Source of the DNA: Helicobacter pylori oki112
Lineage (GTDB): Bacteria; Campylobacterota; Campylobacteria; Campylobacterales; Helicobacteraceae
Length of the DNA stretch: 64,000 nucleotides
Reading direction: 5' to 3'
Assembly: GCF_000600085.1 (NCBI RefSeq)
Contig: NZ_CP006821.1
Span: 806,001 to 870,000 of the forward strand
In this document: positions 1-64,000 of the stretch, piece after piece
Layout of the letters: every line of letters starts with the position of its first letter
How positions within the stretch are numbered: the first letter of the stretch is position 1
Notes under the pieces: model-generated
The model's database searches: none
What the model saw: the letters and a program-made list of their open reading frames with translations, nothing else
What the model was told of the DNA's origin: nothing
Made by a program: the position numbers and the translations under genes

Positions 1-3000
1 ATTGAAATTCGTATCCCCATTGAAATTAATAAGACGCACAGAGTTACCAAAATCAGGCGTTTTACCAAATAACGGGATGCCATAAAAGGTGACATTAGCG
101 TTATTGAAATTCACTTGGTTGAAACTTAATTGAGCGTTAGGGTTCAAGTTCAAATAAGACACCCCGTTAAAAGCGGTTGTGCCGTTAAAATTCGCCACGC
201 TGTTGTTGTAAAAAGAAAGGCTTGAAGCGTTTTCTAAAGTCGTTTGGGTTTGGCTACCCCCAATATTAATAGAGGCGTTTTGCTTGACTGAAAGCCTGGA
301 ATGATTGAAAGTAACATTCCCATTCAATGAAGACTGATTCACATTTTTAGACACATCAATGACTATTTGAGAGTTATTGAAAATAATGTTATTAGCTTTC
401 AAATCATAACGGATGCCCCCCCCTAAAATGGAATTAGAAAAAATCAAATCCGTATTTGCAACCATATTCACATACGATGAGCCGCTCTCAGTCGCTCCGT
501 TAATATTGGTCCAGCCGCTAAAAGTGGTGTTTTCAAAAGCGATACGCCCTGAATTAAAATTAAAGCCTCCCCATGTGAAATCCCTAAAGTTAGAGTTTTT
601 AATCTCCATAGAAAGCCTGGAATTAAAATTCGCCCATGAATGCTGACTCGCGCTGGTTTGTAAGCCCATAGCCACGGTTTGGAAATTCGTGTAATTTAAC
701 CCGTCAGCGTTCAAGGTTTCATCAGCGTTAAAATCAATCGTCGCCCCACCGCCAGCGTTAGGGTTGCCGACATTAAAATTATTCGTTAAAAAGATATTAG
801 TCGCGTTGAAATTGCCATGCAAATACAGCAAATTATTCTTACCAAACCAGATCGAGCCGCCATTGTCATTAGCCTTTTCTTGAGCGCTCCCTAAAAGCAA
901 AGTCCCTACCACCGTAGCCCCAAAGTTCAGCGACCACGCAAAAGCGCTAGAGCCGATAAGGTCTTGATTTTTATAAGGCGCGATATAGCACACGCCAACA
1001 CACACAGGGGTTTTTCCTGGAATGAAATCAAATTGCTTCCTCACTTGATTCCAAATGTCTTTAGAATCAGCGTCTGTGTGGAAAGGCGAAGAATGGATAG
1101 TGAAATATTTATAAGTGATAGAGCCCGGATTAAAAGTCTCTTCAAAGACAAATTTTTGGCCGTTGCTTTGGGTGAATTGCACAAAATAAGTGTTTTTCTC
1201 CGTTCTTAATAAAGTCCCTCTCTCGCCACCATAATGGATCAAATTCCATAAATTTTTTGAAAAAACATTATCCGCCACAATTTCATTATTGTATTTAATG
1301 CTATTCCCGCTTAAAAGCGTGTAAGTGGTTTTATCGGTCAAATTCCTTTCAATGTTAAAAATACTATCATTTTCAATAGAGACTGATCCTTTAAGGCGGC
1401 TGAAAGGATCGCTATTAATGAGTGTGTTTGTGCCTTTAAAGGTGGTGTTTTTAGTGTCATTAAACGAATAACTACCGCCATTAAACGAGTTATTGTTAAA
1501 AATTAGATTTTGCGCTTTGGCGTTGATATTATAAGAATTGAAGGTGTTGTTTTCTAAGGTTAGGGAATTTCCGGTGCTGTTTTCACCCCCTTTATAAATC
1601 AAAGTGCCGTTATCGCTAAAATTAACATTCTTAATCACGGCATTTCCGTTAGCACTAGCGTTATCCACGCCAAAATTCCCCCCTCCACTCACAGAGCCTT
1701 TATCCCAAGTGATATTATTGGCTTTAAGGTTAAAGCCTCCATTAGGGGTTTGGTTGCTAAAATCTGCGTTTGTTGCATTCAAATTACCATTATTAACAAT
1801 GAAATTCATCCATGAATTTTGCAAACCGGCTTTATCGCTATTCAAATGAGCGTTAGCGATATTCAAACGCTTTTGAGCGTTAAACACTAAAGTCGCACCC
1901 CCACCGGTTTTAGCGCCATTACCAGAGCGAATCGTGCCGGCAATATCAATTTGATTGGCTTTAAAAACGCCTTGAATATAGCCCACTAGCCCCCATTCAG
2001 CTCCTGAAGTTTTCCCAAAACCCACCACGCTATTGGAAGTGGGATTCGCCCCAGCAAGAAAAGGGGTGGTCTGATTGAACACTAAAACGCTGTTAGCGCC
2101 GCTATAATCTTGCGTGAAAACGCCTGTGCCAGCAGTCTTCCAAGTCGTCATGCCGTTGAGATAGAACACGGTGTTACTGGCGTTATTATTGATATTTTTA
2201 AGATGAAATACCTCATTATGGATATTCACGCAATGCGTATAGCCTAGAGTGCATAAACGAGTGAGCGTGATCCCATTATTAAAATTTTCTTTGATGTAGT
2301 AAGTCAAGCCGTTATCAGTGAATTGAACATTATAAATTTTAGCGTTGTTTGGCGTGGATTGATCTTTATTTACTAGCGTGCCGCTAGGGTTTTCCCCACT
2401 AATCCAACGCAACATTTGATACAAAGCGTTATTGTTATCCTTATAATCCACGCTTTTAGCGTTAAGTAATTGATAAGTCGTGCCTACGCTTAGGCTACTC
2501 AAAAGCCCTTGCATGTTAAAAATAACGCCCTTATTGAAAGTAAAAGTTGTTTGAGCGCCATTTATTTTAAATTGGTTATTCACATTAAAAGTGTCACCAG
2601 TGAAACTAACTTTAGGGGTATTATTGAAATTAAACACGCCCCCATTGAAAATATTCCCATTAAAATCCACTTGCTTAGCGTTAAAACTAAACGATCCGCC
2701 ATTAAACGAGTTGTTATTAAAGGCGTCTGTCTGCTCTGCATGGTTGAAATTAAACGAACCGCCATTAAATTTGTCTTCATTAAAGGTGTTATTCGCACCA
2801 TCAAAAGAATAAGAAGCGTCATCTAAAACGGATTTTTCAATGGTGGTCTTGCCTTGAAACTTAAAATTCCCTGCTAAAAAGTTCGTGTTTTTAAAATGGT
2901 AAGAATTTTCAGCACCTTGAAATTTATAATAAGCCTTGTTGAAATTCACGCTATCAAAAGTGCTGTTACCAGTAAAATCATACCCCCCACCCGTCCAATC

Positions 3001-4917
3001 GTAAAAATCAGACTGAGAGACATTGATTTTAGCGCTCCCAGAGCCATTCCCTAAAGCGATAAAAGTCATGTAAGAGTTTTGTGAAGTGGTTTTTAGGTTT
3101 TTAAAATCAGCTCCAGCGATATTAATTTCAGTCGCGCCCACAAAATTCAAATTCGCCCCCCCACCGGTTTGAGCGCCGTTCCCAGACATCATGTTACCGG
3201 TGATATAAACCCTATCGGCTGTGAAAGTGCCAGTAATATAGCCTGTTTTCCCCCAATTGACCCCCTCATACCCCCCAAAACGCACTGTGCTGTTAGATTT
3301 AGGGATCGCGCCATTAGCCCAAGGGGTCGTAGCGTTAAAGACTAAAGCACTGTTTTTCCCGCCATAGGTTTGAGTGAATCTCGCATTAGTGTAATTCCAA
3401 GTGTTCAAGCCGTTGAGATAGAAAATCGTATCGTCTCTATTATCCTTAATGTCTTTTAAATTAAAAACATTGTCATGGATATTCACGCTATTGGTGTAGT
3501 AAATATTGTTCGCGCCATAATAGACGGATTGTAAAACAATAGAATCAGGGCTAAAAATTTGTCTGAAATGATAAAGCGTGCCGCCTAAATTGTAGGTTAC
3601 ATAGTAAGTGTGGGTGTTATTATTGGAAGTGGCGTTTTTGCTGTTGTCTTTTGTGGCTTGCGTGTTTTTAAGCCTGATGATATTCCATAAATTACCCACA
3701 TCATTATAAGTGATGTTGCCATTTTTCATGCTAAAGAGCGTGTAAGCGCTCCCTATACTAGGCGTGTAATTTTGAATGTTAAAAATCGCATTAGGATTAA
3801 TGGTAACTTTACCGGTCATATTGAAAAAGGGTGAAGTGGGATTGTTGATCGTGGTTGTGCCTTGAAAATTAACATGAGCATCAGGTCTATTAAAAACAAA
3901 CCAACCCCCATTAAAGGTCAAATTGTTAAAGGTGATATTGCTTGCATTAAGAATGTAGGCATTTCCTATAGTATTAGCGTTGCCATTAGGCATGCTCCCT
4001 AGAGTGCTATTATTAAAAGTAATGCTATTAGCGTTAAGATTGAGTTTATAATGATTGATATTAGAGTTAGTGAAGGTGATGCTCCCCCCGATACCATTCC
4101 CACCCTTATAAGTGAGCGCACCGTTATTGTTGAAAGTTACTCCGCTAATGGTGGTTGTGCCATTGCTATCCACATTATCAAAGCCAAAATTCCCGCCATT
4201 GACGATCCCGCCATTATAAGTGATCTTTCGCCCCATAGCATTAAAGCCCCCATTAGGGGTTTGGTTGCCAAAATCCGTGTTTGTCAAATTCACGCTATGA
4301 TTGGAAATCAAATTGATCCAAGAAGTTTGTGTCCCGGCTCTGTTATTTTGAAAATAAGCTCCGTTAGTGGTTAATTCGTTTGAGCTTTCAAAAACCAGTA
4401 TCGCCCCCCCACCGGTTTTCCACTCATTACCTGAGCCAACAGCCCCTGTGATAAAAATGTCTTTTGCCTTAAAAACCCCTGTAATAAAACCGATATAGCC
4501 CTTTTCCCCAAACCACACAGAAGAATTATTGGGCGTTGCGGAAGCGTTTTTTGTCCCTATATACAATTTGCTGTTGTTGTAGTTTTGCGTAAAACTCCTA
4601 TTCCCCCCAGCCCAAGTGCGTAAAGGGCTGACATAGTAGGATTTGTTGTTATTATTTTCATTCACGCTGTTGAGCCAATACACCGAACTCTTATAATCTT
4701 CACTCTGAGCGCTCAAAGCCGAAACAAACCCAAGCCCTAAGAAGATTTTTTTATTAATGGATAGAGAAGAATTTGAATGCGTTTTTAAGGAGTAAATTGT
4801 CAAAGGCGAGTTTTTGATTGTATATTTTTTAGCGATTTTCTTTTTAACGCCCTTAAACGAGCGGTTTTTACTAAAGCGTTCATTCTTTAAATCTGTTTTG
4901 CTACTTCTATAAGTCAT
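1..4917 (-). CDS. faaA: FaaA-like VacA-paralogue autotransporter, N-terminal part (runs off window)
   Basis: Partial gene. The frame is open from an ATG at 4917 to the window edge (1639 codons; I read the triplets and found no stop). The N-terminus is a long extended signal peptide: about 55 basic and polar residues, then a hydrophobic stretch IFLGLGFVSALSA with probable cleavage near residue 70. The rest is an Asn/Gly/Phe-rich beta-helix passenger built of large modules, each with a GYI-G-F-A---ITG segment followed by a TGGGA-L-F motif. The C-terminal transporter barrel lies outside the window. Size, position and module type fit the VacA-like protein FaaA (HP0609/HP0610 locus), reported as a flagellar-sheath autotransporter. 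The other paralogues (ImaA, VlpC) are possible but the neighbours favour FaaA. A G8 tract lies at 416-423. Confidence 0.85.
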   Translation of the reverse strand, partial: MTYRSSKTDLKNERFSKNRSFKGVKKKIAKKYTIKNSPLTIYSLKTHSNSSLSINKKIFLGLGFVSALSAQSEDYKSSVYWLNSVNENNNNKSYYVSPLRTWAGGNRSFTQNYNNSKLYIGTKNASATPNNSSVWFGEKGYIGFITGVFKAKDIFITGAVGSGNEWKTGGGAILVFESSNELTTNGAYFQNNRAGTQTSWINLISNHSVNLTNTDFGNQTPNGGFNAMGRKITYNGGIVNGGNFGFDNVDSNGTTTISGVTFNNNGALTYKGGNGIGGSITFTNSNINHYKLNLNANSITFNNSTLGSMPNGNANTIGNAYILNASNITFNNLTFNGGWFVFNRPDAHVNFQGTTTINNPTSPFFNMTGKVTINPNAIFNIQNYTPSIGSAYTLFSMKNGNITYNDVGNLWNIIRLKNTQATKDNSKNATSNNNTHTYYVTYNLGGTLYHFRQIFSPDSIVLQSVYYGANNIYYTNSVNIHDNVFNLKDIKDNRDDTIFYLNGLNTWNYTNARFTQTYGGKNSALVFNATTPWANGAIPKSNSTVRFGGYEGVNWGKTGYITGTFTADRVYITGNMMSGNGAQTGGGANLNFVGATEINIAGADFKNLKTTSQNSYMTFIALGNGSGSAKINVSQSDFYDWTGGGYDFTGNSTFDSVNFNKAYYKFQGAENSYHFKNTNFLAGNFKFQGKTTIEKSVLDDASYSFDGANNTFNEDKFNGGSFNFNHAEQTDAFNNNSFNGGSFSFNAKQVDFNGNIFNGGVFNFNNTPKVSFTGDTFNVNNQFKINGAQTTFTFNKGVIFNMQGLLSSLSVGTTYQLLNAKSVDYKDNNNALYQMLRWISGENPSGTLVNKDQSTPNNAKIYNVQFTDNGLTYYIKENFNNGITLTRLCTLGYTHCVNIHNEVFHLKNINNNASNTVFYLNGMTTWKTAGTGVFTQDYSGANSVLVFNQTTPFLAGANPTSNSVVGFGKTSGAEWGLVGYIQGVFKANQIDIAGTIRSGNGAKTGGGATLVFNAQKRLNIANAHLNSDKAGLQNSWMNFIVNNGNLNATNADFSNQTPNGGFNLKANNITWDKGSVSGGGNFGVDNASANGNAVIKNVNFSDNGTLIYKGGENSTGNSLTLENNTFNSYNINAKAQNLIFNNNSFNGGSYSFNDTKNTTFKGTNTLINSDPFSRLKGSVSIENDSIFNIERNLTDKTTYTLLSGNSIKYNNEIVADNVFSKNLWNLIHYGGERGTLLRTEKNTYFVQFTQSNGQKFVFEETFNPGSITYKYFTIHSSPFHTDADSKDIWNQVRKQFDFIPGKTPVCVGVCYIAPYKNQDLIGSSAFAWSLNFGATVVGTLLLGSAQEKANDNGGSIWFGKNNLLYLHGNFNATNIFLTNNFNVGNPNAGGGATIDFNADETLNADGLNYTNFQTVAMGLQTSASQHSWANFNSRLSMEIKNSNFRDFTWGGFNFNSGRIAFENTTFSGWTNINGATESGSSYVNMVANTDLIFSNSILGGGIRYDLKANNIIFNNSQIVIDVSKNVNQSSLNGNVTFNHSRLSVKQNASINIGGSQTQTTLENASSLSFYNNSVANFNGTTAFNGVSYLNLNPNAQLSFNQVNFNNANVTFYGIPLFGKTPDFGNSVRLINFNGDTNFN
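742..4413 (-). repeat. Four long diverged modules inside the FaaA-like passenger
   Basis: The in-frame GGGA motif recurs at 4402-4413, 3154-3165, 1894-1905 and 742-753. Spacing is 1248, 1260 and 1152 bases (416, 420 and 384 codons). Flanking residues are alike: ITGAVGSGNEWKTGGGA, ITGNMMSGNGAQTGGGA, IAGTIRSGNGAKTGGGA and NVGNPNAGGGA. These look like ancient internal duplications, not recent tandem copies. Confidence 0.7.
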
Positions 4918-5084
4918 ATTTTGAACCCTTTCATATTATATTATATAATTACATTTATTAACACTATTCACAACGAAATTTTCATTATATTAACTAAAAG
5001 AAAACAAAACAAATCCTTTTATATGTTAGTAACCAATCTTATTATAAAAACCATCAGTTAGTTACTTTCTGTAATACACCTCCT
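4918..5084 (-). promoter_or_regulatory. Upstream region of the faaA-like gene
   Basis: This AT-rich gap separates the autotransporter start from the barrel gene behind it. On the minus strand a TATAAT-like run lies just upstream of the ATG (about 4935-4950), and AAAGGG serves as a weak Shine-Dalgarno. Near 5025-5065 lie the motifs GTTAGTAAC and GTTAGTTAC. The start site is inferred only. Confidence 0.4.
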
Positions 5085-5654
5085 TTAAAAAGCGTAACTA
5101 TAACTCGCATGGATAAAAACGCTCTCTAAAAAATAAAGATTTTTAAAAGAATTTCTAGTCTTTGAAAAAGGGATTTTAGCCCCAAGCTCTATGCGGTGGT
5201 GGCGATCGATCGTGCTGCCAAGCCCCACATTAAACAAGCCGTTATAACCCATAAACGAACTATTTTTCATGCCTAAATGGTTGCTTTGATAAAAATACCC
5301 TATCCCAAGCCCCCCATACACCCCAAAGCTGTATTTTTTGTAAGTGTAAAAATCGCTTAACACATCAATATTTAAGCTCAATAAAGAAGTGTTAATCGTG
5401 TGCAGTGCGGTGGGTTTGATTGCCATAAGGTAGGAAAATTCACCCCTTAACGCTAAAGCTTTAAAAAAAGCGAATTGATACCCCCCTTTAGCCCCCCATA
5501 AAAAAGCCGTATAAGAAGAATCGCTAACGGGTTTTGGGGTTATTTTAATGGGGGCTAAACCCACCATAGCCCCAAAATAAATATGACTTTTTTTAGGCTC
5601 AAACGCCCCTAACAAGCCCACCCATAAAGCCAAAATGAAAACAATCTTTTTCAT
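5085..5654 (-). CDS. Small outer-membrane beta-barrel protein (HP0608-like)
   Basis: I chose the start at 5654 (MKKIVFILALWVGLLGAF), which gives a clean signal peptide and 189 residues. The longer reading frame upstream only reads antisense-like sequence through hefC. The mature part has alternating hydrophobic and aromatic strands with glycines (YFGAMVGL, GVYGGLGIGYFYQS) and ends in aromatic-rich SYSYAF, typical of a C-terminal barrel strand. The ATG overlaps the hefC stop by four bases (ATGA), so it is translationally coupled to the efflux operon. Function is unknown. Co-translation suggests an envelope role alongside HefABC, which is inference. Confidence 0.75.
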   Translation of the reverse strand: MKKIVFILALWVGLLGAFEPKKSHIYFGAMVGLAPIKITPKPVSDSSYTAFLWGAKGGYQFAFFKALALRGEFSYLMAIKPTALHTINTSLLSLNIDVLSDFYTYKKYSFGVYGGLGIGYFYQSNHLGMKNSSFMGYNGLFNVGLGSTIDRHHRIELGAKIPFSKTRNSFKNLYFLESVFIHASYSYAF

Positions 5655-8600
5655 TCTAAAGCTTTTTGGTTTTGATAAAACCGCTTGATTTTGTCGTCTA
5701 TGGGAGCGAGCAAACGATAAAACACCGGCACAATCAGTAAGCTTAACACCATAGAAATCATCAAGCCTCCACTCATCGCAATCCCTATAGGGGATTTCAT
5801 CGCCGCTCCATCCCCACTCGCCAACGCTAAAGGCAGCATCCCGCAAACCATCGCAATGGTCGTCATTAAAATCGGTCTTAGACGGGTTTTGCCGGCAAAT
5901 AAAATGGCTTCTTGGATATTCAAACCTTTTTTACGCTCTTCATTCGCCACATCAATTAAAAGCGTGGCGTTTTTACCCACCATACCAATGAGCAAGATCA
6001 AGCCTATCATAGAGAACATGCTCAAAGGCTGATGCACTAAACCTAGAGCAAAAAACGCCCCTGAAAAGCTTAAAGGCATGGTAACCATGATGATAAAAGG
6101 CTCTAAAATGGACTCATACAACGCCGCTAAAATCATATAAATCAGCACAAACGCTGTCGCTAAAGCGACTAAAAACTCCCCATTGCTCTCTTTGGCGTTA
6201 TCCGCTTCACCGGTGAATCTGTAATTCGCCCCTTCAACCAGCCATTCTTTAGTGTTTTTACTCACTTGCGTTAAAATCTCGCCCAAAGAAACGCCCGCAT
6301 TCCTATTAGGCTCAGCAAGCACCGTAACGCTGCGTTGGCGGTTATAACGAGAAATACTGGACGGGCTTTTAGTTTCTGTGATTTCCACTAAAGCGTCTAA
6401 AAACATCAATTTATCGTATTTGTTACGCACTTGCAAGCGTTTGATGTCTTCTACAGAAACGCGCTTGTCATCAGGCACTCTAATGATCATGTCGTATTCT
6501 TTGCCATCTTCTTTGAACACGCTCGCTTGAGAAGTTCCAGAGAAAGCAGAGCTCACCACTGATCCAATGGTTTGAGCGCTCACGCCGTATTTGTTAGCGT
6601 TTTGTCTTAAGATTTTGAGTTGCAATTGCGGTTGCGATTCGCTCGTGCTTGTATGGTAGCTTTCAACCTTGCCTTTTAATTCAGGGCTTTCTAATAAGAA
6701 TTTTTTCAAATTCTCCACGCTTTTATCCACCGCTTCTTGAGAATGGGAAAACACAAAGGTTTGGAAGGGCGAACTATCCCCACCGCCCCCTATAAGAGCA
6801 ACTTCAGAAAGATTAATAGTATCTAAACCTTTAGCTTCAGGCAAGCTTCTCAACTCTTTCCTTAAAGCGCTCATCAACTCAAATTGCCCCAATTGATGCT
6901 CTTTTTTGCGCTCTTTTAAAGGCTTGAGTTGCACAAAAATCTTAGCCTTAAAAGGGTTTTGTGTGGTGCCATAACCCACTTGCAAGGTCGTGAATTCCAC
7001 TTCAGCATGTTTTTCAATCGCTTTTTGAAAGATCTTACTCTTTTGTGTCATGTAGTCTATGCTCACGCCCGGTTTAGCCTTAAGCCACACTAAAAACCTC
7101 CCCCTATCTTCTTTCAGCATGAAATCCATGCCGAGCTTAGAAGCCACAAAAAGCGAACCTACAAACACCAAAACCACCGCTATAGAGATAATGAGCTTGT
7201 GGTTTAATACCCATTGGAGCAACTTGGTATAACGAGACTCTAAAGCCTTAAAAAAAGGCTCGCTCCACACATAAAAACGAGAATGCCTGGGATTGACCAC
7301 GACTGAGCTTACCATGGGGATAATCGTAACGACCACCACATACGACAGAGCGATCGCTAAAGCCACCGTGATCCCAAAGCTTTGGAAAAAGCGCCCGATA
7401 ATGCCTTTCATGTTCCCTATAGGCACAAAAACAGAGAGTAGCATCGCTGAAATCGCTACTAGAGCAAAGCCAATTTCCCTCACCCCCTCATAACTCGCTT
7501 TGCGTTTGTTCATGCCCATTTCTAGCTTTTTATGGATATTTTCAATCACCACGATCGCATCATCAATGATAATCCCTATCGCTAGCGTTAAAGCCACCAT
7601 GGTGAGCATGTTTAATGAAAAGCCCATCCATTGAATGAGCGCAAAAGTCCCCATGATAGAAATAGGGATAGAGATCGCTGAAACAAGGGTGATCGTGCCG
7701 TTACGCAAGAACGCAAACACCACTAAAACCGCTAAAATCGCCCCTAATATTAGATCAAATTTCACATCTTCAATAGAGGTGCGGATATAGCTCGTGGTGT
7801 CTAAAAAGGGTCTGATTTCATAGCTGGGGCTGATGGCTTGAATGTGTTTTAAAGCTTCATACACCCTATCCACGATTTCAATTTCATTCGCTCCGGCAAT
7901 CTTTTGGATTTCTAAAATCACACCGGGTTTGTCTTTAAAGCTCGCAAAAGTGTTGTCTTCTTCCAAACCGATTTCAATTTTTGCAATATCGCCAAGACGC
8001 ACATGATTGCCCACTTGAATCTTTTCCACATCCGCAACGCTGTAACTATTCGCATTGATTAAAATAGACAATTCCCTTTGGCTATTGACAATACGCCCTC
8101 CATCAATTTCCACATTCTCCGCTTTAAGCGTGCTGAAAAGATCTGCATAAGTCAGGTTGTATTTATTCATCAAAGTGGGATCTGCATAAATCCTAATCTG
8201 GCGCTCCCTAAAGCCGTTGAGTTGCACGCCCCCTACCCCATTGATTTTTTGGAGCATGGGTTTGATGGTGTTTTTAGCGTAGTCATTAAGGGTTGTAGCC
8301 GGCACGCTTGAACTGCTCACAAACAATGAAATAATGGCTTGGCTGTCGGTATCAAATTTATTGATAGAGGGTTTTTTAATGTTGGAGTCATCAAAACGCA
8401 CCGAAGAAATTTTATTCACCACATCGTTTAAGGCTTCTTCATTAGGTTTTTCTAACTCAAATTCAATGACGACGATACTCACATTTTTAGAACTCGTAGA
8501 AGTAACCTTTTTGATCCCATCAATCCCCATCACCGCTTCTTCAATCTTATCGGTTACCTTGCTCTCTATGATTTCAGCGCTAGCCCCAGGATAAGTCGTA

Positions 8601-8737
8601 GTAACCACCACTGTAGGCAAATCAATTTTAGGGAAAAGCGCCACGCTCAATTTTTTAAAACCCATAGTCCCAAAAAAGACAATCGCCAAAGCAAACATCA
8701 AGGTCGTAATAGGACGATTAATCGCTGTTTTATACAT
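5651..8737 (-). CDS. hefC: RND efflux pump inner-membrane transporter HefC
   Basis: A 1028-residue RND transporter (AcrB/AcrD family) that uses the proton gradient to pump drugs and bile salts out through HefA. The N-terminus YKTAINRPITTLMFALAIVF is the first membrane helix. TM4 carries the GIIIDDAIVVIENI aspartate pair of the proton relay. Two large periplasmic loops and the second-half helices (FVLIYMILAALYESILEPFI, LIGMVGKNATLLIDVANEE) follow, as expected for the duplicated fold. A TTG at 8740 precedes the better ATG at 8737, which has AGGAT six bases upstream. It lies 12 bases behind hefB and ends in a four-base overlap with the next barrel gene. Confidence 0.95.
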   Translation of the reverse strand: MYKTAINRPITTLMFALAIVFFGTMGFKKLSVALFPKIDLPTVVVTTTYPGASAEIIESKVTDKIEEAVMGIDGIKKVTSTSSKNVSIVVIEFELEKPNEEALNDVVNKISSVRFDDSNIKKPSINKFDTDSQAIISLFVSSSSVPATTLNDYAKNTIKPMLQKINGVGGVQLNGFRERQIRIYADPTLMNKYNLTYADLFSTLKAENVEIDGGRIVNSQRELSILINANSYSVADVEKIQVGNHVRLGDIAKIEIGLEEDNTFASFKDKPGVILEIQKIAGANEIEIVDRVYEALKHIQAISPSYEIRPFLDTTSYIRTSIEDVKFDLILGAILAVLVVFAFLRNGTITLVSAISIPISIMGTFALIQWMGFSLNMLTMVALTLAIGIIIDDAIVVIENIHKKLEMGMNKRKASYEGVREIGFALVAISAMLLSVFVPIGNMKGIIGRFFQSFGITVALAIALSYVVVVTIIPMVSSVVVNPRHSRFYVWSEPFFKALESRYTKLLQWVLNHKLIISIAVVLVFVGSLFVASKLGMDFMLKEDRGRFLVWLKAKPGVSIDYMTQKSKIFQKAIEKHAEVEFTTLQVGYGTTQNPFKAKIFVQLKPLKERKKEHQLGQFELMSALRKELRSLPEAKGLDTINLSEVALIGGGGDSSPFQTFVFSHSQEAVDKSVENLKKFLLESPELKGKVESYHTSTSESQPQLQLKILRQNANKYGVSAQTIGSVVSSAFSGTSQASVFKEDGKEYDMIIRVPDDKRVSVEDIKRLQVRNKYDKLMFLDALVEITETKSPSSISRYNRQRSVTVLAEPNRNAGVSLGEILTQVSKNTKEWLVEGANYRFTGEADNAKESNGEFLVALATAFVLIYMILAALYESILEPFIIMVTMPLSFSGAFFALGLVHQPLSMFSMIGLILLIGMVGKNATLLIDVANEERKKGLNIQEAILFAGKTRLRPILMTTIAMVCGMLPLALASGDGAAMKSPIGIAMSGGLMISMVLSLLIVPVFYRLLAPIDDKIKRFYQNQKALE

Positions 8738-8749
8738 CAAAATATCCTA

Positions 8750-9454
8750 TTATTTCGTTTGGATAAACCCATCGCCAAAAAGCCCCACTGCCATGGGCTT
8801 AGATAAAAGGGCTTCAGCGCTCACTTTCCTGGTGTTTTCATCAACGGTGGGGTAAATCTTAATGATTTTAGCTTCATGCTGATTAGAATCCCCGTCTATA
8901 GAATAAGTGTAAGTATCCCCCACTTTGACTGCATTAATATATTTAGAATCAAATTCAATGACCAATTTCCTAGCATGGCTGACCAGTCTCAATAACACCG
9001 TGTTATTCGCGCTCACCCCTTCGCCCACTTGAATGTTTTTACTCGCTATCACGCCATCAAAAGGGGCTCTTAAAATGGTTTTATTCAATACCGCAATAGA
9101 ATAAGCGTAATCAGACTCCAAGCGCCTGTAAGTGAACTCATAACCCTCTAGAGTGTTTTTATCCACAGCGCCCCCAATTTTGCTGTATCGTTGGTATTGC
9201 TTTTTAGCGAAAATGAGTTGTTGCTCGGTAGAATCGCTTTGAGCCTGTTTGTCTTGATTATACAAAAGCAACAAAACATCGCCCTTTTTGACCACGCTCC
9301 CCTCAGTAACCTTAATGCTATCCACAATCCCTGTGCTATCTAAGGTGAGTTTGGAATCTTGCATCGCTTTCACATTGAAAATCGCATACACTCTTTCGCC
9401 AGCTTCCATGCTCAAAAAACTCAAAAAAAGTCCTATTAAAATTTTTCGTATCAT
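8750..9454 (-). CDS. hefB: Efflux membrane-fusion (periplasmic adaptor) protein HefB
   Basis: A 234-residue HlyD/AcrA-type adaptor. It has an N-terminal signal (MIRKILIGLFLSFLSMEAG), a lipoyl half-motif with VVKKGDVLLLLYNQD, a short coiled-coil hairpin (KAQSDSTEQQLIFAKKQYQR) and a second lipoyl half, ILRAPFDGVIASKNIQVGEG. A beta-barrel domain follows. It is shorter than AcrA (about 400 residues), as is usual for the H. pylori Hef adaptors. It bridges the inner-membrane HefC to the outer-membrane HefA. It sits between hefA and hefC with gaps of about ten bases, so the three are surely one transcript. Confidence 0.93.
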   Translation of the reverse strand: MIRKILIGLFLSFLSMEAGERVYAIFNVKAMQDSKLTLDSTGIVDSIKVTEGSVVKKGDVLLLLYNQDKQAQSDSTEQQLIFAKKQYQRYSKIGGAVDKNTLEGYEFTYRRLESDYAYSIAVLNKTILRAPFDGVIASKNIQVGEGVSANNTVLLRLVSHARKLVIEFDSKYINAVKVGDTYTYSIDGDSNQHEAKIIKIYPTVDENTRKVSAEALLSKPMAVGLFGDGFIQTK

Positions 9455-9463
9455 TTTTATCCC

Positions 9464-10897
9464 TTAATGCACATAGTCGTCTATTTTATGCCCGCTGTTG
9501 AAAATGTAATTGGCTTTTTGCACTTCATAATTGTTGAGCGCTAAATTGTAAGCCACTTCTGCATCAAAGCGCGTGGTTAAGCCCCTTAAATAGGTGGTGA
9601 AATCCACTAAATTAGCGTCGTATTTCCTTTTAATATTGGCAAAAGAAAGATTAGCCGCATCCAAACTAGCCTTAGAAGATTCAATCTTGGCTCTGGCAAT
9701 ATCAAGCGACTTTCTGTAAAGCTGTTCGTCTTTTTCTTGCTCTAATTTTTTATACGCTAAATTCTTTTCATTCGCTAATTGGCCTAGCATGATGGATTGT
9801 TTTTGCAAGCTCAAGCCTATATCATCAAAAATATTCAAAGTCGCAGTAACCCCAGCCGTATTTTGCTGACCGGGGTAGAAATTCCCAAAACGCCCTGTGG
9901 CATAAGCGGGTTTTTGAATCCAAAAAAGCCATGAGTCAAACACATCTATCTTGGGGTAATAATTGAGTTGCTTGTTTTGGTATCTGATTGCGGAAATCTG
10001 CTCCCTTAAAGAAACCAAATCCTGCCTTTCTCTCAATTGCAAATTAGGCACATCAATCGTGGTCTTTTTCAAATTTTTCACACTGAGGTTAGTGAGGTAT
10101 TCTAAAGTCAAGCGGTTTTGCTCCAAAGCAAATTGCATGTCCAAAATATCGTATTCGCTCAAATTCCCTTGCGCTTTTAGGCTTTGCAAATCATCAATCG
10201 TGGTTAGCCCTTTGTCATAGAGTTTGGTAACCCTTTTAATGTCCGTTTTGATTTGCTCTAATTTTTTTTGCAAAGCGATCATGCGAGCGAGATTGTTAAA
10301 ATACTCGTAGTATTGTTGCACCACTTGCAAATACACGCTCTGGCGGCTATATTCTAAATTAGCCACATTGGAGCGGTAAGTCGCAGACTTTTCTTTGACA
10401 TTATTCACATCGCTAAAGCCATTAAACACATTCAATGTGACTTGAGCTTGGAGTTGTTGGGTGTTATAATGCTTATATTCTGGAGTATCCCTAGCTTCAT
10501 TTTTAAAATTATAACTCGCGTTCAAAGTAGGCAAAAACATCGCTTTGGCGATGGTGTGGTTCTTCATCGCTTGCTTGACACTGAGTTCTTGCGCTTGCAA
10601 ACTGAGATTAGTGGTAGCCCCTTTTAGCAATTCATAAAGCCCCAAAGCGGCTTTATCGCTTTTTTCATGGTATTTAGCGATCTCTTGATTGATCGTGGTC
10701 GCTGTTTCTTTAGGCGAGGATAAAAAACTCGGTGTTGCTTCTAAAGAACTTGTCGGCGGATCAATGAGCTTTAAATTCTTATGGCTGTAATTGTTAAGGA
10801 TTTGCTTGATTTCATCTGGGGTTTTAGAGGGGGTTTGGGCTAGAGTTAGAGTAACACACAAGCCTAATAAGCTCATGCATCTTATAAGAGTGTTCAT
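9464..10897 (-). CDS. hefA: TolC-like outer-membrane efflux channel HefA
   Basis: A 477-residue member of the outer-membrane efflux protein family. The signal peptide is MNTLIRCMSLLGLCVTLTLA. Two homologous halves of long helices follow (YRSNVANLEYSRQSVYLQVV, QQYYEYFNNLARMIALQKKL; later DEQLYRKSLDIARAKIESSK). A conserved YDANLVDFTTYLRG segment lies near the end. TTG at 10900 is possible, but the ATG at 10897 has a strong GGGGGA Shine-Dalgarno at correct spacing. It lies directly behind hemE (8-base gap), so the efflux genes appear to be co-transcribed with haem synthesis. Confidence 0.94.
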   Translation of the reverse strand: MNTLIRCMSLLGLCVTLTLAQTPSKTPDEIKQILNNYSHKNLKLIDPPTSSLEATPSFLSSPKETATTINQEIAKYHEKSDKAALGLYELLKGATTNLSLQAQELSVKQAMKNHTIAKAMFLPTLNASYNFKNEARDTPEYKHYNTQQLQAQVTLNVFNGFSDVNNVKEKSATYRSNVANLEYSRQSVYLQVVQQYYEYFNNLARMIALQKKLEQIKTDIKRVTKLYDKGLTTIDDLQSLKAQGNLSEYDILDMQFALEQNRLTLEYLTNLSVKNLKKTTIDVPNLQLRERQDLVSLREQISAIRYQNKQLNYYPKIDVFDSWLFWIQKPAYATGRFGNFYPGQQNTAGVTATLNIFDDIGLSLQKQSIMLGQLANEKNLAYKKLEQEKDEQLYRKSLDIARAKIESSKASLDAANLSFANIKRKYDANLVDFTTYLRGLTTRFDAEVAYNLALNNYEVQKANYIFNSGHKIDDYVH

Positions 10898-10905
10898 CAA
10901 TCCCC

Positions 10906-11925
10906 CTATCGCCTGGTTTTAGCATGCACTAATTGCACTAAATACTTGGCGTTTTCTCTAGGCAAATCCGGCAACATCCCATGCCCTAAATTAAAAATAT
11001 GCCCTTGATTGCCCATGATTTTTAAAATCCTTTCAACGCCTTCTTCCAAAGCGTTTTTATCATAAAGGCGGGTGGGTTCTAAATTCCCTTGCAAAACATA
11101 CTTACCGCCTAAAATCTTTTTTGCCACTTCTAAAGGCGTGCCCCAATCCACGCCAAACACATCAAATTCCCCATCTATGCTATCCAAATAAGCGCCAATC
11201 CCTTTAGGGAAAAGGATAACCGGGATATGCGCATAGCGTTTTTTAAGCTCTTTAGAGATTTTTTTCAAATAATCCCAACTGAATTTCAAATACGCTTCTT
11301 TTTCTAAAGCGCTAGCCCATGAGTCAAAAATCATCACTGCATTGACCCCTGCTTGGATTTGAAGGCTCAAATACTCTATCAACTCAAGGCTCAATTTTTC
11401 TAAAAGCGCTTTTAAAACTTCAGGCTCGCTATAAAGCATTTTCTTGCTTTTAGCATACGATTTGCTCCCTTCTCCTTCTATCATGTAAGTCGCTAAAGTC
11501 CAAGACGATCCGCAAAAACCGATTAACGCTTTCTCTTTAGAAAGCTTTTGGCGCGTTTGAGAAATCGTATCATAGACATAGTTTAGTTGTTTATAAGCCC
11601 CTATTTTTAGGCTTTCCACGCTTTTTAAATCCGTAATAGTCTCTAAAAAATGCGGTCCCTTTTTAGGGATAAATTCCAAATTCAAGCCCATTTCCAAAGG
11701 CACTACTAAAATATCGCTAAACAAAATAGCCGCATCCACGCCTAAAATCTCTACTGGCTGTAAGGTAACTTCTGTGGCTAAATCGCTATTTTTACACAAT
11801 TCCAAGAAACTCCCCGCTTTTTTACGGCTCTCTTGGTATTCGCTAAGGTAACGCCCCGCTTGCCTCATCATCCAAATGGGCGTGTAAGGCGTTTCTTTTC
11901 TAAAACATGCGTCAATGAAAATCAT
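10906..11925 (-). CDS. hemE: Uroporphyrinogen decarboxylase
   Basis: About 339 residues. It decarboxylates uroporphyrinogen III to coproporphyrinogen III in haem synthesis in the cytosol. The family N-terminus [16 protein letters not shown] holds the substrate-binding Arg. [15 protein letters not shown], with the essential Asp, and [14 protein letters not shown] and GNLEPTRLY near the end are typical. Two adjacent ATGs are possible. The second (11925) has the better spacing to GAGGA, although 11928 cannot be excluded. It is first in an apparent hemE-hefA-hefB-hefC-barrel operon. Confidence 0.95.
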
Positions 11926-11993
11926 CATAAATCCTCAAAGGTTTGTCTAATTATGGTTTTTATACTCTATAGTTGTTTTTTAAAATGAATATT

Positions 11994-12611
11994 TTACCCT
12001 AAAAATCTCGTAAAGTCATAAAAAGTGAATGTGATACCAACAGAATAGATATTCAATCGTGGCGTGCCAAAGGCTTTAGAAAATTTGCTTTGGATAAAAT
12101 AAAAAGGGATACCACCCCTTACTTCTACACTCAAGCCAAAATTTTTAGCCGCATTGAAAAACAAGCCCACACTCCCCACCGCTGATTGGATATTGAATTG
12201 ATACTTATCAATCTTAGCCCCTAAAATTTGAAGTTGGTAGCCTAAGGCGATTTTAGGGATAACACACCCCTTAAAAAGCCTCACCCCAGCCATAAACCCA
12301 GTGCTCATGAAATACGAATCGCCCATTCCTGCATCCAAATACCCCCCTAACAAAATTTTCTTTTTCAAAGTATAACCCGCTTCAAAGCCCAAAGAAGCGT
12401 CATGGTAAATTTTATCCATTAAAATAGGGGGGCGGTTTTTAAGGCGGATGGGGGATCTTTTAGTCGTCTTTGCATGCTGGTAAAGATAGCCGATTTTAAA
12501 AGAGCCAAAATATTTTTTAGTAGGCTCTAAAGGTTTAAAAAAATCCCCATCCCTTTTGGCTAGTAAAACCCCTTTTAAAAGGCTTAAGATTAAGAAAAAT
12601 CTAAAAATCAA
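11994..12611 (-). CDS. Predicted outer-membrane protein (HP0603-like)
   Basis: A 205-residue protein with signal peptide MIFRFFLILSLLKGVLLAKR, then glycine- and aromatic-rich amphipathic strands (YFGSFKIGYLYQ, ASLGFEAGYTLKKKILLGGY, GFMAGVRLFKG, NIYSVGITFTFYDF). It looks like a small eight-stranded outer-membrane barrel similar in style to the gene at 5085-5654. The start is a TTG whose TG is shared with the magIII stop (TTGA), so translation is coupled to magIII. No function is recognised. Confidence 0.7.
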   Translation of the reverse strand: MIFRFFLILSLLKGVLLAKRDGDFFKPLEPTKKYFGSFKIGYLYQHAKTTKRSPIRLKNRPPILMDKIYHDASLGFEAGYTLKKKILLGGYLDAGMGDSYFMSTGFMAGVRLFKGCVIPKIALGYQLQILGAKIDKYQFNIQSAVGSVGLFFNAAKNFGLSVEVRGGIPFYFIQSKFSKAFGTPRLNIYSVGITFTFYDFTRFLG

Positions 12612-13264
12612 AGCTTTAATTCCAATTTTTGTTTGGAAAATTCCACAATCTTTCCATGAAATCTCGCATAAAGTTGCGCTAAAGGAATGGTGTTTTCATA
12701 AAGCGCTAAGGCGGAATTTAAATTCTCTTGAACGCCTTTTTCAAAAAAATGTTGCAATTCGTCATAATCTTCTATCTCTATGCCTAATTTTTTTAAAAAA
12801 AGATAGCTGTATTTATCCACCACCATTACTTCTTTAGCGCACGCATAGCATAAAATCGCATCCGCACTTTCTTTGCCAACGCCCTTTTGGTCTAAAAGCC
12901 ACTCTCTGGTTACTTCTTGTTTAAAATTTTCAAAACTTTGAAAGTCTTTTAAAATATTCTTACTCAAATCAATCAGTCGTTTGGCTTTTTGATTATAAAA
13001 CCCGCTAGGGCGGACACACTCTGCAAGCTTTGAAAACTCTATATAAGCGATTTTTTTAAGATTGATCTCATCATCATTTTCTAAAATGAAAGCGTTTTTT
13101 AGATTTTCTAAAGATTTCAAAACGGCTTCAAATTTAGTATTTTGCGTTAAAACCGCCCCTAATAGAGCTTCAAATTTTAAAGCGTTAGGCCACCACCAAG
13201 CAGGGGCATTTTTCAATAAATCCAAGCTCTTTAAAGCCTTTAAAATCTCAAAACTATCCAACAC
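12608..13264 (-). CDS. magIII: 3-methyladenine DNA glycosylase MagIII
   Basis: A 218-residue endonuclease III-fold protein. The helix-hairpin-helix is LLDQKGVGKESADAILCYA and the catalytic Asp lies in VMVVDKYSYLF. The position that holds the lyase Lys in Nth is Glu here (GVGKESA), and the C-terminal iron-sulfur cysteines are missing. This fits the monofunctional alkylation-repair glycosylase MagIII (HP0602) rather than a second endonuclease III. The start is GTG, and its stop overlaps the next gene. The bona fide Nth is at 33187-33837, so the window carries both paralogues. Confidence 0.88.
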   Translation of the reverse strand: MLDSFEILKALKSLDLLKNAPAWWWPNALKFEALLGAVLTQNTKFEAVLKSLENLKNAFILENDDEINLKKIAYIEFSKLAECVRPSGFYNQKAKRLIDLSKNILKDFQSFENFKQEVTREWLLDQKGVGKESADAILCYACAKEVMVVDKYSYLFLKKLGIEIEDYDELQHFFEKGVQENLNSALALYENTIPLAQLYARFHGKIVEFSKQKLELKL

Positions 13265-13319
13265 AATAACCGCCTGTAATAAAAAGAAATAAAAAAGAAT
13301 ATTTTATTGAAAAAGAAGC

Positions 13320-13357
13320 AAAAATTAAAGCGAAAAGCCAACGCTTAAAGCGTTAGC
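13320..13357 (-). terminator. Intrinsic terminator after flaA
   Basis: On the minus strand a nine-base stem GCTAACGCT / AGCGTTGGC (one wobble pair) with a short TTA loop (13337-13357) is followed by TTTT and further T-rich sequence. It lies 25 bases past the flaA stop, so it should end the monocistronic flagellin mRNA. Confidence 0.8.
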
Positions 13358-13381
13358 CCCATACAAACACCTTTCTTAAAA

Positions 13382-14914
13382 CTAAGTTAAAAGCCTTAAG
13401 ATATTTTGTTGAACGGTGTTGGCTTGACTCATCGCATAGCTGCCTGATTGCGCCAAAATGTTGTTTTTATTGAAATTCGCACTCTCTTCAGCAAAATCCA
13501 CATCCCTGATTTGAGATTCAGCCGCTTTAACATTCACTTGAGTGATGCTAATGTTATTCACGGTGCTAATCATTTGATTTTGCACAGAACCCAAATCAGA
13601 GCGGACTTTATCCAACATTTTCATCGCAGACTCGGCAATATCAATCACCACCATCGCACCTCTTAAGGTTGTAACCCCAGATCCCAAGCTTTGATTACCG
13701 CTAGCGATCACGGCGTTATAGTTCGCACCACTAGCTGATTTGACATTAGCGTTAAAATTCCCAGTAACATCGCGCAAATTCACCGTGGTTTCTGCCACTT
13801 GAGATTCCCCAAAACCAATCGCTGTGAAGCCTAAATGCTGTGAGTCAGAAGCCGAAACGACATTGATGCTCTTAGCGTCTAATCGTGTGAGAGAAAGCCT
13901 CCCATAGTTAGTAGAACCTTTTGTTAAATCCTGACCGCCATTAACCATCGTTAAAGCACTAGGCCCATCACTGACGCTATCAGTTTTGATTTCAATCCCA
14001 CGACCATCTATGCTACGCAAATTCAAGCGCCCTTTTTGATCCGTATAAGCTTCCACGCCGGTTTCTGAAGTAACCGCATTGATCGCTGCGACCAATCTCC
14101 CATCTGAGTCATTTTTCTTAATATCTGCGATATTACCCAAATGGATCCCATTTAAGGTTAAATTACTCAAACTTCCTGACTGGACCGCCACATCGCTTGT
14201 GGTGATAACGCTCGCATAAGCTTTAACCCCTGTTCGGTTAGAATTTTTGTTAATCACTTCTGCTAACACGCCAATCCCTGTGCCTGCTGAACTAGAGACT
14301 TTTACGCTCTCTAAAGTCACATCATTCACGCCATCCACTTGTTTAAAAGTCAAGCTAATATCCCCAGAAGCCGTGATTAACGCACCTGTAGCGATACGAA
14401 CCTGACCGATTTTATCGGAAGTGGTAGAGCCGATAGAAGCCTTAATGCTTTGGTTAGAATAAGCCCCTACTTGGAATTCTTTGTTAGTGAATTGGCCAGA
14501 CAATAACGCTTGCCCATTATAAGTAGTCGTGTTACCGATATTGTCTAAACCTTGAATCAAACGAACGATGTCAGATTGAATCGCTTTACGAGATTCTGTA
14601 GTTTGCCCGTCTTGAGCCGCTTGAGTCGCTTTAACCTTAACGGTGTCTAAGATTTTTAACTGCTCATCCATAGCCTTATCCGCAACCTGGATAATCCCCA
14701 TGCCGTCATTCGTGTTGGCAATCGCTTGACCCAAACTGCTCGCTTGCGAACGCAAAGAATCCGCCACCGTCATGCCTGATGCGTCATCAGCCGCTTTATT
14801 AATCCTTAAACCTGAACTCAATCTCTCCAATGAAGTTTTAAGCGCATTTTGAGTGAGTGCGGATTGCACATGCGCATTCATCGCATTGATATTTGTATTG
14901 ACCTGAAAAGCCAT
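13382..14914 (-). CDS. flaA: Major flagellin A
   Basis: A 510-residue flagellin, the main subunit of the flagellar filament. The conserved D0/D1 ends are present: [19 protein letters not shown] and [20 protein letters not shown] at the N-terminus, and [20 protein letters not shown] at the C-terminus, with a variable centre. Campylobacterial flagellins differ from enteric FliC in D1 and are known to evade TLR5. A strong AAGGAG lies upstream of the ATG. The gene stands alone, with a sigma28 promoter upstream and an intrinsic terminator downstream, as expected of a late flagellar gene. Confidence 0.98.
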
Positions 14915-14970
14915 TGTTGTAACTCCTTGTTATAAAAAACCCAAAGGCATCCTTGCTTTTGGTTGAAACT

Positions 14971-14996
14971 ATTATCGGTTAAAGTTTGAAATTTTA
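14971..14996 (-). promoter_or_regulatory. Sigma28 (FliA) promoter of flaA
   Basis: The minus strand has CCGATAAT (14971-14978), preceded by TAAA (14993-14996) with 14 bases between. This resembles the FliA consensus TAAA-N15-GCCGATAA. It lies about 57 bases before the flaA start. Confidence 0.8.
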
Positions 14997-15045
14997 AAGG
15001 GCTTTATTTTAAAAACAAAATTTAAAAAAGAGCATGAAAATGGGC

Positions 15046-15051
15046 TATAAT
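15046..15051 (+). promoter_or_regulatory. -10 box of the ABC exporter gene
   Basis: A TATAAT hexamer lies 29 bases upstream of the ATG at 15080, back-to-back with the flaA promoter. No clear -35 is seen, as is usual for H. pylori sigma80 promoters. Confidence 0.6.
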
Positions 15052-15079
15052 AAAAAAAGTTGATACCAAATCTTATTGA

Positions 15080-16857
15080 ATGCAAGCACCAATGGATACC
15101 ATAAAAAACATTCCCCTAAGGACTTTTATTTTACTCTATAAAAGCTCACCAAAATGTGTTGTGTTGGCATCAATTACAGTGCTATTGATTGGCATTATTC
15201 CATCTCTAAATATCCTTGTTATGATAAAATTGATTGATATTGTGGTGAATCTATTGCAAAATCATATGCACTTTGAATACAGCTTGCTGTTACCAACTTT
15301 ACTACTATGGGGAACCTTGCTGTTTTTAACGCATGTGTTCTCAGGAATTTTATCAAGCTTGCAAACCATTATTGCCGAACAATTTTCTATAAACATCATC
15401 ACTCAGCTTGCTAATAAACTCACACAAGTTAAAAATCTAAATTTTTTTGAGAATAAAGACTATACTATCAAGCTTAACACTATCCATAACGGACTGCACA
15501 TCCGCCCCATAAATTATATCAGTAATCTTTTTTTCAATCTACAACGCATTATAGGGCTTATCAGTCTGTTTGGGATATTATTTTCCATTAGTATTTATCT
15601 ACCCTTTATAATGATTTTTGCAACAGTGCCTTGTATTCTCATCTCCAACCATATAGCAAAAAAACATAGCGCTTCCATAGATAAGCTTCAAGACCAAAAA
15701 GAAAGCATGCAAAATTACCTATACTCTGGACTAGATAACCAAAAGAACAAGGACAACCTATTATTTAACTTCATGCTAAATTTTCACCATAAATTTATTG
15801 AAACAAAAGAATTGTATCTCAATAATTTTGTGAAAGTAGCCCAAAAAAACTTAATATTTACCATATATGCTGATGTTTTAATCACCACTCTAAGTATTGC
15901 ACTATTTTTTCTAATGGTTTTTATTATCCTTTCAAAATTAATTGGTGTGGGAGCAATTGCTGGGTATATCCAAGCATTTAGCTCTACTAGGCAGCAATTA
16001 CAAGATTTATCATTTTATGGAAAGTGGTTTTTTGCTATCAATAAATACTTTGAAAATTATTTCTGTATTTTAGATTACAAAATACCGAAACCAGAAACAC
16101 AAATCAAATTAGAAGAAAAAATCCATAGCATTACATTTGAAAATATTAGTTTCTCTTATCCTAATTCAAAACTTATTTTTGAAAACTTTAATCTCTCTTT
16201 ACACTCTGATAAAATTTATGCATTAGTCGGCAAGAATGCTAGCGGAAAAACCACGCTGATTAAATTATTACTAGGGTTTTATACCCCAAATTCAGGTCAA
16301 ATTATTATCAATAATACTCATTACAAGATTTAGAGCTAAACAGCTACCACCAACAAATGAGCGCCATATTCCAAGATTTTTCTCTTTATGCTGGGTATAG
16401 CATTGATGATAATCTCTTCATGCAAAACAACCCCACAAAAGAGAAACTAAAGCAAAAGAGAGAAATGCTAAAATCTTTTGATGAAAATTTTCAAAATTGT
16501 CTTAATGATTATAGCAACGCATTATTTGGAACCCAATATAATGGAATAGATTTTTCTCTGGGTCAAAAGCAACGCATAGCCACTATAAGAGCCTTTTTAA
16601 AACCAAGTCATTGTGTTGTTTTAGATGAACCAAGTAGCGCTATTGACCCCATTATAGAAAAAGAGTTTTTAGATTTTATTTTTAAACAATCGCAATCTAA
16701 GATGGCTTTAATCATTACACACCGCATGAATAGTGTCAAACAGGCTGATGAAATTATCGTGTTAGACAAAGGCAAACTTATAGAACAGGGCAACTTTGAA
16801 ACCCTTATAAAGAAACAAGGCTTATTTTCTGAATTGTATTTGAAGCAACAACACTAA
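15080..16857 (+). pseudogene. ABC-type multidrug/peptide exporter (HP0600-like), broken by a 1-base frameshift
   Basis: A half-size ABC exporter: membrane domain at about residues 1-320, then an ATPase domain with Walker A GKNASGKTTLIKLL. The frame stops at 16331-16333. A second frame resumes at 16357 with the Q-loop region AIFQDFSLYAGYS, signature FSLGQKQRI, Walker B CVVLDEPSSAID and H-loop LIITHRMNSV. Adding one A in the AA at 16325-16326 restores a continuous reading of about 592 residues (HYKDLELNSYHQQMSAIF). The two pieces end and begin inside the nucleotide-binding domain, so neither should work alone. It could be a genuine strain-specific null allele or an assembly error. The product has been annotated as a SpaB/MsbA-like multidrug exporter. 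Confidence 0.85.
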
Positions 16858-16887
16858 CGAGCGCTTAAAATGTTTGGTAATTTTGGG

Positions 16888-16893
16888 TATAAT
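16888..16893 (+). promoter_or_regulatory. -10 box of tlpD
   Basis: GGGTATAAT lies 36 bases before the tlpD ATG. AAGGA lies close to the start codon. It is a plausible housekeeping promoter that separates tlpD from the upstream broken exporter. Confidence 0.65.
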
Positions 16894-16928
16894 CTCAAAA
16901 GATTCAAATTTAAATAAGGAATGCCACC

Positions 16929-18230
16929 ATGTTTGGGAATAAGCAGTTGCAACTTCAAATCCATCAAAAAGATTCTGAAATTACGGAGTTAAAAAAAGAA
17001 ATCAATCTCTATCAAAGCCTTTTAAATTTGTGCTTGCATGAAGGTTTTGTAGGTATTAAAAACAATAAAGTCGTTTTTAAGAGTGGGAATCTTGCAAACT
17101 TAAACAATTTAGAAGAACAAAGCGTTCATTTTAAAGAGAATGCAGAGAGCGTTAATTTACAAGGGGTTTCTTATTCTTTAAAAAGCCAAAATATTGATGG
17201 CGTGCAGTATTTTTCACTAGCCAAAAAAACAGGGGGTGTGGGGGAATACCATAAAAATGATTTGTTTAAGACTTTTTGCACGAGCTTAAAAGAAGGCTTA
17301 GAGAACGCACAAGAAAGCATGCAGTATTTCCATCAAGAAACTGGCTTACTCTTAAATGCGGCTAAAAATGGTGAAGAGCATTCTGCTGAAGGATTAGGGA
17401 CGGTTAATAAAACGGGGCAAGACATTGAATCGCTTTATGAAAAGATGCAAAACGCCACTTCGTTAGCGGACTCTCTCAACCAACGGAGCAATGAAATCAC
17501 TCAAGTCATTTCTTTGATTGATGATATTGCAGAACAAACCAATCTATTAGCCCTAAATGCTGCTATTGAGGCCGCACGAGCGGGCGAGCATGGGAGAGGG
17601 TTTGCGGTGGTGGCTGATGAGGTGAGAAAACTCGCTGAAAAAACCCAAAAAGCCACTAAAGAAATCGCTGTCGTGGTTAAAAGCATGCAACAAGAAGCGA
17701 ACGACATTCAAACCAATACCCACGATATTAATTCTATTGTAAGTTCTATTAAGGGCGATGTAGAAGAGCTGAAATCCACCGTGAAAAATAACATGATTGT
17801 CGCACAAGCGGCAAAATACACCATCTACAATATCAATAACCGGGTGTTTTGCGGTCTGGCCAAACTTGATCATGTGGTCTTTAAAAACAATCTTTATGGC
17901 ATGATTTTTGGTCTTAACTCCTTTGACATTACCAGCCATAAGAATTGCCGCTTAGGCAAATGGTATTATGAGGGCGCGGGCAAAGAGAATTTTTCCAACA
18001 CTTCAGGTTATAGAGCTTTAGAAAGCCACCATGCGAGCGTGCATGCTGAAGCTAATGATTTGGTTAAAGCCGTTCAAGAAGATCACATTACCGATTCAAA
18101 ATACCTAGAGCATAAAGTGCATTTAATGGAAGATAGCGCTAAACATGTCAAAGAAAATATTGATAAGATGTTTTACGAAAAACAAGACGAACTCAATAAA
18201 ATCATTGAAAAAATTCAAAAAGGCGAATGA
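16929..18230 (+). CDS. tlpD: Soluble chemoreceptor TlpD
   Basis: A 433-residue methyl-accepting-type receptor without membrane helices. An N-terminal coiled coil leads to the conserved signalling tip ([20 protein letters not shown], then [18 protein letters not shown]). The C-terminus is a CZB zinc-binding domain with the expected His and Cys ligands: [18 protein letters not shown] and [10 protein letters not shown]. TlpD (HP0599) mediates responses to reactive oxygen, energy state and related stress through CheA/CheW. It was formerly called a hemolysin secretion protein, which the domains do not support. It ends just before bioF. Confidence 0.96.
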
Positions 18231-18252
18231 TTTTATTCAATGAAGTGTTTTG

Positions 18253-19374
18253 ATGTTTTCTAAATCTTTAGAAGCCCTACACCATGCCAAACGATACCGC
18301 AAAAGAGAATTGTTTGACCCTTTATTAAAGGATTACGCTTCTAATGATTATTTGGGTTTGAGCGTTAAAAAAGATTTGCTTCAAAACGCTTTTAATAAGC
18401 TCCAGTCTTTTGTTTCTCATTCCCCCAAGGCTTCCATGCTAGTGAATGGCTACCACCCTTTGCATGCAGAATTAGAAGAGCGACTAGCGGATTTGTTAGA
18501 ATTTGAAAGCACTCTTTTAGTGGGGAGTGGTTTTTTGGGTAATCTGGCTTTAATAGACACCCTTTTAGTCAAAAACGCCCTCTTATTCATGGACGAACAC
18601 TACCATGCAAGCGGGATTTTTAGCACGAAAGCTAAACCTAATCAAGTGGTTTTTTTCTCGCACAATGACGCTAAGGATTTGAAACAAAAACTCTTTAACG
18701 CTCCTAAAAATAAACTCAAATTCATAGCCATTGAGGGGGTTTATTCTATGGATGCGAGCGTCGCTCCCTATGATTTTTATGCAATCACTCAAGAGACTCC
18801 TAACGCTTTTTTAATCGTTGATGAAGCCCATAGTTTTGGGACTATCGGCGAGAATTTATTGGGTTTTTTAGAATATTATCGCATCAAAGAAAAAGACAAA
18901 ATCATTAAACTCAGCACTTTTTCTAAAGCGCTTGCGAGCTATGGGGCTTGTATTTTAGCCCCTTTACAAACCATAGAATTTTTAATCAATCGTGCTAAAA
19001 GCGTGATTTACACCACCGCTTTAAGCCTATTAGACACCGCTTTAACTTTGGCCCATTTAGAATACTTTATCGTGCAAAAACAAGAATTAAAAAATGAGCT
19101 TAGCAAACACCAACAGATTATTTTTGAAACCTTAGGTATTAGAACGCTCGCAGGATTTTTTACTTTAGAATTTGAAAACAATCTTGCTCTTTTAAACGCT
19201 CATCGTTTTTTGAAAGAAAAGGGGTTTTTAGTGGGAGCTATCCGCCCCCCCACGGTTTCTAAACCCCTTTTACGAGTCTCTTTATCCCTTAAAAACAGCT
19301 TAGAAGACACTAAAGAGCTTGCAAACACCCTTTTAAATTATTCTAAAATACAATCTTTTTTTAAGAGTGATTAA
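18253..19374 (+). CDS. bioF: 8-amino-7-oxononanoate synthase
   Basis: About 373 residues. This PLP-dependent alpha-oxoamine synthase joins pimeloyl thioester and alanine in biotin synthesis. Seen are the N-terminal YASNDYLGL, the PLP-contacting DEAHSFGTIGENLLG and the Schiff-base lysine in LSTFSKALASYG. TTG at 18250 precedes the ATG at 18253, which I prefer. The stop is directly followed by the next ATG (TAAATG), so it is coupled to the PBP gene. A C7 run lies in the codons for IRPPTVSK. Confidence 0.93.
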   Translation: MFSKSLEALHHAKRYRKRELFDPLLKDYASNDYLGLSVKKDLLQNAFNKLQSFVSHSPKASMLVNGYHPLHAELEERLADLLEFESTLLVGSGFLGNLALIDTLLVKNALLFMDEHYHASGIFSTKAKPNQVVFFSHNDAKDLKQKLFNAPKNKLKFIAIEGVYSMDASVAPYDFYAITQETPNAFLIVDEAHSFGTIGENLLGFLEYYRIKEKDKIIKLSTFSKALASYGACILAPLQTIEFLINRAKSVIYTTALSLLDTALTLAHLEYFIVQKQELKNELSKHQQIIFETLGIRTLAGFFTLEFENNLALLNAHRFLKEKGFLVGAIRPPTVSKPLLRVSLSLKNSLEDTKELANTLLNYSKIQSFFKSD

Positions 19375-21354
19375 ATGCTAAAAAAGATTTTTTATGGTTT
19401 TATCGTTTTATTTTTGATTGTCATATGGTTGTTAGCCATTCTTATCGCTCAAGTTTGGGTGAATACCAATAAGGATATTGCTAAAATTAAAGATTATCGC
19501 CCAAGCGTCGCTTCACAGATTTTAGACAGAAAAGGGCGTTTGATCGCTAATATCTATGATAAGGAATTCCGTTTTTATGCGCGTTTTGAAGAAATCCCCC
19601 CACGATTTATTGAAAGCCTTTTAGCGGTAGAAGACACCCTCTTTTTTGAACATGGGGGGATCAATTTAGACGCTATCATGCGCGCCATGATTAAAAACGC
19701 TAAAAGCGGTCGTTACACCGAGGGGGGTAGCACCCTAACCCAACAACTCGTTAAAAACATGGTGCTCACACGAGAAAAAACCCTAACCAGAAAACTCAAA
19801 GAAGCTATCATTTCCATACGCATTGAAAAAGTCTTAAGCAAAGAAGAAATTTTAGAGCGCTATTTGAACCAAACTTTTTTTGGGCATGGGTATTATGGCG
19901 TGAAAACCGCAAGTTTAGGGTATTTTAAAAAACCCCTTGACAAACTCACGCTTAAAGAAATCGCCATGTTAGTCGCCTTGCCCAGGGCTCCAAGTTTTTA
20001 TGACCCTACCAAAAATTTAGAATTTTCACTCTCTAGGGCTAATGATATTTTAAGGCGGTTGTATTCTTTAGGCTGGATTTCTTCTAACGAGTTCAAAGGC
20101 GCTCTCAATGAAGTGCCAATTATCTATAACCAGACTTCCACGCAAAACATCGCTCCCTATGTCGTGGATGAAGTGTTGAAACAATTGGATCAATTAGACG
20201 GGTTAAAAACTCAAGGCTATACCATAAAGCTCACGATAGATTTGGATTACCAACGATTAGCGTTAGAGTCCTTGCGTTTTGGGTATCAAAAAATCTTAGA
20301 AAAAATCGCTAAAGAAAAGCCAAAAACTAACGCCTCTAATGAAGATGAAGACAACTTGAACGCCAGCATGATAGTTACAGACACAAGCACCGGTAAGATT
20401 TTAGCTTTAGTGGGGGGGATTGATTATAAAAAAAGTGCTTTCAATCGCGCCACGCAAGCCAAACGGCAATTTGGAAGCGCGATAAAGCCTTTTGTGTATC
20501 AAATCGCTTTTGATAATGGCTATTCCACCACTTCTAAAATCCCTGATACCGCGCGAAATTTTGAAAATGGCAATTATAGTAAAAACAGCGGACAAAACCA
20601 CGCATGGCACCCTAGCAATTATTCTCGCAAGTTTTTAGGGCTTGTAACCTTACAAGAAGCTTTGAGCCATTCGTTAAATCTAGCCACGATCAATTTAAGC
20701 GATCAGCTTGGCTTTGAAAAAATTTATCAATCTTTAAGCGATATGGGGTTTAAAAACCTCCCTAAAGACTTGTCTATTGTGTTAGGGAGCTTTACTATCT
20801 CACCGATTGAAGCGGCTGAAAAGTATTCTTTATTTTCTAATTACGGCACCATGCTCAAACCCATGCTCATTGAAAGCATTACCGATCAGCAAAACAATGT
20901 CAAAACTTTCACGCCCATGGAAACCAAAAAGATCACCTCTAAAGAACAGGCTTTTTTAACCCTTTCAGTGCTGATGAATGCGGTAGAAAATGGCACAGGG
21001 AGTTTGGCTCGCATTAAAGGTTTAGAAATCGCCGGTAAAACCGGGACTTCCAATAATAATGTGGATGCTTGGTTCATTGGCTTTACCCCCACCTTACAAA
21101 GCGTGATCTGGTTTGGGAGGGACGATAACACGCCTATTGGCAAAGGAGCGACAGGAGGCGTTGTGAGTGCGCCTGTGTATTCGTATTTCATGCGTAATAT
21201 TTTAGCGATCGAACCTTCTTTAAAAAGAAAGTTTGATGTCCCCAAAGACTTGCGTAAAGAAATCGTGGATAAAATCCCCTACTACTCAACCCCTAATTCC
21301 ATCACCCCTACCCCACAAAAAACCGACGATGGCGAAGAACCCTTATTGTTCTAA
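19375..21354 (+). CDS. pbp1A: Class A penicillin-binding protein 1A
   Basis: A 659-residue bifunctional peptidoglycan synthase anchored by one N-terminal helix (FIVLFLIVIWLLAILIAQVW). The glycosyltransferase GT51 domain shows EDTLFFEHGG and GGSTLTQQLVKNM. The transpeptidase shows SAIK (catalytic Ser, in FGSAIKPFVYQ), the SLN motif in LSHSLNLATI, and KTGTSNNN. Length and motifs match H. pylori PBP1A (HP0597), the main target of amoxicillin resistance mutations. It ends two bases from the convergent tip-alpha stop. Confidence 0.96.
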   Translation: MLKKIFYGFIVLFLIVIWLLAILIAQVWVNTNKDIAKIKDYRPSVASQILDRKGRLIANIYDKEFRFYARFEEIPPRFIESLLAVEDTLFFEHGGINLDAIMRAMIKNAKSGRYTEGGSTLTQQLVKNMVLTREKTLTRKLKEAIISIRIEKVLSKEEILERYLNQTFFGHGYYGVKTASLGYFKKPLDKLTLKEIAMLVALPRAPSFYDPTKNLEFSLSRANDILRRLYSLGWISSNEFKGALNEVPIIYNQTSTQNIAPYVVDEVLKQLDQLDGLKTQGYTIKLTIDLDYQRLALESLRFGYQKILEKIAKEKPKTNASNEDEDNLNASMIVTDTSTGKILALVGGIDYKKSAFNRATQAKRQFGSAIKPFVYQIAFDNGYSTTSKIPDTARNFENGNYSKNSGQNHAWHPSNYSRKFLGLVTLQEALSHSLNLATINLSDQLGFEKIYQSLSDMGFKNLPKDLSIVLGSFTISPIEAAEKYSLFSNYGTMLKPMLIESITDQQNNVKTFTPMETKKITSKEQAFLTLSVLMNAVENGTGSLARIKGLEIAGKTGTSNNNVDAWFIGFTPTLQSVIWFGRDDNTPIGKGATGGVVSAPVYSYFMRNILAIEPSLKRKFDVPKDLRKEIVDKIPYYSTPNSITPTPQKTDDGEEPLLF

Positions 21355-21356
21355 AC

Positions 21357-21935
21357 CTACATGGCTATAGGGACTTTCACATCGCTGTAATTGATAGAAT
21401 CTTTAAAGATTTCTTCCACTTTAGAAATAAGGATACTCACCGCTTGATTGTCTAAGGACATTTTATGCAACCCCTCGCTCAAAACATCCTTATCAAAAGA
21501 ACGCGCGCGCACTAACGCAAACACTTCCTCATTGTTAGGATTGATATAAATCCCTAAACGATCCACATTCATCAAGCTGTCTAAAATGGGCTGTGTCATT
21601 TGGATAAACATCTCATTAGTGATCTTTTGCTTGATGCGATTGGATTTGGAAAGGTAAGCCTCTTTGAGTTTATGCACAATATTTTGCGCCACTCTTATTG
21701 TCGCTCTTTTGGTAGCGATTTTTTCTATCTCTTCTGTTTTCTTACCATCCACAATGTGCGAGCTATCCACCCCTTGCGTGATATACTCACTGCGATTTTG
21801 CAACATCCAATAAGGCACATCTTGTAAAAAAGAATTTCTTTGTGAAGTGTTTGGGCAAGTGCAAGCTTGCAACATCAAAACACCCAATCCGCATAAAACC
21901 AATTGCTTGCTTTTTAAAAAAGATTTTTCTAACAC
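21357..21935 (-). CDS. tipalpha: TNF-alpha-inducing protein (Tip-alpha)
   Basis: A 192-residue secreted protein. The leader MLEKSFLKSKQLVLCGLGVL is followed by LQACTCPN. The two cysteines at 25 and 27 are those known to matter for dimer formation and cytokine induction. The LQAC context also resembles a lipobox, which is a curious feature for a soluble secreted protein. The rest is a helix/sheet DUF-type fold typical of HP0596. It is convergent with pbp1A with almost no gap and no clear terminator between them. Confidence 0.93.
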   Translation of the reverse strand: MLEKSFLKSKQLVLCGLGVLMLQACTCPNTSQRNSFLQDVPYWMLQNRSEYITQGVDSSHIVDGKKTEEIEKIATKRATIRVAQNIVHKLKEAYLSKSNRIKQKITNEMFIQMTQPILDSLMNVDRLGIYINPNNEEVFALVRARSFDKDVLSEGLHKMSLDNQAVSILISKVEEIFKDSINYSDVKVPIAM

Positions 21936-22061
21936 GCTATCCCCTTTAATTTTGATTTTACAGAGTGTAACACAAATCTTTAAGATTTAAGCAATAATTA
22001 GGTAAAAAATAAAAAAAATAAAATGATTAAAACTTTATTTAAAAAATCAACACGCAGTTAA

Positions 22062-22373
22062 GCATTAGAATAAGCCGGGTTCTGTCAATGGATGGCCATT
22101 TATCTGGGAAATATTTTGCAATATTCCTCAAGCGAAGCGCGTATCAATTTAGACTTACCATGCACTTCTTGCTACAAATTGGGTTTGCCCAAACAAGCTA
22201 AATTACTTTAGCTTTGGTGGGCTCTTACCCCACCCTTTCACCCTTACCTTAAAAAGGCGGTTTGCTTTCTGTGGCACTTTCCCTTAGCTTACGCTAGCCA
22301 TCCGTTAGATGGAATTTTGTCTAATGTAGCCCGGACTTTCCTCTATTCTAAAATAGCGACCATCTTCTAATGC
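22062..22373 (-). ncRNA. rnpB: RNase P RNA
   Basis: The minus strand carries the bacterial type A core: GAGGAAAGTCCGGGCT near the 5' end, then AGGGTGAAAGGG, GGTAAGAGCCCACC and, near the 3' end, ACAGAACCCGGCTTA. The ends pair as P1 (GCATTAGAA at 22373 with TTCTAATGC at 22062), which I used to set the limits. It matures tRNA 5' ends with RnpA. A TATATT-like -10 lies just upstream. It sits between tip-alpha and dsbI. Confidence 0.95.
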
Positions 22374-22408
22374 GTTAATATATTAGAAAAAAGTAGCTTT
22401 AAAAGAGT

Positions 22409-23881
22409 TTAAAAATTAAGAGTATAGAGAATATTTTTATGATTCTCATAGCTCACAAGGATAAGCTCATTATCCCTAAACCCCCCAGCGCTGATATTTT
22501 TAATCTCTTTAGGCAAGCCATAAACTTCAAGGATCTCTTCTTTTGTGGGGTCTATGACTAAAAGCGTGTTAAATTCCTTACTGAACGCATAAAGCTTATC
22601 ATCCTTTAAAGCTAACGCGCTAATGACTAACTCGCCCAGTTTCCTTTTTTCTTTAAGTTTGGCATTGCCCAATTCAAGTAAAAACTCCCCATGCACTTGT
22701 TTGTCGCTATTAAGCATGGAGATGATAATCAAATCCTTATAACGCTTGTTAGGAGCGCTGATCAAATAAGTGAATTTAGCCCCTCTTCTTGCAACGCTAA
22801 CATAATAGTTTTTCGCCCTAGAAGTTTTCAAGCGGCTGCGCTCCACTTCATCAAAAGAGTTAGCCCCTTCTAAAAAATAAGGGAAGTTTTTAAGCGCGTT
22901 AGCGTTTTTGTTAGGGGTGATTTCTACGCTCGTTTTATTATTGCCCATGATCACAATGTTTTCATCTTCGTTAAAATCCGCCCCCACGAACGACCCCACC
23001 GTCGCGCTATAATAGCTATCTAGCACCATATGGCTATGAATAGTTTTCAAATCGTTACCCGCAAGATAAAGGCCTTGGTTTTCTGTGGTAAAGATCGCCT
23101 TGTCTTCATTGAAACTCAAATCCGTGATCGCTCCGTTCAGTTTTAAAAAAAGCTCTTCTTTTTTTTCAATCTCCAACGCTTTTGTAATTTCTAAAGGCGA
23201 ATGCTCATAATCATTATCTTTAGGCAAAGCGCTCAATTTCAAAGGCTCACCCACATCTCTTCTGCCTAAAACGCTTCTTGGGAATTTCAAATGATTCCAA
23301 TTTTCCATAGACCAGACAGATTCTTTCAAATTCCACGAAAAACGCACCGGATCGCTTTGCCCTATGTAAGGGAAAGGCCCGGTAGAAATAAACGCTTGCA
23401 CGGCATTAGAACCCACCACTATAAAGAAAACATAAAAAGCGCTTTTTTGGAGCGTGTTTAATGAATAATCTTTAAAAAGTTGGGTATTAGGGGCAAAAAA
23501 GAGCAAAACCGCTAAAAGCGCCACCACGCTAAAAAAGACAAAAAGCGCCCAAAACTGCGTGTGCAAGCCCAAAATAGCGAGCGCGAATCCCTGCCCCACA
23601 TCTTCTAAGGCATGGCTACCGGTATGATAAAAGCTCTCATATAACCCGCTACTAGCCATGAGCAACAGCAAAGCAATGTATTTAGGCTTAAACCCAAAAC
23701 GCACCACCAAAAGCGCCACCGCCCCTATTAAAATCATGTTAATGCGTTGCGCCCAGCAAAAAATACAAGGCGAATCTTTCAAAACATAGCCAAAATAAAA
23801 ATTCGCCAAACCCACAGGAAAGATCAAAATCCCTAAAACCGCCAAAGAAAAAAGATTGTAAAATCGGGTTTCTTTATTCAT
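22409..23881 (-). CDS. dsbI: DsbI-type thiol oxidoreductase with C-terminal propeller
   Basis: A 490-residue membrane protein. The first ~190 residues form five helices with a DsbB-like CxxC in PCIFCWAQRINM. The last ~290 residues are a predicted periplasmic beta-propeller-like domain (IFTTENQGLYLAGNDLKTI, DDKLYAFSKEFNTLLVIDP). This is the DsbI architecture known in Helicobacter and Campylobacter (HP0595), which reoxidises a periplasmic partner in disulfide formation. It starts ATG at 23881 after a GGGGGA site, nine bases behind a 54-codon gene. Confidence 0.9.
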   Translation of the reverse strand: MNKETRFYNLFSLAVLGILIFPVGLANFYFGYVLKDSPCIFCWAQRINMILIGAVALLVVRFGFKPKYIALLLLMASSGLYESFYHTGSHALEDVGQGFALAILGLHTQFWALFVFFSVVALLAVLLFFAPNTQLFKDYSLNTLQKSAFYVFFIVVGSNAVQAFISTGPFPYIGQSDPVRFSWNLKESVWSMENWNHLKFPRSVLGRRDVGEPLKLSALPKDNDYEHSPLEITKALEIEKKEELFLKLNGAITDLSFNEDKAIFTTENQGLYLAGNDLKTIHSHMVLDSYYSATVGSFVGADFNEDENIVIMGNNKTSVEITPNKNANALKNFPYFLEGANSFDEVERSRLKTSRAKNYYVSVARRGAKFTYLISAPNKRYKDLIIISMLNSDKQVHGEFLLELGNAKLKEKRKLGELVISALALKDDKLYAFSKEFNTLLVIDPTKEEILEVYGLPKEIKNISAGGFRDNELILVSYENHKNILYTLNF

Positions 23882-23890
23882 GCATCCCCC

Positions 23891-24055
23891 TTATAGATTC
23901 ATGTTAGGCAAAACGCTAGAGCTGTGGGCTATAAAAATAATAAGCTCCACCAACCACACCACAATCAAAATCCCAAACGCCCAATTTTCTTTTTCAGGCT
24001 TTTTAAACGCTATCAAAATAGCAGCTAGACTCAAAATCAGTCCTAAAAACTCCAT
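23891..24055 (-). CDS. dba: Dba-like small membrane protein upstream of dsbI
   Basis: A 54-residue reading frame from ATG at 24055 with AAGGA five bases upstream. It has two hydrophobic helices (MEFLGLILSLAAILIAF and AFGILIVVWLVELIIFIA) joined by a charged KKPEKENW linker. It ends nine bases before dsbI. In Campylobacter a small protein called Dba is co-transcribed with DsbI. Size, place and topology suggest the same here. The name is by context, not by alignment. Confidence 0.7.
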   Translation of the reverse strand: MEFLGLILSLAAILIAFKKPEKENWAFGILIVVWLVELIIFIAHSSSVLPNMNL

Positions 24056-24201
24056 GCCGTTCCTTAAAGTTTTCGTAGGATTATACTCAAAAACAAACTA
24101 TTGGATAAATGAAAAATATCTAGTGAATAATTTTTGAGAGAATTATATTAAGGGAGAAAGCCCTAGCTATCTATATTTGATTAAAAACAGAGCCAATTTT
24201 A

Positions 24202-25977
24202 TCATTTCTTTTTTAACTTCCCATAGATTTTTTTAATTAGAGATAATATTTTAAACAATCTCTCTTGCTTGTTTGTCCTAAGGCTTCTTTTTAATATACC
24301 ATAACTTTGTGAAGGTTTTAAAATACAAGACAATAAAGAAACATCGTTGCAAAACAAGGGCAGAGCGTTTTTATGCGTCGCGTCTGGAAGAAAATAAATT
24401 TGTTTAAATTGCTCTTGATCTTGAATACTAGGATTGTCAATAAAGAAATTTACCCATTCTATCACATCATAAATGCCTAAAGAAATTTGACTTTCTTTAA
24501 AATATGAAACATATCCAACAGCCCCTTCTACTATTTTTTCATAAGCTTTAGAGCGGTGTTTTTCACAAGATGAAACGTCTTTTTGATAAATTGGAACGCC
24601 ATTTTCTACATTTAAAATAGGGTATTCAGGGCTTGTTAGCAAAAACTCCATAAAATCCCAATTATGAAAATAAACGGATTTAGGGTGTGAAAAAGGTAAG
24701 AAACTCACGCAATCATAATTTAAAATTCTTAGGAGATCCACATAGCACCCAAAAACTTCTTTGTTTAAAGCTTTTTGGATTAACCCTTGCGAAGAATAGC
24801 CTAAAGTAATCGTATCTACAATAGCGATATTTCCCTCTAAATTTGATGAAGACAAGTATTTTCTGTAATTATCTAAACATTTTAACGCTAAATGGCGGCA
24901 GTATTCAAAGTTACTATATATGTATATATATGCTTGTTGGTTGGTGGTGATTTGTTTCTTTTTAATTTCTTCTTCGCCTTCTAAAATACGCAAAATTTCC
25001 AAACTCTCGCCCTCTACGACTTCTAAAAATACCGCTTTTTTTAAAATTCTGGGAGCATAAATATAAGTAGTTTTATATGAATTTGGATATAAAATATTAA
25101 AAATTTTTTGCAATAAATAACCATCTCGTGCAACAAACACTAAAGTATCAATATTTCTTTTATGAATCTCTTTATAGATAAACTGGCAATAAGCAACGGC
25201 TACAATTCCTGCCTGCATCGCTCCCAAAAGAAACCAATAATCAAATTTTTCATGTTTTTGAATATAATTTTTATAAAAAACGCATAAAGATCCTAAAATA
25301 AAACTTTGTGCAACACTGGTTGGACTAAATGTTTTGTATTTAGGAAAAATTTCTTCAAATTGCTTCAATACGCTTTTTCTAAATAGCGTTGCTATACCTA
25401 AACTTTTAGGCATAGCGTCATCTGCCCAAGAATTATCACCAATATGCAACATTTGTGTGTTAGTAATATTTTCTTGTTTTAAAACATGTTTAAACAAATC
25501 CTTCGAATGCTTAGTAAGCATTATATGGTTACTGAGATAGAAATTTGTATAACCATCAAAACCCTTAGAAATTAAAATATCTTCAAGGACCTCTAAAGGT
25601 AAATACATATCTGATACAATAATCACTCTTTTATTGTTCTCTTTAGCGAAACGATAGAGTTCTAACATCTCTAAGTTTGGAATAAGCACCTCTTTTTCAG
25701 TGGCAATTTCTACTCCCTTATATGAATGAAACTCTTTTGGGATTTGATGATAAATTTCATCTAGAGTAATGTCTTGTCTTTTACTGATTTCTCTAGATTG
25801 CATTTCTGCCAGGATTCTTGCTTGATGAAAACCTTTAATATTATATTTAGTCTCAATATACCAAAATAAATCTGTGGGTTTAATGAAAGGTCTTAGAAGA
25901 AGGGTATCAAAAATATCAAAAGAAATCACATCATATTTTAAAATCTCACTTTTTGCCCCATCCAAAAATTTGCGCAT
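24202..25977 (-). CDS. HAD-domain protein of surface-polysaccharide type, accessory gene
   Basis: A 591-residue protein. The N-terminal ~210 residues are a HAD-like hydrolase: motif I SFDIFDTLLLRP (Asp21, Asp24), motif II region RVIIVSDMYLP, and motif IV MLHIGDNSWADDAMPKSLG. The remaining ~380 residues hold a region with LVFVARDGYLLQKIF and IVDTITLGYSSQGLIQKAL and many aromatic residues. Proteins with this double architecture occur in capsule and LPS glycan clusters, but substrate and reaction are unknown to me. No signal peptide or helix is evident, so it is probably cytosolic. In the reference strain I recall a type III restriction system in this interval, so this looks like a strain-variable insertion. 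Its upstream A14 tract suggests phase-variable expression. Confidence 0.7.
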   Translation of the reverse strand: MRKFLDGAKSEILKYDVISFDIFDTLLLRPFIKPTDLFWYIETKYNIKGFHQARILAEMQSREISKRQDITLDEIYHQIPKEFHSYKGVEIATEKEVLIPNLEMLELYRFAKENNKRVIIVSDMYLPLEVLEDILISKGFDGYTNFYLSNHIMLTKHSKDLFKHVLKQENITNTQMLHIGDNSWADDAMPKSLGIATLFRKSVLKQFEEIFPKYKTFSPTSVAQSFILGSLCVFYKNYIQKHEKFDYWFLLGAMQAGIVAVAYCQFIYKEIHKRNIDTLVFVARDGYLLQKIFNILYPNSYKTTYIYAPRILKKAVFLEVVEGESLEILRILEGEEEIKKKQITTNQQAYIYIYSNFEYCRHLALKCLDNYRKYLSSSNLEGNIAIVDTITLGYSSQGLIQKALNKEVFGCYVDLLRILNYDCVSFLPFSHPKSVYFHNWDFMEFLLTSPEYPILNVENGVPIYQKDVSSCEKHRSKAYEKIVEGAVGYVSYFKESQISLGIYDVIEWVNFFIDNPSIQDQEQFKQIYFLPDATHKNALPLFCNDVSLLSCILKPSQSYGILKRSLRTNKQERLFKILSLIKKIYGKLKKK

Positions 25978-26003
25978 ACAAGAATCCTTTGTAAAATTTG
26001 AGC

Positions 26004-26029
26004 ATTATACCATTTTTTTTTTTTTTCAA
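26004..26029 (-). promoter_or_regulatory. Candidate phase-variable promoter with A14 tract
   Basis: On the minus strand TATAAT (26004-26009) is preceded by TGG, giving an extended -10. Fourteen consecutive A residues (26013-26026) come before that. The sequence TTGAAA (26024-26029), a fair -35, overlaps the far end of the tract, leaving a spacer of 14 bases. Changes of tract length would alter the spacer directly. Confidence 0.65.
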
Positions 26030-26063
26030 AAATACAAAAAAAGGGGAAAAAGCTATAGCTAAA

Positions 26064-26093
26064 GAAAAATAAGATAAGGAGTTACCCCCTTAT
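26064..26093 (-). terminator. Intrinsic terminator of the oor operon
   Basis: On the minus strand ATAAGGG pairs with TCCTTAT (26087-26093 with 26074-26080) around a GGTAAC loop, and CTTATTTTT follows. The stem begins within the oorC stop codon. Confidence 0.65.
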
Positions 26094-26644
26094 TTTTTCA
26101 AAGCTTCTAAAGCATGTTTTTTGCCAATTTCAAAGGCTTTTTTGTTCGTGTCAGCGACTTTTGCAGGGACTTTTTTAAGCATGGTGTCTAGCACGATATT
26201 TTCTTCTACGCATTTGGTAAGCTCCACGGTAATGGCTAGCGCCACCACAGATTGCGTGATAATGTTACCCACTTCATCTTTAGCGATGCTGATAATGGGG
26301 ATTTTATAAAGCTGATACTTTTCTTCATCTTCTTTAGTGGGGGTTACTAGATTGGGATCAATGACAACGATACCGCCTTTTTTAATATCGCTTTTAAACT
26401 GGTTGTAGCTGATTTGAGCGACTGAAAGCATGAAATCAATCTCGCCCTCTTTAGCATAAGGGAAAATGATTTCATCTTTATCTAGCAAAATATCCACCTT
26501 AGTAGGCCCTCCACGCACTTGCGAAGTGTAGGTGGAAGTCTTAGTGCCATAGCCCCCACTCACAATTTTCGCTTCAGCTAAAATCTCTCCCGCTAACAGC
26601 ACGCCTTGCCCTCCAACGCCCGTAAATCGTAATTGCGCTTCCAT
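26090..26644 (-). CDS. oorC: 2-oxoglutarate:acceptor oxidoreductase, gamma subunit OorC
   Basis: A 184-residue gamma domain of the pyruvate/2-oxoacid ferredoxin oxidoreductase family, with the typical N-terminus LRFTGVGGQGVLLAGEILAE and TSQVRGGPTKVDI. It is the last subunit of a four-subunit OorDABC enzyme that oxidises 2-oxoglutarate to succinyl-CoA, replacing the classical dehydrogenase in the H. pylori citric acid pathway. It overlaps the oorB stop by one base. Confidence 0.95.
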   Translation of the reverse strand: MEAQLRFTGVGGQGVLLAGEILAEAKIVSGGYGTKTSTYTSQVRGGPTKVDILLDKDEIIFPYAKEGEIDFMLSVAQISYNQFKSDIKKGGIVVIDPNLVTPTKEDEEKYQLYKIPIISIAKDEVGNIITQSVVALAITVELTKCVEENIVLDTMLKKVPAKVADTNKKAFEIGKKHALEALKK

Positions 26645-27465
26645 TATTGTTTTCCTTGTGCTTTTTCAATGATTTCTTGATACGCTTCGCAATATTCTTT
26701 CCTGTCCGTGTCATGCTTTAAAACGCCTGTAGGGAATTTATCCACCCTTTCTTCAGGGCTCATGGCTTCAAACTGGCGTTTGCTCACCAATCGGCTTTCC
26801 ATCCATTTTAGCATTTGAGACGCTTCGCCCATTTTATTCTTACGCCCTAAATTGATATGGCAATTGCTATGGACATCAAAGAAGCTAAAGCCCTTATGCG
26901 TGAAACCTTCTTTAAGCACTTTTTCTAATTTTTGAGGGTCTAAAACGCTCTCTCTGGCCACAAAACTCGCCCCAGCAGCGGTGGTTAAAGCGCATGGGTC
27001 AAATTGGTTGTCAATATTCCCCCATTGAGCCGTAACCGTCCACATGCCATTAGGCGTGGTGGGCGAAGTTTGGGAGTTGGTCAAACCATAAATGAAATTA
27101 TTCACTAAAATAAAATTCAAATCAATGTTTCTTCTGCACGCATGCATGGTGTGATTGCCTCCAATCGCAAAGCCATCGCCATCGCCAGAAACCACGATCA
27201 CATGCTTACTGGGGTTAGCCATTTTAATCCCTGTCGCATACGCCACAGCCCTACCATGCGTGGTATGAACGGTATTGCAATTCACATACGAACTCATGCG
27301 CCCGCTGCAACCAATCCCGCTCACCAAGCACACATCATCCATTTTCCAACCTAAAGCGTCAATCGTGCGGATAATGGATTTTAAAATCACGCCATCGCCA
27401 CAGCCCCAACACCACAAAGTGGGTATTTTATCCACACGCAAATATTCATCATAATTAAACGCCAT
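26644..27465 (-). CDS. oorB: 2-oxoglutarate:acceptor oxidoreductase, beta subunit OorB
   Basis: A 273-residue thiamine-diphosphate-binding subunit. Cysteines occur in IPTLWCWGCGDGVILK. The ThDP/Mg motif is HVIVVSGDGDGFAIGGNHTM followed by NFILVNNFIYGLTNSQ. It pairs with OorA to form the active site, passing electrons to the ferredoxin-like OorD. One base separates it from oorA. Confidence 0.95.
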   Translation of the reverse strand: MAFNYDEYLRVDKIPTLWCWGCGDGVILKSIIRTIDALGWKMDDVCLVSGIGCSGRMSSYVNCNTVHTTHGRAVAYATGIKMANPSKHVIVVSGDGDGFAIGGNHTMHACRRNIDLNFILVNNFIYGLTNSQTSPTTPNGMWTVTAQWGNIDNQFDPCALTTAAGASFVARESVLDPQKLEKVLKEGFTHKGFSFFDVHSNCHINLGRKNKMGEASQMLKWMESRLVSKRQFEAMSPEERVDKFPTGVLKHDTDRKEYCEAYQEIIEKAQGKQ

Positions 27466-27466
27466 T

Positions 27467-28594
27467 TTAAAGCTCCTTCAATTTTGCGATGATTTGTTTG
27501 GGCGAAATCGTGCGCCCATTGGCTTGCCCAAAGAAATGCACCTTTCTTTGCATAGCCCTTTCAACCTCTTCTAAATACTGCCCTTTATTCAATTCAATCA
27601 CAAGGATTTTTTCGTATTTATCCCCTATTTCTTTCAAGCGTTTAGCCGGGCTTGGCCATAAGGTTTTAGGCCTGAAAAAGCCGACTTTTTGCTTGCTTTC
27701 TTTATGGTAATCTTTCAAGGCCTCTTTAACCGCTAGAGAAACCGAACCATAAGCGATAACAACGATTTCAGCACCCTCTAAATCCATTTCCTCATTTTCG
27801 TTGATAATGTCTTGCTTGGATTCAATCTTATTAAATAATCTGTCAATCAAATCCCCACCGATTTTAGCGTCTTCAGTAGGAAAGCCAATAGGCCCATGGT
27901 GCAAGCCTGAAACATGGTAGCGATAGCCTTTAAAGAAAGGGTTCAAAACGGCCGGCTCATCTTGTGCAACCCCATAAGGTTTGTAGTCTTTTTTATCGCC
28001 TAGAAATTCCTTACGATTAATGGTCATCTTTTGCACTTCTTCTAAATCTGGGATTTGCACCTTGCCATACATATGCCCCACGGTTTCATCCATGAGCAAG
28101 AATACAGGAGTCATAAGCATTTCAGCCAAATTGAACGCGCGAACGGTCTCTGTGTAAGCTTCTTCCAAACTAGCAGGAGCGAGTGCAACGGCTTTAAAAT
28201 CCCCATGTATGGGGTGTCTTAAGAAATTCACATCGCCTTGAGCCACACGAGTGGGCATTCCGGTTGATGGGCCTGAACGCATCACATCAGCGATCACTAA
28301 AGGGATTTCTGCCATGAAAGAATAACCGATTTGCTCCACTTTCAATGAAATACCAGGCCCAGAGCTGGCTGTCATAGACTTCGTCCCACTCATGCTCGCT
28401 CCTAAAGACACGCTAATCCCGCTGATTTCATCTTCCATTTGGATAAAATGGCCGCCGCATTTGGGCAGAGCCACGCTCATCGCATGCATAATATCCGAGC
28501 TTGGCGTGATAGGATAGCCCCCAAAAAACCGACACCCCACTTCAATCGCCGCTTTAGCGACTAATTCATTCCCATCAGAAATAATCTCACGCAT
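27467..28594 (-). CDS. oorA: 2-oxoglutarate:acceptor oxidoreductase, alpha subunit OorA
   Basis: A 375-residue alpha subunit with GCRFFGGYPITPSSDIMHAM, QMEDEISGISVSLGASMSG and TSSGPGISLKVEQIGYSFMA, hallmarks of the 2-oxoacid oxidoreductase alpha domain. The C-terminal part is the transketolase-C-like domain (FFRPKTLWPSPAKRLKEIG). The ATG overlaps the oorD stop, so all four subunits are translationally linked. Confidence 0.95.
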   Translation of the reverse strand: MREIISDGNELVAKAAIEVGCRFFGGYPITPSSDIMHAMSVALPKCGGHFIQMEDEISGISVSLGASMSGTKSMTASSGPGISLKVEQIGYSFMAEIPLVIADVMRSGPSTGMPTRVAQGDVNFLRHPIHGDFKAVALAPASLEEAYTETVRAFNLAEMLMTPVFLLMDETVGHMYGKVQIPDLEEVQKMTINRKEFLGDKKDYKPYGVAQDEPAVLNPFFKGYRYHVSGLHHGPIGFPTEDAKIGGDLIDRLFNKIESKQDIINENEEMDLEGAEIVVIAYGSVSLAVKEALKDYHKESKQKVGFFRPKTLWPSPAKRLKEIGDKYEKILVIELNKGQYLEEVERAMQRKVHFFGQANGRTISPKQIIAKLKEL

Positions 28595-28935
28595 TATTTG
28601 CCTCTCCCTTCTAAAATAGTCTCTTCTAAGAGCATGTATTTGTTGGCTTTAACCTTTTCGCTTCTTTCTTGGGCTTCTTTAGAAACTTTAGCGAATTTGA
28701 AATCCTTCCTGTCAGCCACATAAATCGCAAAATCCGGGCAGTGCAACTCGCATTGCACACAACCGATACAGCTCTCTGGATAGGCTACTTTGGCCACTTT
28801 TCCAAGCACCCTTTCTTTTTCAATCCCCATGCCAAGAACCCCAGCAGGGCATACCGATACGCAAATATCACAACCCTTACACCTGTCTTCATTCACCCAA
28901 ACGGCAACCCCATCTGGAGCGCTCATTTTAGCCAT
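28594..28935 (-). CDS. oorD: 2-oxoglutarate:acceptor oxidoreductase, ferredoxin subunit OorD
   Basis: A 113-residue 2[4Fe-4S] ferredoxin-like subunit. Cluster motifs are CKGCDICVSVCPAGVL and CIGCVQCELHCPDFAI. It carries electrons from the OorAB active site. It is first in the oorDABC operon, with an AAGGAG site directly before the ATG. Confidence 0.94.
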   Translation of the reverse strand: MAKMSAPDGVAVWVNEDRCKGCDICVSVCPAGVLGMGIEKERVLGKVAKVAYPESCIGCVQCELHCPDFAIYVADRKDFKFAKVSKEAQERSEKVKANKYMLLEETILEGRGK

Positions 28936-28992
28936 TCATTCTCCTTTGTGCTAAAAGCTGTTTTAAGCCCTAGCAATCAAAATTTGCCTAAA

Positions 28993-28998
28993 ATTGTA
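28993..28998 (-). promoter_or_regulatory. Extended -10 of the oorDABC operon
   Basis: The minus strand reads TTGCTACAAT, an extended -10 element, 58 bases before the oorD start. The short leader ends in AAGGAGA. Confidence 0.6.
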
Positions 28999-29117
28999 GC
29001 AAGCCTTTTTTAATAAAATCTAAAATGCTTTAATAGTAGGAACTTAAAATTGAAATGAGAAAATACTAAACACTTTTTACTTAATTTAAAAGAAAAAACG
29101 CCCCATTTACCTTAATC

Positions 29118-30107
29118 TTAAAAATGATTATTAGAAAGATTAATGTTTTTTAAATGCTCTTTATAAGTCGTGCTGAAAGCATGTTTTTTATCCGGCATTT
29201 TCACAAAATACAAGAAATCCGTTTTTTTAGGGAAAACTACGGCTTTGATTGCTTCTAAGCTCACGCTCCCTACAGGATTTTTAGGCAAGCCCTTAAATTT
29301 ATAGGTGTTATAGGGGGTGTTATCGGTTTTAATGCGCTCTTTGGTCACTTTAGCGTGTGAAAATTCCTGATAATTCAAAGCCCCATCCATTTGTAAAGGC
29401 ATGCCTTTTTTCAAGCGGTTAAAAATCACGCTCGCAATCAAGGGCATTTCTTCAGTATTAGCGGCTTCTTTTTGCACAATGGAAGCGAGAATGATTTTTT
29501 CAAACCACTCTTCTTTATGGTAGTATCCAAGCCATTGTTTGCTTAAGGCTTCGTGTTTTTTCATGGATTGACTGATCAAAGTTTGCATGATTTTAAAAGC
29601 GTCCTCTCCTAAGGGTAAATGATAAGTGTCTGGCCATATCACCCCATCTTCTATCACAGCGCCGTTCAATCGTGGAGCGATGCTTTCATAAGCTTCATTG
29701 AGATCGCTTGTTTCTAGTTGGTAAGTCTCGCTCAAAATTTGCGTGAAAAAATAGCGGGTTTCTCCAGGGATTAAAGTCGCGCTTTTTTGCGCCGCTTTTG
29801 CTTTGATCAAACGGACTAAAAAATCCCCCTTTCTTAAAGCCCCATCGCCCATGTCAATATAGCCTTTTTTAGGCATGCCCATTAAGCGTAAAAAAAACAA
29901 ATCCAAAGCGTTAATATCCACGCCCTGATCTTTTAAAGAAAAAAACACTTTTTTGAGCGAACCTTGCGGGACAACCACCACTTTGTTAGGATAAATTGGT
30001 ATACTTAAATAAAAAAGAATACTAATGAACAAAAGAAAACATGTATCCAAGAAAGTATTTAATGTCATTATCTTGTTTGTGGCAGTATTCACTCTTTTAG
30101 TTGTCAT
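29118..30107 (-). CDS. mltG: Endolytic transglycosylase MltG (YceG family)
   Basis: A 329-residue protein formerly called aminodeoxychorismate lyase. The membrane anchor is FLLFISILFYLSIPIYP. The YceG catalytic domain includes EKIILASIVQKEAANTEEMP (catalytic Glu) and NTYKFKGLPKNPVGSVSLEA. It cleaves nascent glycan strands at the inner membrane and is thought to set their length. The ATG at 30107 has AAAGGG at fair spacing. An internal ATG at 30068 also keeps the whole helix. Either start overlaps the divergent gene that begins at 30025. Confidence 0.9.
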   Translation of the reverse strand: MTTKRVNTATNKIMTLNTFLDTCFLLFISILFYLSIPIYPNKVVVVPQGSLKKVFFSLKDQGVDINALDLFFLRLMGMPKKGYIDMGDGALRKGDFLVRLIKAKAAQKSATLIPGETRYFFTQILSETYQLETSDLNEAYESIAPRLNGAVIEDGVIWPDTYHLPLGEDAFKIMQTLISQSMKKHEALSKQWLGYYHKEEWFEKIILASIVQKEAANTEEMPLIASVIFNRLKKGMPLQMDGALNYQEFSHAKVTKERIKTDNTPYNTYKFKGLPKNPVGSVSLEAIKAVVFPKKTDFLYFVKMPDKKHAFSTTYKEHLKNINLSNNHF

Positions 30108-32958
30108 TCACAAAACCCTTTCAAACGGCATTCACATACAAAATTTAAAAATCGGGAAGCTTGGCATTTCTGAATTATACTTAAAACTTAACAACAAGCT
30201 TTCTTTAGAAATTGAACGCATTGATCTCTCTTCTTTCTTCCATCAAAAACCCACTAAAAAGCGTTTAGAAGTTTCTGATCTGATTAAAAATATCCGTTAT
30301 GGCATTTGGGCGGTGTCTTATTTTGAAAAACTTAAAGTCAAAGAAATTATTTTAGACGATAAAAATAAAGCCAATATCTTTTTTGATGGGAATAAATACG
30401 AGTTGGAATTTCCAGGAGTCAAAGGGGAATTTTCCCTAGAAGACGATAAAAATATCAAGCTTAAAATCATCAATTTGCTTTTTAAAGACATTAAAGTCCA
30501 AGTGGATGGCAACGCCCACTATTCACCTAAAGCTAGGAAAATGGCGTTCAATTTGATTGTCAAGCCTTTAATTGAACCCAGTGCTGCAATTTATTTGCAA
30601 GGGCTAACCGATTTAAAAACCATAGAATTAAAAATTAACACTTCTCCAATGAAAAGCCTGGCGTTTTTAAAGCCTCTTTTCCAACGCCAATCGCAAAAAA
30701 ATTTAAAAACATGGATTTTTGATAAGATCCAATTTGCTAGCTTTAAGATTGATAACGCTTTAATCAAAGCCAATTTCACTCCTAGCGAGTTTGTCCCATC
30801 GCTTTTGGAAAATTCTGTAGTTAAAGCCACTTTGATTAAACCTTCAGTCGTTTTTAATGATGGCTTATCGCCCATTAAAATGGATAAAACCGAATTGATC
30901 TTCAAAAACAAACAGCTCCTCATACAGCCCCAAAAAATCACTTATGAAACCATGGAATTGACCGGCTCTTACGCCACTTTTTCCAATTTGTTAGAAGCCC
31001 CCAAGTTGGAGATTTTTTTAAAAACGACCCCTAATTATTATGGCGATAGCATTAAGGATTTATTGAGCGCTTATAAAGTCGTTTTACCTTTGGATAAAAT
31101 CAGCATGCCATCTAGTGCGGATTTGAAACTCACCTTACAATTTTTGAAAAACACCGCCCCCTTATTTAGCGTTCAAGGCAGCGTTAATTTGCAAGAAGGC
31201 ACTCTCTCGCTCTATAATATCCCCCTTTATACGCAAAACGCTAATATAAGCTTAGATATTACCCAAGAATACCAATACATTTACATAGAAACTACCCACA
31301 CCCGCTATGAAAACATGCTGGATTTAGACGCTAAAATCGCTTTAGATTTGAATAAAAAAACCCTTTCTTTGGATTCTTTAGTCCATAAAATACGATTCAA
31401 CACTAACAATAATGTCAACATGCGTTCTTATGGCTTGAACAACGACCAAGATAACCCACAGCCTACTAAATTTTCTTTAGATTTAAAAAGTTTGCATTCT
31501 ATTATTCAAGAAGGTGAAAACTCAGAAGTGTTTAGAAGAAAAATCATAGACACCATTAAAGCCCAAAGTGAAGACAAATTCACCAAAGATGTTTTCTACG
31601 CTACAGGAGACACTCTTAAAAACCTTTCTTTGAATTTTGATTTTTCTAACCCCAACCACATGCAATGGAGCGTGCCACAACTCTTATTAGATGGCGAATT
31701 TAAAGATAACGCCTATGTTTTTAGAATCAAAGATTTGAAAAAAATCAAGCCCTATTCCCCTATTATGAAATATTTCGCCTTAGAAGATGGCTCTTTAGAA
31801 GTTTCTACGAGCGATTTTATCAATATTGATTTTTTTGCTAAAGATTTGAAAATCACTTTACCCATCTATCATAGCAACGGCAAGCAGTTTAATTCCCTCT
31901 CTTTATTTGGCTCTATTAATAAAGATGAAATTTCTGTCTATACTCCAAGCAAAAGCATATCTATAAAAGTTAAGGGGGATCAAAAGGATATTACCCTTAA
32001 TAATATTGATTTGAGTATTGACGATTTTTTAGATAGTAAGATACCAGCTATTGCGGGATTATTCTCAAAAGAACGAAAAGAAAAGCCTAGCTCTAAAGAA
32101 ATCCAAGATGAAGATATTTTCATTAGCGCCAAACAACGCTATGAAAAAGCCCACAAAATTATCCCTATCTCTACACGCATCCATGCTAAAGATGTCGTGT
32201 TAATCTATAAAAAAATGCCTTTTCCTTTAGAAAATCTTGATATTGTCGCTCAAGATGACAGAGTGAAAATTGATGGCAATTATAAAAACGCCATGATCAT
32301 GGCGGATTTAGTGCATGGGGCTTTGTATCTTAAAGCCCATAATTTTAGCGGGGATTATATCAACACTATCCTCCAAAAAGATTTCGTAGAAGGGGGCTTA
32401 TTCACGCTTATTGGGGCTCTTGAAGATCAGGTTTTCAACGGCGAATTGAAATTCCAAAACACAAGCTTAAAGAATTTCGCCCTCATGCAAAACATGATCA
32501 ATCTCATCAACACCATTCCCTCTCTCATTGTCTTTAGGAACCCTCATTTAGGGGCTAATGGCTATCAAATCAAAAAGGGGTCTGTTGTTTTTGGGATCAC
32601 TAAAGAATATTTAGGGTTAGAAAAAATTGATCTTATCGGCAAAACGCTTGATATTGCTGGCAATGGGATCATTGAATTAGACAAAAACAAATTGGATTTG
32701 AATTTAGAAGTTTCCACTATCAAGGCTTTGAGTAATGTCTTAAATAAAATCCCTATTGTGGGCTATCTCGTTTTAGGAAAAGGAGGTAAAATCACCACTA
32801 ATGTGAATGTCAAAGGCACGCTGGATAAACCTAAAACTCAAGTCACTTTAGCGTCAGATATTATCCAAGCACCTTTCAAAATCTTACGCCGTATTTTCAC
32901 ACCTATTGACATCATCGTGGATGAAGTCAAAAAAAACATTGATTCAAAAAGGAAGTAA
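30025..32958 (+). CDS. AsmA/YhdP-like large envelope protein (HP0586-like)
   Basis: A 977-residue protein with one N-terminal helix (FNVIILFVAVFTLLVVI), then a very long beta-rich periplasmic part (repeated short strands such as DLKITLPIYHSNGKQFNSLS). The C-terminal segment LDLNLEVSTIKALSNVLNKI with PIVGYLVLGKGGKITTNVNV is typical of the AsmA/TamB/YhdP group. These proteins form hydrophobic grooves that move phospholipids between membranes, so the same role is likely but inferred. The start codon lies inside the divergent mltG gene. Its stop is followed within two bases by a FeoA-like gene. Confidence 0.75.
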   Translation: MNKRKHVSKKVFNVIILFVAVFTLLVVIHKTLSNGIHIQNLKIGKLGISELYLKLNNKLSLEIERIDLSSFFHQKPTKKRLEVSDLIKNIRYGIWAVSYFEKLKVKEIILDDKNKANIFFDGNKYELEFPGVKGEFSLEDDKNIKLKIINLLFKDIKVQVDGNAHYSPKARKMAFNLIVKPLIEPSAAIYLQGLTDLKTIELKINTSPMKSLAFLKPLFQRQSQKNLKTWIFDKIQFASFKIDNALIKANFTPSEFVPSLLENSVVKATLIKPSVVFNDGLSPIKMDKTELIFKNKQLLIQPQKITYETMELTGSYATFSNLLEAPKLEIFLKTTPNYYGDSIKDLLSAYKVVLPLDKISMPSSADLKLTLQFLKNTAPLFSVQGSVNLQEGTLSLYNIPLYTQNANISLDITQEYQYIYIETTHTRYENMLDLDAKIALDLNKKTLSLDSLVHKIRFNTNNNVNMRSYGLNNDQDNPQPTKFSLDLKSLHSIIQEGENSEVFRRKIIDTIKAQSEDKFTKDVFYATGDTLKNLSLNFDFSNPNHMQWSVPQLLLDGEFKDNAYVFRIKDLKKIKPYSPIMKYFALEDGSLEVSTSDFINIDFFAKDLKITLPIYHSNGKQFNSLSLFGSINKDEISVYTPSKSISIKVKGDQKDITLNNIDLSIDDFLDSKIPAIAGLFSKERKEKPSSKEIQDEDIFISAKQRYEKAHKIIPISTRIHAKDVVLIYKKMPFPLENLDIVAQDDRVKIDGNYKNAMIMADLVHGALYLKAHNFSGDYINTILQKDFVEGGLFTLIGALEDQVFNGELKFQNTSLKNFALMQNMINLINTIPSLIVFRNPHLGANGYQIKKGSVVFGITKEYLGLEKIDLIGKTLDIAGNGIIELDKNKLDLNLEVSTIKALSNVLNKIPIVGYLVLGKGGKITTNVNVKGTLDKPKTQVTLASDIIQAPFKILRRIFTPIDIIVDEVKKNIDSKRK

Positions 32959-32959
32959 A

Positions 32960-33190
32960 ATGACGCTCAATGAAGCCATTAAAGACAAAGTTTATGAAAT
33001 CGTAGAAATCGCTAACTGCGATGAAGCCCTTAAAAAACGCTTCCTCTCTTTTGGTATCCATGAAGGGGTTCAATGCATTCTTTTGCATTATTCCATGAAA
33101 AAAGCCACGCTTTCGGTTAAAATCAACCGCATTCAAGTGGCTTTAAGATCCCATGAAGCGCAATACCTTGTCATCAAAGAAAGCGTGTGA
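32960..33190 (+). CDS. FeoA-like SH3-domain protein
   Basis: About 76 residues from ATG at 32960, which has GGAAG upstream. A longer in-frame start at 32906 would lie wholly inside the previous gene. The sequence (EIVEIANCDEALKKRFLSFG, IHEGVQCILLHYSMKKATLS, then INRIQVALRSHEAQYLVI) matches the FeoA core fold. FeoA proteins modulate the iron transporter FeoB, but no feoB is nearby, so the role here is open. Its stop overlaps the nth start. Confidence 0.75.
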   Translation: MTLNEAIKDKVYEIVEIANCDEALKKRFLSFGIHEGVQCILLHYSMKKATLSVKINRIQVALRSHEAQYLVIKESV

Positions 33191-33837
33191 AAATGGGCTT
33201 AAAACGCACTAAAACAAAAGCCCAACAAATCAAAGAGTTGCTCTTAAAACATTACCCCAACCAAACCACCGAATTGCACCATAAAAACCCCTATGAATTA
33301 TTAGTGGCTACCATTTTAAGTGCTCAATGTACGGACGCTAGAGTGAATAAAGTAACGCCCAAATTATTTGAAAAATACCCGAGCGTGAACGATTTAGCGC
33401 TCGCTTCTTTAGAAGAGGTTAAAGAGATTATTAAATCCGTTTCGTATTTCAACAACAAAAGCAAGCATTTAATCAGTATGGCGCAAAAAGTGGTTAGGGA
33501 TTTTAAGGGCGTTATCCCCTCTACGCAAAAAGAATTGATGAGTTTAGATGGCGTGGGGCAAAAAACCGCTAATGTGGTGCTTTCAGTGTGCTTTGATGCA
33601 AATTATATAGCCGTAGATACCCATGTGTTCCGCGCAACACACCGCTTAGGCTTAAGCAACGCTAAAACGCCTATTAAAACCGAAGAAGAACTCAGCGATC
33701 TGTTTAAAGACAACCTGTCCAAACTCCACCATGCCTTAATCTTGTTTGGCCGCTACACCTGCAAGGCTAAAAACCCCTTATGCGATGCGTGTTTTTTAAA
33801 AGAATTTTGCGTTTCTAAGGCTAGCTTTAAAGCGTAG
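33187..33837 (+). CDS. nth: Endonuclease III
   Basis: About 216 residues. This bifunctional DNA glycosylase/AP lyase acts on oxidised pyrimidines. HhH with catalytic Lys: LDGVGQKTANVVLS. Catalytic Asp: AVDTHVFRATHRLG. The four iron-sulfur cysteines are in CKAKNPLCDACFLKEFC. A GTG at 33187 and an ATG at 33193 are both usable. Unlike MagIII (12608-13264) it keeps both lyase lysine and cluster. It is coupled to the FeoA-like gene. Confidence 0.95.
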   Translation: MKMGLKRTKTKAQQIKELLLKHYPNQTTELHHKNPYELLVATILSAQCTDARVNKVTPKLFEKYPSVNDLALASLEEVKEIIKSVSYFNNKSKHLISMAQKVVRDFKGVIPSTQKELMSLDGVGQKTANVVLSVCFDANYIAVDTHVFRATHRLGLSNAKTPIKTEEELSDLFKDNLSKLHHALILFGRYTCKAKNPLCDACFLKEFCVSKASFKA

Positions 33838-33878
33838 TGGCTTTATTTGTTATAAAATTTATAGTAAAATTAAGATTT

Positions 33879-33884
33879 TATAAT
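33879..33884 (+). promoter_or_regulatory. -10 box before fliN
   Basis: TTTTATAATC lies 35 bases upstream of the fliN ATG in an AT-rich gap after nth. It could start the long fliN-fliO-tonB-pyrC-Kdo transcript. Confidence 0.55.
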
Positions 33885-33918
33885 CAAAGTCAAATCATTC
33901 TTGAAAGAGTAGGGTTTT

Positions 33919-34290
33919 ATGTCAGAAACAGAAGCTAATAAGTTGAAAATAGCCGAAAAAGAAAAAGAGAAAGCGAATAAAGAAAGAGAACTAGAGCTTT
34001 CCACTTATTTAGAAGAACTCATTTGCGATTATAAAAACCTTTTAGACATGGAGATTGTTTTTAGCGCCGAACTTGGCTCTACGCAAATCCCTTTATTGCA
34101 AATTTTGCGTTTTGAAAAAGGCTCTGTGATTGATTTGCAAAAACCCGCCGGAGAAAGCGTGGATACTTTTGTGAACGGGCGGGTGATTGGTAAGGGTGAG
34201 GTGATGGTTTTTGAAAGGAATTTAGCCATTCGTTTGAATGAAATCCTTGATTCTAACGCCATTGTGTATTATCTCGCTAAAAATTCATGA
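33919..34290 (+). CDS. fliN: Flagellar switch protein FliN
   Basis: A 123-residue protein with a charged N-terminal coiled coil (KLKIAEKEKEKANKERELEL) and the C-terminal SpoA domain: AELGSTQIPLLQILRFEKG, VIDLQKPAGESVDTFVNGR and GEVMVFERNLAIRLNEIL. It belongs to the rotor C-ring that binds CheY-P. Its stop overlaps the ATG of fliO (ATGA), a strong sign of shared translation. Confidence 0.95.
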   Translation: MSETEANKLKIAEKEKEKANKERELELSTYLEELICDYKNLLDMEIVFSAELGSTQIPLLQILRFEKGSVIDLQKPAGESVDTFVNGRVIGKGEVMVFERNLAIRLNEILDSNAIVYYLAKNS

Positions 34291-35168
34291 GATTGTTATT
34301 CTTGTTATTGAGCGCTGCTTTTATGTTACTGGCTGAAGAAAAAATACCTTTAAACGATGACGCCCCCATTAAACTAGCGCATTGGCAAAATGCACTAAAA
34401 GAAATCCAACCTGATTCAAACGCTCCAGCAACACCACCTATAAAAGCCGTGCAAACCACGCTCACTTTTGAAACGCCTTTTAACAAAACGCCTAAAATCA
34501 TGGAAGTTGAAGGGCAAAAGGTGATCGTTTTAAAAAACGCTAAACTAGATTCTAAAAAAATGATGGATTTTAAAGAAGCCTCTTTGAATGCATTAGAAAT
34601 GTTTTCCTACCAAAATGACATCTACCTCTTGTCTAAAAAAGCTAAAGTGGAATTAGAAATCCAAGCCTCAAACAGCAAGGACAAAAAGCAACTCCGCTTT
34701 CTTTTTTTACCTAAAGGTTTTCATTTAGCCCCACCGCCTAACCTGAAAGAAAAATCTCAGCAAACTAACCTTGCACAAAAAGACACCAACGAGCAACCCC
34801 AAAGCCCTTTAAACACTCTAGAGTTAAAACCCCCACTGGATTTAAGCCATGCTTATAAGGCGCTAGCGGTTATTGTTGCCTTACTCTTAATATTGTATAT
34901 AATCAAAAAAAAAATTGTTCCCACACAAGGGTCTTTTTCTACAAAAGATTTTAAGTTAGAAATTAGTGTTTTGGGTCGTGTTGGTGCGAACCATAAAATC
35001 ATTTCCATAGAAACTAATAAGGAGCGTTACTTGGTCTTACTAAGCGATAAATACGGCCTGCTTTTAGACAAAATAAGCCCAAAAACATCTAAAGAAGAAC
35101 TGATTAAAGAAGCTGAAAATAATATAAAGAATTCAAAATTAGGAAATTTATATGCCGGAAAATTCTAA
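34287..35168 (+). CDS. fliO: Flagellar export protein FliO
   Basis: A 293-residue protein. A signal peptide (MRLLFLLLSAAFMLLAEE) and a ~170-residue periplasmic region precede one helix (KALAVIVALLLILYII). The cytosolic FliO-like domain FKLEISVLGRVGANHKIISI and NKERYLVLLSDKYGLLLDKI follows. The long periplasmic extension is typical of campylobacterial FliO. HP0583 has been described as FliO, and coupling with fliN supports this. An A10 tract (34905-34914) codes for the lysines after the helix. It overlaps the tonB start by 17 bases. Confidence 0.82.
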   Translation: MRLLFLLLSAAFMLLAEEKIPLNDDAPIKLAHWQNALKEIQPDSNAPATPPIKAVQTTLTFETPFNKTPKIMEVEGQKVIVLKNAKLDSKKMMDFKEASLNALEMFSYQNDIYLLSKKAKVELEIQASNSKDKKQLRFLFLPKGFHLAPPPNLKEKSQQTNLAQKDTNEQPQSPLNTLELKPPLDLSHAYKALAVIVALLLILYIIKKKIVPTQGSFSTKDFKLEISVLGRVGANHKIISIETNKERYLVLLSDKYGLLLDKISPKTSKEELIKEAENNIKNSKLGNLYAGKF

Positions 35169-36120
35169 ACTACAACCTGCTAAATTAGGGAAAAATTTTG
35201 ACCCTGTGGATCATTCTAATAGGAATTTTTTCTTTTCTCTCATTCTGTCTGTATTGTTGCATTGGTTGATTTATTTTTTATTTGAACACAGAGAAGATTT
35301 TTTTCCTTCAAAACCCAAGCTCGTTAAATTAAATCCTGAAAATTTATTGGTTTTAAAAAGAGGCCATTCGCAAGATCCCAGTAAAAACACCCCAGGCGCT
35401 CCTAAACCCACGCTGGCTGGCCCCCAAAAACCTCCAACGCCTCCCACACCCCCAACTCCGCCAACCCCGCCAACCCCGCCAAAACCTATAGAAAAGCCTA
35501 AGCCTGAGCCTAAACCAAAGCCAAAACCCAAACCTGAACCCAAAAAGCCCAACCACAAACATAAGGCTCTTAAAAAAGTGGAAAAAGTGGAAGAGAAAAA
35601 AGTAGTAGAGGAGAAAAAAGAAGAGAAAAAAGTAGTAGAACAAAAAGTAGAGCATAAAAAAGTGGAAGAGAAAAAACCTGTCAAAAAAGAATTTGACCCT
35701 AACCAGCTTTCTTTCTTGCCTAAAGAAGTTGCGCCACCCAGACAAGAAAATAATAAAGGCTTGGATAACCAAACCAGAAGGGATATTGATGAATTGTATG
35801 GCGAAGAATTTGGGGATTTAGGCACAGCCGAAAAAGATTTCATCAGGAATAATTTAAGGGATATTGGGCGCATCACGCAAAAATATTTAGAATACCCTCA
35901 AGTGGCGGCTTATTTAGGGCAAGACGGGACGAATGCGGTAGAGTTTTACTTGCACCCTAATGGCGATATTAGCGATCTTAAAATCATCATTGGCTCTGAA
36001 TATAAAATGCTTGATGACAACACCTTAAAGACCATTCAGATCGCTTATAAGGATTACCCACGCCCCAAAACTAAAACCCTCATTCGCATTAGAGTGCGTT
36101 ATTACTTAGGGGGCAATTAA
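35152..36120 (+). CDS. tonB: TonB family energy transducer
   Basis: A 322-residue protein with one N-terminal helix (FFFSLILSVLLHWLIYFLF), a rigid Pro-rich stretch with five TPP units, KPKPEP repeats and Lys/Glu-rich repeats. The C-terminal TonB domain is AVEFYLHPNGDISDLKIIIG to YPRPKTKTLIRIRVRYYLGG. It couples the proton gradient to outer-membrane receptors. H. pylori has another tonB near exbBD (HP1341), so this is the second paralogue, here without exbB or exbD. It sits between fliO and pyrC with tight spacing. Confidence 0.88.
   Translation: MPENSKLQPAKLGKNFDPVDHSNRNFFFSLILSVLLHWLIYFLFEHREDFFPSKPKLVKLNPENLLVLKRGHSQDPSKNTPGAPKPTLAGPQKPPTPPTPPTPPTPPTPPKPIEKPKPEPKPKPKPKPEPKKPNHKHKALKKVEKVEEKKVVEEKKEEKKVVEQKVEHKKVEEKKPVKKEFDPNQLSFLPKEVAPPRQENNKGLDNQTRRDIDELYGEEFGDLGTAEKDFIRNNLRDIGRITQKYLEYPQVAAYLGQDGTNAVEFYLHPNGDISDLKIIIGSEYKMLDDNTLKTIQIAYKDYPRPKTKTLIRIRVRYYLGGN
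35432..35482 (+). repeat. 9-bp Pro-Pro-Thr coding repeats in tonB
   Basis: About five imperfect 9-base units coding Thr-Pro-Pro, the last ones near-identical (CCAACCCCG). Copy number can change in frame, which would change the length of the periplasm-spanning arm. Confidence 0.7.
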
Positions 36121-36123
36121 AAA

Positions 36124-37143
36124 ATGGAAATCGCGCTTTTTGACCCCATAGACGCCCACTTGCATGTGCGAGAAAACGCGCTTTTAAAAGCCGTGTTAGG
36201 ATATTCTAGCGAGCCTTTTAGCGCTGCGGTGATCATGCCTAATCTCAGTAAGCCCTTGATTGACACTCCAACCACCCTTGAATACGAAGAGGAAATTTTA
36301 AACCATTCTTCAAACTTCAAGCCTTTAATGAGTTTGTATTTTAATGATGGCTTGACTTTAGAAGAGTTGCAACGCGCCCAAGAAAAAGGAATCAGGTTTT
36401 TAAAACTCTACCCCAAAGGCATGACCACAAACGCGCAAAACGGCACTTCGGATTTGTTGGGTGAAAAAACTTTAGAGATTTTAGAAAACGCCCAAAAATT
36501 AGGCTTTATTTTATGCATCCACGCAGAACAAGCCGGGTTTTGTCTGGATAAAGAATTTTTATGCCATAGCGTTTTAGAAACTTTTGCGCTTTCATTCCCT
36601 AAACTCAAAATCATTATAGAGCATTTGAGCGATTGGCGCAGTATCGCTTTAATTGAAAAGCATACCAACCTCTATGCGACTTTAACCTTACACCATATCA
36701 GCATGACCTTAGATGATTTATTAGGGGGGAGTTTGAACCCGCATTGTTTTTGCAAACCTTTAATCAAAACCAAAAAAGACCAAGAAAGGCTTTTATCCCT
36801 TGCTTTAAAAGCCCACCCTAAAATCTCTTTTGGCTCTGATAGCGCCCCACATTTTGTCTCTAAAAAGCATAGCGCTAACATCCCAGCAGGCATCTTTTCT
36901 GCCCCTATTTTGTTGCCTGCGTTGTGCGAACTTTTTGAAAAACACAACGCTTTAGAAAACTTGCAAGCCTTTATCAGCGACAACGCTAAAAAAATCTACG
37001 CGCTAGACAATTTGCCAGCTAAAAAGGTGCGTCTGAGTAAAACACCCTTTATAGTCCCCACGCACACGCTTTGTTTGAATGAAAAAATCGCTATCTTAAG
37101 AGGGGGCGAAACGCTATCTTGGAACATTCAAGAAATCGCCTAA
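36124..37143 (+). CDS. pyrC: Dihydroorotase
   Basis: A 339-residue amidohydrolase that closes carbamoyl-aspartate to dihydroorotate in pyrimidine synthesis. Metal-binding HxH is in DAHLHVREN. The lysine segment is [14 protein letters not shown]. Metal His residues are in [13 protein letters not shown] and [12 protein letters not shown]. The late Asp is in [12 protein letters not shown]. It begins three bases after tonB. Its 3' end overlaps the TTG start of the next gene by 25 bases. Confidence 0.94.
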
Positions 37144-38237
37144 AACATGCCGCCTTTTTTGTGGGGCTTTTTATCGTTTTATTTTTAATGATAATGAAGC
37201 GCCAAACCCCCCCCTATGCTTTTGTGCACAATCAAACCCTTTCAACCAAAAGCCCCCCCTATTTCACACAGCTCACTATCCCTAAACCAAATGACGCTTT
37301 AAGCGTGCATGCGAGCGCTTTAATCAGCTTGCCTAACGATAACCTTTTGAGCGCTTATTTTAGCGGCACTAAAGAAGGGGCAAGGGATGTGAAAATCAGC
37401 GCGAATCTTTTTGATAGCAAGATCAATCGCTGGAGCGAAGCCTTCGTTATTTTAACCAAAGAAGAGCTTTCTTTTTATTCGCATGAATACATCAAAAAAC
37501 TAGGTAACCCCTTGCTTTTTTTGCATGACGATAAAATTTTGTTGTTTGTTGTAGGGGTGAGCATGGGCGGGTGGGCCACTTCTAAAATCTATCAACTTGA
37601 AAGCGCTTTAGAGCCGATTCGTTTTAAATTTGTGCAAAAACTCTCTTTAAGCCCTTTTTTAAACTTAAGCCATTTGATAAGGAATAAGCCTTTAAGCACC
37701 ACTGATGGCGGGTTTATGCTACCGCTCTATCACGAATTAGCCACCCAATACCCCTTGTTGTTGAAATTTGACCAACAAAATAACCCAAGAGAGCTTTTAA
37801 GGCCTAATGCCCTAAACCACAAGCTCCAGCCAAGCCTAACCCCCTTTAAAGATTGCGCTATCATGGCGTTTAGAAACCATTCTTTTAAAGATAGCCTCAT
37901 GCTAGAAACCTGTAAAACCCCCACTGCTTGGCAAAAACCCACGCTTACGAATTTGAAAAACTTGAATGACGCTTTGAATTTGATCAATTTAAACAAAGAA
38001 TTGTATTTGATCCACAACCCTAGCGATTTATCACTGCGCCGTAAAGAACTCCTGCTTTCTAAATTAGAAAACTCCAACTCGTTTAAAACCTTAAAGATTT
38101 TAGATAAAGCGAATGAAGTGAGTTACCCAAGCTATAGTCTTAATCCTCATTTTATAGATATTGTCTATACCTACAACCGCTCTCATATCAAACACATCCG
38201 TTTTAATATGGCTTATTTAAAATCCCTTCTCAAGTGA
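37119..38237 (+). CDS. Kdo hydrolase subunit, sialidase-like (HP0580-like)
   Basis: A 372-residue protein. One N-terminal helix ([16 protein letters not shown]) is followed by a periplasmic sialidase-like domain ([53 protein letters not shown]). HP0580 together with HP0579 has been shown to form the two-protein Kdo hydrolase that removes the outer Kdo sugar from H. pylori lipid A-core. The start is a TTG inside pyrC, and no ATG lies before the helix. The codons just past the helix carry a C8 (37207-37214) and a C7 (37253-37259) tract. Confidence 0.85.
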
Positions 38238-38243
38238 TTAATC

Positions 38244-38795
38244 ATGTTTATACATTCTTCTTACACGCTGAGTTTTATATGGCTTTTTTTAATTTTCTTT
38301 TTTTTCAAAAATAAGCCATTGGGTTTGAGGTTTTCGCTCTCGTTTATAATCGTGATTTTAAGCAATATCGCTTTGAAAGACTCTCTATCGCTCAACGCCT
38401 TTTTAAGCAGTTTTACAGCCCCCTTAAGCCCCTTTAGCTGTCTTTTGATCCTTGCTTATGCACTCTTTTCTTGCCGTCTCCTCCAAAAGCCCCCTTTAGA
38501 AACCTTGCAATCTTATAGCGTCATGCTATTTTTTAGTTTGTTGCTCCTTATAGACATTTTAGGGTTTTTGCCTTTTTCAATCTACCATCATTTCATGGCT
38601 TCTCTGATTTTTAGCGCGCTTTTTTGTAGCAGTTTGTTTTTGAGCAGCCCCTTATTAGGCGTGATCGCTTTAGTAGCGTTATCCAGTTCGCTTTTGATGC
38701 GTTCTCATTTTCAAATCTTAGATTCTTTATTGGATTTCCCCTTGCTTCTTTTTGTCTTTTTTAAGACTTTATCTCTTGTTAAAAAAAGGTTATAG
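38244..38795 (+). CDS. Kdo hydrolase small membrane subunit (HP0579-like)
   Basis: A 183-residue, almost wholly hydrophobic protein with about five helices (YTLSFIWLFLIFFFF, LSFIIVILSNIAL, LLILAYALFSC, MLFFSLLLLIDILGFLPF, SLIFSALFCSSLFL). It has no recognisable catalytic motif. It lies six bases after the sialidase-like gene. The pair is known to be needed together for Kdo trimming in this species, so it is probably the membrane partner of that enzyme. Confidence 0.82.
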   Translation: MFIHSSYTLSFIWLFLIFFFFKNKPLGLRFSLSFIIVILSNIALKDSLSLNAFLSSFTAPLSPFSCLLILAYALFSCRLLQKPPLETLQSYSVMLFFSLLLLIDILGFLPFSIYHHFMASLIFSALFCSSLFLSSPLLGVIALVALSSSLLMRSHFQILDSLLDFPLLLFVFFKTLSLVKKRL

Positions 38796-38803
38796 TAACG
38801 CTT

Positions 38804-40849
38804 ATGAAATCCCTATCCCATGCCCTTTTTTCGCTCTTTTTAAAAGGTTTTTATTTCACCTTTTTTATGAGCTTGTTGTTTGTGTTTAATCGTATCGGCT
38901 TTATCCTTTATACAGGCTATTATAAGCATGCCTTAAAAAACCCTATTTTTGATGAAATCATCAAAACCCTATTCAATGGAGCCAGATACGATAATCGTGT
39001 GGTCTCAAGCTTATCGATTCTTTTTATCCTCATCGGGTTATTAGGGTTATTGGCCCCCAAACACCAAACCAGAATGCTTAATATTATGGCGTGTTTTTCT
39101 ATCGCTATTATTCTGTTTTTAAATATTGCGAACATTGTTTATTATGGCATTTATGGGAATGTGTTTGATGAAAATTTATTGGAATTTTTGCATGAAGACA
39201 CGCTCACGATTTTAAAAATGAGTGGGGAATACCCTATTCTTTCTAGTTTTTCACTCTTTGTAATCCTTAGCGTTTTAATTTCTTTTATCTATTTCAAACT
39301 CCAAAACGCCCTTTTTAAGTCCAAAAATGTTCATCAAACCATCAAACCCCTTAAAACTTTCATTTTATTCATTCTTTTTTCGCTCACGCAAATGTTTTAC
39401 ATTAACGCGCAATTGAGCTTTGTTGGCGCGTCTTTAGATCTCAGCATAGAGCCAGCCAAAGATCCTTTTTTAATGAAAATTACCCCCGGGGCGTTTCGCA
39501 ACCTTTATCTTTTGGCGCGCAATTACAGACAAAGCCATAACCTTAAATTCAGCGATTTTGCTAAAGAAACGCCTTTAGAAGTGGCGAAAAATTATTTCCA
39601 TCTTAAAGAAAACCCTTCAAACAACCTCTATGAGTTGCTAACTCAGACAAGCCACAACGATTCTCTTCAAACCATTCAACATGTTTTTTATATCGTTTCA
39701 GAGTCTTTGAGTTCATGGCATTTTGATCCAAAATTTGACGCCATCGGGCTAACGAGCGCTTTACAAGATCTGGTTAAAAAAGAGCATGCCTATATGCTTT
39801 CTGCTTTTATTGAAAGCGCCCCACGAACCGTTAAAAGCCTGGATGTCCAAATCACAGGCTTGCCTTATATTAATGATAACAATTTAGTCAATTCAGGAGT
39901 GATTCTTCCTAGCTTTCCTATGGCAATTGGCAATATCACAAAAACTCTGGGTTATAAAAACAACTTTTATTATGGGGGTAGCGGGATTTGGAACAAACTA
40001 ACCAGTTTCACCAAAAAACAAGGTTTTCACGCCCTCTATTTCAATAACCATCTCTTAGAATTTGCCAAGAACAAGCCCTACCCTAAGCCCATAGAGAGCA
40101 ACTGGGGAGTGCATGATAATATTTTATTTGACTATATTTTAGAAAACACCAACCCCAATGAAAAAACTTTCAGCATGGTCATGACTTTAAGTAATCATGC
40201 GATCAAAAACGTGAATCTCAAAGCCTTTGGCGTGCCTTTAGAAAAAATCCAAAAATTTGTAGAAAATACCCCCAAATCAGAAAATCTACCGGACGCTAAT
40301 TCTTTAGGGCATATTTACTGGTATGACAAAGTGGTAGTTGATTTCATTAAAAAAGCCAGCCAAAAATTCCCTAACTCGCTTTTTATCATCACAGGAGATC
40401 ATTTTGACAGGAGCTATGAATACGCTAAAAACGATTTATATACGATTAAATCCGTGCCGCTTATTTTATATGCCCCTACTTTAAAGCCTGAAACAATCAG
40501 TCAAGTCGGATCGCATTTAGACATCGCCCCTACGATTGTTGAATTAGTCGCTCCTGAAGGTTTTCCATTTGTGAGTTTTGGAAAGCCTTTATTTTCTAAC
40601 AATACAACAAACCCCCCAAGCCACCCCAATTACGCGCTAGGTTATGAAGCGATCGCTACCAAAGATTATTTTTATAACCCAAGTTTGGGGTTAAGGTATT
40701 TGAACGAAAGCCCTAAAGAGCCAGAGGATAAACAAAACGACAAGAAACAAAACGACAAAACAGAAGCTTCTAAGTTTTACCAGCAACTAGAATCCTTAAA
40801 AGCCCTTAGTTTTTACTTGCTCTATCATGGGGCTAATCTTAAAGATTGA
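38804..40849 (+). CDS. Sulfatase-fold phosphotransferase, LTA-synthase-like (HP0578-like)
   Basis: A 681-residue protein with about five N-terminal helices (residues 1-200), then an extracytoplasmic alkaline-phosphatase-fold domain. FYIVSESLSSWHF gives the first metal site. PRTVKSLDVQITGLPY gives the probable Thr nucleophile. Also present are FSMVMTLSNHAI and SLFIITGDHFDR (Asp/His metal ligands), then HLDIAPTIVELV. The family transfers glycerol-phosphate or ethanolamine-phosphate to cell-surface glycans, so LPS or membrane glycan modification is likely; the substrate is unknown. It is the last gene of the tight fliN-to-here series, just after the Kdo hydrolase genes. Confidence 0.8.
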   Translation: MKSLSHALFSLFLKGFYFTFFMSLLFVFNRIGFILYTGYYKHALKNPIFDEIIKTLFNGARYDNRVVSSLSILFILIGLLGLLAPKHQTRMLNIMACFSIAIILFLNIANIVYYGIYGNVFDENLLEFLHEDTLTILKMSGEYPILSSFSLFVILSVLISFIYFKLQNALFKSKNVHQTIKPLKTFILFILFSLTQMFYINAQLSFVGASLDLSIEPAKDPFLMKITPGAFRNLYLLARNYRQSHNLKFSDFAKETPLEVAKNYFHLKENPSNNLYELLTQTSHNDSLQTIQHVFYIVSESLSSWHFDPKFDAIGLTSALQDLVKKEHAYMLSAFIESAPRTVKSLDVQITGLPYINDNNLVNSGVILPSFPMAIGNITKTLGYKNNFYYGGSGIWNKLTSFTKKQGFHALYFNNHLLEFAKNKPYPKPIESNWGVHDNILFDYILENTNPNEKTFSMVMTLSNHAIKNVNLKAFGVPLEKIQKFVENTPKSENLPDANSLGHIYWYDKVVVDFIKKASQKFPNSLFIITGDHFDRSYEYAKNDLYTIKSVPLILYAPTLKPETISQVGSHLDIAPTIVELVAPEGFPFVSFGKPLFSNNTTNPPSHPNYALGYEAIATKDYFYNPSLGLRYLNESPKEPEDKQNDKKQNDKTEASKFYQQLESLKALSFYLLYHGANLKD

Positions 40850-40888
40850 CAAACTGGGTTTTTATTCCCTTAAACGCATGATTTTTGC

Positions 40889-40894
40889 TACAAT
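40889..40894 (+). promoter_or_regulatory. Extended -10 before folD
   Basis: TTTGCTACAAT, an extended -10, lies 28 bases before the folD start region, with AAGGAT just ahead of the ATG. Confidence 0.55.
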
Positions 40895-40922
40895 AATAGG
40901 ATTTTAATTATATAAAGGATAA

Positions 40923-41801
40923 ATGGGCATGCCAAATAGGGGCGTTGTTTTATTAGACGGGCAAGCGTTAGCTTATGATATAGAAAAAGATTTGAAAAAT
41001 AAAATCCAAACGATAACCGCACAAACGCATAAAAGCCCCAAACTAGCCGTGATTTTAGTGGGAAAAGACCCTGCGAGTATCACTTATATCAATATGAAGA
41101 TCAAAGCGTGCGAAAGGGTGGGCATGGATTTTGATTTAAAAACCCTCCAAGAAAATATTACTGAAGCCGAATTGCTGTCCTTCATTAAAGATTACAATAC
41201 CGATCAAAACATTTCAGGCGTTTTAGTCCAGCTCCCTTTGCCCAGACACATTGATACTAAAATGATTTTAGAAGCCATTGACCCAAACAAAGATGTGGAT
41301 GGTTTCCACCCCCTTAATATCGGCAAGCTCTGCACTCAAAAAGAATCGTTTCTGCCAGCCACCCCTATGGGCGTGATGCGTCTTTTAAAGCATTATCATA
41401 TTGAAATCAAGGGCAAGGATGTGGCGATTATTGGAGCGAGCAATATCATTGGAAAACCTTTGAGCATGCTCATGTTAAACGCTGGGGCTAGCGTGAGCGT
41501 GTGCCATATTTTGACTAAAGATATTAGTTTTTACACCCAAAACGCTGATATTGTCTGCGTGGGCGTGGGTAAGCCTGATTTGATTAAAGCGAGCATGTTA
41601 AAAAAAGGGGCTGTAGTGGTGGATATTGGGATCAATCATTTGAATGATGGGCGTATCGTGGGCGATGTGGATTTTACAAATGCGCAAAAAGTTGCCGGTT
41701 TTATCACCCCTGTGCCTAAAGGCGTGGGGCCTATGACGATCGTCTCGCTTTTAGAAAACACTCTCATCGCTTTTGAAAAACAACAAAGGAAGGGATTTTA
41801 A
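40923..41801 (+). CDS. folD: Methylenetetrahydrofolate dehydrogenase/cyclohydrolase
   Basis: About 290 residues. The bifunctional enzyme interconverts methylene-, methenyl- and formyl-THF for one-carbon supply. Signature segments are [18 protein letters not shown] (with catalytic Lys), [26 protein letters not shown] and the NADP site [27 protein letters not shown] is present as PKGVGPMT. A first ATG (40923) and a second (40929, MPNRG) are both plausible, and AAGGAT is better placed for the second. It shares its final base with the lepB start. Confidence 0.94.
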
Positions 41802-42673
41802 TGAAATTTTTACGCTCTGTTTATGCATTTTGCTCCAGTTGGGTGGGGACGATTGTTATTGTGCTGTTGGTTATCTTTTTTATCGCGCAAGCCTTTATCA
41901 TTCCCTCTCGCTCTATGGTAGGCACGCTCTATGAGGGCGATATGCTCTTTGTCAAAAAGTTTTCTTACGGCATACCCATTCCTAAAATCCCATGGATTGA
42001 GCTTCCTGTTATGCCTGATTTTAAAAATAACGGGCATTTGATAGAGGGGGATCGCCCTAAGCGCGGCGAAGTGGTGGTGTTTGTCCCTCCCCATGAAAAA
42101 AAATCTTACTATGTCAAAAGGAATTTTGCCATTGGAGGCGATGAGGTGTTATTCACTAATGAGGGGTTTTATTTGCACCCTTTTGAGAGCGACATGGACA
42201 AAAATTACATTGCTAAACATTACCCTAACGCCATGACTAAAGAATTTATGGGTAAAATTTTTGTTTTAAACCCTTATAAAAGTGATCATCCAGGTATCCA
42301 TTACCAAAAAGACAATGAAACTTTCCACTTAATGGAGCAATTAGCCACTCAAGGTGCAGAAGCTAATATCAGCATGCAACTCATTCAAATGGAGGGCGAA
42401 AAGGTGTTTTATAAAAAAATCAATGACGATGAATTTTTCATGATCGGCGATAACAGAGACAATTCTAGCGACTCGCGCTTTTGGGGGAGTGTGGCTTATA
42501 AAAACATCGTGGGTTCGCCATGGTTTGTTTATTTCAGTTTGAGTTTAAAAAATAGCCTGGAAATGGATGCAGAAAACAACCCCAAAAAACGCTATCTGGT
42601 GCGTTGGGAACGCATGTTTAAAAGCGTTGAAGGCTTAGAAAAAATCATTAAAAAAGAAAAAGCAACGCCTTAA
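41801..42673 (+). CDS. lepB: Signal peptidase I
   Basis: A 290-residue leader peptidase. The N-terminal helix (GTIVIVLLVIFFIAQAFII) is followed by the catalytic serine in PSRSMVGTLYEGD, the catalytic lysine in SYYVKRNFAIGGDEV and the GDNRDNSSDSRFWG box. It removes Sec signal peptides on the outer face of the inner membrane. Its ATG overlaps the folD stop (TAATG). Confidence 0.96.
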   Translation: MKFLRSVYAFCSSWVGTIVIVLLVIFFIAQAFIIPSRSMVGTLYEGDMLFVKKFSYGIPIPKIPWIELPVMPDFKNNGHLIEGDRPKRGEVVVFVPPHEKKSYYVKRNFAIGGDEVLFTNEGFYLHPFESDMDKNYIAKHYPNAMTKEFMGKIFVLNPYKSDHPGIHYQKDNETFHLMEQLATQGAEANISMQLIQMEGEKVFYKKINDDEFFMIGDNRDNSSDSRFWGSVAYKNIVGSPWFVYFSLSLKNSLEMDAENNPKKRYLVRWERMFKSVEGLEKIIKKEKATP

Positions 42674-42681
42674 GGTTTTTT

Positions 42682-43380
42682 GTGCAATTTTTTGATTCCT
42701 CTTTAGAAAGTTTTATTACCACCTTAATGAAAATCCTAGCCCTTTTAATCGCTATCATAGGGCATGAGATCATGCATGGCTTGAGCGCGTTTTTATTTGG
42801 GGACAGGAGCGCTAAAAACGCTAATCGTTTGAGTTTAAACCCTATCAGGCATTTAGACATGATGGGTTCGGTGCTTTTACCGGCTTTATTACTCATTTTT
42901 CAAGCCCCTTTTTTGTTTGGGTGGGCTAAACCCGTGCCGGTGGATATGCGCTATATTGTCTCTCAAAAAGGTTCTCTAGCATGCGTAGTGGTGAGTTTAG
43001 CCGGGGTGGCTTATAATTTCACCTTGGCCGTTCTGCTCGCTTCCATCACGCATTGGAGCTTCCAACAACTAGGAATCAATGCTTTAAGCGTTGATGAATT
43101 GAATCTTTATCAGCTCGCTTTAGTAACCTTTCTCATTCAAGGCATTCTTTATAATCTTGTCTTAGGCGTTTTCAACAGCCTCCCTATTCCGCCTTTAGAC
43201 GGCTCCAAAGCGTTAGGCTTTTTGGCGTTGCATTTTAAAAGCGCGTTTCTATTGGAATGGTTTTCTAAAATGGAACGCTACGGCTTGTTGGTAGTGTTTA
43301 TTTTTTTGTTTATCCCCCCTTTATCGGAGTTTTTTATCCATGCACCTACAAGATTTTTATTTTCCTTACTCCTTTCTTAA
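42682..43380 (+). CDS. Site-2 protease family (M50) membrane metallopeptidase
   Basis: A 232-residue integral membrane protein with the zinc motif IIGHEIMHGLSAF and the second metal motif NSLPIPPLDGSKAL. About five to six helices are predicted. Such peptidases cleave within membranes in regulated proteolysis, but the substrate is unknown. The start is GTG at 42682, eight bases after lepB. A signal-peptide remnant degrader is a reasonable guess from the neighbour, no more. Confidence 0.85.
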   Translation: MQFFDSSLESFITTLMKILALLIAIIGHEIMHGLSAFLFGDRSAKNANRLSLNPIRHLDMMGSVLLPALLLIFQAPFLFGWAKPVPVDMRYIVSQKGSLACVVVSLAGVAYNFTLAVLLASITHWSFQQLGINALSVDELNLYQLALVTFLIQGILYNLVLGVFNSLPIPPLDGSKALGFLALHFKSAFLLEWFSKMERYGLLVVFIFLFIPPLSEFFIHAPTRFLFSLLLS

Positions 43381-43400
43381 TCTTTCATCAAGGAGAGTTT

Positions 43401-43862
43401 ATGAATAAGCCCTTAAAGTTTTCTCAAGTTTTTATAGGAAGCGATCATGCAGGGGTGCATCTTGCAGAGTTTGTTAAACATTTTTTAGAAGACAAGGATT
43501 TTAAGATCCAAGCTTTTTTACCCACCATGAGGGTGGATTACCCTGATTACGCCAAATTAGTGTGCCAAAAGGTCTTAGAAAATGCGCAAAGCTATGGCAT
43601 TTTAGTGTGCGCCACAGGGATAGGCATGAGCATGGGCGCTAATCGCTTTAAGGGTATTAGAGCCGCTTTGTGCCTTGATGCCTACATGGCTAAAATGACT
43701 CGCTTGCATAATAACGCTAATGTCTTGTGCTTGGGTGAAAAGATTAGCGGTATTGGCGTAACAGAAAGCATTTTAGAAGCGTTTTTCTCTACAGAATTTG
43801 AACAAGGCCGCCATGTGTTGCGCATCCAAAAGCTAGATGAATCGCTGAAATCATCAACCTAA
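43401..43862 (+). CDS. rpiB: Ribose-5-phosphate isomerase B
   Basis: A 153-residue RpiB/LacA-LacB family protein. The N-terminus IGSDHAGVHLAEFVKHFL, the catalytic cysteine in GILVCATGIGMSMGANR and the LDAYMAKMTRLHNNANVL segment are diagnostic. It interconverts ribose- and ribulose-5-phosphate. It was earlier mislabelled as a galactoside enzyme. GGAGAG lies just upstream of the ATG. Confidence 0.92.
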   Translation: MNKPLKFSQVFIGSDHAGVHLAEFVKHFLEDKDFKIQAFLPTMRVDYPDYAKLVCQKVLENAQSYGILVCATGIGMSMGANRFKGIRAALCLDAYMAKMTRLHNNANVLCLGEKISGIGVTESILEAFFSTEFEQGRHVLRIQKLDESLKSST

Positions 43863-43867
43863 TGTAG

Positions 43868-43873
43868 TATAAT
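43868..43873 (+). promoter_or_regulatory. -10 box before the coiled-coil membrane protein gene
   Basis: GTAGTATAATTAC lies 33 bases upstream of the ATG at 43907, followed by AAAAGGA near the start. Confidence 0.6.
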
Positions 43874-43906
43874 TACATCGTTTCGCTAAAAGGATATTTT
43901 AATAGA

Positions 43907-44239
43907 ATGTTTACCCAATGGTTTATCATCACTATCGCTATTGTTTTTATCCTTTATATGGGTGTGCGTACTTTCTTTTTTAAAACCGTGGCTAAACGGC
44001 AAGAACGCACCAACGCATCCATGAAGCTCACCTTACAAGAAGCTGAAATTTTGATCCAAAAACACCAATTGCAACTCCAAAGAGCTTTGGGTAATATTGA
44101 TATTCTTACCCAAGAAATGAGCTCGTTAAAAACAGAATTAAAAGCCCTTAAACAACGCAACTCTGAATACAAAGGCGAATCGGATAAATATAAAAATCGT
44201 ATTAAAGAATTGGAGCAAAAAATAGAAGCTCTCCTTTAA
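43907..44239 (+). CDS. Membrane-anchored coiled-coil protein (HP0573-like)
   Basis: A 110-residue protein. One N-terminal helix (WFIITIAIVFILYMGVRTFF) is followed by ~80 residues of continuous heptad-like coiled coil (ASMKLTLQEAEILIQKHQLQ, IDILTQEMSSLKTELKALKQ, YKNRIKELEQKIEALL). No enzyme motif is present and its function is unknown. It has its own promoter and lies between rpiB and apt. Confidence 0.75.
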   Translation: MFTQWFIITIAIVFILYMGVRTFFFKTVAKRQERTNASMKLTLQEAEILIQKHQLQLQRALGNIDILTQEMSSLKTELKALKQRNSEYKGESDKYKNRIKELEQKIEALL

Positions 44240-44245
44240 AAACGC

Positions 44246-44251
44246 TATAAT
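44246..44251 (+). promoter_or_regulatory. -10 box before apt
   Basis: AACGCTATAATAAA lies 45 bases upstream of the apt ATG, with AAAGGAAATCAAA before the start. Confidence 0.55.
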
Positions 44252-44296
44252 AAATCAAAATTCTACAACCAATCCGTTATATTAAAGGAAATCAAA

Positions 44297-44836
44297 ATGA
44301 ATGAAACGCTCAAAGAAGAACTTTTACAAAGCATCAGAGAAGTGAAAGACTACCCTAAAAAAGGGATTTTATTCAAAGATATTACCACGCTACTCAACTA
44401 CCCTAAACTCTTTAACAAACTCATTGACGCGCTCAAAAAACGCTATCTCGCTCTCAATATAGACTTTATCGTGGGTATTGAAGCGAGGGGGTTTATTTTA
44501 GGATCTGCTCTCGCTTATGCGCTTGGGGTGGGTTTTGTGCCTGTGAGGAAAAAGGGCAAACTCCCCGCACACACCCTGTCTCAAAGCTACAGCCTAGAAT
44601 ACGGGAGCGACAGCATAGAGATCCACTCTGACGCTTTTAGGGGGGTTAAGGGGGTAAGGGTGGTCTTAATTGATGATCTCTTAGCCACTGGAGGCACAGC
44701 TTTAGCGAGCCTTGAACTTATCAAAGCCCTACAAGCCGAATGCATAGAAGCATGCTTTTTGATAGGGTTAAAAGAATTACCGGGTATCCAACTTTTAGAA
44801 GAGCGAGTGAAAACCTTTTGTTTGTTAGAGTGCTAA
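44297..44836 (+). CDS. apt: Adenine phosphoribosyltransferase
   Basis: A 179-residue type I phosphoribosyltransferase that salvages adenine to AMP. It has YPKKGILFKDITTLL near the N-terminus, IVGIEARGFILGSALAYALG, and the PRPP loop VRVVLIDDLLATGGTALAS. The length is normal for bacterial Apt. It is followed within 14 bases by the dedA-type gene. Confidence 0.95.
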   Translation: MNETLKEELLQSIREVKDYPKKGILFKDITTLLNYPKLFNKLIDALKKRYLALNIDFIVGIEARGFILGSALAYALGVGFVPVRKKGKLPAHTLSQSYSLEYGSDSIEIHSDAFRGVKGVRVVLIDDLLATGGTALASLELIKALQAECIEACFLIGLKELPGIQLLEERVKTFCLLEC

Positions 44837-44850
44837 AATAAGGGTGAATT

Positions 44851-46967
<2,117 letters not shown>

Positions 46968-46968
46968 A

Positions 46969-48069
46969 ATGGGCTTGTCTGTAGGCATTGTGGGTTTGCC
47001 TAATGTGGGCAAATCCAGCACCTTTAACGCACTCACTAAAACCCAAAACGCAGAGAGTGCGAATTACCCTTTTTGCACCATTGAACCCAATAAAGCCATC
47101 GTGAATGTGCCTGATAGACGGCTTGATGCGTTGGCTCAAATCGTAAAGCCTGAACGCATTTTGCATTCTGTGGTGGAATTTGTGGATATTGCTGGGTTGA
47201 TTAAGGGAGCGAGCAAAGGGGAGGGTTTAGGCAATCAGTTTTTAGCCAATATCAAGGAATGCGAAGTGATCTTGCAAGTGGTGCGCTGTTTTGAAGATGA
47301 CAATATCACGCATGTGAACGACAAGATTGATCCTTTGAATGATATAGAGACCATTGAATTGGAGTTGATTTTAGCGGATATTGCCACTTTAGACAAAAGG
47401 ATCGATCGCTTGCAAAAAGCCTTAAAAAGCTCAAAAGACGCTAAAAATCTTTTAGAATGCGCTTTGAGTTTAAAAACGCATTTAGAAGAATTAAAGCCGG
47501 CGAAAACTTTCCCCTTGAATACAAGCGAGGCTTTTTTGGAGTTGGACAAGGAATTGCGTTTTTTATCTCATAAAAAAATGATCTATGTCGCTAATGTGGG
47601 CGAAGAAGATTTAAACGTGCTCAATGAGCATGCCAAAAAAGTCAAAAACCATGCGAAAGCCCAAAATAGCGAGTTTGTCGCCTTGTGCGCTAAATTGGAA
47701 GAAGAAATGGTTTCTATGAGTGGAGATGAAGTCAAAGAATTTTTGCAAAGTTTAGGCGTAGAAGAAAGTGGGCTAGAAAAGACCATTCGTTTGAGTTTTA
47801 AGGAATTAGGTTTGATCAATTATTTTACCGCTGGAGTCAAGGAAGTGCGATCATGGACGATTAAAAAAGGCTCTAGCACGCCTGTGGCTGCTGGGGTGAT
47901 CCATAAGGATTTTGAAAAAGGCTTTATCAGAGCTGAAACCATCAGTTATGATGATTTTATCGCTTATAAGGGCGAAGCCGGAGCGAAAGAAAAGGGAGCG
48001 TTACGCATTGAAGGTAAGGATTATATCGTTCAAGATGGCGATGTGTTGCATTTTCGCTTCAATGTTTAG
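46969..48069 (+). CDS. ychF: Ribosome-binding ATPase YchF
   Basis: A 366-residue Obg-family P-loop protein. G1 is GIVGLPNVGKSSTFNAL, G2/G3 is YPFCTIEPN and VDIAGLIKGASKGEGLGNQF, and a helical middle and C-terminal TGS/ubiquitin-like domain (GALRIEGKDYIVQDGDVLHF) follow. YchF binds ribosomes and hydrolyses ATP rather than GTP. It immediately follows pepA. Confidence 0.95.
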   Translation: MGLSVGIVGLPNVGKSSTFNALTKTQNAESANYPFCTIEPNKAIVNVPDRRLDALAQIVKPERILHSVVEFVDIAGLIKGASKGEGLGNQFLANIKECEVILQVVRCFEDDNITHVNDKIDPLNDIETIELELILADIATLDKRIDRLQKALKSSKDAKNLLECALSLKTHLEELKPAKTFPLNTSEAFLELDKELRFLSHKKMIYVANVGEEDLNVLNEHAKKVKNHAKAQNSEFVALCAKLEEEMVSMSGDEVKEFLQSLGVEESGLEKTIRLSFKELGLINYFTAGVKEVRSWTIKKGSSTPVAAGVIHKDFEKGFIRAETISYDDFIAYKGEAGAKEKGALRIEGKDYIVQDGDVLHFRFNV

Positions 48070-48098
48070 TCTGTCTTATTACTAATTTCTCATAAGAA

Positions 48099-48971
48099 TT
48101 GACACCCAACAAGAAACTTTTTAAAAAAATCTATATAGAGTTAAGCGATATTTGCGGGTTGCAATGCAGTTTTTGCCCTAACCCCAAAAATATCAGAGGC
48201 GTGATGCCTTTAGAATTATTTGAAAAAGTTTGCAAAGAAGCGGCCCCCTTAACCCCAATTATCACCTTGCATGTCTTAGGTGATCCTTGCAAGCTCAAAA
48301 ATTTAAACCATTATTTAAGCACCGCTAAACGCTTTTCTTTAAAAGTGGATTTGGTTACTAGCGGGGTGTATTTGCACGATTTTGAGGCGCTTTTACACGA
48401 TGCAATCTATCAAATCTCTATTTCTTTGGACGCAGGGCTAGACCATCACAACAAAATCAACCAGCACCGCTACATCCAAAAAATTTTAGAATTTTGCCGC
48501 TACAAATTTGAAAAAAATAGCGAAGTGTTTTTGAATTTACGCATTCAAGACAGCACCCTTGACAAACACCAGAATTTGATCAAGCCTTTTTTAGAAAGCT
48601 TTGAATGTGTTTCTTTAGAGGATTTAAAAACGCAAGGGCACGCTCGTTTGTTTAAAAAAAGCTTTTTGAATATCCAAAAAACCTTTAAATGGCCGAATTT
48701 GAACGCCCAAAATCCTTTAAACCAAGAATCAAAAATCCCCTATTGTTACGGCCTAATCAAGCAAATCGCTATTTTATCTAATGGCGTTGTCGTGCCGTGC
48801 TGCATGGACACGCAAGCTAATATCAGCCTTGGCGATTTAAACCATACGCCCCTAAAAGATGTTTTAAAGAGCCAAAAAGCTATGGCTATCAAAACCCATT
48901 TTTTAAAGGGCGAAGCGTTAGAACTTTTATGCAAAAACTGCTCCTACCCTTTGATCCGCTATAAAAAATAA
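48099..48971 (+). CDS. Radical SAM/SPASM-like protein (HP0568-like)
   Basis: About 290 residues. The radical SAM cluster motif is ELSDICGLQCSFCPNP (CxxxCxxC). A C-terminal short SPASM-type region has VVPCCMDTQANISLGDLNHT and LLCKNCSYPL with further cysteines for an auxiliary cluster. The usual targets are peptide or cofactor modification. No precursor peptide gene is visible beside it, so the substrate is unknown. The start is TTG at 48099 with only a weak ribosome site; a later start is possible but would near the cluster motif. Confidence 0.8.
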   Translation: MTPNKKLFKKIYIELSDICGLQCSFCPNPKNIRGVMPLELFEKVCKEAAPLTPIITLHVLGDPCKLKNLNHYLSTAKRFSLKVDLVTSGVYLHDFEALLHDAIYQISISLDAGLDHHNKINQHRYIQKILEFCRYKFEKNSEVFLNLRIQDSTLDKHQNLIKPFLESFECVSLEDLKTQGHARLFKKSFLNIQKTFKWPNLNAQNPLNQESKIPYCYGLIKQIAILSNGVVVPCCMDTQANISLGDLNHTPLKDVLKSQKAMAIKTHFLKGEALELLCKNCSYPLIRYKK

Positions 48972-49095
48972 AATTTGTATCTATTATGGGTTTAATTTTG
49001 CGTTCGCATTGAATGAAGTGTTTGAAAATTATTCAATGGTTATTTCTATAACTCACTCTTATCATTTTTAAAAATTTCGTTGTGAGCCATAGGGC

Positions 49096-50142
49096 TTATT
49101 CGCATGCTTTTTGATCGTTTTGGATAAAGTAATTTTCATACAATCGCAGTAACGCAATAAAAAACGCCGTGATAGTAGGCCCTACAATAATCCCCCAAAA
49201 ACCAAATTGTGAAATCCCAGCAATCATGGAAAAGAAAATCAGCATTTCATTGATTTTAAGGGTGGTTTTAAAGATTCTTTTTTTGATGAAGACGATTAAA
49301 ATTGGCTTGATCACGCTATCAATCAGCACGCTAATCAATAAAATGGAATACAAAGCGATAAAAATAGCCTCATTCACATTCCCATGATAAAGCTCATAAA
49401 TCGCTATAGGAATCCAAATCAAAGCCCCCCCAACAGCCGGCACCAAAGACGCCAAGCCGTATAAAATCCCTAAAGACCAGCCGTCATGCCCAAACCATAC
49501 GATCATCACCCCAAACGCCACGCCCTCTAAAATAACCGTGATGAGGGAAGTTAAAAGCACGATGCGTAAAATCCCAGCCACTTCTTCAAAAATCTTTTTG
49601 CTTTGATTGATTCCAAGAGGCAAGACCCCTAAAAAATAACGATAAAATCTCTCCCCGTAATAAAAAAAGAAAAACAACAGCCCCAAGATAAACAAAGCGT
49701 CTGTAATGAGTTTCAAGCTGTATCTTCCCACATAGCTGCTTATTTTCAACAAATAGCCCGTGATTGAAGCGGCACTAAAATTTTCTAAAAACTTGCTCGC
49801 TCCATCATGAATGGTAGGAAAATGCGATAAATTTTCGGTGATTGTCCCTTTAAGCCATTTGATTAGGGCTGAAAATTTTTCAAAATTGATTTCAAAAATA
49901 ATATTAGAACTTTTATAAACAATAAAATACAACGGCACGATCAAAACGCTCGCTAAAACCAAAACGCATAAAAACGAACTGACAACATTAAAAAAGCGCT
50001 TATCCAAAAAAACTTTCACTTGAAAAAACCCCACGCACAAAAGCCCAGCAATCAATGCATCCATTAAAAAATCTTGATACAAGTAGATCATCCAATAAAA
50101 ACCAATCAAAAAAAGAATCCAAAAGAAATACTGAGCTTTCAT
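49096..50142 (-). CDS. AI-2E transporter family (PerM-like) membrane protein
   Basis: About 348 residues from ATG at 50142 (MKAQYFFWILFL), which has GGGGA seven bases upstream. The longer frame to 50169 lacks this. Around eight helices and the family motifs IWFGHDGWSLGILYGLASLV and PAVGGALIWIPIAIYEL are present, with FWGIIVGPTITAFFIALL near the end. Members export small molecules or act in Na+/H+ exchange, and TqsA exports AI-2. The substrate here is not known. Confidence 0.85.
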   Translation of the reverse strand: MKAQYFFWILFLIGFYWMIYLYQDFLMDALIAGLLCVGFFQVKVFLDKRFFNVVSSFLCVLVLASVLIVPLYFIVYKSSNIIFEINFEKFSALIKWLKGTITENLSHFPTIHDGASKFLENFSAASITGYLLKISSYVGRYSLKLITDALFILGLLFFFFYYGERFYRYFLGVLPLGINQSKKIFEEVAGILRIVLLTSLITVILEGVAFGVMIVWFGHDGWSLGILYGLASLVPAVGGALIWIPIAIYELYHGNVNEAIFIALYSILLISVLIDSVIKPILIVFIKKRIFKTTLKINEMLIFFSMIAGISQFGFWGIIVGPTITAFFIALLRLYENYFIQNDQKACE

Positions 50143-50227
50143 GAAATTATCCCCATTAAACTGAACCAAAAATTATCAAATGTTAGCTAAAAAACGCTCT
50201 TTTAAGGATAAAAAATCTCTTTTAACT

Positions 50228-50233
50228 TATAAT
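50228..50233 (+). promoter_or_regulatory. -10 box before dapF
   Basis: AACTTATAATTAAAG lies 25 bases before the dapF ATG in the divergent gap with the permease gene. Confidence 0.55.
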
Positions 50234-50257
50234 TAAAGTCAAAAAGGCTTATCATAG

Positions 50258-51109
50258 ATGGTGTTTTACAAATATTCAGGGAGCGGGAATGATTTTTTAA
50301 TCATTCAAAGTTTCAAAAAAAAAGATTTTTCCAATTTAGCCAAGCAGGTGTGCCATAGGCATGAGGGTTTTGGGGCTGATGGGCTTGTAGTCGTCTTACC
50401 GAGTAAGGATTATGACTACGAATGGGATTTTTACAATTCAGACGGCTCTAAAGCTGGCATGTGCGGGAATGCGAGCCGTTGCGTGGGGTTATTTGCTTAC
50501 CAACATGCTATAGCCTCTAAAAACCATGTTTTTTTAGCCGGAAAAAGAGAGATTTCTATTTGCGTAGAAGAGCCCAATATCATAGAGAGCAATCTTGGTA
50601 ACTACAAAATCCTAGATGCAATACCCGCTTTAAGATGCGAAAAATTTTTTACCAATAACAGCGTTTTAGAAAATATCCCTACTTTCTACCTCATAGATAC
50701 AGGAGTGCCGCATTTAGTGGGATTTGTGAAAAATAAAGGGTTATTAAATTCCCTTAACACGCTGGAATTAAGGGCTTTAAGGCATGCGTTTAACGCTAAT
50801 ATTAACATCGCTTTTATAGAAAATAAAGAAACGATTTTTTTACAAACTTATGAAAGAGGGGTTGAAGATTTCACGCTGGCTTGCGGGACGGGCATGGCGG
50901 CGGTTTTTATCGCTGCACATATTTTTTATAACACGCCTAAAAAAGCCGCTCTCATCCCTAAAAGCAACGAATCTTTAGAGCTTTCTTTAAAAAATGATGG
51001 AATTTTTTATAAAGGCGCGGTGCGTTATATTGGCATGAGCGTTTTGGGCATGAGTGTTTTGGGCATGAGTGTTTTGGGCATGAGTGTTTTTGATCGTTAT
51101 TTCTTGTAA
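50258..51109 (+). CDS. dapF: Diaminopimelate epimerase
   Basis: A 283-residue epimerase that makes meso-DAP for lysine and peptidoglycan. The first catalytic cysteine is in [16 protein letters not shown] and the second in [14 protein letters not shown]. The N-terminus [13 protein letters not shown] is normal. The C-terminus is extended by tandem GMSVL units ending in DRYFL, encoded by 15-bp repeats, so the length may differ between strains. An A9 tract (50315-50323) lies in the N-terminal codons for SFKKKDF. Confidence 0.95.
51032..51090 (+). repeat. 15-bp tandem repeat at the 3' end of dapF
   Basis: Three full copies (51032-51046, 51047-51061, 51062-51076) and a 14-base fourth copy of GGCATGAGTGTTTTG. 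The first differs by one base. Each copy codes GMSVL. Being 15 bp, copy changes keep the frame. Confidence 0.9.
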
Positions 51110-51199
51110 TAGTAATGATTTTGTTGCAATTAAACATAATGCGCTATCATTTGCGAGTTGTTTTTAGCAATATAAAAAATATCCTAAAGGAATAAAACC

Positions 51200-51847
51200 A
51201 TGCAAGCGTTAAAATCATTACTTGAAGTGATTACAAAACTCCAGAATCTAGGCGGCTATTTGATGCATATAGCTATTTTTATCATTTTTATTTGGATTGG
51301 AGGGCTTAAGTTTGTGCCGTATGAAGCCGAAGGGATCGCTCCTTTTGTGGCTAACTCCCCTTTCTTTTCTTTCATGTATCAATTTGAAAAACCCGCATAC
51401 AAACAGCACAAAATGTCTGAATCCCAATCTATGCAAGAAGAAATGCAAGATGACCCTAAAATCGTTGAAAACAAAGAATGGCATAAAGAAAACCGCACTT
51501 ATTTAGTGGCCGAAGCTTTAGGAATCACGATTATGATCCTAGGTATTTTGGTGCTTTTAGGGCTTTGGATGCCTTTAATGGGCGTGATTGGGGGCTTGCT
51601 TGTCGCTGGAATGACGATCACGACTCTATCTTTTTTATTCACAACGCCAGAAGTGTTTGTCAATCAGCATTTCCCATGGCTTTCTGGAGCTGGAAGGTTA
51701 GTGGTTAAAGACTTGGCGTTATTTGCTGGAGGCTTGTTTGTGGCCGGATTTGATGCGAAACGCTATTTAGAGGGGAAAGGGTTTTGCTTGATGGATCGCT
51801 CATCAGTGGGGGTTAAAACTAAATGCTCTAGTGGGTGTTGCTCTTAA
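51200..51847 (+). CDS. DUF417 (YkgB/RclC-like) membrane protein
   Basis: A 215-residue protein with about four helices (YLMHIAIFIIFIWIGGLKF, ALGITIMILGILVLLGLW, IGGLLVAGMTITTLSFLFT, LALFAGGLFVAGF) and the family segment GGLKFVPYEAEGIAPFVANS. E. coli RclC of this family belongs to a reactive-chlorine defence operon. A similar stress role here is inference. The tail KTKCSSGCCS is unusually cysteine-rich. It converges on a small regulator gene and shares a hairpin with it. Confidence 0.82.
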   Translation: MQALKSLLEVITKLQNLGGYLMHIAIFIIFIWIGGLKFVPYEAEGIAPFVANSPFFSFMYQFEKPAYKQHKMSESQSMQEEMQDDPKIVENKEWHKENRTYLVAEALGITIMILGILVLLGLWMPLMGVIGGLLVAGMTITTLSFLFTTPEVFVNQHFPWLSGAGRLVVKDLALFAGGLFVAGFDAKRYLEGKGFCLMDRSSVGVKTKCSSGCCS

Positions 51848-51863
51848 AGAGCGAACACCTTAA

Positions 51864-51882
51864 AGTAGGCTTAAAGCCTACT
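51864..51882. terminator. Bidirectional hairpin between convergent genes
   Basis: Perfect seven-base arms AGTAGGC / GCCTACT around TTAAA lie between the DUF417 gene stop and the regulator stop. The flanking U-tracts are poor on both sides, so efficiency is uncertain. Confidence 0.55.
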
Positions 51883-52116
51883 AGAAGAATCATAATTGAT
51901 AGAAGAATTTTGGTTAGTGCCTTTTTTATAAATGATTGTTTTTAAAATGTGGCGTTTGACAAAGGAATTAACGCTTTCTACTTCTTCATCAGCCAATCGT
52001 CTTAAAACATCATGCTCGTCTTTAGAGAGATAAAAAGTCACTGAAAAATTGCGTTTCAACTCATCTACAGCGACACGCTTACGACCGGGCTTTATATTTT
52101 TATTTTCTAATTCCAT
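51871..52116 (-). CDS. Ribbon-helix-helix DNA-binding protein (HP0564-like)
   Basis: An 81-residue protein with the core KRNFSVTFYLSKDEHDVL then LADEEVESVNSFVKRHIL: a beta strand plus two helices in the MetJ/Arc order, with a basic N-terminus (KPGRKRVAVDE). It resembles small RHH repressors. AAAGGAAA precedes its ATG. It is a single gene, convergent to the DUF417 gene. Target sites are unknown; partly palindromic GTTA...TAAC sequences occur in its own leader. Confidence 0.75.
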   Translation of the reverse strand: MELENKNIKPGRKRVAVDELKRNFSVTFYLSKDEHDVLRRLADEEVESVNSFVKRHILKTIIYKKGTNQNSSINYDSSSRL

Positions 52117-52224
52117 TAAAATTTCCTTTTTTAGTTAGTATGTAAGTAACATCATAACGGCTATTCTAACATGAAATAAGCGCTATTTTATATTAAATCT
52201 AAAGAAAAATATTTTTAGATGTGC

Positions 52225-52230
52225 TAGAAT
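52225..52230 (+). promoter_or_regulatory. Extended -10 before the secreted protein gene
   Basis: TGTGCTAGAATACCC, an extended -10, lies 60 bases upstream of the GTG at 52290. Confidence 0.5.
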
Positions 52231-52289
52231 ACCCATTTGTTACAAGATAAGCTTTTTTATCAAAAATAATGATGGCATAGGGGCAACAA

Positions 52290-53540
52290 GTGGCAATAAA
52301 CACCTTTTTAAAACATTCTTTTCTGGTCTGTTTGTTAGCGGTTAATTCTTACGCTTTTGATTGGAACATTTTTAAATACAATCTGGGTTTCAATATGTTT
52401 ATCATGGACCATGAAGGTTCAACGCCTTATTGGGTCAATACTAACACCAATCTTAAAACCCGTTTGACTCCAAATTTTGGGATCCAATTTTATACAAAAG
52501 GTGTGGAGCAAAGCCTTACTGTAGGGGCGTATTTTTTTCAAAACTTCCATAACTACAGCACTAATTTTCCCTACCGCTGGGGGCCTACTATGTATTATAA
52601 GGCTAGGGGGAAGCGTTTTACTTTTTATGGAGGGATTTTTCCCAGGAAAAACCTCTTAGGAAGGTATGGTTTGAATATTTTTGCCCCTTATTATTGGTTT
52701 ATAGATCCAAACGCTAGAGGGTTTTTATTGCAATTTCAAAACCATTATTCGCCTTCAAAACCCTATTATGGGCATGCGGAGTTCATGCTAGATTGGTTTG
52801 GAGGCAATTGTTACAACACTTGCAAATTCGGGAGAAACCCTTATGGGAACGCAATGGACAGGTTTCAAATGAACGGCTCTGTCGCTTATAATTTCTTTAA
52901 GGATTTATTGGGTATTGGAGGGTATTTTGTTTTGTTCCATAACGAAGACAAATACCTTTTGAATGGGGCTGATGGCATGCAGTTTAATGAAAAAAAAGCG
53001 ATTGACAATAATAATATTTATCTTATGGATCGCCTCTACTTTAACGCTTACATAGGGACAAGCCTTTTAGACATCGCCCCCTTTATGGAAAAACTCAACG
53101 CCAGTTTTGGTATGGTTTCTGAATCAAGCCGATTAAGGCAAATTCACAACAATGTGCCTTTTATGAATAGCGTGGGGGGACAATTGGATGTGGAGATCCA
53201 ATACAAAGGCTTTGGAATACACAATTTATTTTTCTTCGCCAAGACCCCAGAAATGCCTTTTTATAACCAATACCAGTATGTTGAAATGTATTGCACGCCT
53301 TCGTATTGCCCCACGCCTATTTATCGTGGCGTGCCATTCTTTCAAGCCAACATGTATAATCGTTTTGATTTGTATTACAATTGGAAAAACGACTTCGCAT
53401 CCGTCCGCATCAACTTCGTGCTTAATGCGATGCGTGGGGGCTTTGATAGGAGCTTGCCTTGGTCAGAATCTTATCAAGTGTATATGACGGTTGCCTTTGA
53501 TCCTTATAACCTTATTAACAAAATTGCTAGAAAAAAGTGA
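52290..53540 (+). CDS. Unknown exported protein, probably outer-membrane barrel (HP0563-like)
   Basis: A 416-residue protein not assigned to a family I know. The start is GTG, then a signal peptide (FLKHSFLVCLLAVNSYA). The mature part is very rich in Tyr, Phe, Asn and Gly with alternating patterns (FGIQFYTKGVEQSLTVGAYF, FYGGIFPRKNLLGRYGLNIF, FASVRINFVLNAMRGG) and has two cysteine pairs (GGNCYNTCKFG; MYCTPSYCPTP). This suggests a barrel or beta-rich surface protein with disulfides. It is monocistronic with its own promoter and followed by a strong rpsU promoter. Confidence 0.7.
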   Translation: MAINTFLKHSFLVCLLAVNSYAFDWNIFKYNLGFNMFIMDHEGSTPYWVNTNTNLKTRLTPNFGIQFYTKGVEQSLTVGAYFFQNFHNYSTNFPYRWGPTMYYKARGKRFTFYGGIFPRKNLLGRYGLNIFAPYYWFIDPNARGFLLQFQNHYSPSKPYYGHAEFMLDWFGGNCYNTCKFGRNPYGNAMDRFQMNGSVAYNFFKDLLGIGGYFVLFHNEDKYLLNGADGMQFNEKKAIDNNNIYLMDRLYFNAYIGTSLLDIAPFMEKLNASFGMVSESSRLRQIHNNVPFMNSVGGQLDVEIQYKGFGIHNLFFFAKTPEMPFYNQYQYVEMYCTPSYCPTPIYRGVPFFQANMYNRFDLYYNWKNDFASVRINFVLNAMRGGFDRSLPWSESYQVYMTVAFDPYNLINKIARKK

Positions 53541-53546
53541 AAATTC

Positions 53547-53576
53547 TTGACAACCAGTTAATTCGTCTTATATAAT
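53547..53576 (+). promoter_or_regulatory. Near-consensus promoter of rpsU
   Basis: TTGACA (53547-53552) and TATAAT (53571-53576) are spaced by 18 bases. A perfect -35 is rare in this genome type, which suggests strong expression of the rpsU-fabG region. Confidence 0.75.
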
Positions 53577-53641
53577 TCTATTTCATTTGTAGCCATTGTT
53601 TGAGCAATGATTTTAAGCTATGGAAAAGAGGTGATAGCAGT

Positions 53642-53854
53642 ATGCCAGGGATTAAGGTTAGAGAAGGCGATGCGTTTGATGAAGCTTATAGGAGATTCAA
53701 AAAGCAAACCGATCGCAATTTGGTGGTAACAGAATGTCGTGCTAGAAGGTTCTTTGAGTCTAAGACTGAAAAACGCAAAAAACAAAAAATCAGTGCTAAA
53801 AAGAAGATTTTAAAGCGTCTTTATATGTTAAGGCGTTATGAGTCAAGACTATAA
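53642..53854 (+). CDS. rpsU: Ribosomal protein S21
   Basis: 70 residues from ATG at 53642 ([20 protein letters not shown]), the normal S21 start; an earlier in-frame start at 53600 would add 14 unrelated residues. AGAGGTGA precedes the ATG. The basic C-terminal helix ([20 protein letters not shown]) is typical. It helps 30S initiation. It is first of a run into fatty acid synthesis genes. Confidence 0.95.
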
Positions 53855-53890
53855 TAAGCTTTGAGAAAAATTTAAAAATTAAGGATAATC

Positions 53891-54634
53891 ATGCGATTCA
53901 CAGGGAAAAATGTTCTCATTACTGGGGCTTCTAAAGGCATTGGGGCTGAAATTGCTAGAAGTCTCGCTTCTATGGGGCTGAAAGTTTGGATCAATTACCG
54001 CAGTAATGCTGAAGTGGCTGACGCTTTGAAAAATGAGCTTGAAGAAAAAGGCTATAAGGCAGCTGTCATTAAATTTGATGCGGCTTCTGAAAGCGGTTTT
54101 ATTGAAGCGATACAAACCATTGTCCAAAGCGATGGGGGTTTGTCTTACTTGGTAAATAACGCCGGTGTGGTGCGCGATAAATTAGCGATCAAAATGAAAA
54201 CAGAAGATTTTCACCATGTCATAGACAATAACCTCACTTCAGCGTTTATAGGTTGCCGAGAGGCTTTAAAAGTGATGAGCAAAAGCCGTTTTGGGAGCGT
54301 AGTCAATATCGCGTCTATCATTGGTGAAAGAGGCAATATGGGGCAGACAAACTACTCAGCGAGTAAGGGGGGGATGATTGCGATGAGCAAGTCCTTTGCT
54401 TATGAGGGAGCTTTAAGGAATATTCGTTTCAACTCTGTGACGCCCGGTTTTATAGAAACCGACATGAACGCCAATTTGAAAGATGAACTCAAAGCGGATT
54501 ATGTTAAAAACATTCCTTTAAACAGGCTAGGGTCTGCTAAGGAAGTGGCAGAAGCGGTAGCGTTTCTTTTGAGTGATCACTCTAGTTACATCACTGGAGA
54601 GACTCTCAAAGTCAATGGCGGGCTTTATATGTAG
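53891..54634 (+). CDS. fabG: 3-oxoacyl-ACP reductase
   Basis: A 247-residue short-chain dehydrogenase. The NADPH site is VLITGASKGIGAEIARSLAS. The NAG motif is LVNNAGVVRDKLAIKMK. Catalytic Ser is in VVNIASIIGERGNMG, and Tyr and Lys in NYSASKGGMIAM. It reduces 3-oxoacyl-ACP in the elongation cycle. It sits 36 bases after rpsU and is followed by a microprotein gene and acpP. Confidence 0.96.
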   Translation: MRFTGKNVLITGASKGIGAEIARSLASMGLKVWINYRSNAEVADALKNELEEKGYKAAVIKFDAASESGFIEAIQTIVQSDGGLSYLVNNAGVVRDKLAIKMKTEDFHHVIDNNLTSAFIGCREALKVMSKSRFGSVVNIASIIGERGNMGQTNYSASKGGMIAMSKSFAYEGALRNIRFNSVTPGFIETDMNANLKDELKADYVKNIPLNRLGSAKEVAEAVAFLLSDHSSYITGETLKVNGGLYM

Positions 54635-54731
54635 TCCTAAACAAAGGATTTTTTTAGCGATAAAAGTTTGTAAGTAGCAAAAATCATGCTAACATTATGA
54701 GGTTATTCTAAAACAAAGAGGTTATTATCAA

Positions 54732-54812
54732 ATGGGGATTATTTACTTAATATTGTTTCTCATTGTAATTTATTTGTTGTATAGGATTTTAGATGTTTTG
54801 GAGCAAAAATAA
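54732..54812 (+). CDS. 26-residue single-helix microprotein (HP0560-like)
   Basis: Reading frame MGIIYLILFLIVIYLLYRIL followed by DVLEQK. It is one hydrophobic helix with a short charged tail. AGAGG lies about ten bases upstream of the ATG. It lies between fabG and acpP, where I recall a short hypothetical gene in the reference genome. Function is unknown. It could be an inner-membrane microprotein or merely leader sequence of acpP. Confidence 0.6.
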   Translation: MGIIYLILFLIVIYLLYRILDVLEQK

Positions 54813-54863
54813 ACGCTCCAATAATGGTTGATTTAATTTTTACAAAACAAGGGAGTTTTAATT

Positions 54864-55100
54864 ATGGCTTTATTTGAAGATATTCAGGCAGTTATTGCTG
54901 AGCAATTGAATGTGGATGCGGCGCAAGTTACGCCAGAGGCGGAGTTTGTGAAGGATTTGGGTGCGGACTCTTTAGATGTCGTGGAATTAATCATGGCGTT
55001 AGAAGAAAAGTTTGGCGTTGAGATTCCTGATGAGCAAGCGGAAAAAATCGTCAATGTGGGCGATGTGGTGAAGTATATTGAGGACAATAAACTGGCTTAA
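54864..55100 (+). CDS. acpP: Acyl carrier protein
   Basis: A 78-residue acidic four-helix protein. The phosphopantetheine serine is in [18 protein letters not shown]. It carries acyl chains in fatty acid, lipid A and biotin synthesis. GGGAG precedes its ATG. A terminator-like hairpin follows directly, so acpP mRNA can end before fabF. Confidence 0.97.
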
Positions 55101-55109
55101 TCTTTTTAA

Positions 55110-55134
55110 CTTGGAGCGTTTGTCTCCAGGTTTT
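55110..55134 (+). terminator. Intrinsic terminator after acpP
   Basis: CTTGGAG pairs with CTCCAGG around CGTTTGT, and TTTT follows, ten bases past the acpP stop. Confidence 0.65.
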
Positions 55135-55138
55135 AGTA

Positions 55139-55381
55139 AAAATTTAGCTTTAGCTAAAATTTGGTTTTATCCCAACAGCACGAAAAACTCCATCCTTTAG
55201 GTCAGAGATATAAGTGCATAGCTGTTAGGCTATATTCAAGCTAAAAGAGGTTAAAATAGTCTTTTTGGGGTAGGAAATATCCATGCAGACTTTAAAGAAC
55301 AAAGCCTTTCGTGTTAGCATTCAATGGAATGCTTTAGTTAGGAAGCTCCTTGCTTTAGCAAGGGGTGGTTTCACTGAATGA
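55139..55381 (+). mobile_element. Probable IS200/IS605-type element remnant with TTTA-loop hairpins
   Basis: This 240-base gap before fabF holds three stems closed by TTTA: TTTAGC-TTTA-GCTAAA at about 55143-55158, a decayed CTCCATCC-TTTA-GG stem at 55189-55201, and CTCCTTGC-TTTA-GCAAGGGG at 55346-55365, followed by TGGTTTCACTGAATG. The last arrangement (GGAAG, GC-rich stem, GTGGTTTCAC) resembles the right end and 3' guide-RNA scaffold region of IS605-type tnpB elements. No transposase remains. A 32-codon frame at 55283-55381 crosses it and is probably incidental. Family assignment is by pattern only. Confidence 0.45.
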
Positions 55382-55406
55382 AAGTTTTTGAAATGAGGAG
55401 CTATTG

Positions 55407-56645
55407 GTGCGTCGGATTGTGGTAACTGGAATGGGAATGATCAATTCGCTAGGTTTAAATAAAGAAGATTCTTTTTTAGCGATCGCTAAGGGAGAATGCG
55501 GTATCAAACACATAGAAAGTTTTGATGCGAGCGCGTTTCCTGTGCGTATTGCTGGAGAAATCACTGACTTTGACCCTACAGAGGTGATGAATCCCAAAGA
55601 TGTTAAAAAGGCGGGTCGTTTCATTCAATTAGCCTTGAAAGCCACAAGAGAGGCGATGAAAGATAGTGGGATTTTAGACGCTCACAATAGATGCCCTGAA
55701 GAATTGGCAAACCGCATGGGCGTAAGCTCTGGCTCTGGGATTGGCGGGTTAGGTAATATTGAAGCGAATTCCATTTTTTGTTTTGAAAAAGGCCCTAGAA
55801 AAGTCAATCCCTTTTTTATCACTTCTGCGTTAGTGAATATGATTGGTGGTTTCACTTCCATTGAGTTTGGCATTAAAGGGCCTAATCTCTCTAGCGTAAC
55901 GGCTTGTGCAGCAGGCACTCATGCCATTATTGAAGCGGTTAAAACCATTTTGCTTAATGGGGCTGATAAAATGCTAGTCGTGGGAGCGGAATCCACCATT
56001 TGTCCTGTAGGGATTGGAGGGTTTGCGAGCATTAAAGCCCTTTCTACAAGGAATGATGAGCCTAAAAAAGCTTCAAGACCTTTTGATAAGGATCGCAATG
56101 GTTTTGTGATGGGCGAAGGCGCTGGGGCTTTGGTGCTTGAAGAATACGAGAGTGCGAAAAAAAGAGGAGCAAAAATTTATGCAGAATTTGCTGGGTATGG
56201 CGAGAGCGGCGATGCTAACCATATCACAGCCCCAGCCCCTGAGGGCGAAGGGGCTTTTAGAGCCATGAAAATGGCTTTGGAAATGGCAAAAGTGGAAGTA
56301 GGCTATGTGAACGCTCATGGGACAAGCACGCATTATAATGATTGGTATGAAAGCATCGCTCTAAAAAATGTGTTTGGTTCTAAAGAAAAAGTCCCTCCTG
56401 TTAGCTCCACTAAAGGGCAGATTGGGCATTGCTTGGGCGCTGCGGGTGCGTTGGAAGCCGTTATTTCTATCATGGCCATGAATCAAGGGATCTTACCTCC
56501 TACCATCAATCAAGAAACGCCTGACCCAGAATGCGATCTGGATTATATCCCTAATACGGCCAGAGAAAAACAAGTGGATGCGGTGATGAGTAACTCATTT
56601 GGTTTTGGTGGCACTAATGGTGTTGTGATTTTCAAAAAAGCCTAG
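55407..56645 (+). CDS. fabF: 3-oxoacyl-ACP synthase II
   Basis: 412 residues from the GTG at 55407, six bases after GAGGAG; the TTG at 55404 is too close. It condenses malonyl-ACP with acyl-ACP. The catalytic cysteine is in SSVTACAAGTHAII and the two histidines in VNAHGTSTHYND and GQIGHCLGAAGALE. The C-terminal SNSFGFGGTNGVVIF is standard. It precedes accA by 22 bases. Confidence 0.96.
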   Translation: MRRIVVTGMGMINSLGLNKEDSFLAIAKGECGIKHIESFDASAFPVRIAGEITDFDPTEVMNPKDVKKAGRFIQLALKATREAMKDSGILDAHNRCPEELANRMGVSSGSGIGGLGNIEANSIFCFEKGPRKVNPFFITSALVNMIGGFTSIEFGIKGPNLSSVTACAAGTHAIIEAVKTILLNGADKMLVVGAESTICPVGIGGFASIKALSTRNDEPKKASRPFDKDRNGFVMGEGAGALVLEEYESAKKRGAKIYAEFAGYGESGDANHITAPAPEGEGAFRAMKMALEMAKVEVGYVNAHGTSTHYNDWYESIALKNVFGSKEKVPPVSSTKGQIGHCLGAAGALEAVISIMAMNQGILPPTINQETPDPECDLDYIPNTAREKQVDAVMSNSFGFGGTNGVVIFKKA

Positions 56646-56667
56646 TTTTACAAAGTTAGGATTTTGA

Positions 56668-57606
56668 ATGGCCGTTTATTTAGATTTTGAAAATCATATT
56701 AAAGAGATTCAAAATGAAATTGAATTAGCCCTTATTAGAGGCGATGAGGACGCTAAAGAAATCTTAGAAAAAAGATTGGATAAGGAAGTTAAAAGCATTT
56801 ATTCCAATCTCACTGATTTTCAAAAACTCCAGTTAGCAAGACACCCTGACAGACCCTACGCTATGGATTACATTGATCTCATCTTAAAAGATAAGTATGA
56901 AGTCTTTGGGGATAGGCACTATAACGATGATAAAGCGATCGTGTGTTTTATAGGGAAAATTGATAATGTCCCGGTTGTGGTGATCGGAGAAGAAAAAGGC
57001 AGAGGGACTAAAAACAAGCTCTTAAGGAATTTTGGCATGCCTAACCCTTGTGGCTATCGTAAGGCTTTGAAAATGGCAAAATTTGCTGAAAAGTTTAATT
57101 TGCCTATTTTGATGCTTGTAGATACAGCCGGGGCGTATCCGGGGATTGGCGCAGAAGAAAGAGGCCAGAGTGAAGCGATCGCTAAAAACCTCCAAGAGTT
57201 CGCTTCCTTAAAAGTCCCTACTATTTCTGTAATTATCGGTGAGGGGGGCAGTGGTGGTGCGCTAGCGATTGCAGTGGCTGACAAATTAGCTATGATGGAA
57301 TATTCCATTTTTAGCGTTATATCCCCAGAAGGTTGTGCGGCGATTCTTTGGGATGACCCTAGCAAGACTGAAGTGGCCATTAAAGCGATGAAAATCACGC
57401 CTAGAGACTTAAAGGAGGCGGGGCTTATTGATGATATTATTTTAGAGCCTAGCAAAGGGGCTCATAGAGACAAATTTTCAGCGGCTAACACGATCAAAGA
57501 ATATTTTTTAGACGCTCTAAGGACTATCCAACAAGACCCTCATTTCCTTGACAACCGCTATCAAAAATTGATGTCGCTTGGCTCGTTTGTGGAGGGCATG
57601 AATTAG
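56668..57606 (+). CDS. accA: Acetyl-CoA carboxylase carboxyltransferase alpha subunit
   Basis: A 312-residue alpha subunit that makes malonyl-CoA with AccD. Signature segments are [37 protein letters not shown] and [19 protein letters not shown]. It is last of the lipid gene run rpsU-fabG-acpP-fabF-accA. The beta subunit is not in this window. Confidence 0.96.
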
Positions 57607-58027
57607 ATCTATAAAAAACTTTGTGTGTTTAAACTTTATTAAACCCATTTTCTTAAAGAAATAAGGGGTATTTTGAAATAATTCCCCAACTAAAATCCCC
57701 CCTAAAGACCGCTTTAAAAATACCGCTTGAATAAAATCAAACTCTCTACTATCCAATCTTAAAAAATGCAATATTTTTTTGATAACCAACGCTCAATAAA
57801 AACAAAGCCAAATTTTTCACTGCTTGCTATTATTTTAGAAAAAAGCAGATATTTTACATAGTTTGCATAATAATATAAAAACATCATTGTGTTACTAATC
57901 TGCTATCTCTCTCCTTTTGTTTGAATATAAAAAGACAATCATCATGATCAGAGTATTGAATGAAAGCATTCTTATTTTACAATACAAAAGTTAGGTCTAA
58001 TGGTATTTTAAAAAAGAAAGAAATCCC
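57607..58027. other. 421-bp gap after accA, no supported gene
   Basis: AT-rich. The minus strand has an open frame from a TTG at 57789 into the accA 3' end (57517-57789), but it lacks a ribosome site and family likeness. The end near the next gene has TATAAA-like and TAATAATATAAAAACATCATT sequence. Perhaps it holds a decayed gene plus a promoter for the gene at 58028. Confidence 0.5.
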
Positions 58028-58465
58028 ATGGTTACACATGAAAAAATCAAAAGCCGCTTTTCTAGGAATTGGTCTTTAAGGGATAGGGGTAGGCATTTTG
58101 CATCTGCAAGCGTGTATTTTTTCTCACTTCTTGTCATTACAGCGGTTAATAGAAGTAGCGCAGTTGCTTGGTTATTGATGCCTGAACATTTGATTTGGTG
58201 GTTTTTGATTTCTTTTAGTGGGGAATTTGTAGCAGACATGGCGTTTGGCAAAAAAAGTAAGATCTTTAAAACCCGCTTTGGAATTTCTATTGTGAGCGGC
58301 GTTTCACTATTGCTTGGCGCTTTACCAGCGCATTTATTTTTTGTATGGTTTGGTTTTATTAATTGGTGGGCTGTCTTTTTTATAGAAGCGGGAGCTGATC
58401 TATTGGTGGGCTGTGTGATACAAAAGATTTTTTTTGGTAAATATTGGGTGGATCGCTATTATTAA
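58028..58465 (+). CDS. Small polytopic membrane protein of unknown function
   Basis: A 145-residue protein, basic at the N-terminus (EKIKSRFSRNWSLRDRGRHF), with about four helices (SVYFFSLLVITAV, HLIWWFLISFSGEF, IVSGVSLLLGALPAHLFFVW, WWAVFFIEAGADLLVG). No motif is recognised. It stands alone between the long gap and a convergent operon. Confidence 0.65.
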   Translation: MVTHEKIKSRFSRNWSLRDRGRHFASASVYFFSLLVITAVNRSSAVAWLLMPEHLIWWFLISFSGEFVADMAFGKKSKIFKTRFGISIVSGVSLLLGALPAHLFFVWFGFINWWAVFFIEAGADLLVGCVIQKIFFGKYWVDRYY

Positions 58466-58535
58466 GGCTCTCTTTTTTTAAGTCTAAAAGCGCATTTTCT
58501 CATATTCCAATTAAATTGGATAAGATTACCCCTAC

Positions 58536-59357
58536 TTAAGGCATCGCATCAAAAACCACGCTGATCCCATTTTTTAAAATGATAGGGTTTTTCGCATCAG
58601 TGATATGGATAAAACGCACGCCATCAAGCAAATTAAGAGCGATTTCTTGTTGTTTGTTTTCTTTAGCAATGATTTGAATAATCTTTAAGTTTTCGTCATA
58701 AAAAATGATTTTGGGTTGCCATAAAGGGTTATTAGAGCTTATTTTTAAATACGCATTCTGATTCACGCTCAGCCAGTATTTCCCGCTCGCTTCCTTAAAC
58801 TCCACAGGATCGCTACTTAAAACTAAGGCTCTCGCGTTAGGGAGCTTGACTTCTTGTAAAGAAAAATCGTATTCCCACTCTTTCAAGGATATGCGTCTAA
58901 TATCTGTAAAATCAAAACCATGCCTTTTCATCGTCTCTATCAAAATGTTAGGGTCTAAAACATATTCCGTTTTAAGCTCGTATGAAAAAACATTCTCGCC
59001 TGAAGAACTTTGCATTTTAATAGGCAAAACATACGAATACCCCATCATGCTCAAAGAATTATTGATGCTTTTGGCAAACGCTAGGGGATTGCTTGAAGCC
59101 TTGAAAGTGATTTTTAACATGCTTGGCTTGTCAAAATTAAAAGACAAAAGCCCGTTTTCTTTGAGAGTGTTGAGCAGTTTCAAGGAATCCAAACGCCCCA
59201 TTGCATAGAAATCCTTACGATTTTTAAACAAACGCTCTAAAAAAAGCTTGTTCGTATGATAAGCCCGCTCCCCCATTAAATTCTCAATCTTATCGTTTAA
59301 AGCATCAGCGCTTAATAGCGTCCCCCCAACAATAAAGGCTAAAAAAAGGTTTTTCAT
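58536..59357 (-). CDS. Unknown periplasmic protein, last gene of the rpmE operon
   Basis: 273 residues with signal peptide MKNLFLAFIVGGTLLSADA. Mixed alpha/beta sequence follows (LDSLKLLNTLKENGLLSFNF, SMLKITFKASSNPLAFAKSI) without a recognised motif. The C-terminal part (GVRFIHITDAKNPIILKNGI) is beta-rich. The ATG overlaps the stop of the RodZ-like C-terminal frame (ATGA), so translation is coupled. The context suggests a role in envelope or cell shape, as inference only. Confidence 0.7.
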   Translation of the reverse strand: MKNLFLAFIVGGTLLSADALNDKIENLMGERAYHTNKLFLERLFKNRKDFYAMGRLDSLKLLNTLKENGLLSFNFDKPSMLKITFKASSNPLAFAKSINNSLSMMGYSYVLPIKMQSSSGENVFSYELKTEYVLDPNILIETMKRHGFDFTDIRRISLKEWEYDFSLQEVKLPNARALVLSSDPVEFKEASGKYWLSVNQNAYLKISSNNPLWQPKIIFYDENLKIIQIIAKENKQQEIALNLLDGVRFIHITDAKNPIILKNGISVVFDAMP

Positions 59358-59998
59358 TGCTGGAGTTCTTTGTATTGGGCCTCGTTGATGAGCGTTAAGC
59401 CTTTATTTGGCTCGTATAAAAATCGTTTGGTTTTGCCATCGTTATATTCTTGTTCTTGATGGTTGTTTTTAAGACTAAGATGCCCATGCCAAAAACGCAA
59501 CAACAAGCGGTGGTTTTTGGTTTCTAAAGAATAATTTTTTTTAAAAACCTTTTGAAAGGAGTTTTTTTTCTCATCTAAATCAATCACTTCCACCCAAATA
59601 TCTCGTTTAGGGATAATATAAATGGTATTAGGATCTTCTTTGATCGCTTCTTTTTCTTGCTTGTCTTGTTCTTTTGGTTTTTCTTGTTTTTCTTCTAGTT
59701 TAGGCGTTGTCTCTGGCTTGTTTTCTTCTGCAAGATTAGCGTCATTGGAAAAACTATTTTTAGTGCCGGATTTAATAGCGCTTTCTTGCCCTCTTTCTTC
59801 TTTTAAAGAAGAGCTGTTTTGAACGATAACGACCGCTAAAACAATGACAATCACCCCTAAAACCAAAACAAAGGGTTTCCATTTGGAAGATTTTTTGGAT
59901 AATGAAGTGTTGGCTTGATTGATGCTGTAATCCAATTCAACCTTAAGGGGTTTTTTTTGCTGTTTCTTCAGGATCTGTTTCTTGATTTTTCTCTTCAC
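59354..59998 (-). CDS. RodZ-like protein, membrane and periplasmic part (separate frame)
   Basis: A 214-residue frame, GTG at 59998. Basic N-terminus, one helix (FVLVLGVIVIVLAVVIV), an acidic/Lys linker and a C-terminal beta domain: IYIIPKRDIWVEVIDLDEKK, NYSLETKNHRLLLRFWHGHL. This resembles the periplasmic DUF4115 domain of RodZ. The first 18 codons overlap the end of the upstream HTH frame. The frames meet at an A8 tract (59951-59958): removing one A joins them as EETAKK-PLKVELDY into one protein of about 324 residues. So this is either the 3' half of a frameshifted gene or an independently translated piece. Confidence 0.75.
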   Translation of the reverse strand: MKRKIKKQILKKQQKKPLKVELDYSINQANTSLSKKSSKWKPFVLVLGVIVIVLAVVIVQNSSSLKEERGQESAIKSGTKNSFSNDANLAEENKPETTPKLEEKQEKPKEQDKQEKEAIKEDPNTIYIIPKRDIWVEVIDLDEKKNSFQKVFKKNYSLETKNHRLLLRFWHGHLSLKNNHQEQEYNDGKTKRFLYEPNKGLTLINEAQYKELQQ

Positions 59999-60329
59999 TT
60001 ACGCTCTCTTTAAAAACACACACTTTGTCAAATTCTTTCATCCATGCGCTCAAATCAATTTTATACTCGCGCTCTAAAATTTGTATAAATCCCCTAGCAT
60101 GCACCCTTGATAAAGACTCATAGCGTTTTTCTAATATGTAGTTGATATTTTTAGAAGCGATTTTAGTCGCCTTGCAAATTTCTGTTACTCCAACTTCTTT
60201 TAAAATCTGCAAATTTTTATCTAAATTTTTAAGCGATAATTCTTCTAATGCCGCACCAGAAATATCTTTAGAAATGTTTTGAACATCAGAAAGATCTAAA
60301 TTTTCTAAACTTTTTTTATTCTGTTCCAT
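59943..60329 (-). CDS. RodZ-like protein, helix-turn-helix part (separate frame)
   Basis: A 128-residue frame. Residues ~40-105 match the RodZ/HTH_25 domain: VTEICKATKIASKNINYILE and SLSRVHARGFIQILEREYKI (ARGF is the family hallmark). In RodZ this cytosolic domain binds MreB to set cell shape. Here the frame ends at 59943 just after an A8 tract, before the expected membrane helix, which is found in the next frame. AGGTGG lies upstream of the ATG. It follows the rRNA methyltransferase gene by 12 bases. Confidence 0.78.
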   Translation of the reverse strand: MEQNKKSLENLDLSDVQNISKDISGAALEELSLKNLDKNLQILKEVGVTEICKATKIASKNINYILEKRYESLSRVHARGFIQILEREYKIDLSAWMKEFDKVCVFKESVSEEKNQETDPEETAKKTP

Positions 60330-60341
60330 TCAATTGACCAC

Positions 60342-61025
60342 CTAGTTGATTTTATCCATTAAGATCCCTGCTGCCACGCTCACATTGAGCGAATCAAAAT
60401 CTCTTCGCATTTTTACGCTCAATATAGCGTCCATTTTAGCAAGGATTTTTTTAGACAACCCCTCATGCTCGCTCCCCAAAAAAAGAGCGCATTTTTTTAA
60501 AGATAGATTTTCTACTTGACTAGAGCCTTGCATGCTCGCGCCCAAACATAAAAACCCGCTCGTTTTCAATTCATTGATTAAATCCAGCGTGTTAGGTGCA
60601 ACGCTAAAAGGCAAATCATACATAAGCCCCAAGCTGGATCGCACAATCCCCTCATAAGCCAATTCTTTAGCAAAATCTAAAATAACGCCATCCATTCCTA
60701 AGCAATACGCACTCCTAAAAATACCCCCAATATTCCCCACATCCGTAATGCCGCAAAGCACTAAAAGTTTTTGAGCTTTTTTAACCTCTTTTAAAGAAAC
60801 CGCTAATGGCAATTCCACCCTAGCTAAAACCCCTTGATGGTTCCCTCCCTTAGCCAAGCTTTGTGCTTTTTTATTATCCACTTTGATGATATTAGGGCAT
60901 GCTTTTTTGAGCGCGAAAAAAAGCTTTTTGTCTATTTCTTTAGAAAGATAGATTTCTTGCAATTTTTCTTGATGAGAGTTTAGAATGTGCATAACCACCT
61001 GCTTGCCATAAATTACTGCCTGCAT
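60342..61025 (-). CDS. SpoU/TrmH family rRNA 2'-O-methyltransferase (RlmB-like)
   Basis: A 227-residue SPOUT enzyme. The N-terminal substrate domain begins VIYGKQVVMHILNSHQEKLQ. The knotted catalytic domain has LLVLCGITDVGNIGGIFRSA, CALFLGSEHEGLSKKILA and DSLNVSVAAGILMD, the three family motifs. It probably methylates a 23S rRNA guanosine; a tRNA target cannot be excluded. It sits 12 bases after rsmI in the rpmE operon. Confidence 0.87.
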   Translation of the reverse strand: MQAVIYGKQVVMHILNSHQEKLQEIYLSKEIDKKLFFALKKACPNIIKVDNKKAQSLAKGGNHQGVLARVELPLAVSLKEVKKAQKLLVLCGITDVGNIGGIFRSAYCLGMDGVILDFAKELAYEGIVRSSLGLMYDLPFSVAPNTLDLINELKTSGFLCLGASMQGSSQVENLSLKKCALFLGSEHEGLSKKILAKMDAILSVKMRRDFDSLNVSVAAGILMDKIN

Positions 61026-61037
61026 GCTAAACCCCTT

Positions 61038-61901
61038 TTATTGATTTTTTTCTTCTAACAAACGCTGGAAATAAAGCTCTTTAGCGTTTTTTTGTGTCAT
61101 AGCGGCTTCAATTTTAGTCTTAATTTTAGGAGGTAAATCCAACTCCAATAACGCCGATAGCCCCATGCAAGGCTCTATTTTTTTCTCATTCAAAAGCACT
61201 AAAACCCACTCCCCTTGGATATTATTTTGTTGCAACCGCTCTATGATTTGAGAAACCTCTCCTAAATAATATTGCTGGTGGAGTTTGGTAAGCTCTTTAG
61301 CCGCAAACAAATGCATGCCTTTAGCCAAATCGTTTAAATCCTTTAAAGTCTCTAGCAATCGGTGCGGGCTTTCATAAAAAACCACCGGGGTTTTTTCTTC
61401 TAAATACGCTAAAGCGTTTAAAATTTTAGCGATTTTTAAGCGCCTTTCCTTACTCTTATGAGGTAAAAAGCCGGCGTAAAAAAACCGCCCTTCTAAAAAC
61501 CCGCTCGCGCAAAACGCCGTAGTGAGCGCGTTAGCCCCGGGCAAAACATCGTAAGGAATGTTATGTTTTAAAGCGTGAGCGACTAAACTCATGCCTGGAT
61601 CGCTCAAACTTGGCATGCCCGCATCGCTCATCACAGCGATTTCTTTGTCAAAAAAAGAAAGCTCTATTTTGTTTAAAAATTCCCGGTCATTGTGCGAATG
61701 GAATGCGATAAACTCCCTTTTTTGAGTAGCGATATTGGGGAAAGAATGGCTAATAATAGGGTTTTGTGCAAGCAAGTGCAACAACCTCTTACCCACCCTT
61801 GTATCCTCGCATAAAAAAACCTCGCAACGCTCTAAAACTTCTAATGTGCGTAGCGTAATGTCAGCGAGATTACCTATAGGAGTGGGCAAAAAATACAGCA
61901 C
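61038..61901 (-). CDS. rsmI: 16S rRNA (cytidine-1402-2'-O)-methyltransferase
   Basis: A 287-residue tetrapyrrole-methylase-fold protein. LYFLPTPIGNLADITLRTLE, VFLCEDTRVGKRLL, AVMSDAGMPSLSDPG and FYESPHRLLETLKDL are RsmI hallmarks. The start is GTG. It modifies C1402 in the decoding centre. It lies 24 bases after rpmE. Confidence 0.93.
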   Translation of the reverse strand: MLYFLPTPIGNLADITLRTLEVLERCEVFLCEDTRVGKRLLHLLAQNPIISHSFPNIATQKREFIAFHSHNDREFLNKIELSFFDKEIAVMSDAGMPSLSDPGMSLVAHALKHNIPYDVLPGANALTTAFCASGFLEGRFFYAGFLPHKSKERRLKIAKILNALAYLEEKTPVVFYESPHRLLETLKDLNDLAKGMHLFAAKELTKLHQQYYLGEVSQIIERLQQNNIQGEWVLVLLNEKKIEPCMGLSALLELDLPPKIKTKIEAAMTQKNAKELYFQRLLEEKNQ

Positions 61902-61925
61902 AAAAAGCCACGCTTTTTAAAAGAG

Positions 61926-62129
61926 TTACTTCAAGTTGTAGCGTTGCTTGAATTTCTCTACTCTCCCTGCAGTGTCAGCGATTTTATCGCTACCGGTATA
62001 GAAAGGGTGGCAAAAGCTAGAAATATCAATACGCATTTCAGGTTTGGTGCTTAAAACTTCAATTTCTTTCCCGCTAGTTACGCAAGTAACTTTGCATGGG
62101 ATATATTCGGGGTGAATGCCTTTTTTCAT
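61926..62129 (-). CDS. rpmE: Ribosomal protein L31
   Basis: 67 residues from ATG at 62129 with AAGGA upstream; a TTG codon sits just before it. [20 protein letters not shown] and [20 protein letters not shown] are typical. Only part of the zinc-ribbon cysteines remains (Cys in IPCKVTC and SSFCHPF). It is first in the rpmE-rsmI-rlmB-like-rodZ-like operon. Confidence 0.95.
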
Positions 62130-62162
62130 CAAGTATCCTTTATTTTTAAATTTAAACTTAAA

Positions 62163-62168
62163 ATTATA
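62163..62168 (-). promoter_or_regulatory. Extended -10 of the rpmE operon
   Basis: The minus strand reads TTATGCTATAATTTT, an extended -10, 34 bases before the rpmE start. Confidence 0.65.
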
Positions 62169-62270
62169 GCATAAGTAACAATAAATTAAAACACTCTAAA
62201 ATTAAAACAAAAATTTGCTTTGTTAAAAAAATTATGATAGCATAGCGAAGCATTACGAAATCCAACACTT

Positions 62271-62284
62271 GTGGCATGTGCCAC
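62271..62284. promoter_or_regulatory. Dyad upstream of rho
   Basis: GTGGCA-TG-TGCCAC, two exact six-base arms, lies in the 264-bp gap between rpmE and rho, 110 bases before rho. It may be an operator or a leader hairpin of the autoregulated rho gene. No protein is known to me for it. Confidence 0.4.
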
Positions 62285-62393
62285 TTATTAGCATCTTTTG
62301 GTTACACTAATTTTTTAAGAATGCTTTAGCTTTTTGTATTTTTATCTTAATTGCAACAAACTAGAAACCTCTTTTTAATTAAAAGGAAATTTA

Positions 62394-63710
62394 ATGAACG
62401 AAAACGCGCCTACGCATAAAAGTCCGCACAAAGTCAAAACACACACGCCAGTGAGTGGTTATCACATTGAAGATTTACGCACCTACCCTACTGAAAAGCT
62501 TTTAGAAATCGCTAACAAGCTCAAAGTGGAAAACCCCCAAGAATTCAAACGACAAGACTTGATGTTTGAAATTTTAAAAACCCAAGTTACGCAAGGCGGA
62601 TACATTCTTTTTACCGGGATTTTAGAAATCATGCCTGATGGCTATGGCTTTTTAAGAGGGTTTGATGGGAGTTTTTCAGACGGGCATAACGACACTTATG
62701 TCAGCCCTTCTCAAATCAGGCGTTTTGCTTTAAGGAATGGAGATATTGTTACCGGTCAAGTGCGATCCCCCAAAGACCAGGAAAAATACTACGCCCTTTT
62801 AAAAATAGAAGCCATCAATTATTTGCCTTCAGATGAGATTAAAAACCGCCCTTTGTTTGACAATCTAACCCCCCTATTCCCTGATGAACAAATCAAATTA
62901 GAATACGAACCCACTAAAGTTACCGGCAGAATGCTAGATTTATTCAGCCCTGTGGGGAAAGGTCAAAGGGCTTTGATCGTCGCGCCACCAAGGACTGGGA
63001 AAACGGAGCTCATGAAAGAACTCGCCCAAGGCATCACCTCTAACCACCCTGAAGTGGAACTGATTATCCTTTTAGTGGATGAGCGCCCTGAAGAAGTTAC
63101 GGATATGCAACGAAGCGTTAAAGGTCAAGTTTTTAGCTCCACTTTTGATTTGCCCGCAAACAATCACATAAGAATCGCTGAGTTGGTGCTAGAAAGGGCT
63201 AAAAGGCGAGTGGAAATGGGCAAAGATGTGGTGGTTTTACTAGATTCTATCACCCGTTTAGCCAGAGCGTATAACGCTGTAACGCCCTCAAGCGGTAAGG
63301 TTTTAAGTGGGGGCGTGGATGCGAACGCCTTGCACAGGCCCAAGCGCTTTTTTGGAGCCGCAAGGAATATTGAAGAAGGCGGGAGCTTGACGATTATCGC
63401 TACTGCATTGATTGAAACGGGATCCAGAATGGATGAGGTGATTTTTGAAGAATTTAAAGGCACCGGGAATAGCGAAATCGTTTTAGCGAGGAATATTGCA
63501 GACAGGCGCATTTACCCGGCCTTTGATATTTTAAAATCCGGCACACGAAAAGATAATATCTTGCTTGGCAAAGACCGCTTGACTAAAGTGTGGGTTTTAA
63601 GGAATGTGATGCAACAAATGGATGACATAGAAGCCTTAAGCTTTGTGTATTCTAAAATGCAACAAACTAAGGACAATGAAGAATTTTTAAATTTAATGAA
63701 TGAAAAATAA
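62394..63710 (+). CDS. rho: Transcription termination factor Rho
   Basis: A 438-residue hexameric RNA helicase. The N-terminal domain has [13 protein letters not shown], and the cold-shock RNA site follows with [10 protein letters not shown] and [18 protein letters not shown]. The P-loop is [14 protein letters not shown] and the Walker B region is [16 protein letters not shown]. The R-loop/Q-loop region reads [29 protein letters not shown] precedes the ATG. Confidence 0.97.
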
Positions 63711-63747
63711 AATCCCTTATTAAATCCCATTAAATTAAAAAAGTGTC

Positions 63748-64000
63748 ATGAAAGTAGGTGTTTTTGATAGCGGTGTGGGAGGTTTTAGCGTTTTAAAAAG
63801 CCTTTTAAAAGCGCAATTGTTTGATGAAATCATCTATTATGGCGATAGCGCTAGAGTGCCTTATGGCACTAAAGACCCCACCACGATCAAGCAATTTGGC
63901 TTAGAGGCTTTGGATTTTTTCAAACCGCACAAGATTGAATTATTGATTGTGGCATGCAACACAGCGAGCGCTCTAGCTTTAGAAGAGATGCAAAAGCATT
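63748..64000 (+). CDS. murI: Glutamate racemase, N-terminal part (runs off window)
   Basis: 84 codons to the window edge. VGVFDSGVGGFSVLKSLL, IIYYGDSARVPYGTKD and LLIVACNTASALAL, with the first catalytic cysteine, are diagnostic. It makes D-glutamate for peptidoglycan and is essential in H. pylori. It follows rho by 37 bases. Confidence 0.95.
   Translation, partial: MKVGVFDSGVGGFSVLKSLLKAQLFDEIIYYGDSARVPYGTKDPTTIKQFGLEALDFFKPHKIELLIVACNTASALALEEMQKH

What the first reader, a model, noticed from the sequence alone, without database searches (positions are those of the whole stretch)
59354..60329. RodZ-like cell-shape gene split into two frames exactly at an A8 tract
Seen: the upstream frame carries an HTH_25-type domain with ARGF and stops at 59943. 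The next frame carries the membrane helix and a RodZ-type C-terminal beta domain. They overlap across eight A residues (59951-59958, minus strand). Dropping one A fuses them to about 324 residues with RodZ domain order. Inference: the gene may switch by slipped-strand mispairing, be rescued by slippage during transcription or translation, or be fixed as a broken or split gene. A switchable MreB partner would give heritable variation in cell shape. The fact that the downstream frame keeps a GTG start and is coupled to a third gene argues against simple decay.
Basis: partly seen in the sequence, partly recalled or inferred. Interest (0 to 1): 0.7.

Follow-up and report, generated by a model that had tools for sequence, protein, structure and literature searches.

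The report
Misnamed RodZ-like gene split at A8
In this Helicobacter strain a gene filed in public records as "sialidase", which likely encodes the cell-shape protein RodZ, is broken into two reading frames at a run of eight As, while 27 of 34 genomes of the genus carry it whole; this is probably a sporadic slippage mutation and not a dedicated shape switch.

Summary
A 128-aa frame (59943-60329, minus) and a separate 214-aa frame (59354-59998, minus) overlap across an A8 tract (59951-59958). All 13 nearest held relatives carry one 320-330 aa frame, as do 27 of 34 genus genomes. The best 120 of 2247 database homologues of the C-half are all 321 or 324 aa. So the split belongs to this strain.

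A dedicated switch is not shown. The run is uninterrupted in 8 of 13 relatives and different in 5, two further A8 runs in the gene stay in frame, and copies broken at this tract are few (4 clusters, 17 sequences). Most likely this is a recent slipped-strand mutation. A sequencing error is not excluded: 3 of 71 A/T runs of 8 or more in this genome's sampled genes sit at frame breaks. A TTG with a 5-nt Shine-Dalgarno match, 7 nt after the upstream stop, could let the membrane half be made separately.

The parts
59943..60329 (-). N-half: 128-aa frame with the RodZ-type HTH domain; ends before the membrane helix
   Evidence: AF2 model of this half; PDB comparison
59991..60257 (-). RodZ-like helical (HTH_25-type) domain, about residues 25-113
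59951..59958 (-). A8 tract where the two frames part
59354..59998 (-). C-half frame (214 aa from a GTG; the GTG itself is probably not a used start)
59933..59935 (-). TTG in the C-half frame, 7 nt after the upstream stop; candidate reinitiation start
59941..59945 (-). TAAGG, Shine-Dalgarno-like, overlaps the upstream TAA stop; spacing 5 to the TTG
59801..59878 (-). single membrane helix (placed by correspondence with residues 151-176 of intact homologue P0002)
59387..59626 (-). C-terminal beta domain (placed by correspondence with residues 232-311 of P0002)
   Evidence: for the weak RodZ_C resemblance
59562..59569 (-). second A8 tract in the gene, in frame
59535..59542 (-). third A8 tract in the gene, in frame
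60342..61025 (-). rlmB (23S rRNA 2'-O-methyltransferase), conserved upstream neighbour
   Evidence: TIGR00186, 239.7 bits; 47 of 49 loci
58536..59357 (-). HP0555-like gene, conserved downstream neighbour; start overlaps the C-half stop
   Evidence: 49 of 49 loci

Best explanation
This is a probable RodZ orthologue (HP0554 by gene order, likely the membrane anchor of MreB) that this strain carries as two frames parted at an A8 tract, most likely through a recent, sporadic slipped-strand length change and not through an evolved switch. Shown: the two frames, the tract, one-frame copies in the relatives, otherwise open halves and the conserved gene order. Predicted: the helical domain, membrane helix and beta domain in RodZ order. 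Inferred: the protein binds MreB; in this strain the HTH half is a free cytoplasmic protein; the membrane half is likely made separately by termination-reinitiation at the TTG 7 nt past the upstream stop; tethering of MreB through this protein would be lost or reduced, so an altered shape phenotype would be expected; and a further length change could give one frame again in some descendants.
Against: No curated Pfam cut-off is reached by this protein. RodZ_C is seen in 1 of 26 C-domains only, and the E. coli RodZ comparison has a profile probability of only 14.8%. Foldseek alone gives no significant match. One of two MreB-contact positions is mostly not aromatic in the family. 8 of 13 relatives do keep an uninterrupted A run there, so a maintained tract is not ruled out. 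This genome's sample has 3 frame breaks at A/T runs of 8 against 0 in two relatives, which fits a read error as well as a mutation. The C. jejuni positional orthologue Cj0152c is listed essential (PMC10077673, passage), which makes a plain loss surprising unless the halves work or rescue occurs.
Confidence: 0.55

Rival explanations
1. Sequencing or assembly error: the tract length is misread and the strain carries an ordinary one-frame gene.
For: With G024 frames as queries, the 400-kb sample of this genome gave 261 scoreable genes (247 intact, 9 with a stop, 5 frame breaks); 3 of the 5 frame breaks lie at A/T runs of 8, so 3 of 71 such runs are broken. With relatives as targets the figures are 0 of 72 and 0 of 80 (G024), 0 of 34 and 0 of 81 (G023) (Fisher p 0.12 for 3/71 against 0/72 and 0.028 against 0/161 pooled). 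Runs of 8 inside frames are somewhat denser here (23.3 against 16.3 and 17.8 per 100 kb of frame). An essential role as listed for Cj0152c would make a real break less likely.
Against: Overall A/T run spectra are alike in the three genomes (8-runs 22.0, 18.2 and 19.0 per 100 kb). 68 other A/T runs of 8 or more in compared genes are intact. The same tract is broken in 4 other database clusters, one on a 1.69-Mb contig with 6 members.
Confidence: 0.22
2. Rescue by slippage: RNA polymerase or ribosomes slip on A8 often enough to make some full-length protein from this allele.
For: Transcriptional frameshifting that rescues an interrupted gene is reported for Citrobacter tssM (PMC4256274, search listing only); both halves are kept without clear relaxation; essentiality of the C. 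jejuni positional orthologue.
Against: Selection against slippage-prone A/T runs becomes evident at nine nucleotides in a large share of genomes (PMC1088944, passages), longer than this run; two in-frame A8 runs in the same gene would slip as well. No stimulator was sought and no RNA or protein data are at hand.
Confidence: 0.12
3. Evolved phase-variable switch: the A tract is maintained to turn the RodZ-like protein on and off and so vary cell shape heritably.
For: 8 of 13 nearest relatives keep an uninterrupted A run of one common length there. The same tract is broken into both alternative frames in 4 clusters. The C. jejuni pgp1 8-A tract varies in 29 of 859 genomes, and the isolates with the length variants that were examined were rods (PMC5133587, passages).
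Against: 5 of 13 relatives have a different or interrupted run. The run is no longer than two other A8 runs in the gene. Broken copies are few in the database, although pipelines that file broken genes as pseudogenes may hide some.
Confidence: 0.1
4. The protein is not RodZ but an unrelated single-pass membrane protein with an XRE-type HTH domain.
Against: The best of 86 compared chains is RodZ itself, and HTH, helix, linker and beta domain come in RodZ order.
Confidence: 0.15

Closest known systems
RodZ (E. coli YfgA; Thermotoga RodZ in 2wus; S. aureus YmfM in 3fym)
   Same: N-terminal helical HTH domain, one predicted membrane helix, disordered linker, C-terminal beta domain, in that order; one of the two MreB-contact aromatics mostly kept.
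   Different: Sequence too far for curated Pfam scores; the position of E. coli F60 is not aromatic in most members; here in two pieces.
Campylobacter jejuni pgp1 8-A tract (shape phase variation; PMC5133587, passages)
   Same: Cell-shape gene, A8 tract, natural length variants, related epsilonproteobacterium.
   Different: pgp1 encodes a peptidoglycan peptidase and its common length gives an intact gene; here A8 is the broken state and no shape data exist.
H. pylori genes with G tracts (fliP, pldA; PMC11756786, passages)
   Same: Frame set by homopolymer length.
   Different: Those are poly-G tracts described as phase variable; this is an A run in a gene that is nearly always intact in what was searched.
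Cj0152c of C. jejuni (positional orthologue; PMC3847290 and PMC10077673, passages)
   Same: Same place in the operon by the gene numbers (cj0155c-cj0151c against hp0551-hp0555).
   Different: Listed essential in C. jejuni; I found no statement on essentiality of HP0554 in the passages seen.

Membership tests
RodZ | N-terminal cytoplasmic HTH domain of RodZ type | tested here: met
RodZ | one membrane helix after the HTH domain | tested here: met
   Predicted helix 151-176 in intact homologue P0002; strongly hydrophobic stretch in the C-half. Prediction only.
RodZ | C-terminal periplasmic beta domain (RodZ_C) | tested here: inconclusive
   Beta domain predicted at 232-311. RodZ_C in 1 of 26 at E 0.06 and none in the own genome. 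Whole-family profile against E. coli RodZ aligns the right region, E 0.0018 but probability 14.8%; the domain alone E 0.14.
RodZ | two aromatic MreB contacts (E. coli F60 and Y64, named in PMC4047632, passage) | tested here: inconclusive
   Y64 position is F in 21 of 26 and L in 5; F60 position is H in 10 and W in 2 of 26 (the pairing of positions by the shared R-G step was done by eye).
RodZ | MreB present in the same genome | tested here: met
   MreB_Mbl 473.6 bits at G000:C1:76171-77157.
RodZ | MreB binding and rod-shape phenotype | not testable with these tools
   needs two-hybrid or deletion.
phase-variable contingency gene | hypermutable tract kept across strains | tested here: inconclusive
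   8 of 13 nearest relatives keep an uninterrupted A run of one common length, 5 do not; all 13 are in one frame.
phase-variable contingency gene | both intact and broken alleles in nature | tested here: met
   4 of 9 truncated clusters (17 sequences) break at this tract, judged from protein tails; intact copies are the rule.
phase-variable contingency gene | measured switching within a clone | not testable with these tools
   no reads at hand.
sialidase | Asp-box motifs (motif recalled, not from a call) | tested here: not met
   Found in 0 of the 120 best homologues; no sialidase family in the Pfam scans of the halves and of P0001 and P0002.

The most novel reading that the evidence does not exclude
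Gastric Helicobacter vary a hidden RodZ by homopolymer slippage at two different joints: in H. pylori an A tract detaches the MreB-binding head from the membrane, while in other gastric species poly-C tracts in the periplasmic linker trim only the outer domain, giving a genus-wide, heritable tuning of cell shape.
Probability: 0.1. Interest if true: 0.8.

Novelty: new member of a known kind. Interest (0 to 1): 0.42.

Why it matters
H. pylori shape is studied intensely, yet in what I saw of five searches of the held library (listed titles, abstract starts and passages; one search listed 20 of 140 papers) nothing calls HP0554 a RodZ. If it is one, MreB gains a membrane partner in this species, population-genetic hits in HP0554 reported as "Sialidase A" (PMC9291697, passages) need rereading, and natural split alleles become ready test strains for what the RodZ head does when it is detached from the membrane.

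Full report
What is there. On the minus strand the window holds a 128-aa frame (59943-60329) and a 214-aa frame (59354-59998) in another frame, overlapping across A8 at 59951-59958. The first carries the VHARGFIQIL stretch of an HTH domain; the second a hydrophobic helix and a conserved C-terminal domain. The gene lies after rlmB (TIGR00186, 239.7 bits) and before a 273-aa gene whose start overlaps its stop. By gene order these are HP0553, HP0554 and HP0555: the numbering rests partly on recall, and fits the record name "Sialidase A" for HP0554 (PMC9291697, passage) and the name sialidase of the homologues. In H. pylori hp0551-hp0555 is described as one multicistronic mRNA, with cj0153c as the orthologue of hp0553 (PMC3847290, passage). 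The window lies in a single-contig genome of 1,637,925 bases. Its best named homologues are from Helicobacter pylori.

The split belongs to this strain. With the C-half and the N-half as queries, 27 of 34 genus genomes (the own one counted among the 34) show both halves in an open frame of the same length. The other 7 are the own genome plus G003, G004, G010, G011, G014 and G015. All 13 nearest relatives (G016-G028, 82-92% identical in the C-half) are in one frame of 320-330 aa. In three of them the sequence equals the window's over the 27 bases before and the 41 bases after the tract, which pins the change to the tract. In the protein database the C-half finds 2247 homologues; the best 120, all that is listed, are 321 aa (90) or 324 aa (30). 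The N-half search admits only proteins of 70-224 aa and so selects broken or partial copies. It found 9 clusters, of which 4 (P0121, P0122, P0125, P0126; 17 member sequences) break at this tract, into both alternative frames. This is judged from their protein tails; their DNA was not seen. P0124 diverges just upstream, P0127 passes the tract and diverges later, and P0123, P0128 and P0129 are partial or differ otherwise. Caveat: annotation pipelines that file frame-broken genes as pseudogenes would hide some broken alleles.

How it most likely works. RodZ is an MreB-binding membrane protein of the Rod complex; in E. coli the HTH domain binds MreB, and the periplasmic domain is largely dispensable for rod shape (PMC6946637, passages). 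In this strain the break lies between the HTH domain and the helix, so the part that matters most is cut loose (inference). The upstream stop is followed after 7 nt by TTG in the C-half frame, with TAAGG at spacing 5. That 5-nt match is longer than the 3-4 nt found before the starts of the four operon frames checked. Termination-reinitiation could thus keep the membrane half and the downstream gene translated (inference). In 8 of the 13 nearest relatives the same bases are part of the intact coding sequence, so this looks like a coincidence that happens to help, not a designed feature.

Why I doubt a switch. 5 of the 13 relatives have a different or interrupted run, though 8 keep an uninterrupted run of one common length. 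Two other A8 runs in the gene stay in frame. A/T runs of 8 occur at about 22 per 100 kb here and 18-19 in two relatives. Compare C. jejuni pgp1, where an 8-A tract varies in 29 of 859 genomes and the variants examined are rods (PMC5133587, passages): variation at A8 is a known route to shape variants, so a reversible event remains possible.

Could it be an error. In a 400-kb sample of this genome, 261 genes could be scored with G024 frames (247 intact, 9 with a stop, 5 frame breaks). 3 of the 5 frame breaks lie at A/T runs of 8, so 3 of 71 such runs are broken, against 0 of 72 and 0 of 80 in G024 and 0 of 34 and 0 of 81 in G023 (Fisher p 0.12 against 0/72, 0.028 against 0/161). That is a mild excess which fits either more slippage or misread runs. 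Reads decide.

A tension. The positional orthologue Cj0152c and its neighbour Cj0151c are listed essential in C. jejuni (PMC10077673, passage), while rodZ is non-essential in E. coli (PMC6946637, passage). If HP0554 is essential too, the split strain must live on the two halves, on rescue, or the tract is misread.

Elsewhere in the genus. In G014 the frames part inside a 41-nt overlap that holds a C11 run, in the proline-rich linker after the predicted membrane helix. G015 has a contig that begins at a C8 run and G003 one that ends in the linker. Such truncations would keep head and helix. They hint that the gene's frame is unstable at different runs in different gastric species, but the assemblies are drafts.

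Noticed in passing
L167 (G014), about 1344-1384; L168 (G015) 1-10; L165 (G003) end: In other genus members the RodZ-like gene carries poly-C runs (C11 in G014, C8 in G015) in the proline linker and is broken or cut by contig ends there, after the membrane helix.
   Followed up: partly
L163 (G010), L166 (G004), L169 (G011): The same gene is not in one frame in three more genus genomes; G004 has several stops, G011 breaks in the linker, the G010 break was not located reliably.
   Followed up: partly
59354-60329 and public homologues P0001-P0120: Many public records call this family sialidase or Sialidase A, and a population study (PMC9291697, passages) discusses HP0554 variants under that name; no sialidase feature was found.
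   Followed up: yes
G000:C1:614122-615487 and G000:C1:740806-742096 (both outside the window): Two more genes of this genome, whose G024 counterparts resemble a porin and an LdhH-like iron-sulphur protein (both below the curated scores), show frame breaks at T8 and A8 runs relative to G024.
   Followed up: no
58536-59357: The downstream HP0555-like gene sits beside the RodZ-like gene in 49 of 49 loci; its C. jejuni positional counterpart is listed essential, and HP0555 was among 12 genes followed up in a gastric-cancer GWAS (PMC6090961, passage); its function is unknown.
   Followed up: no
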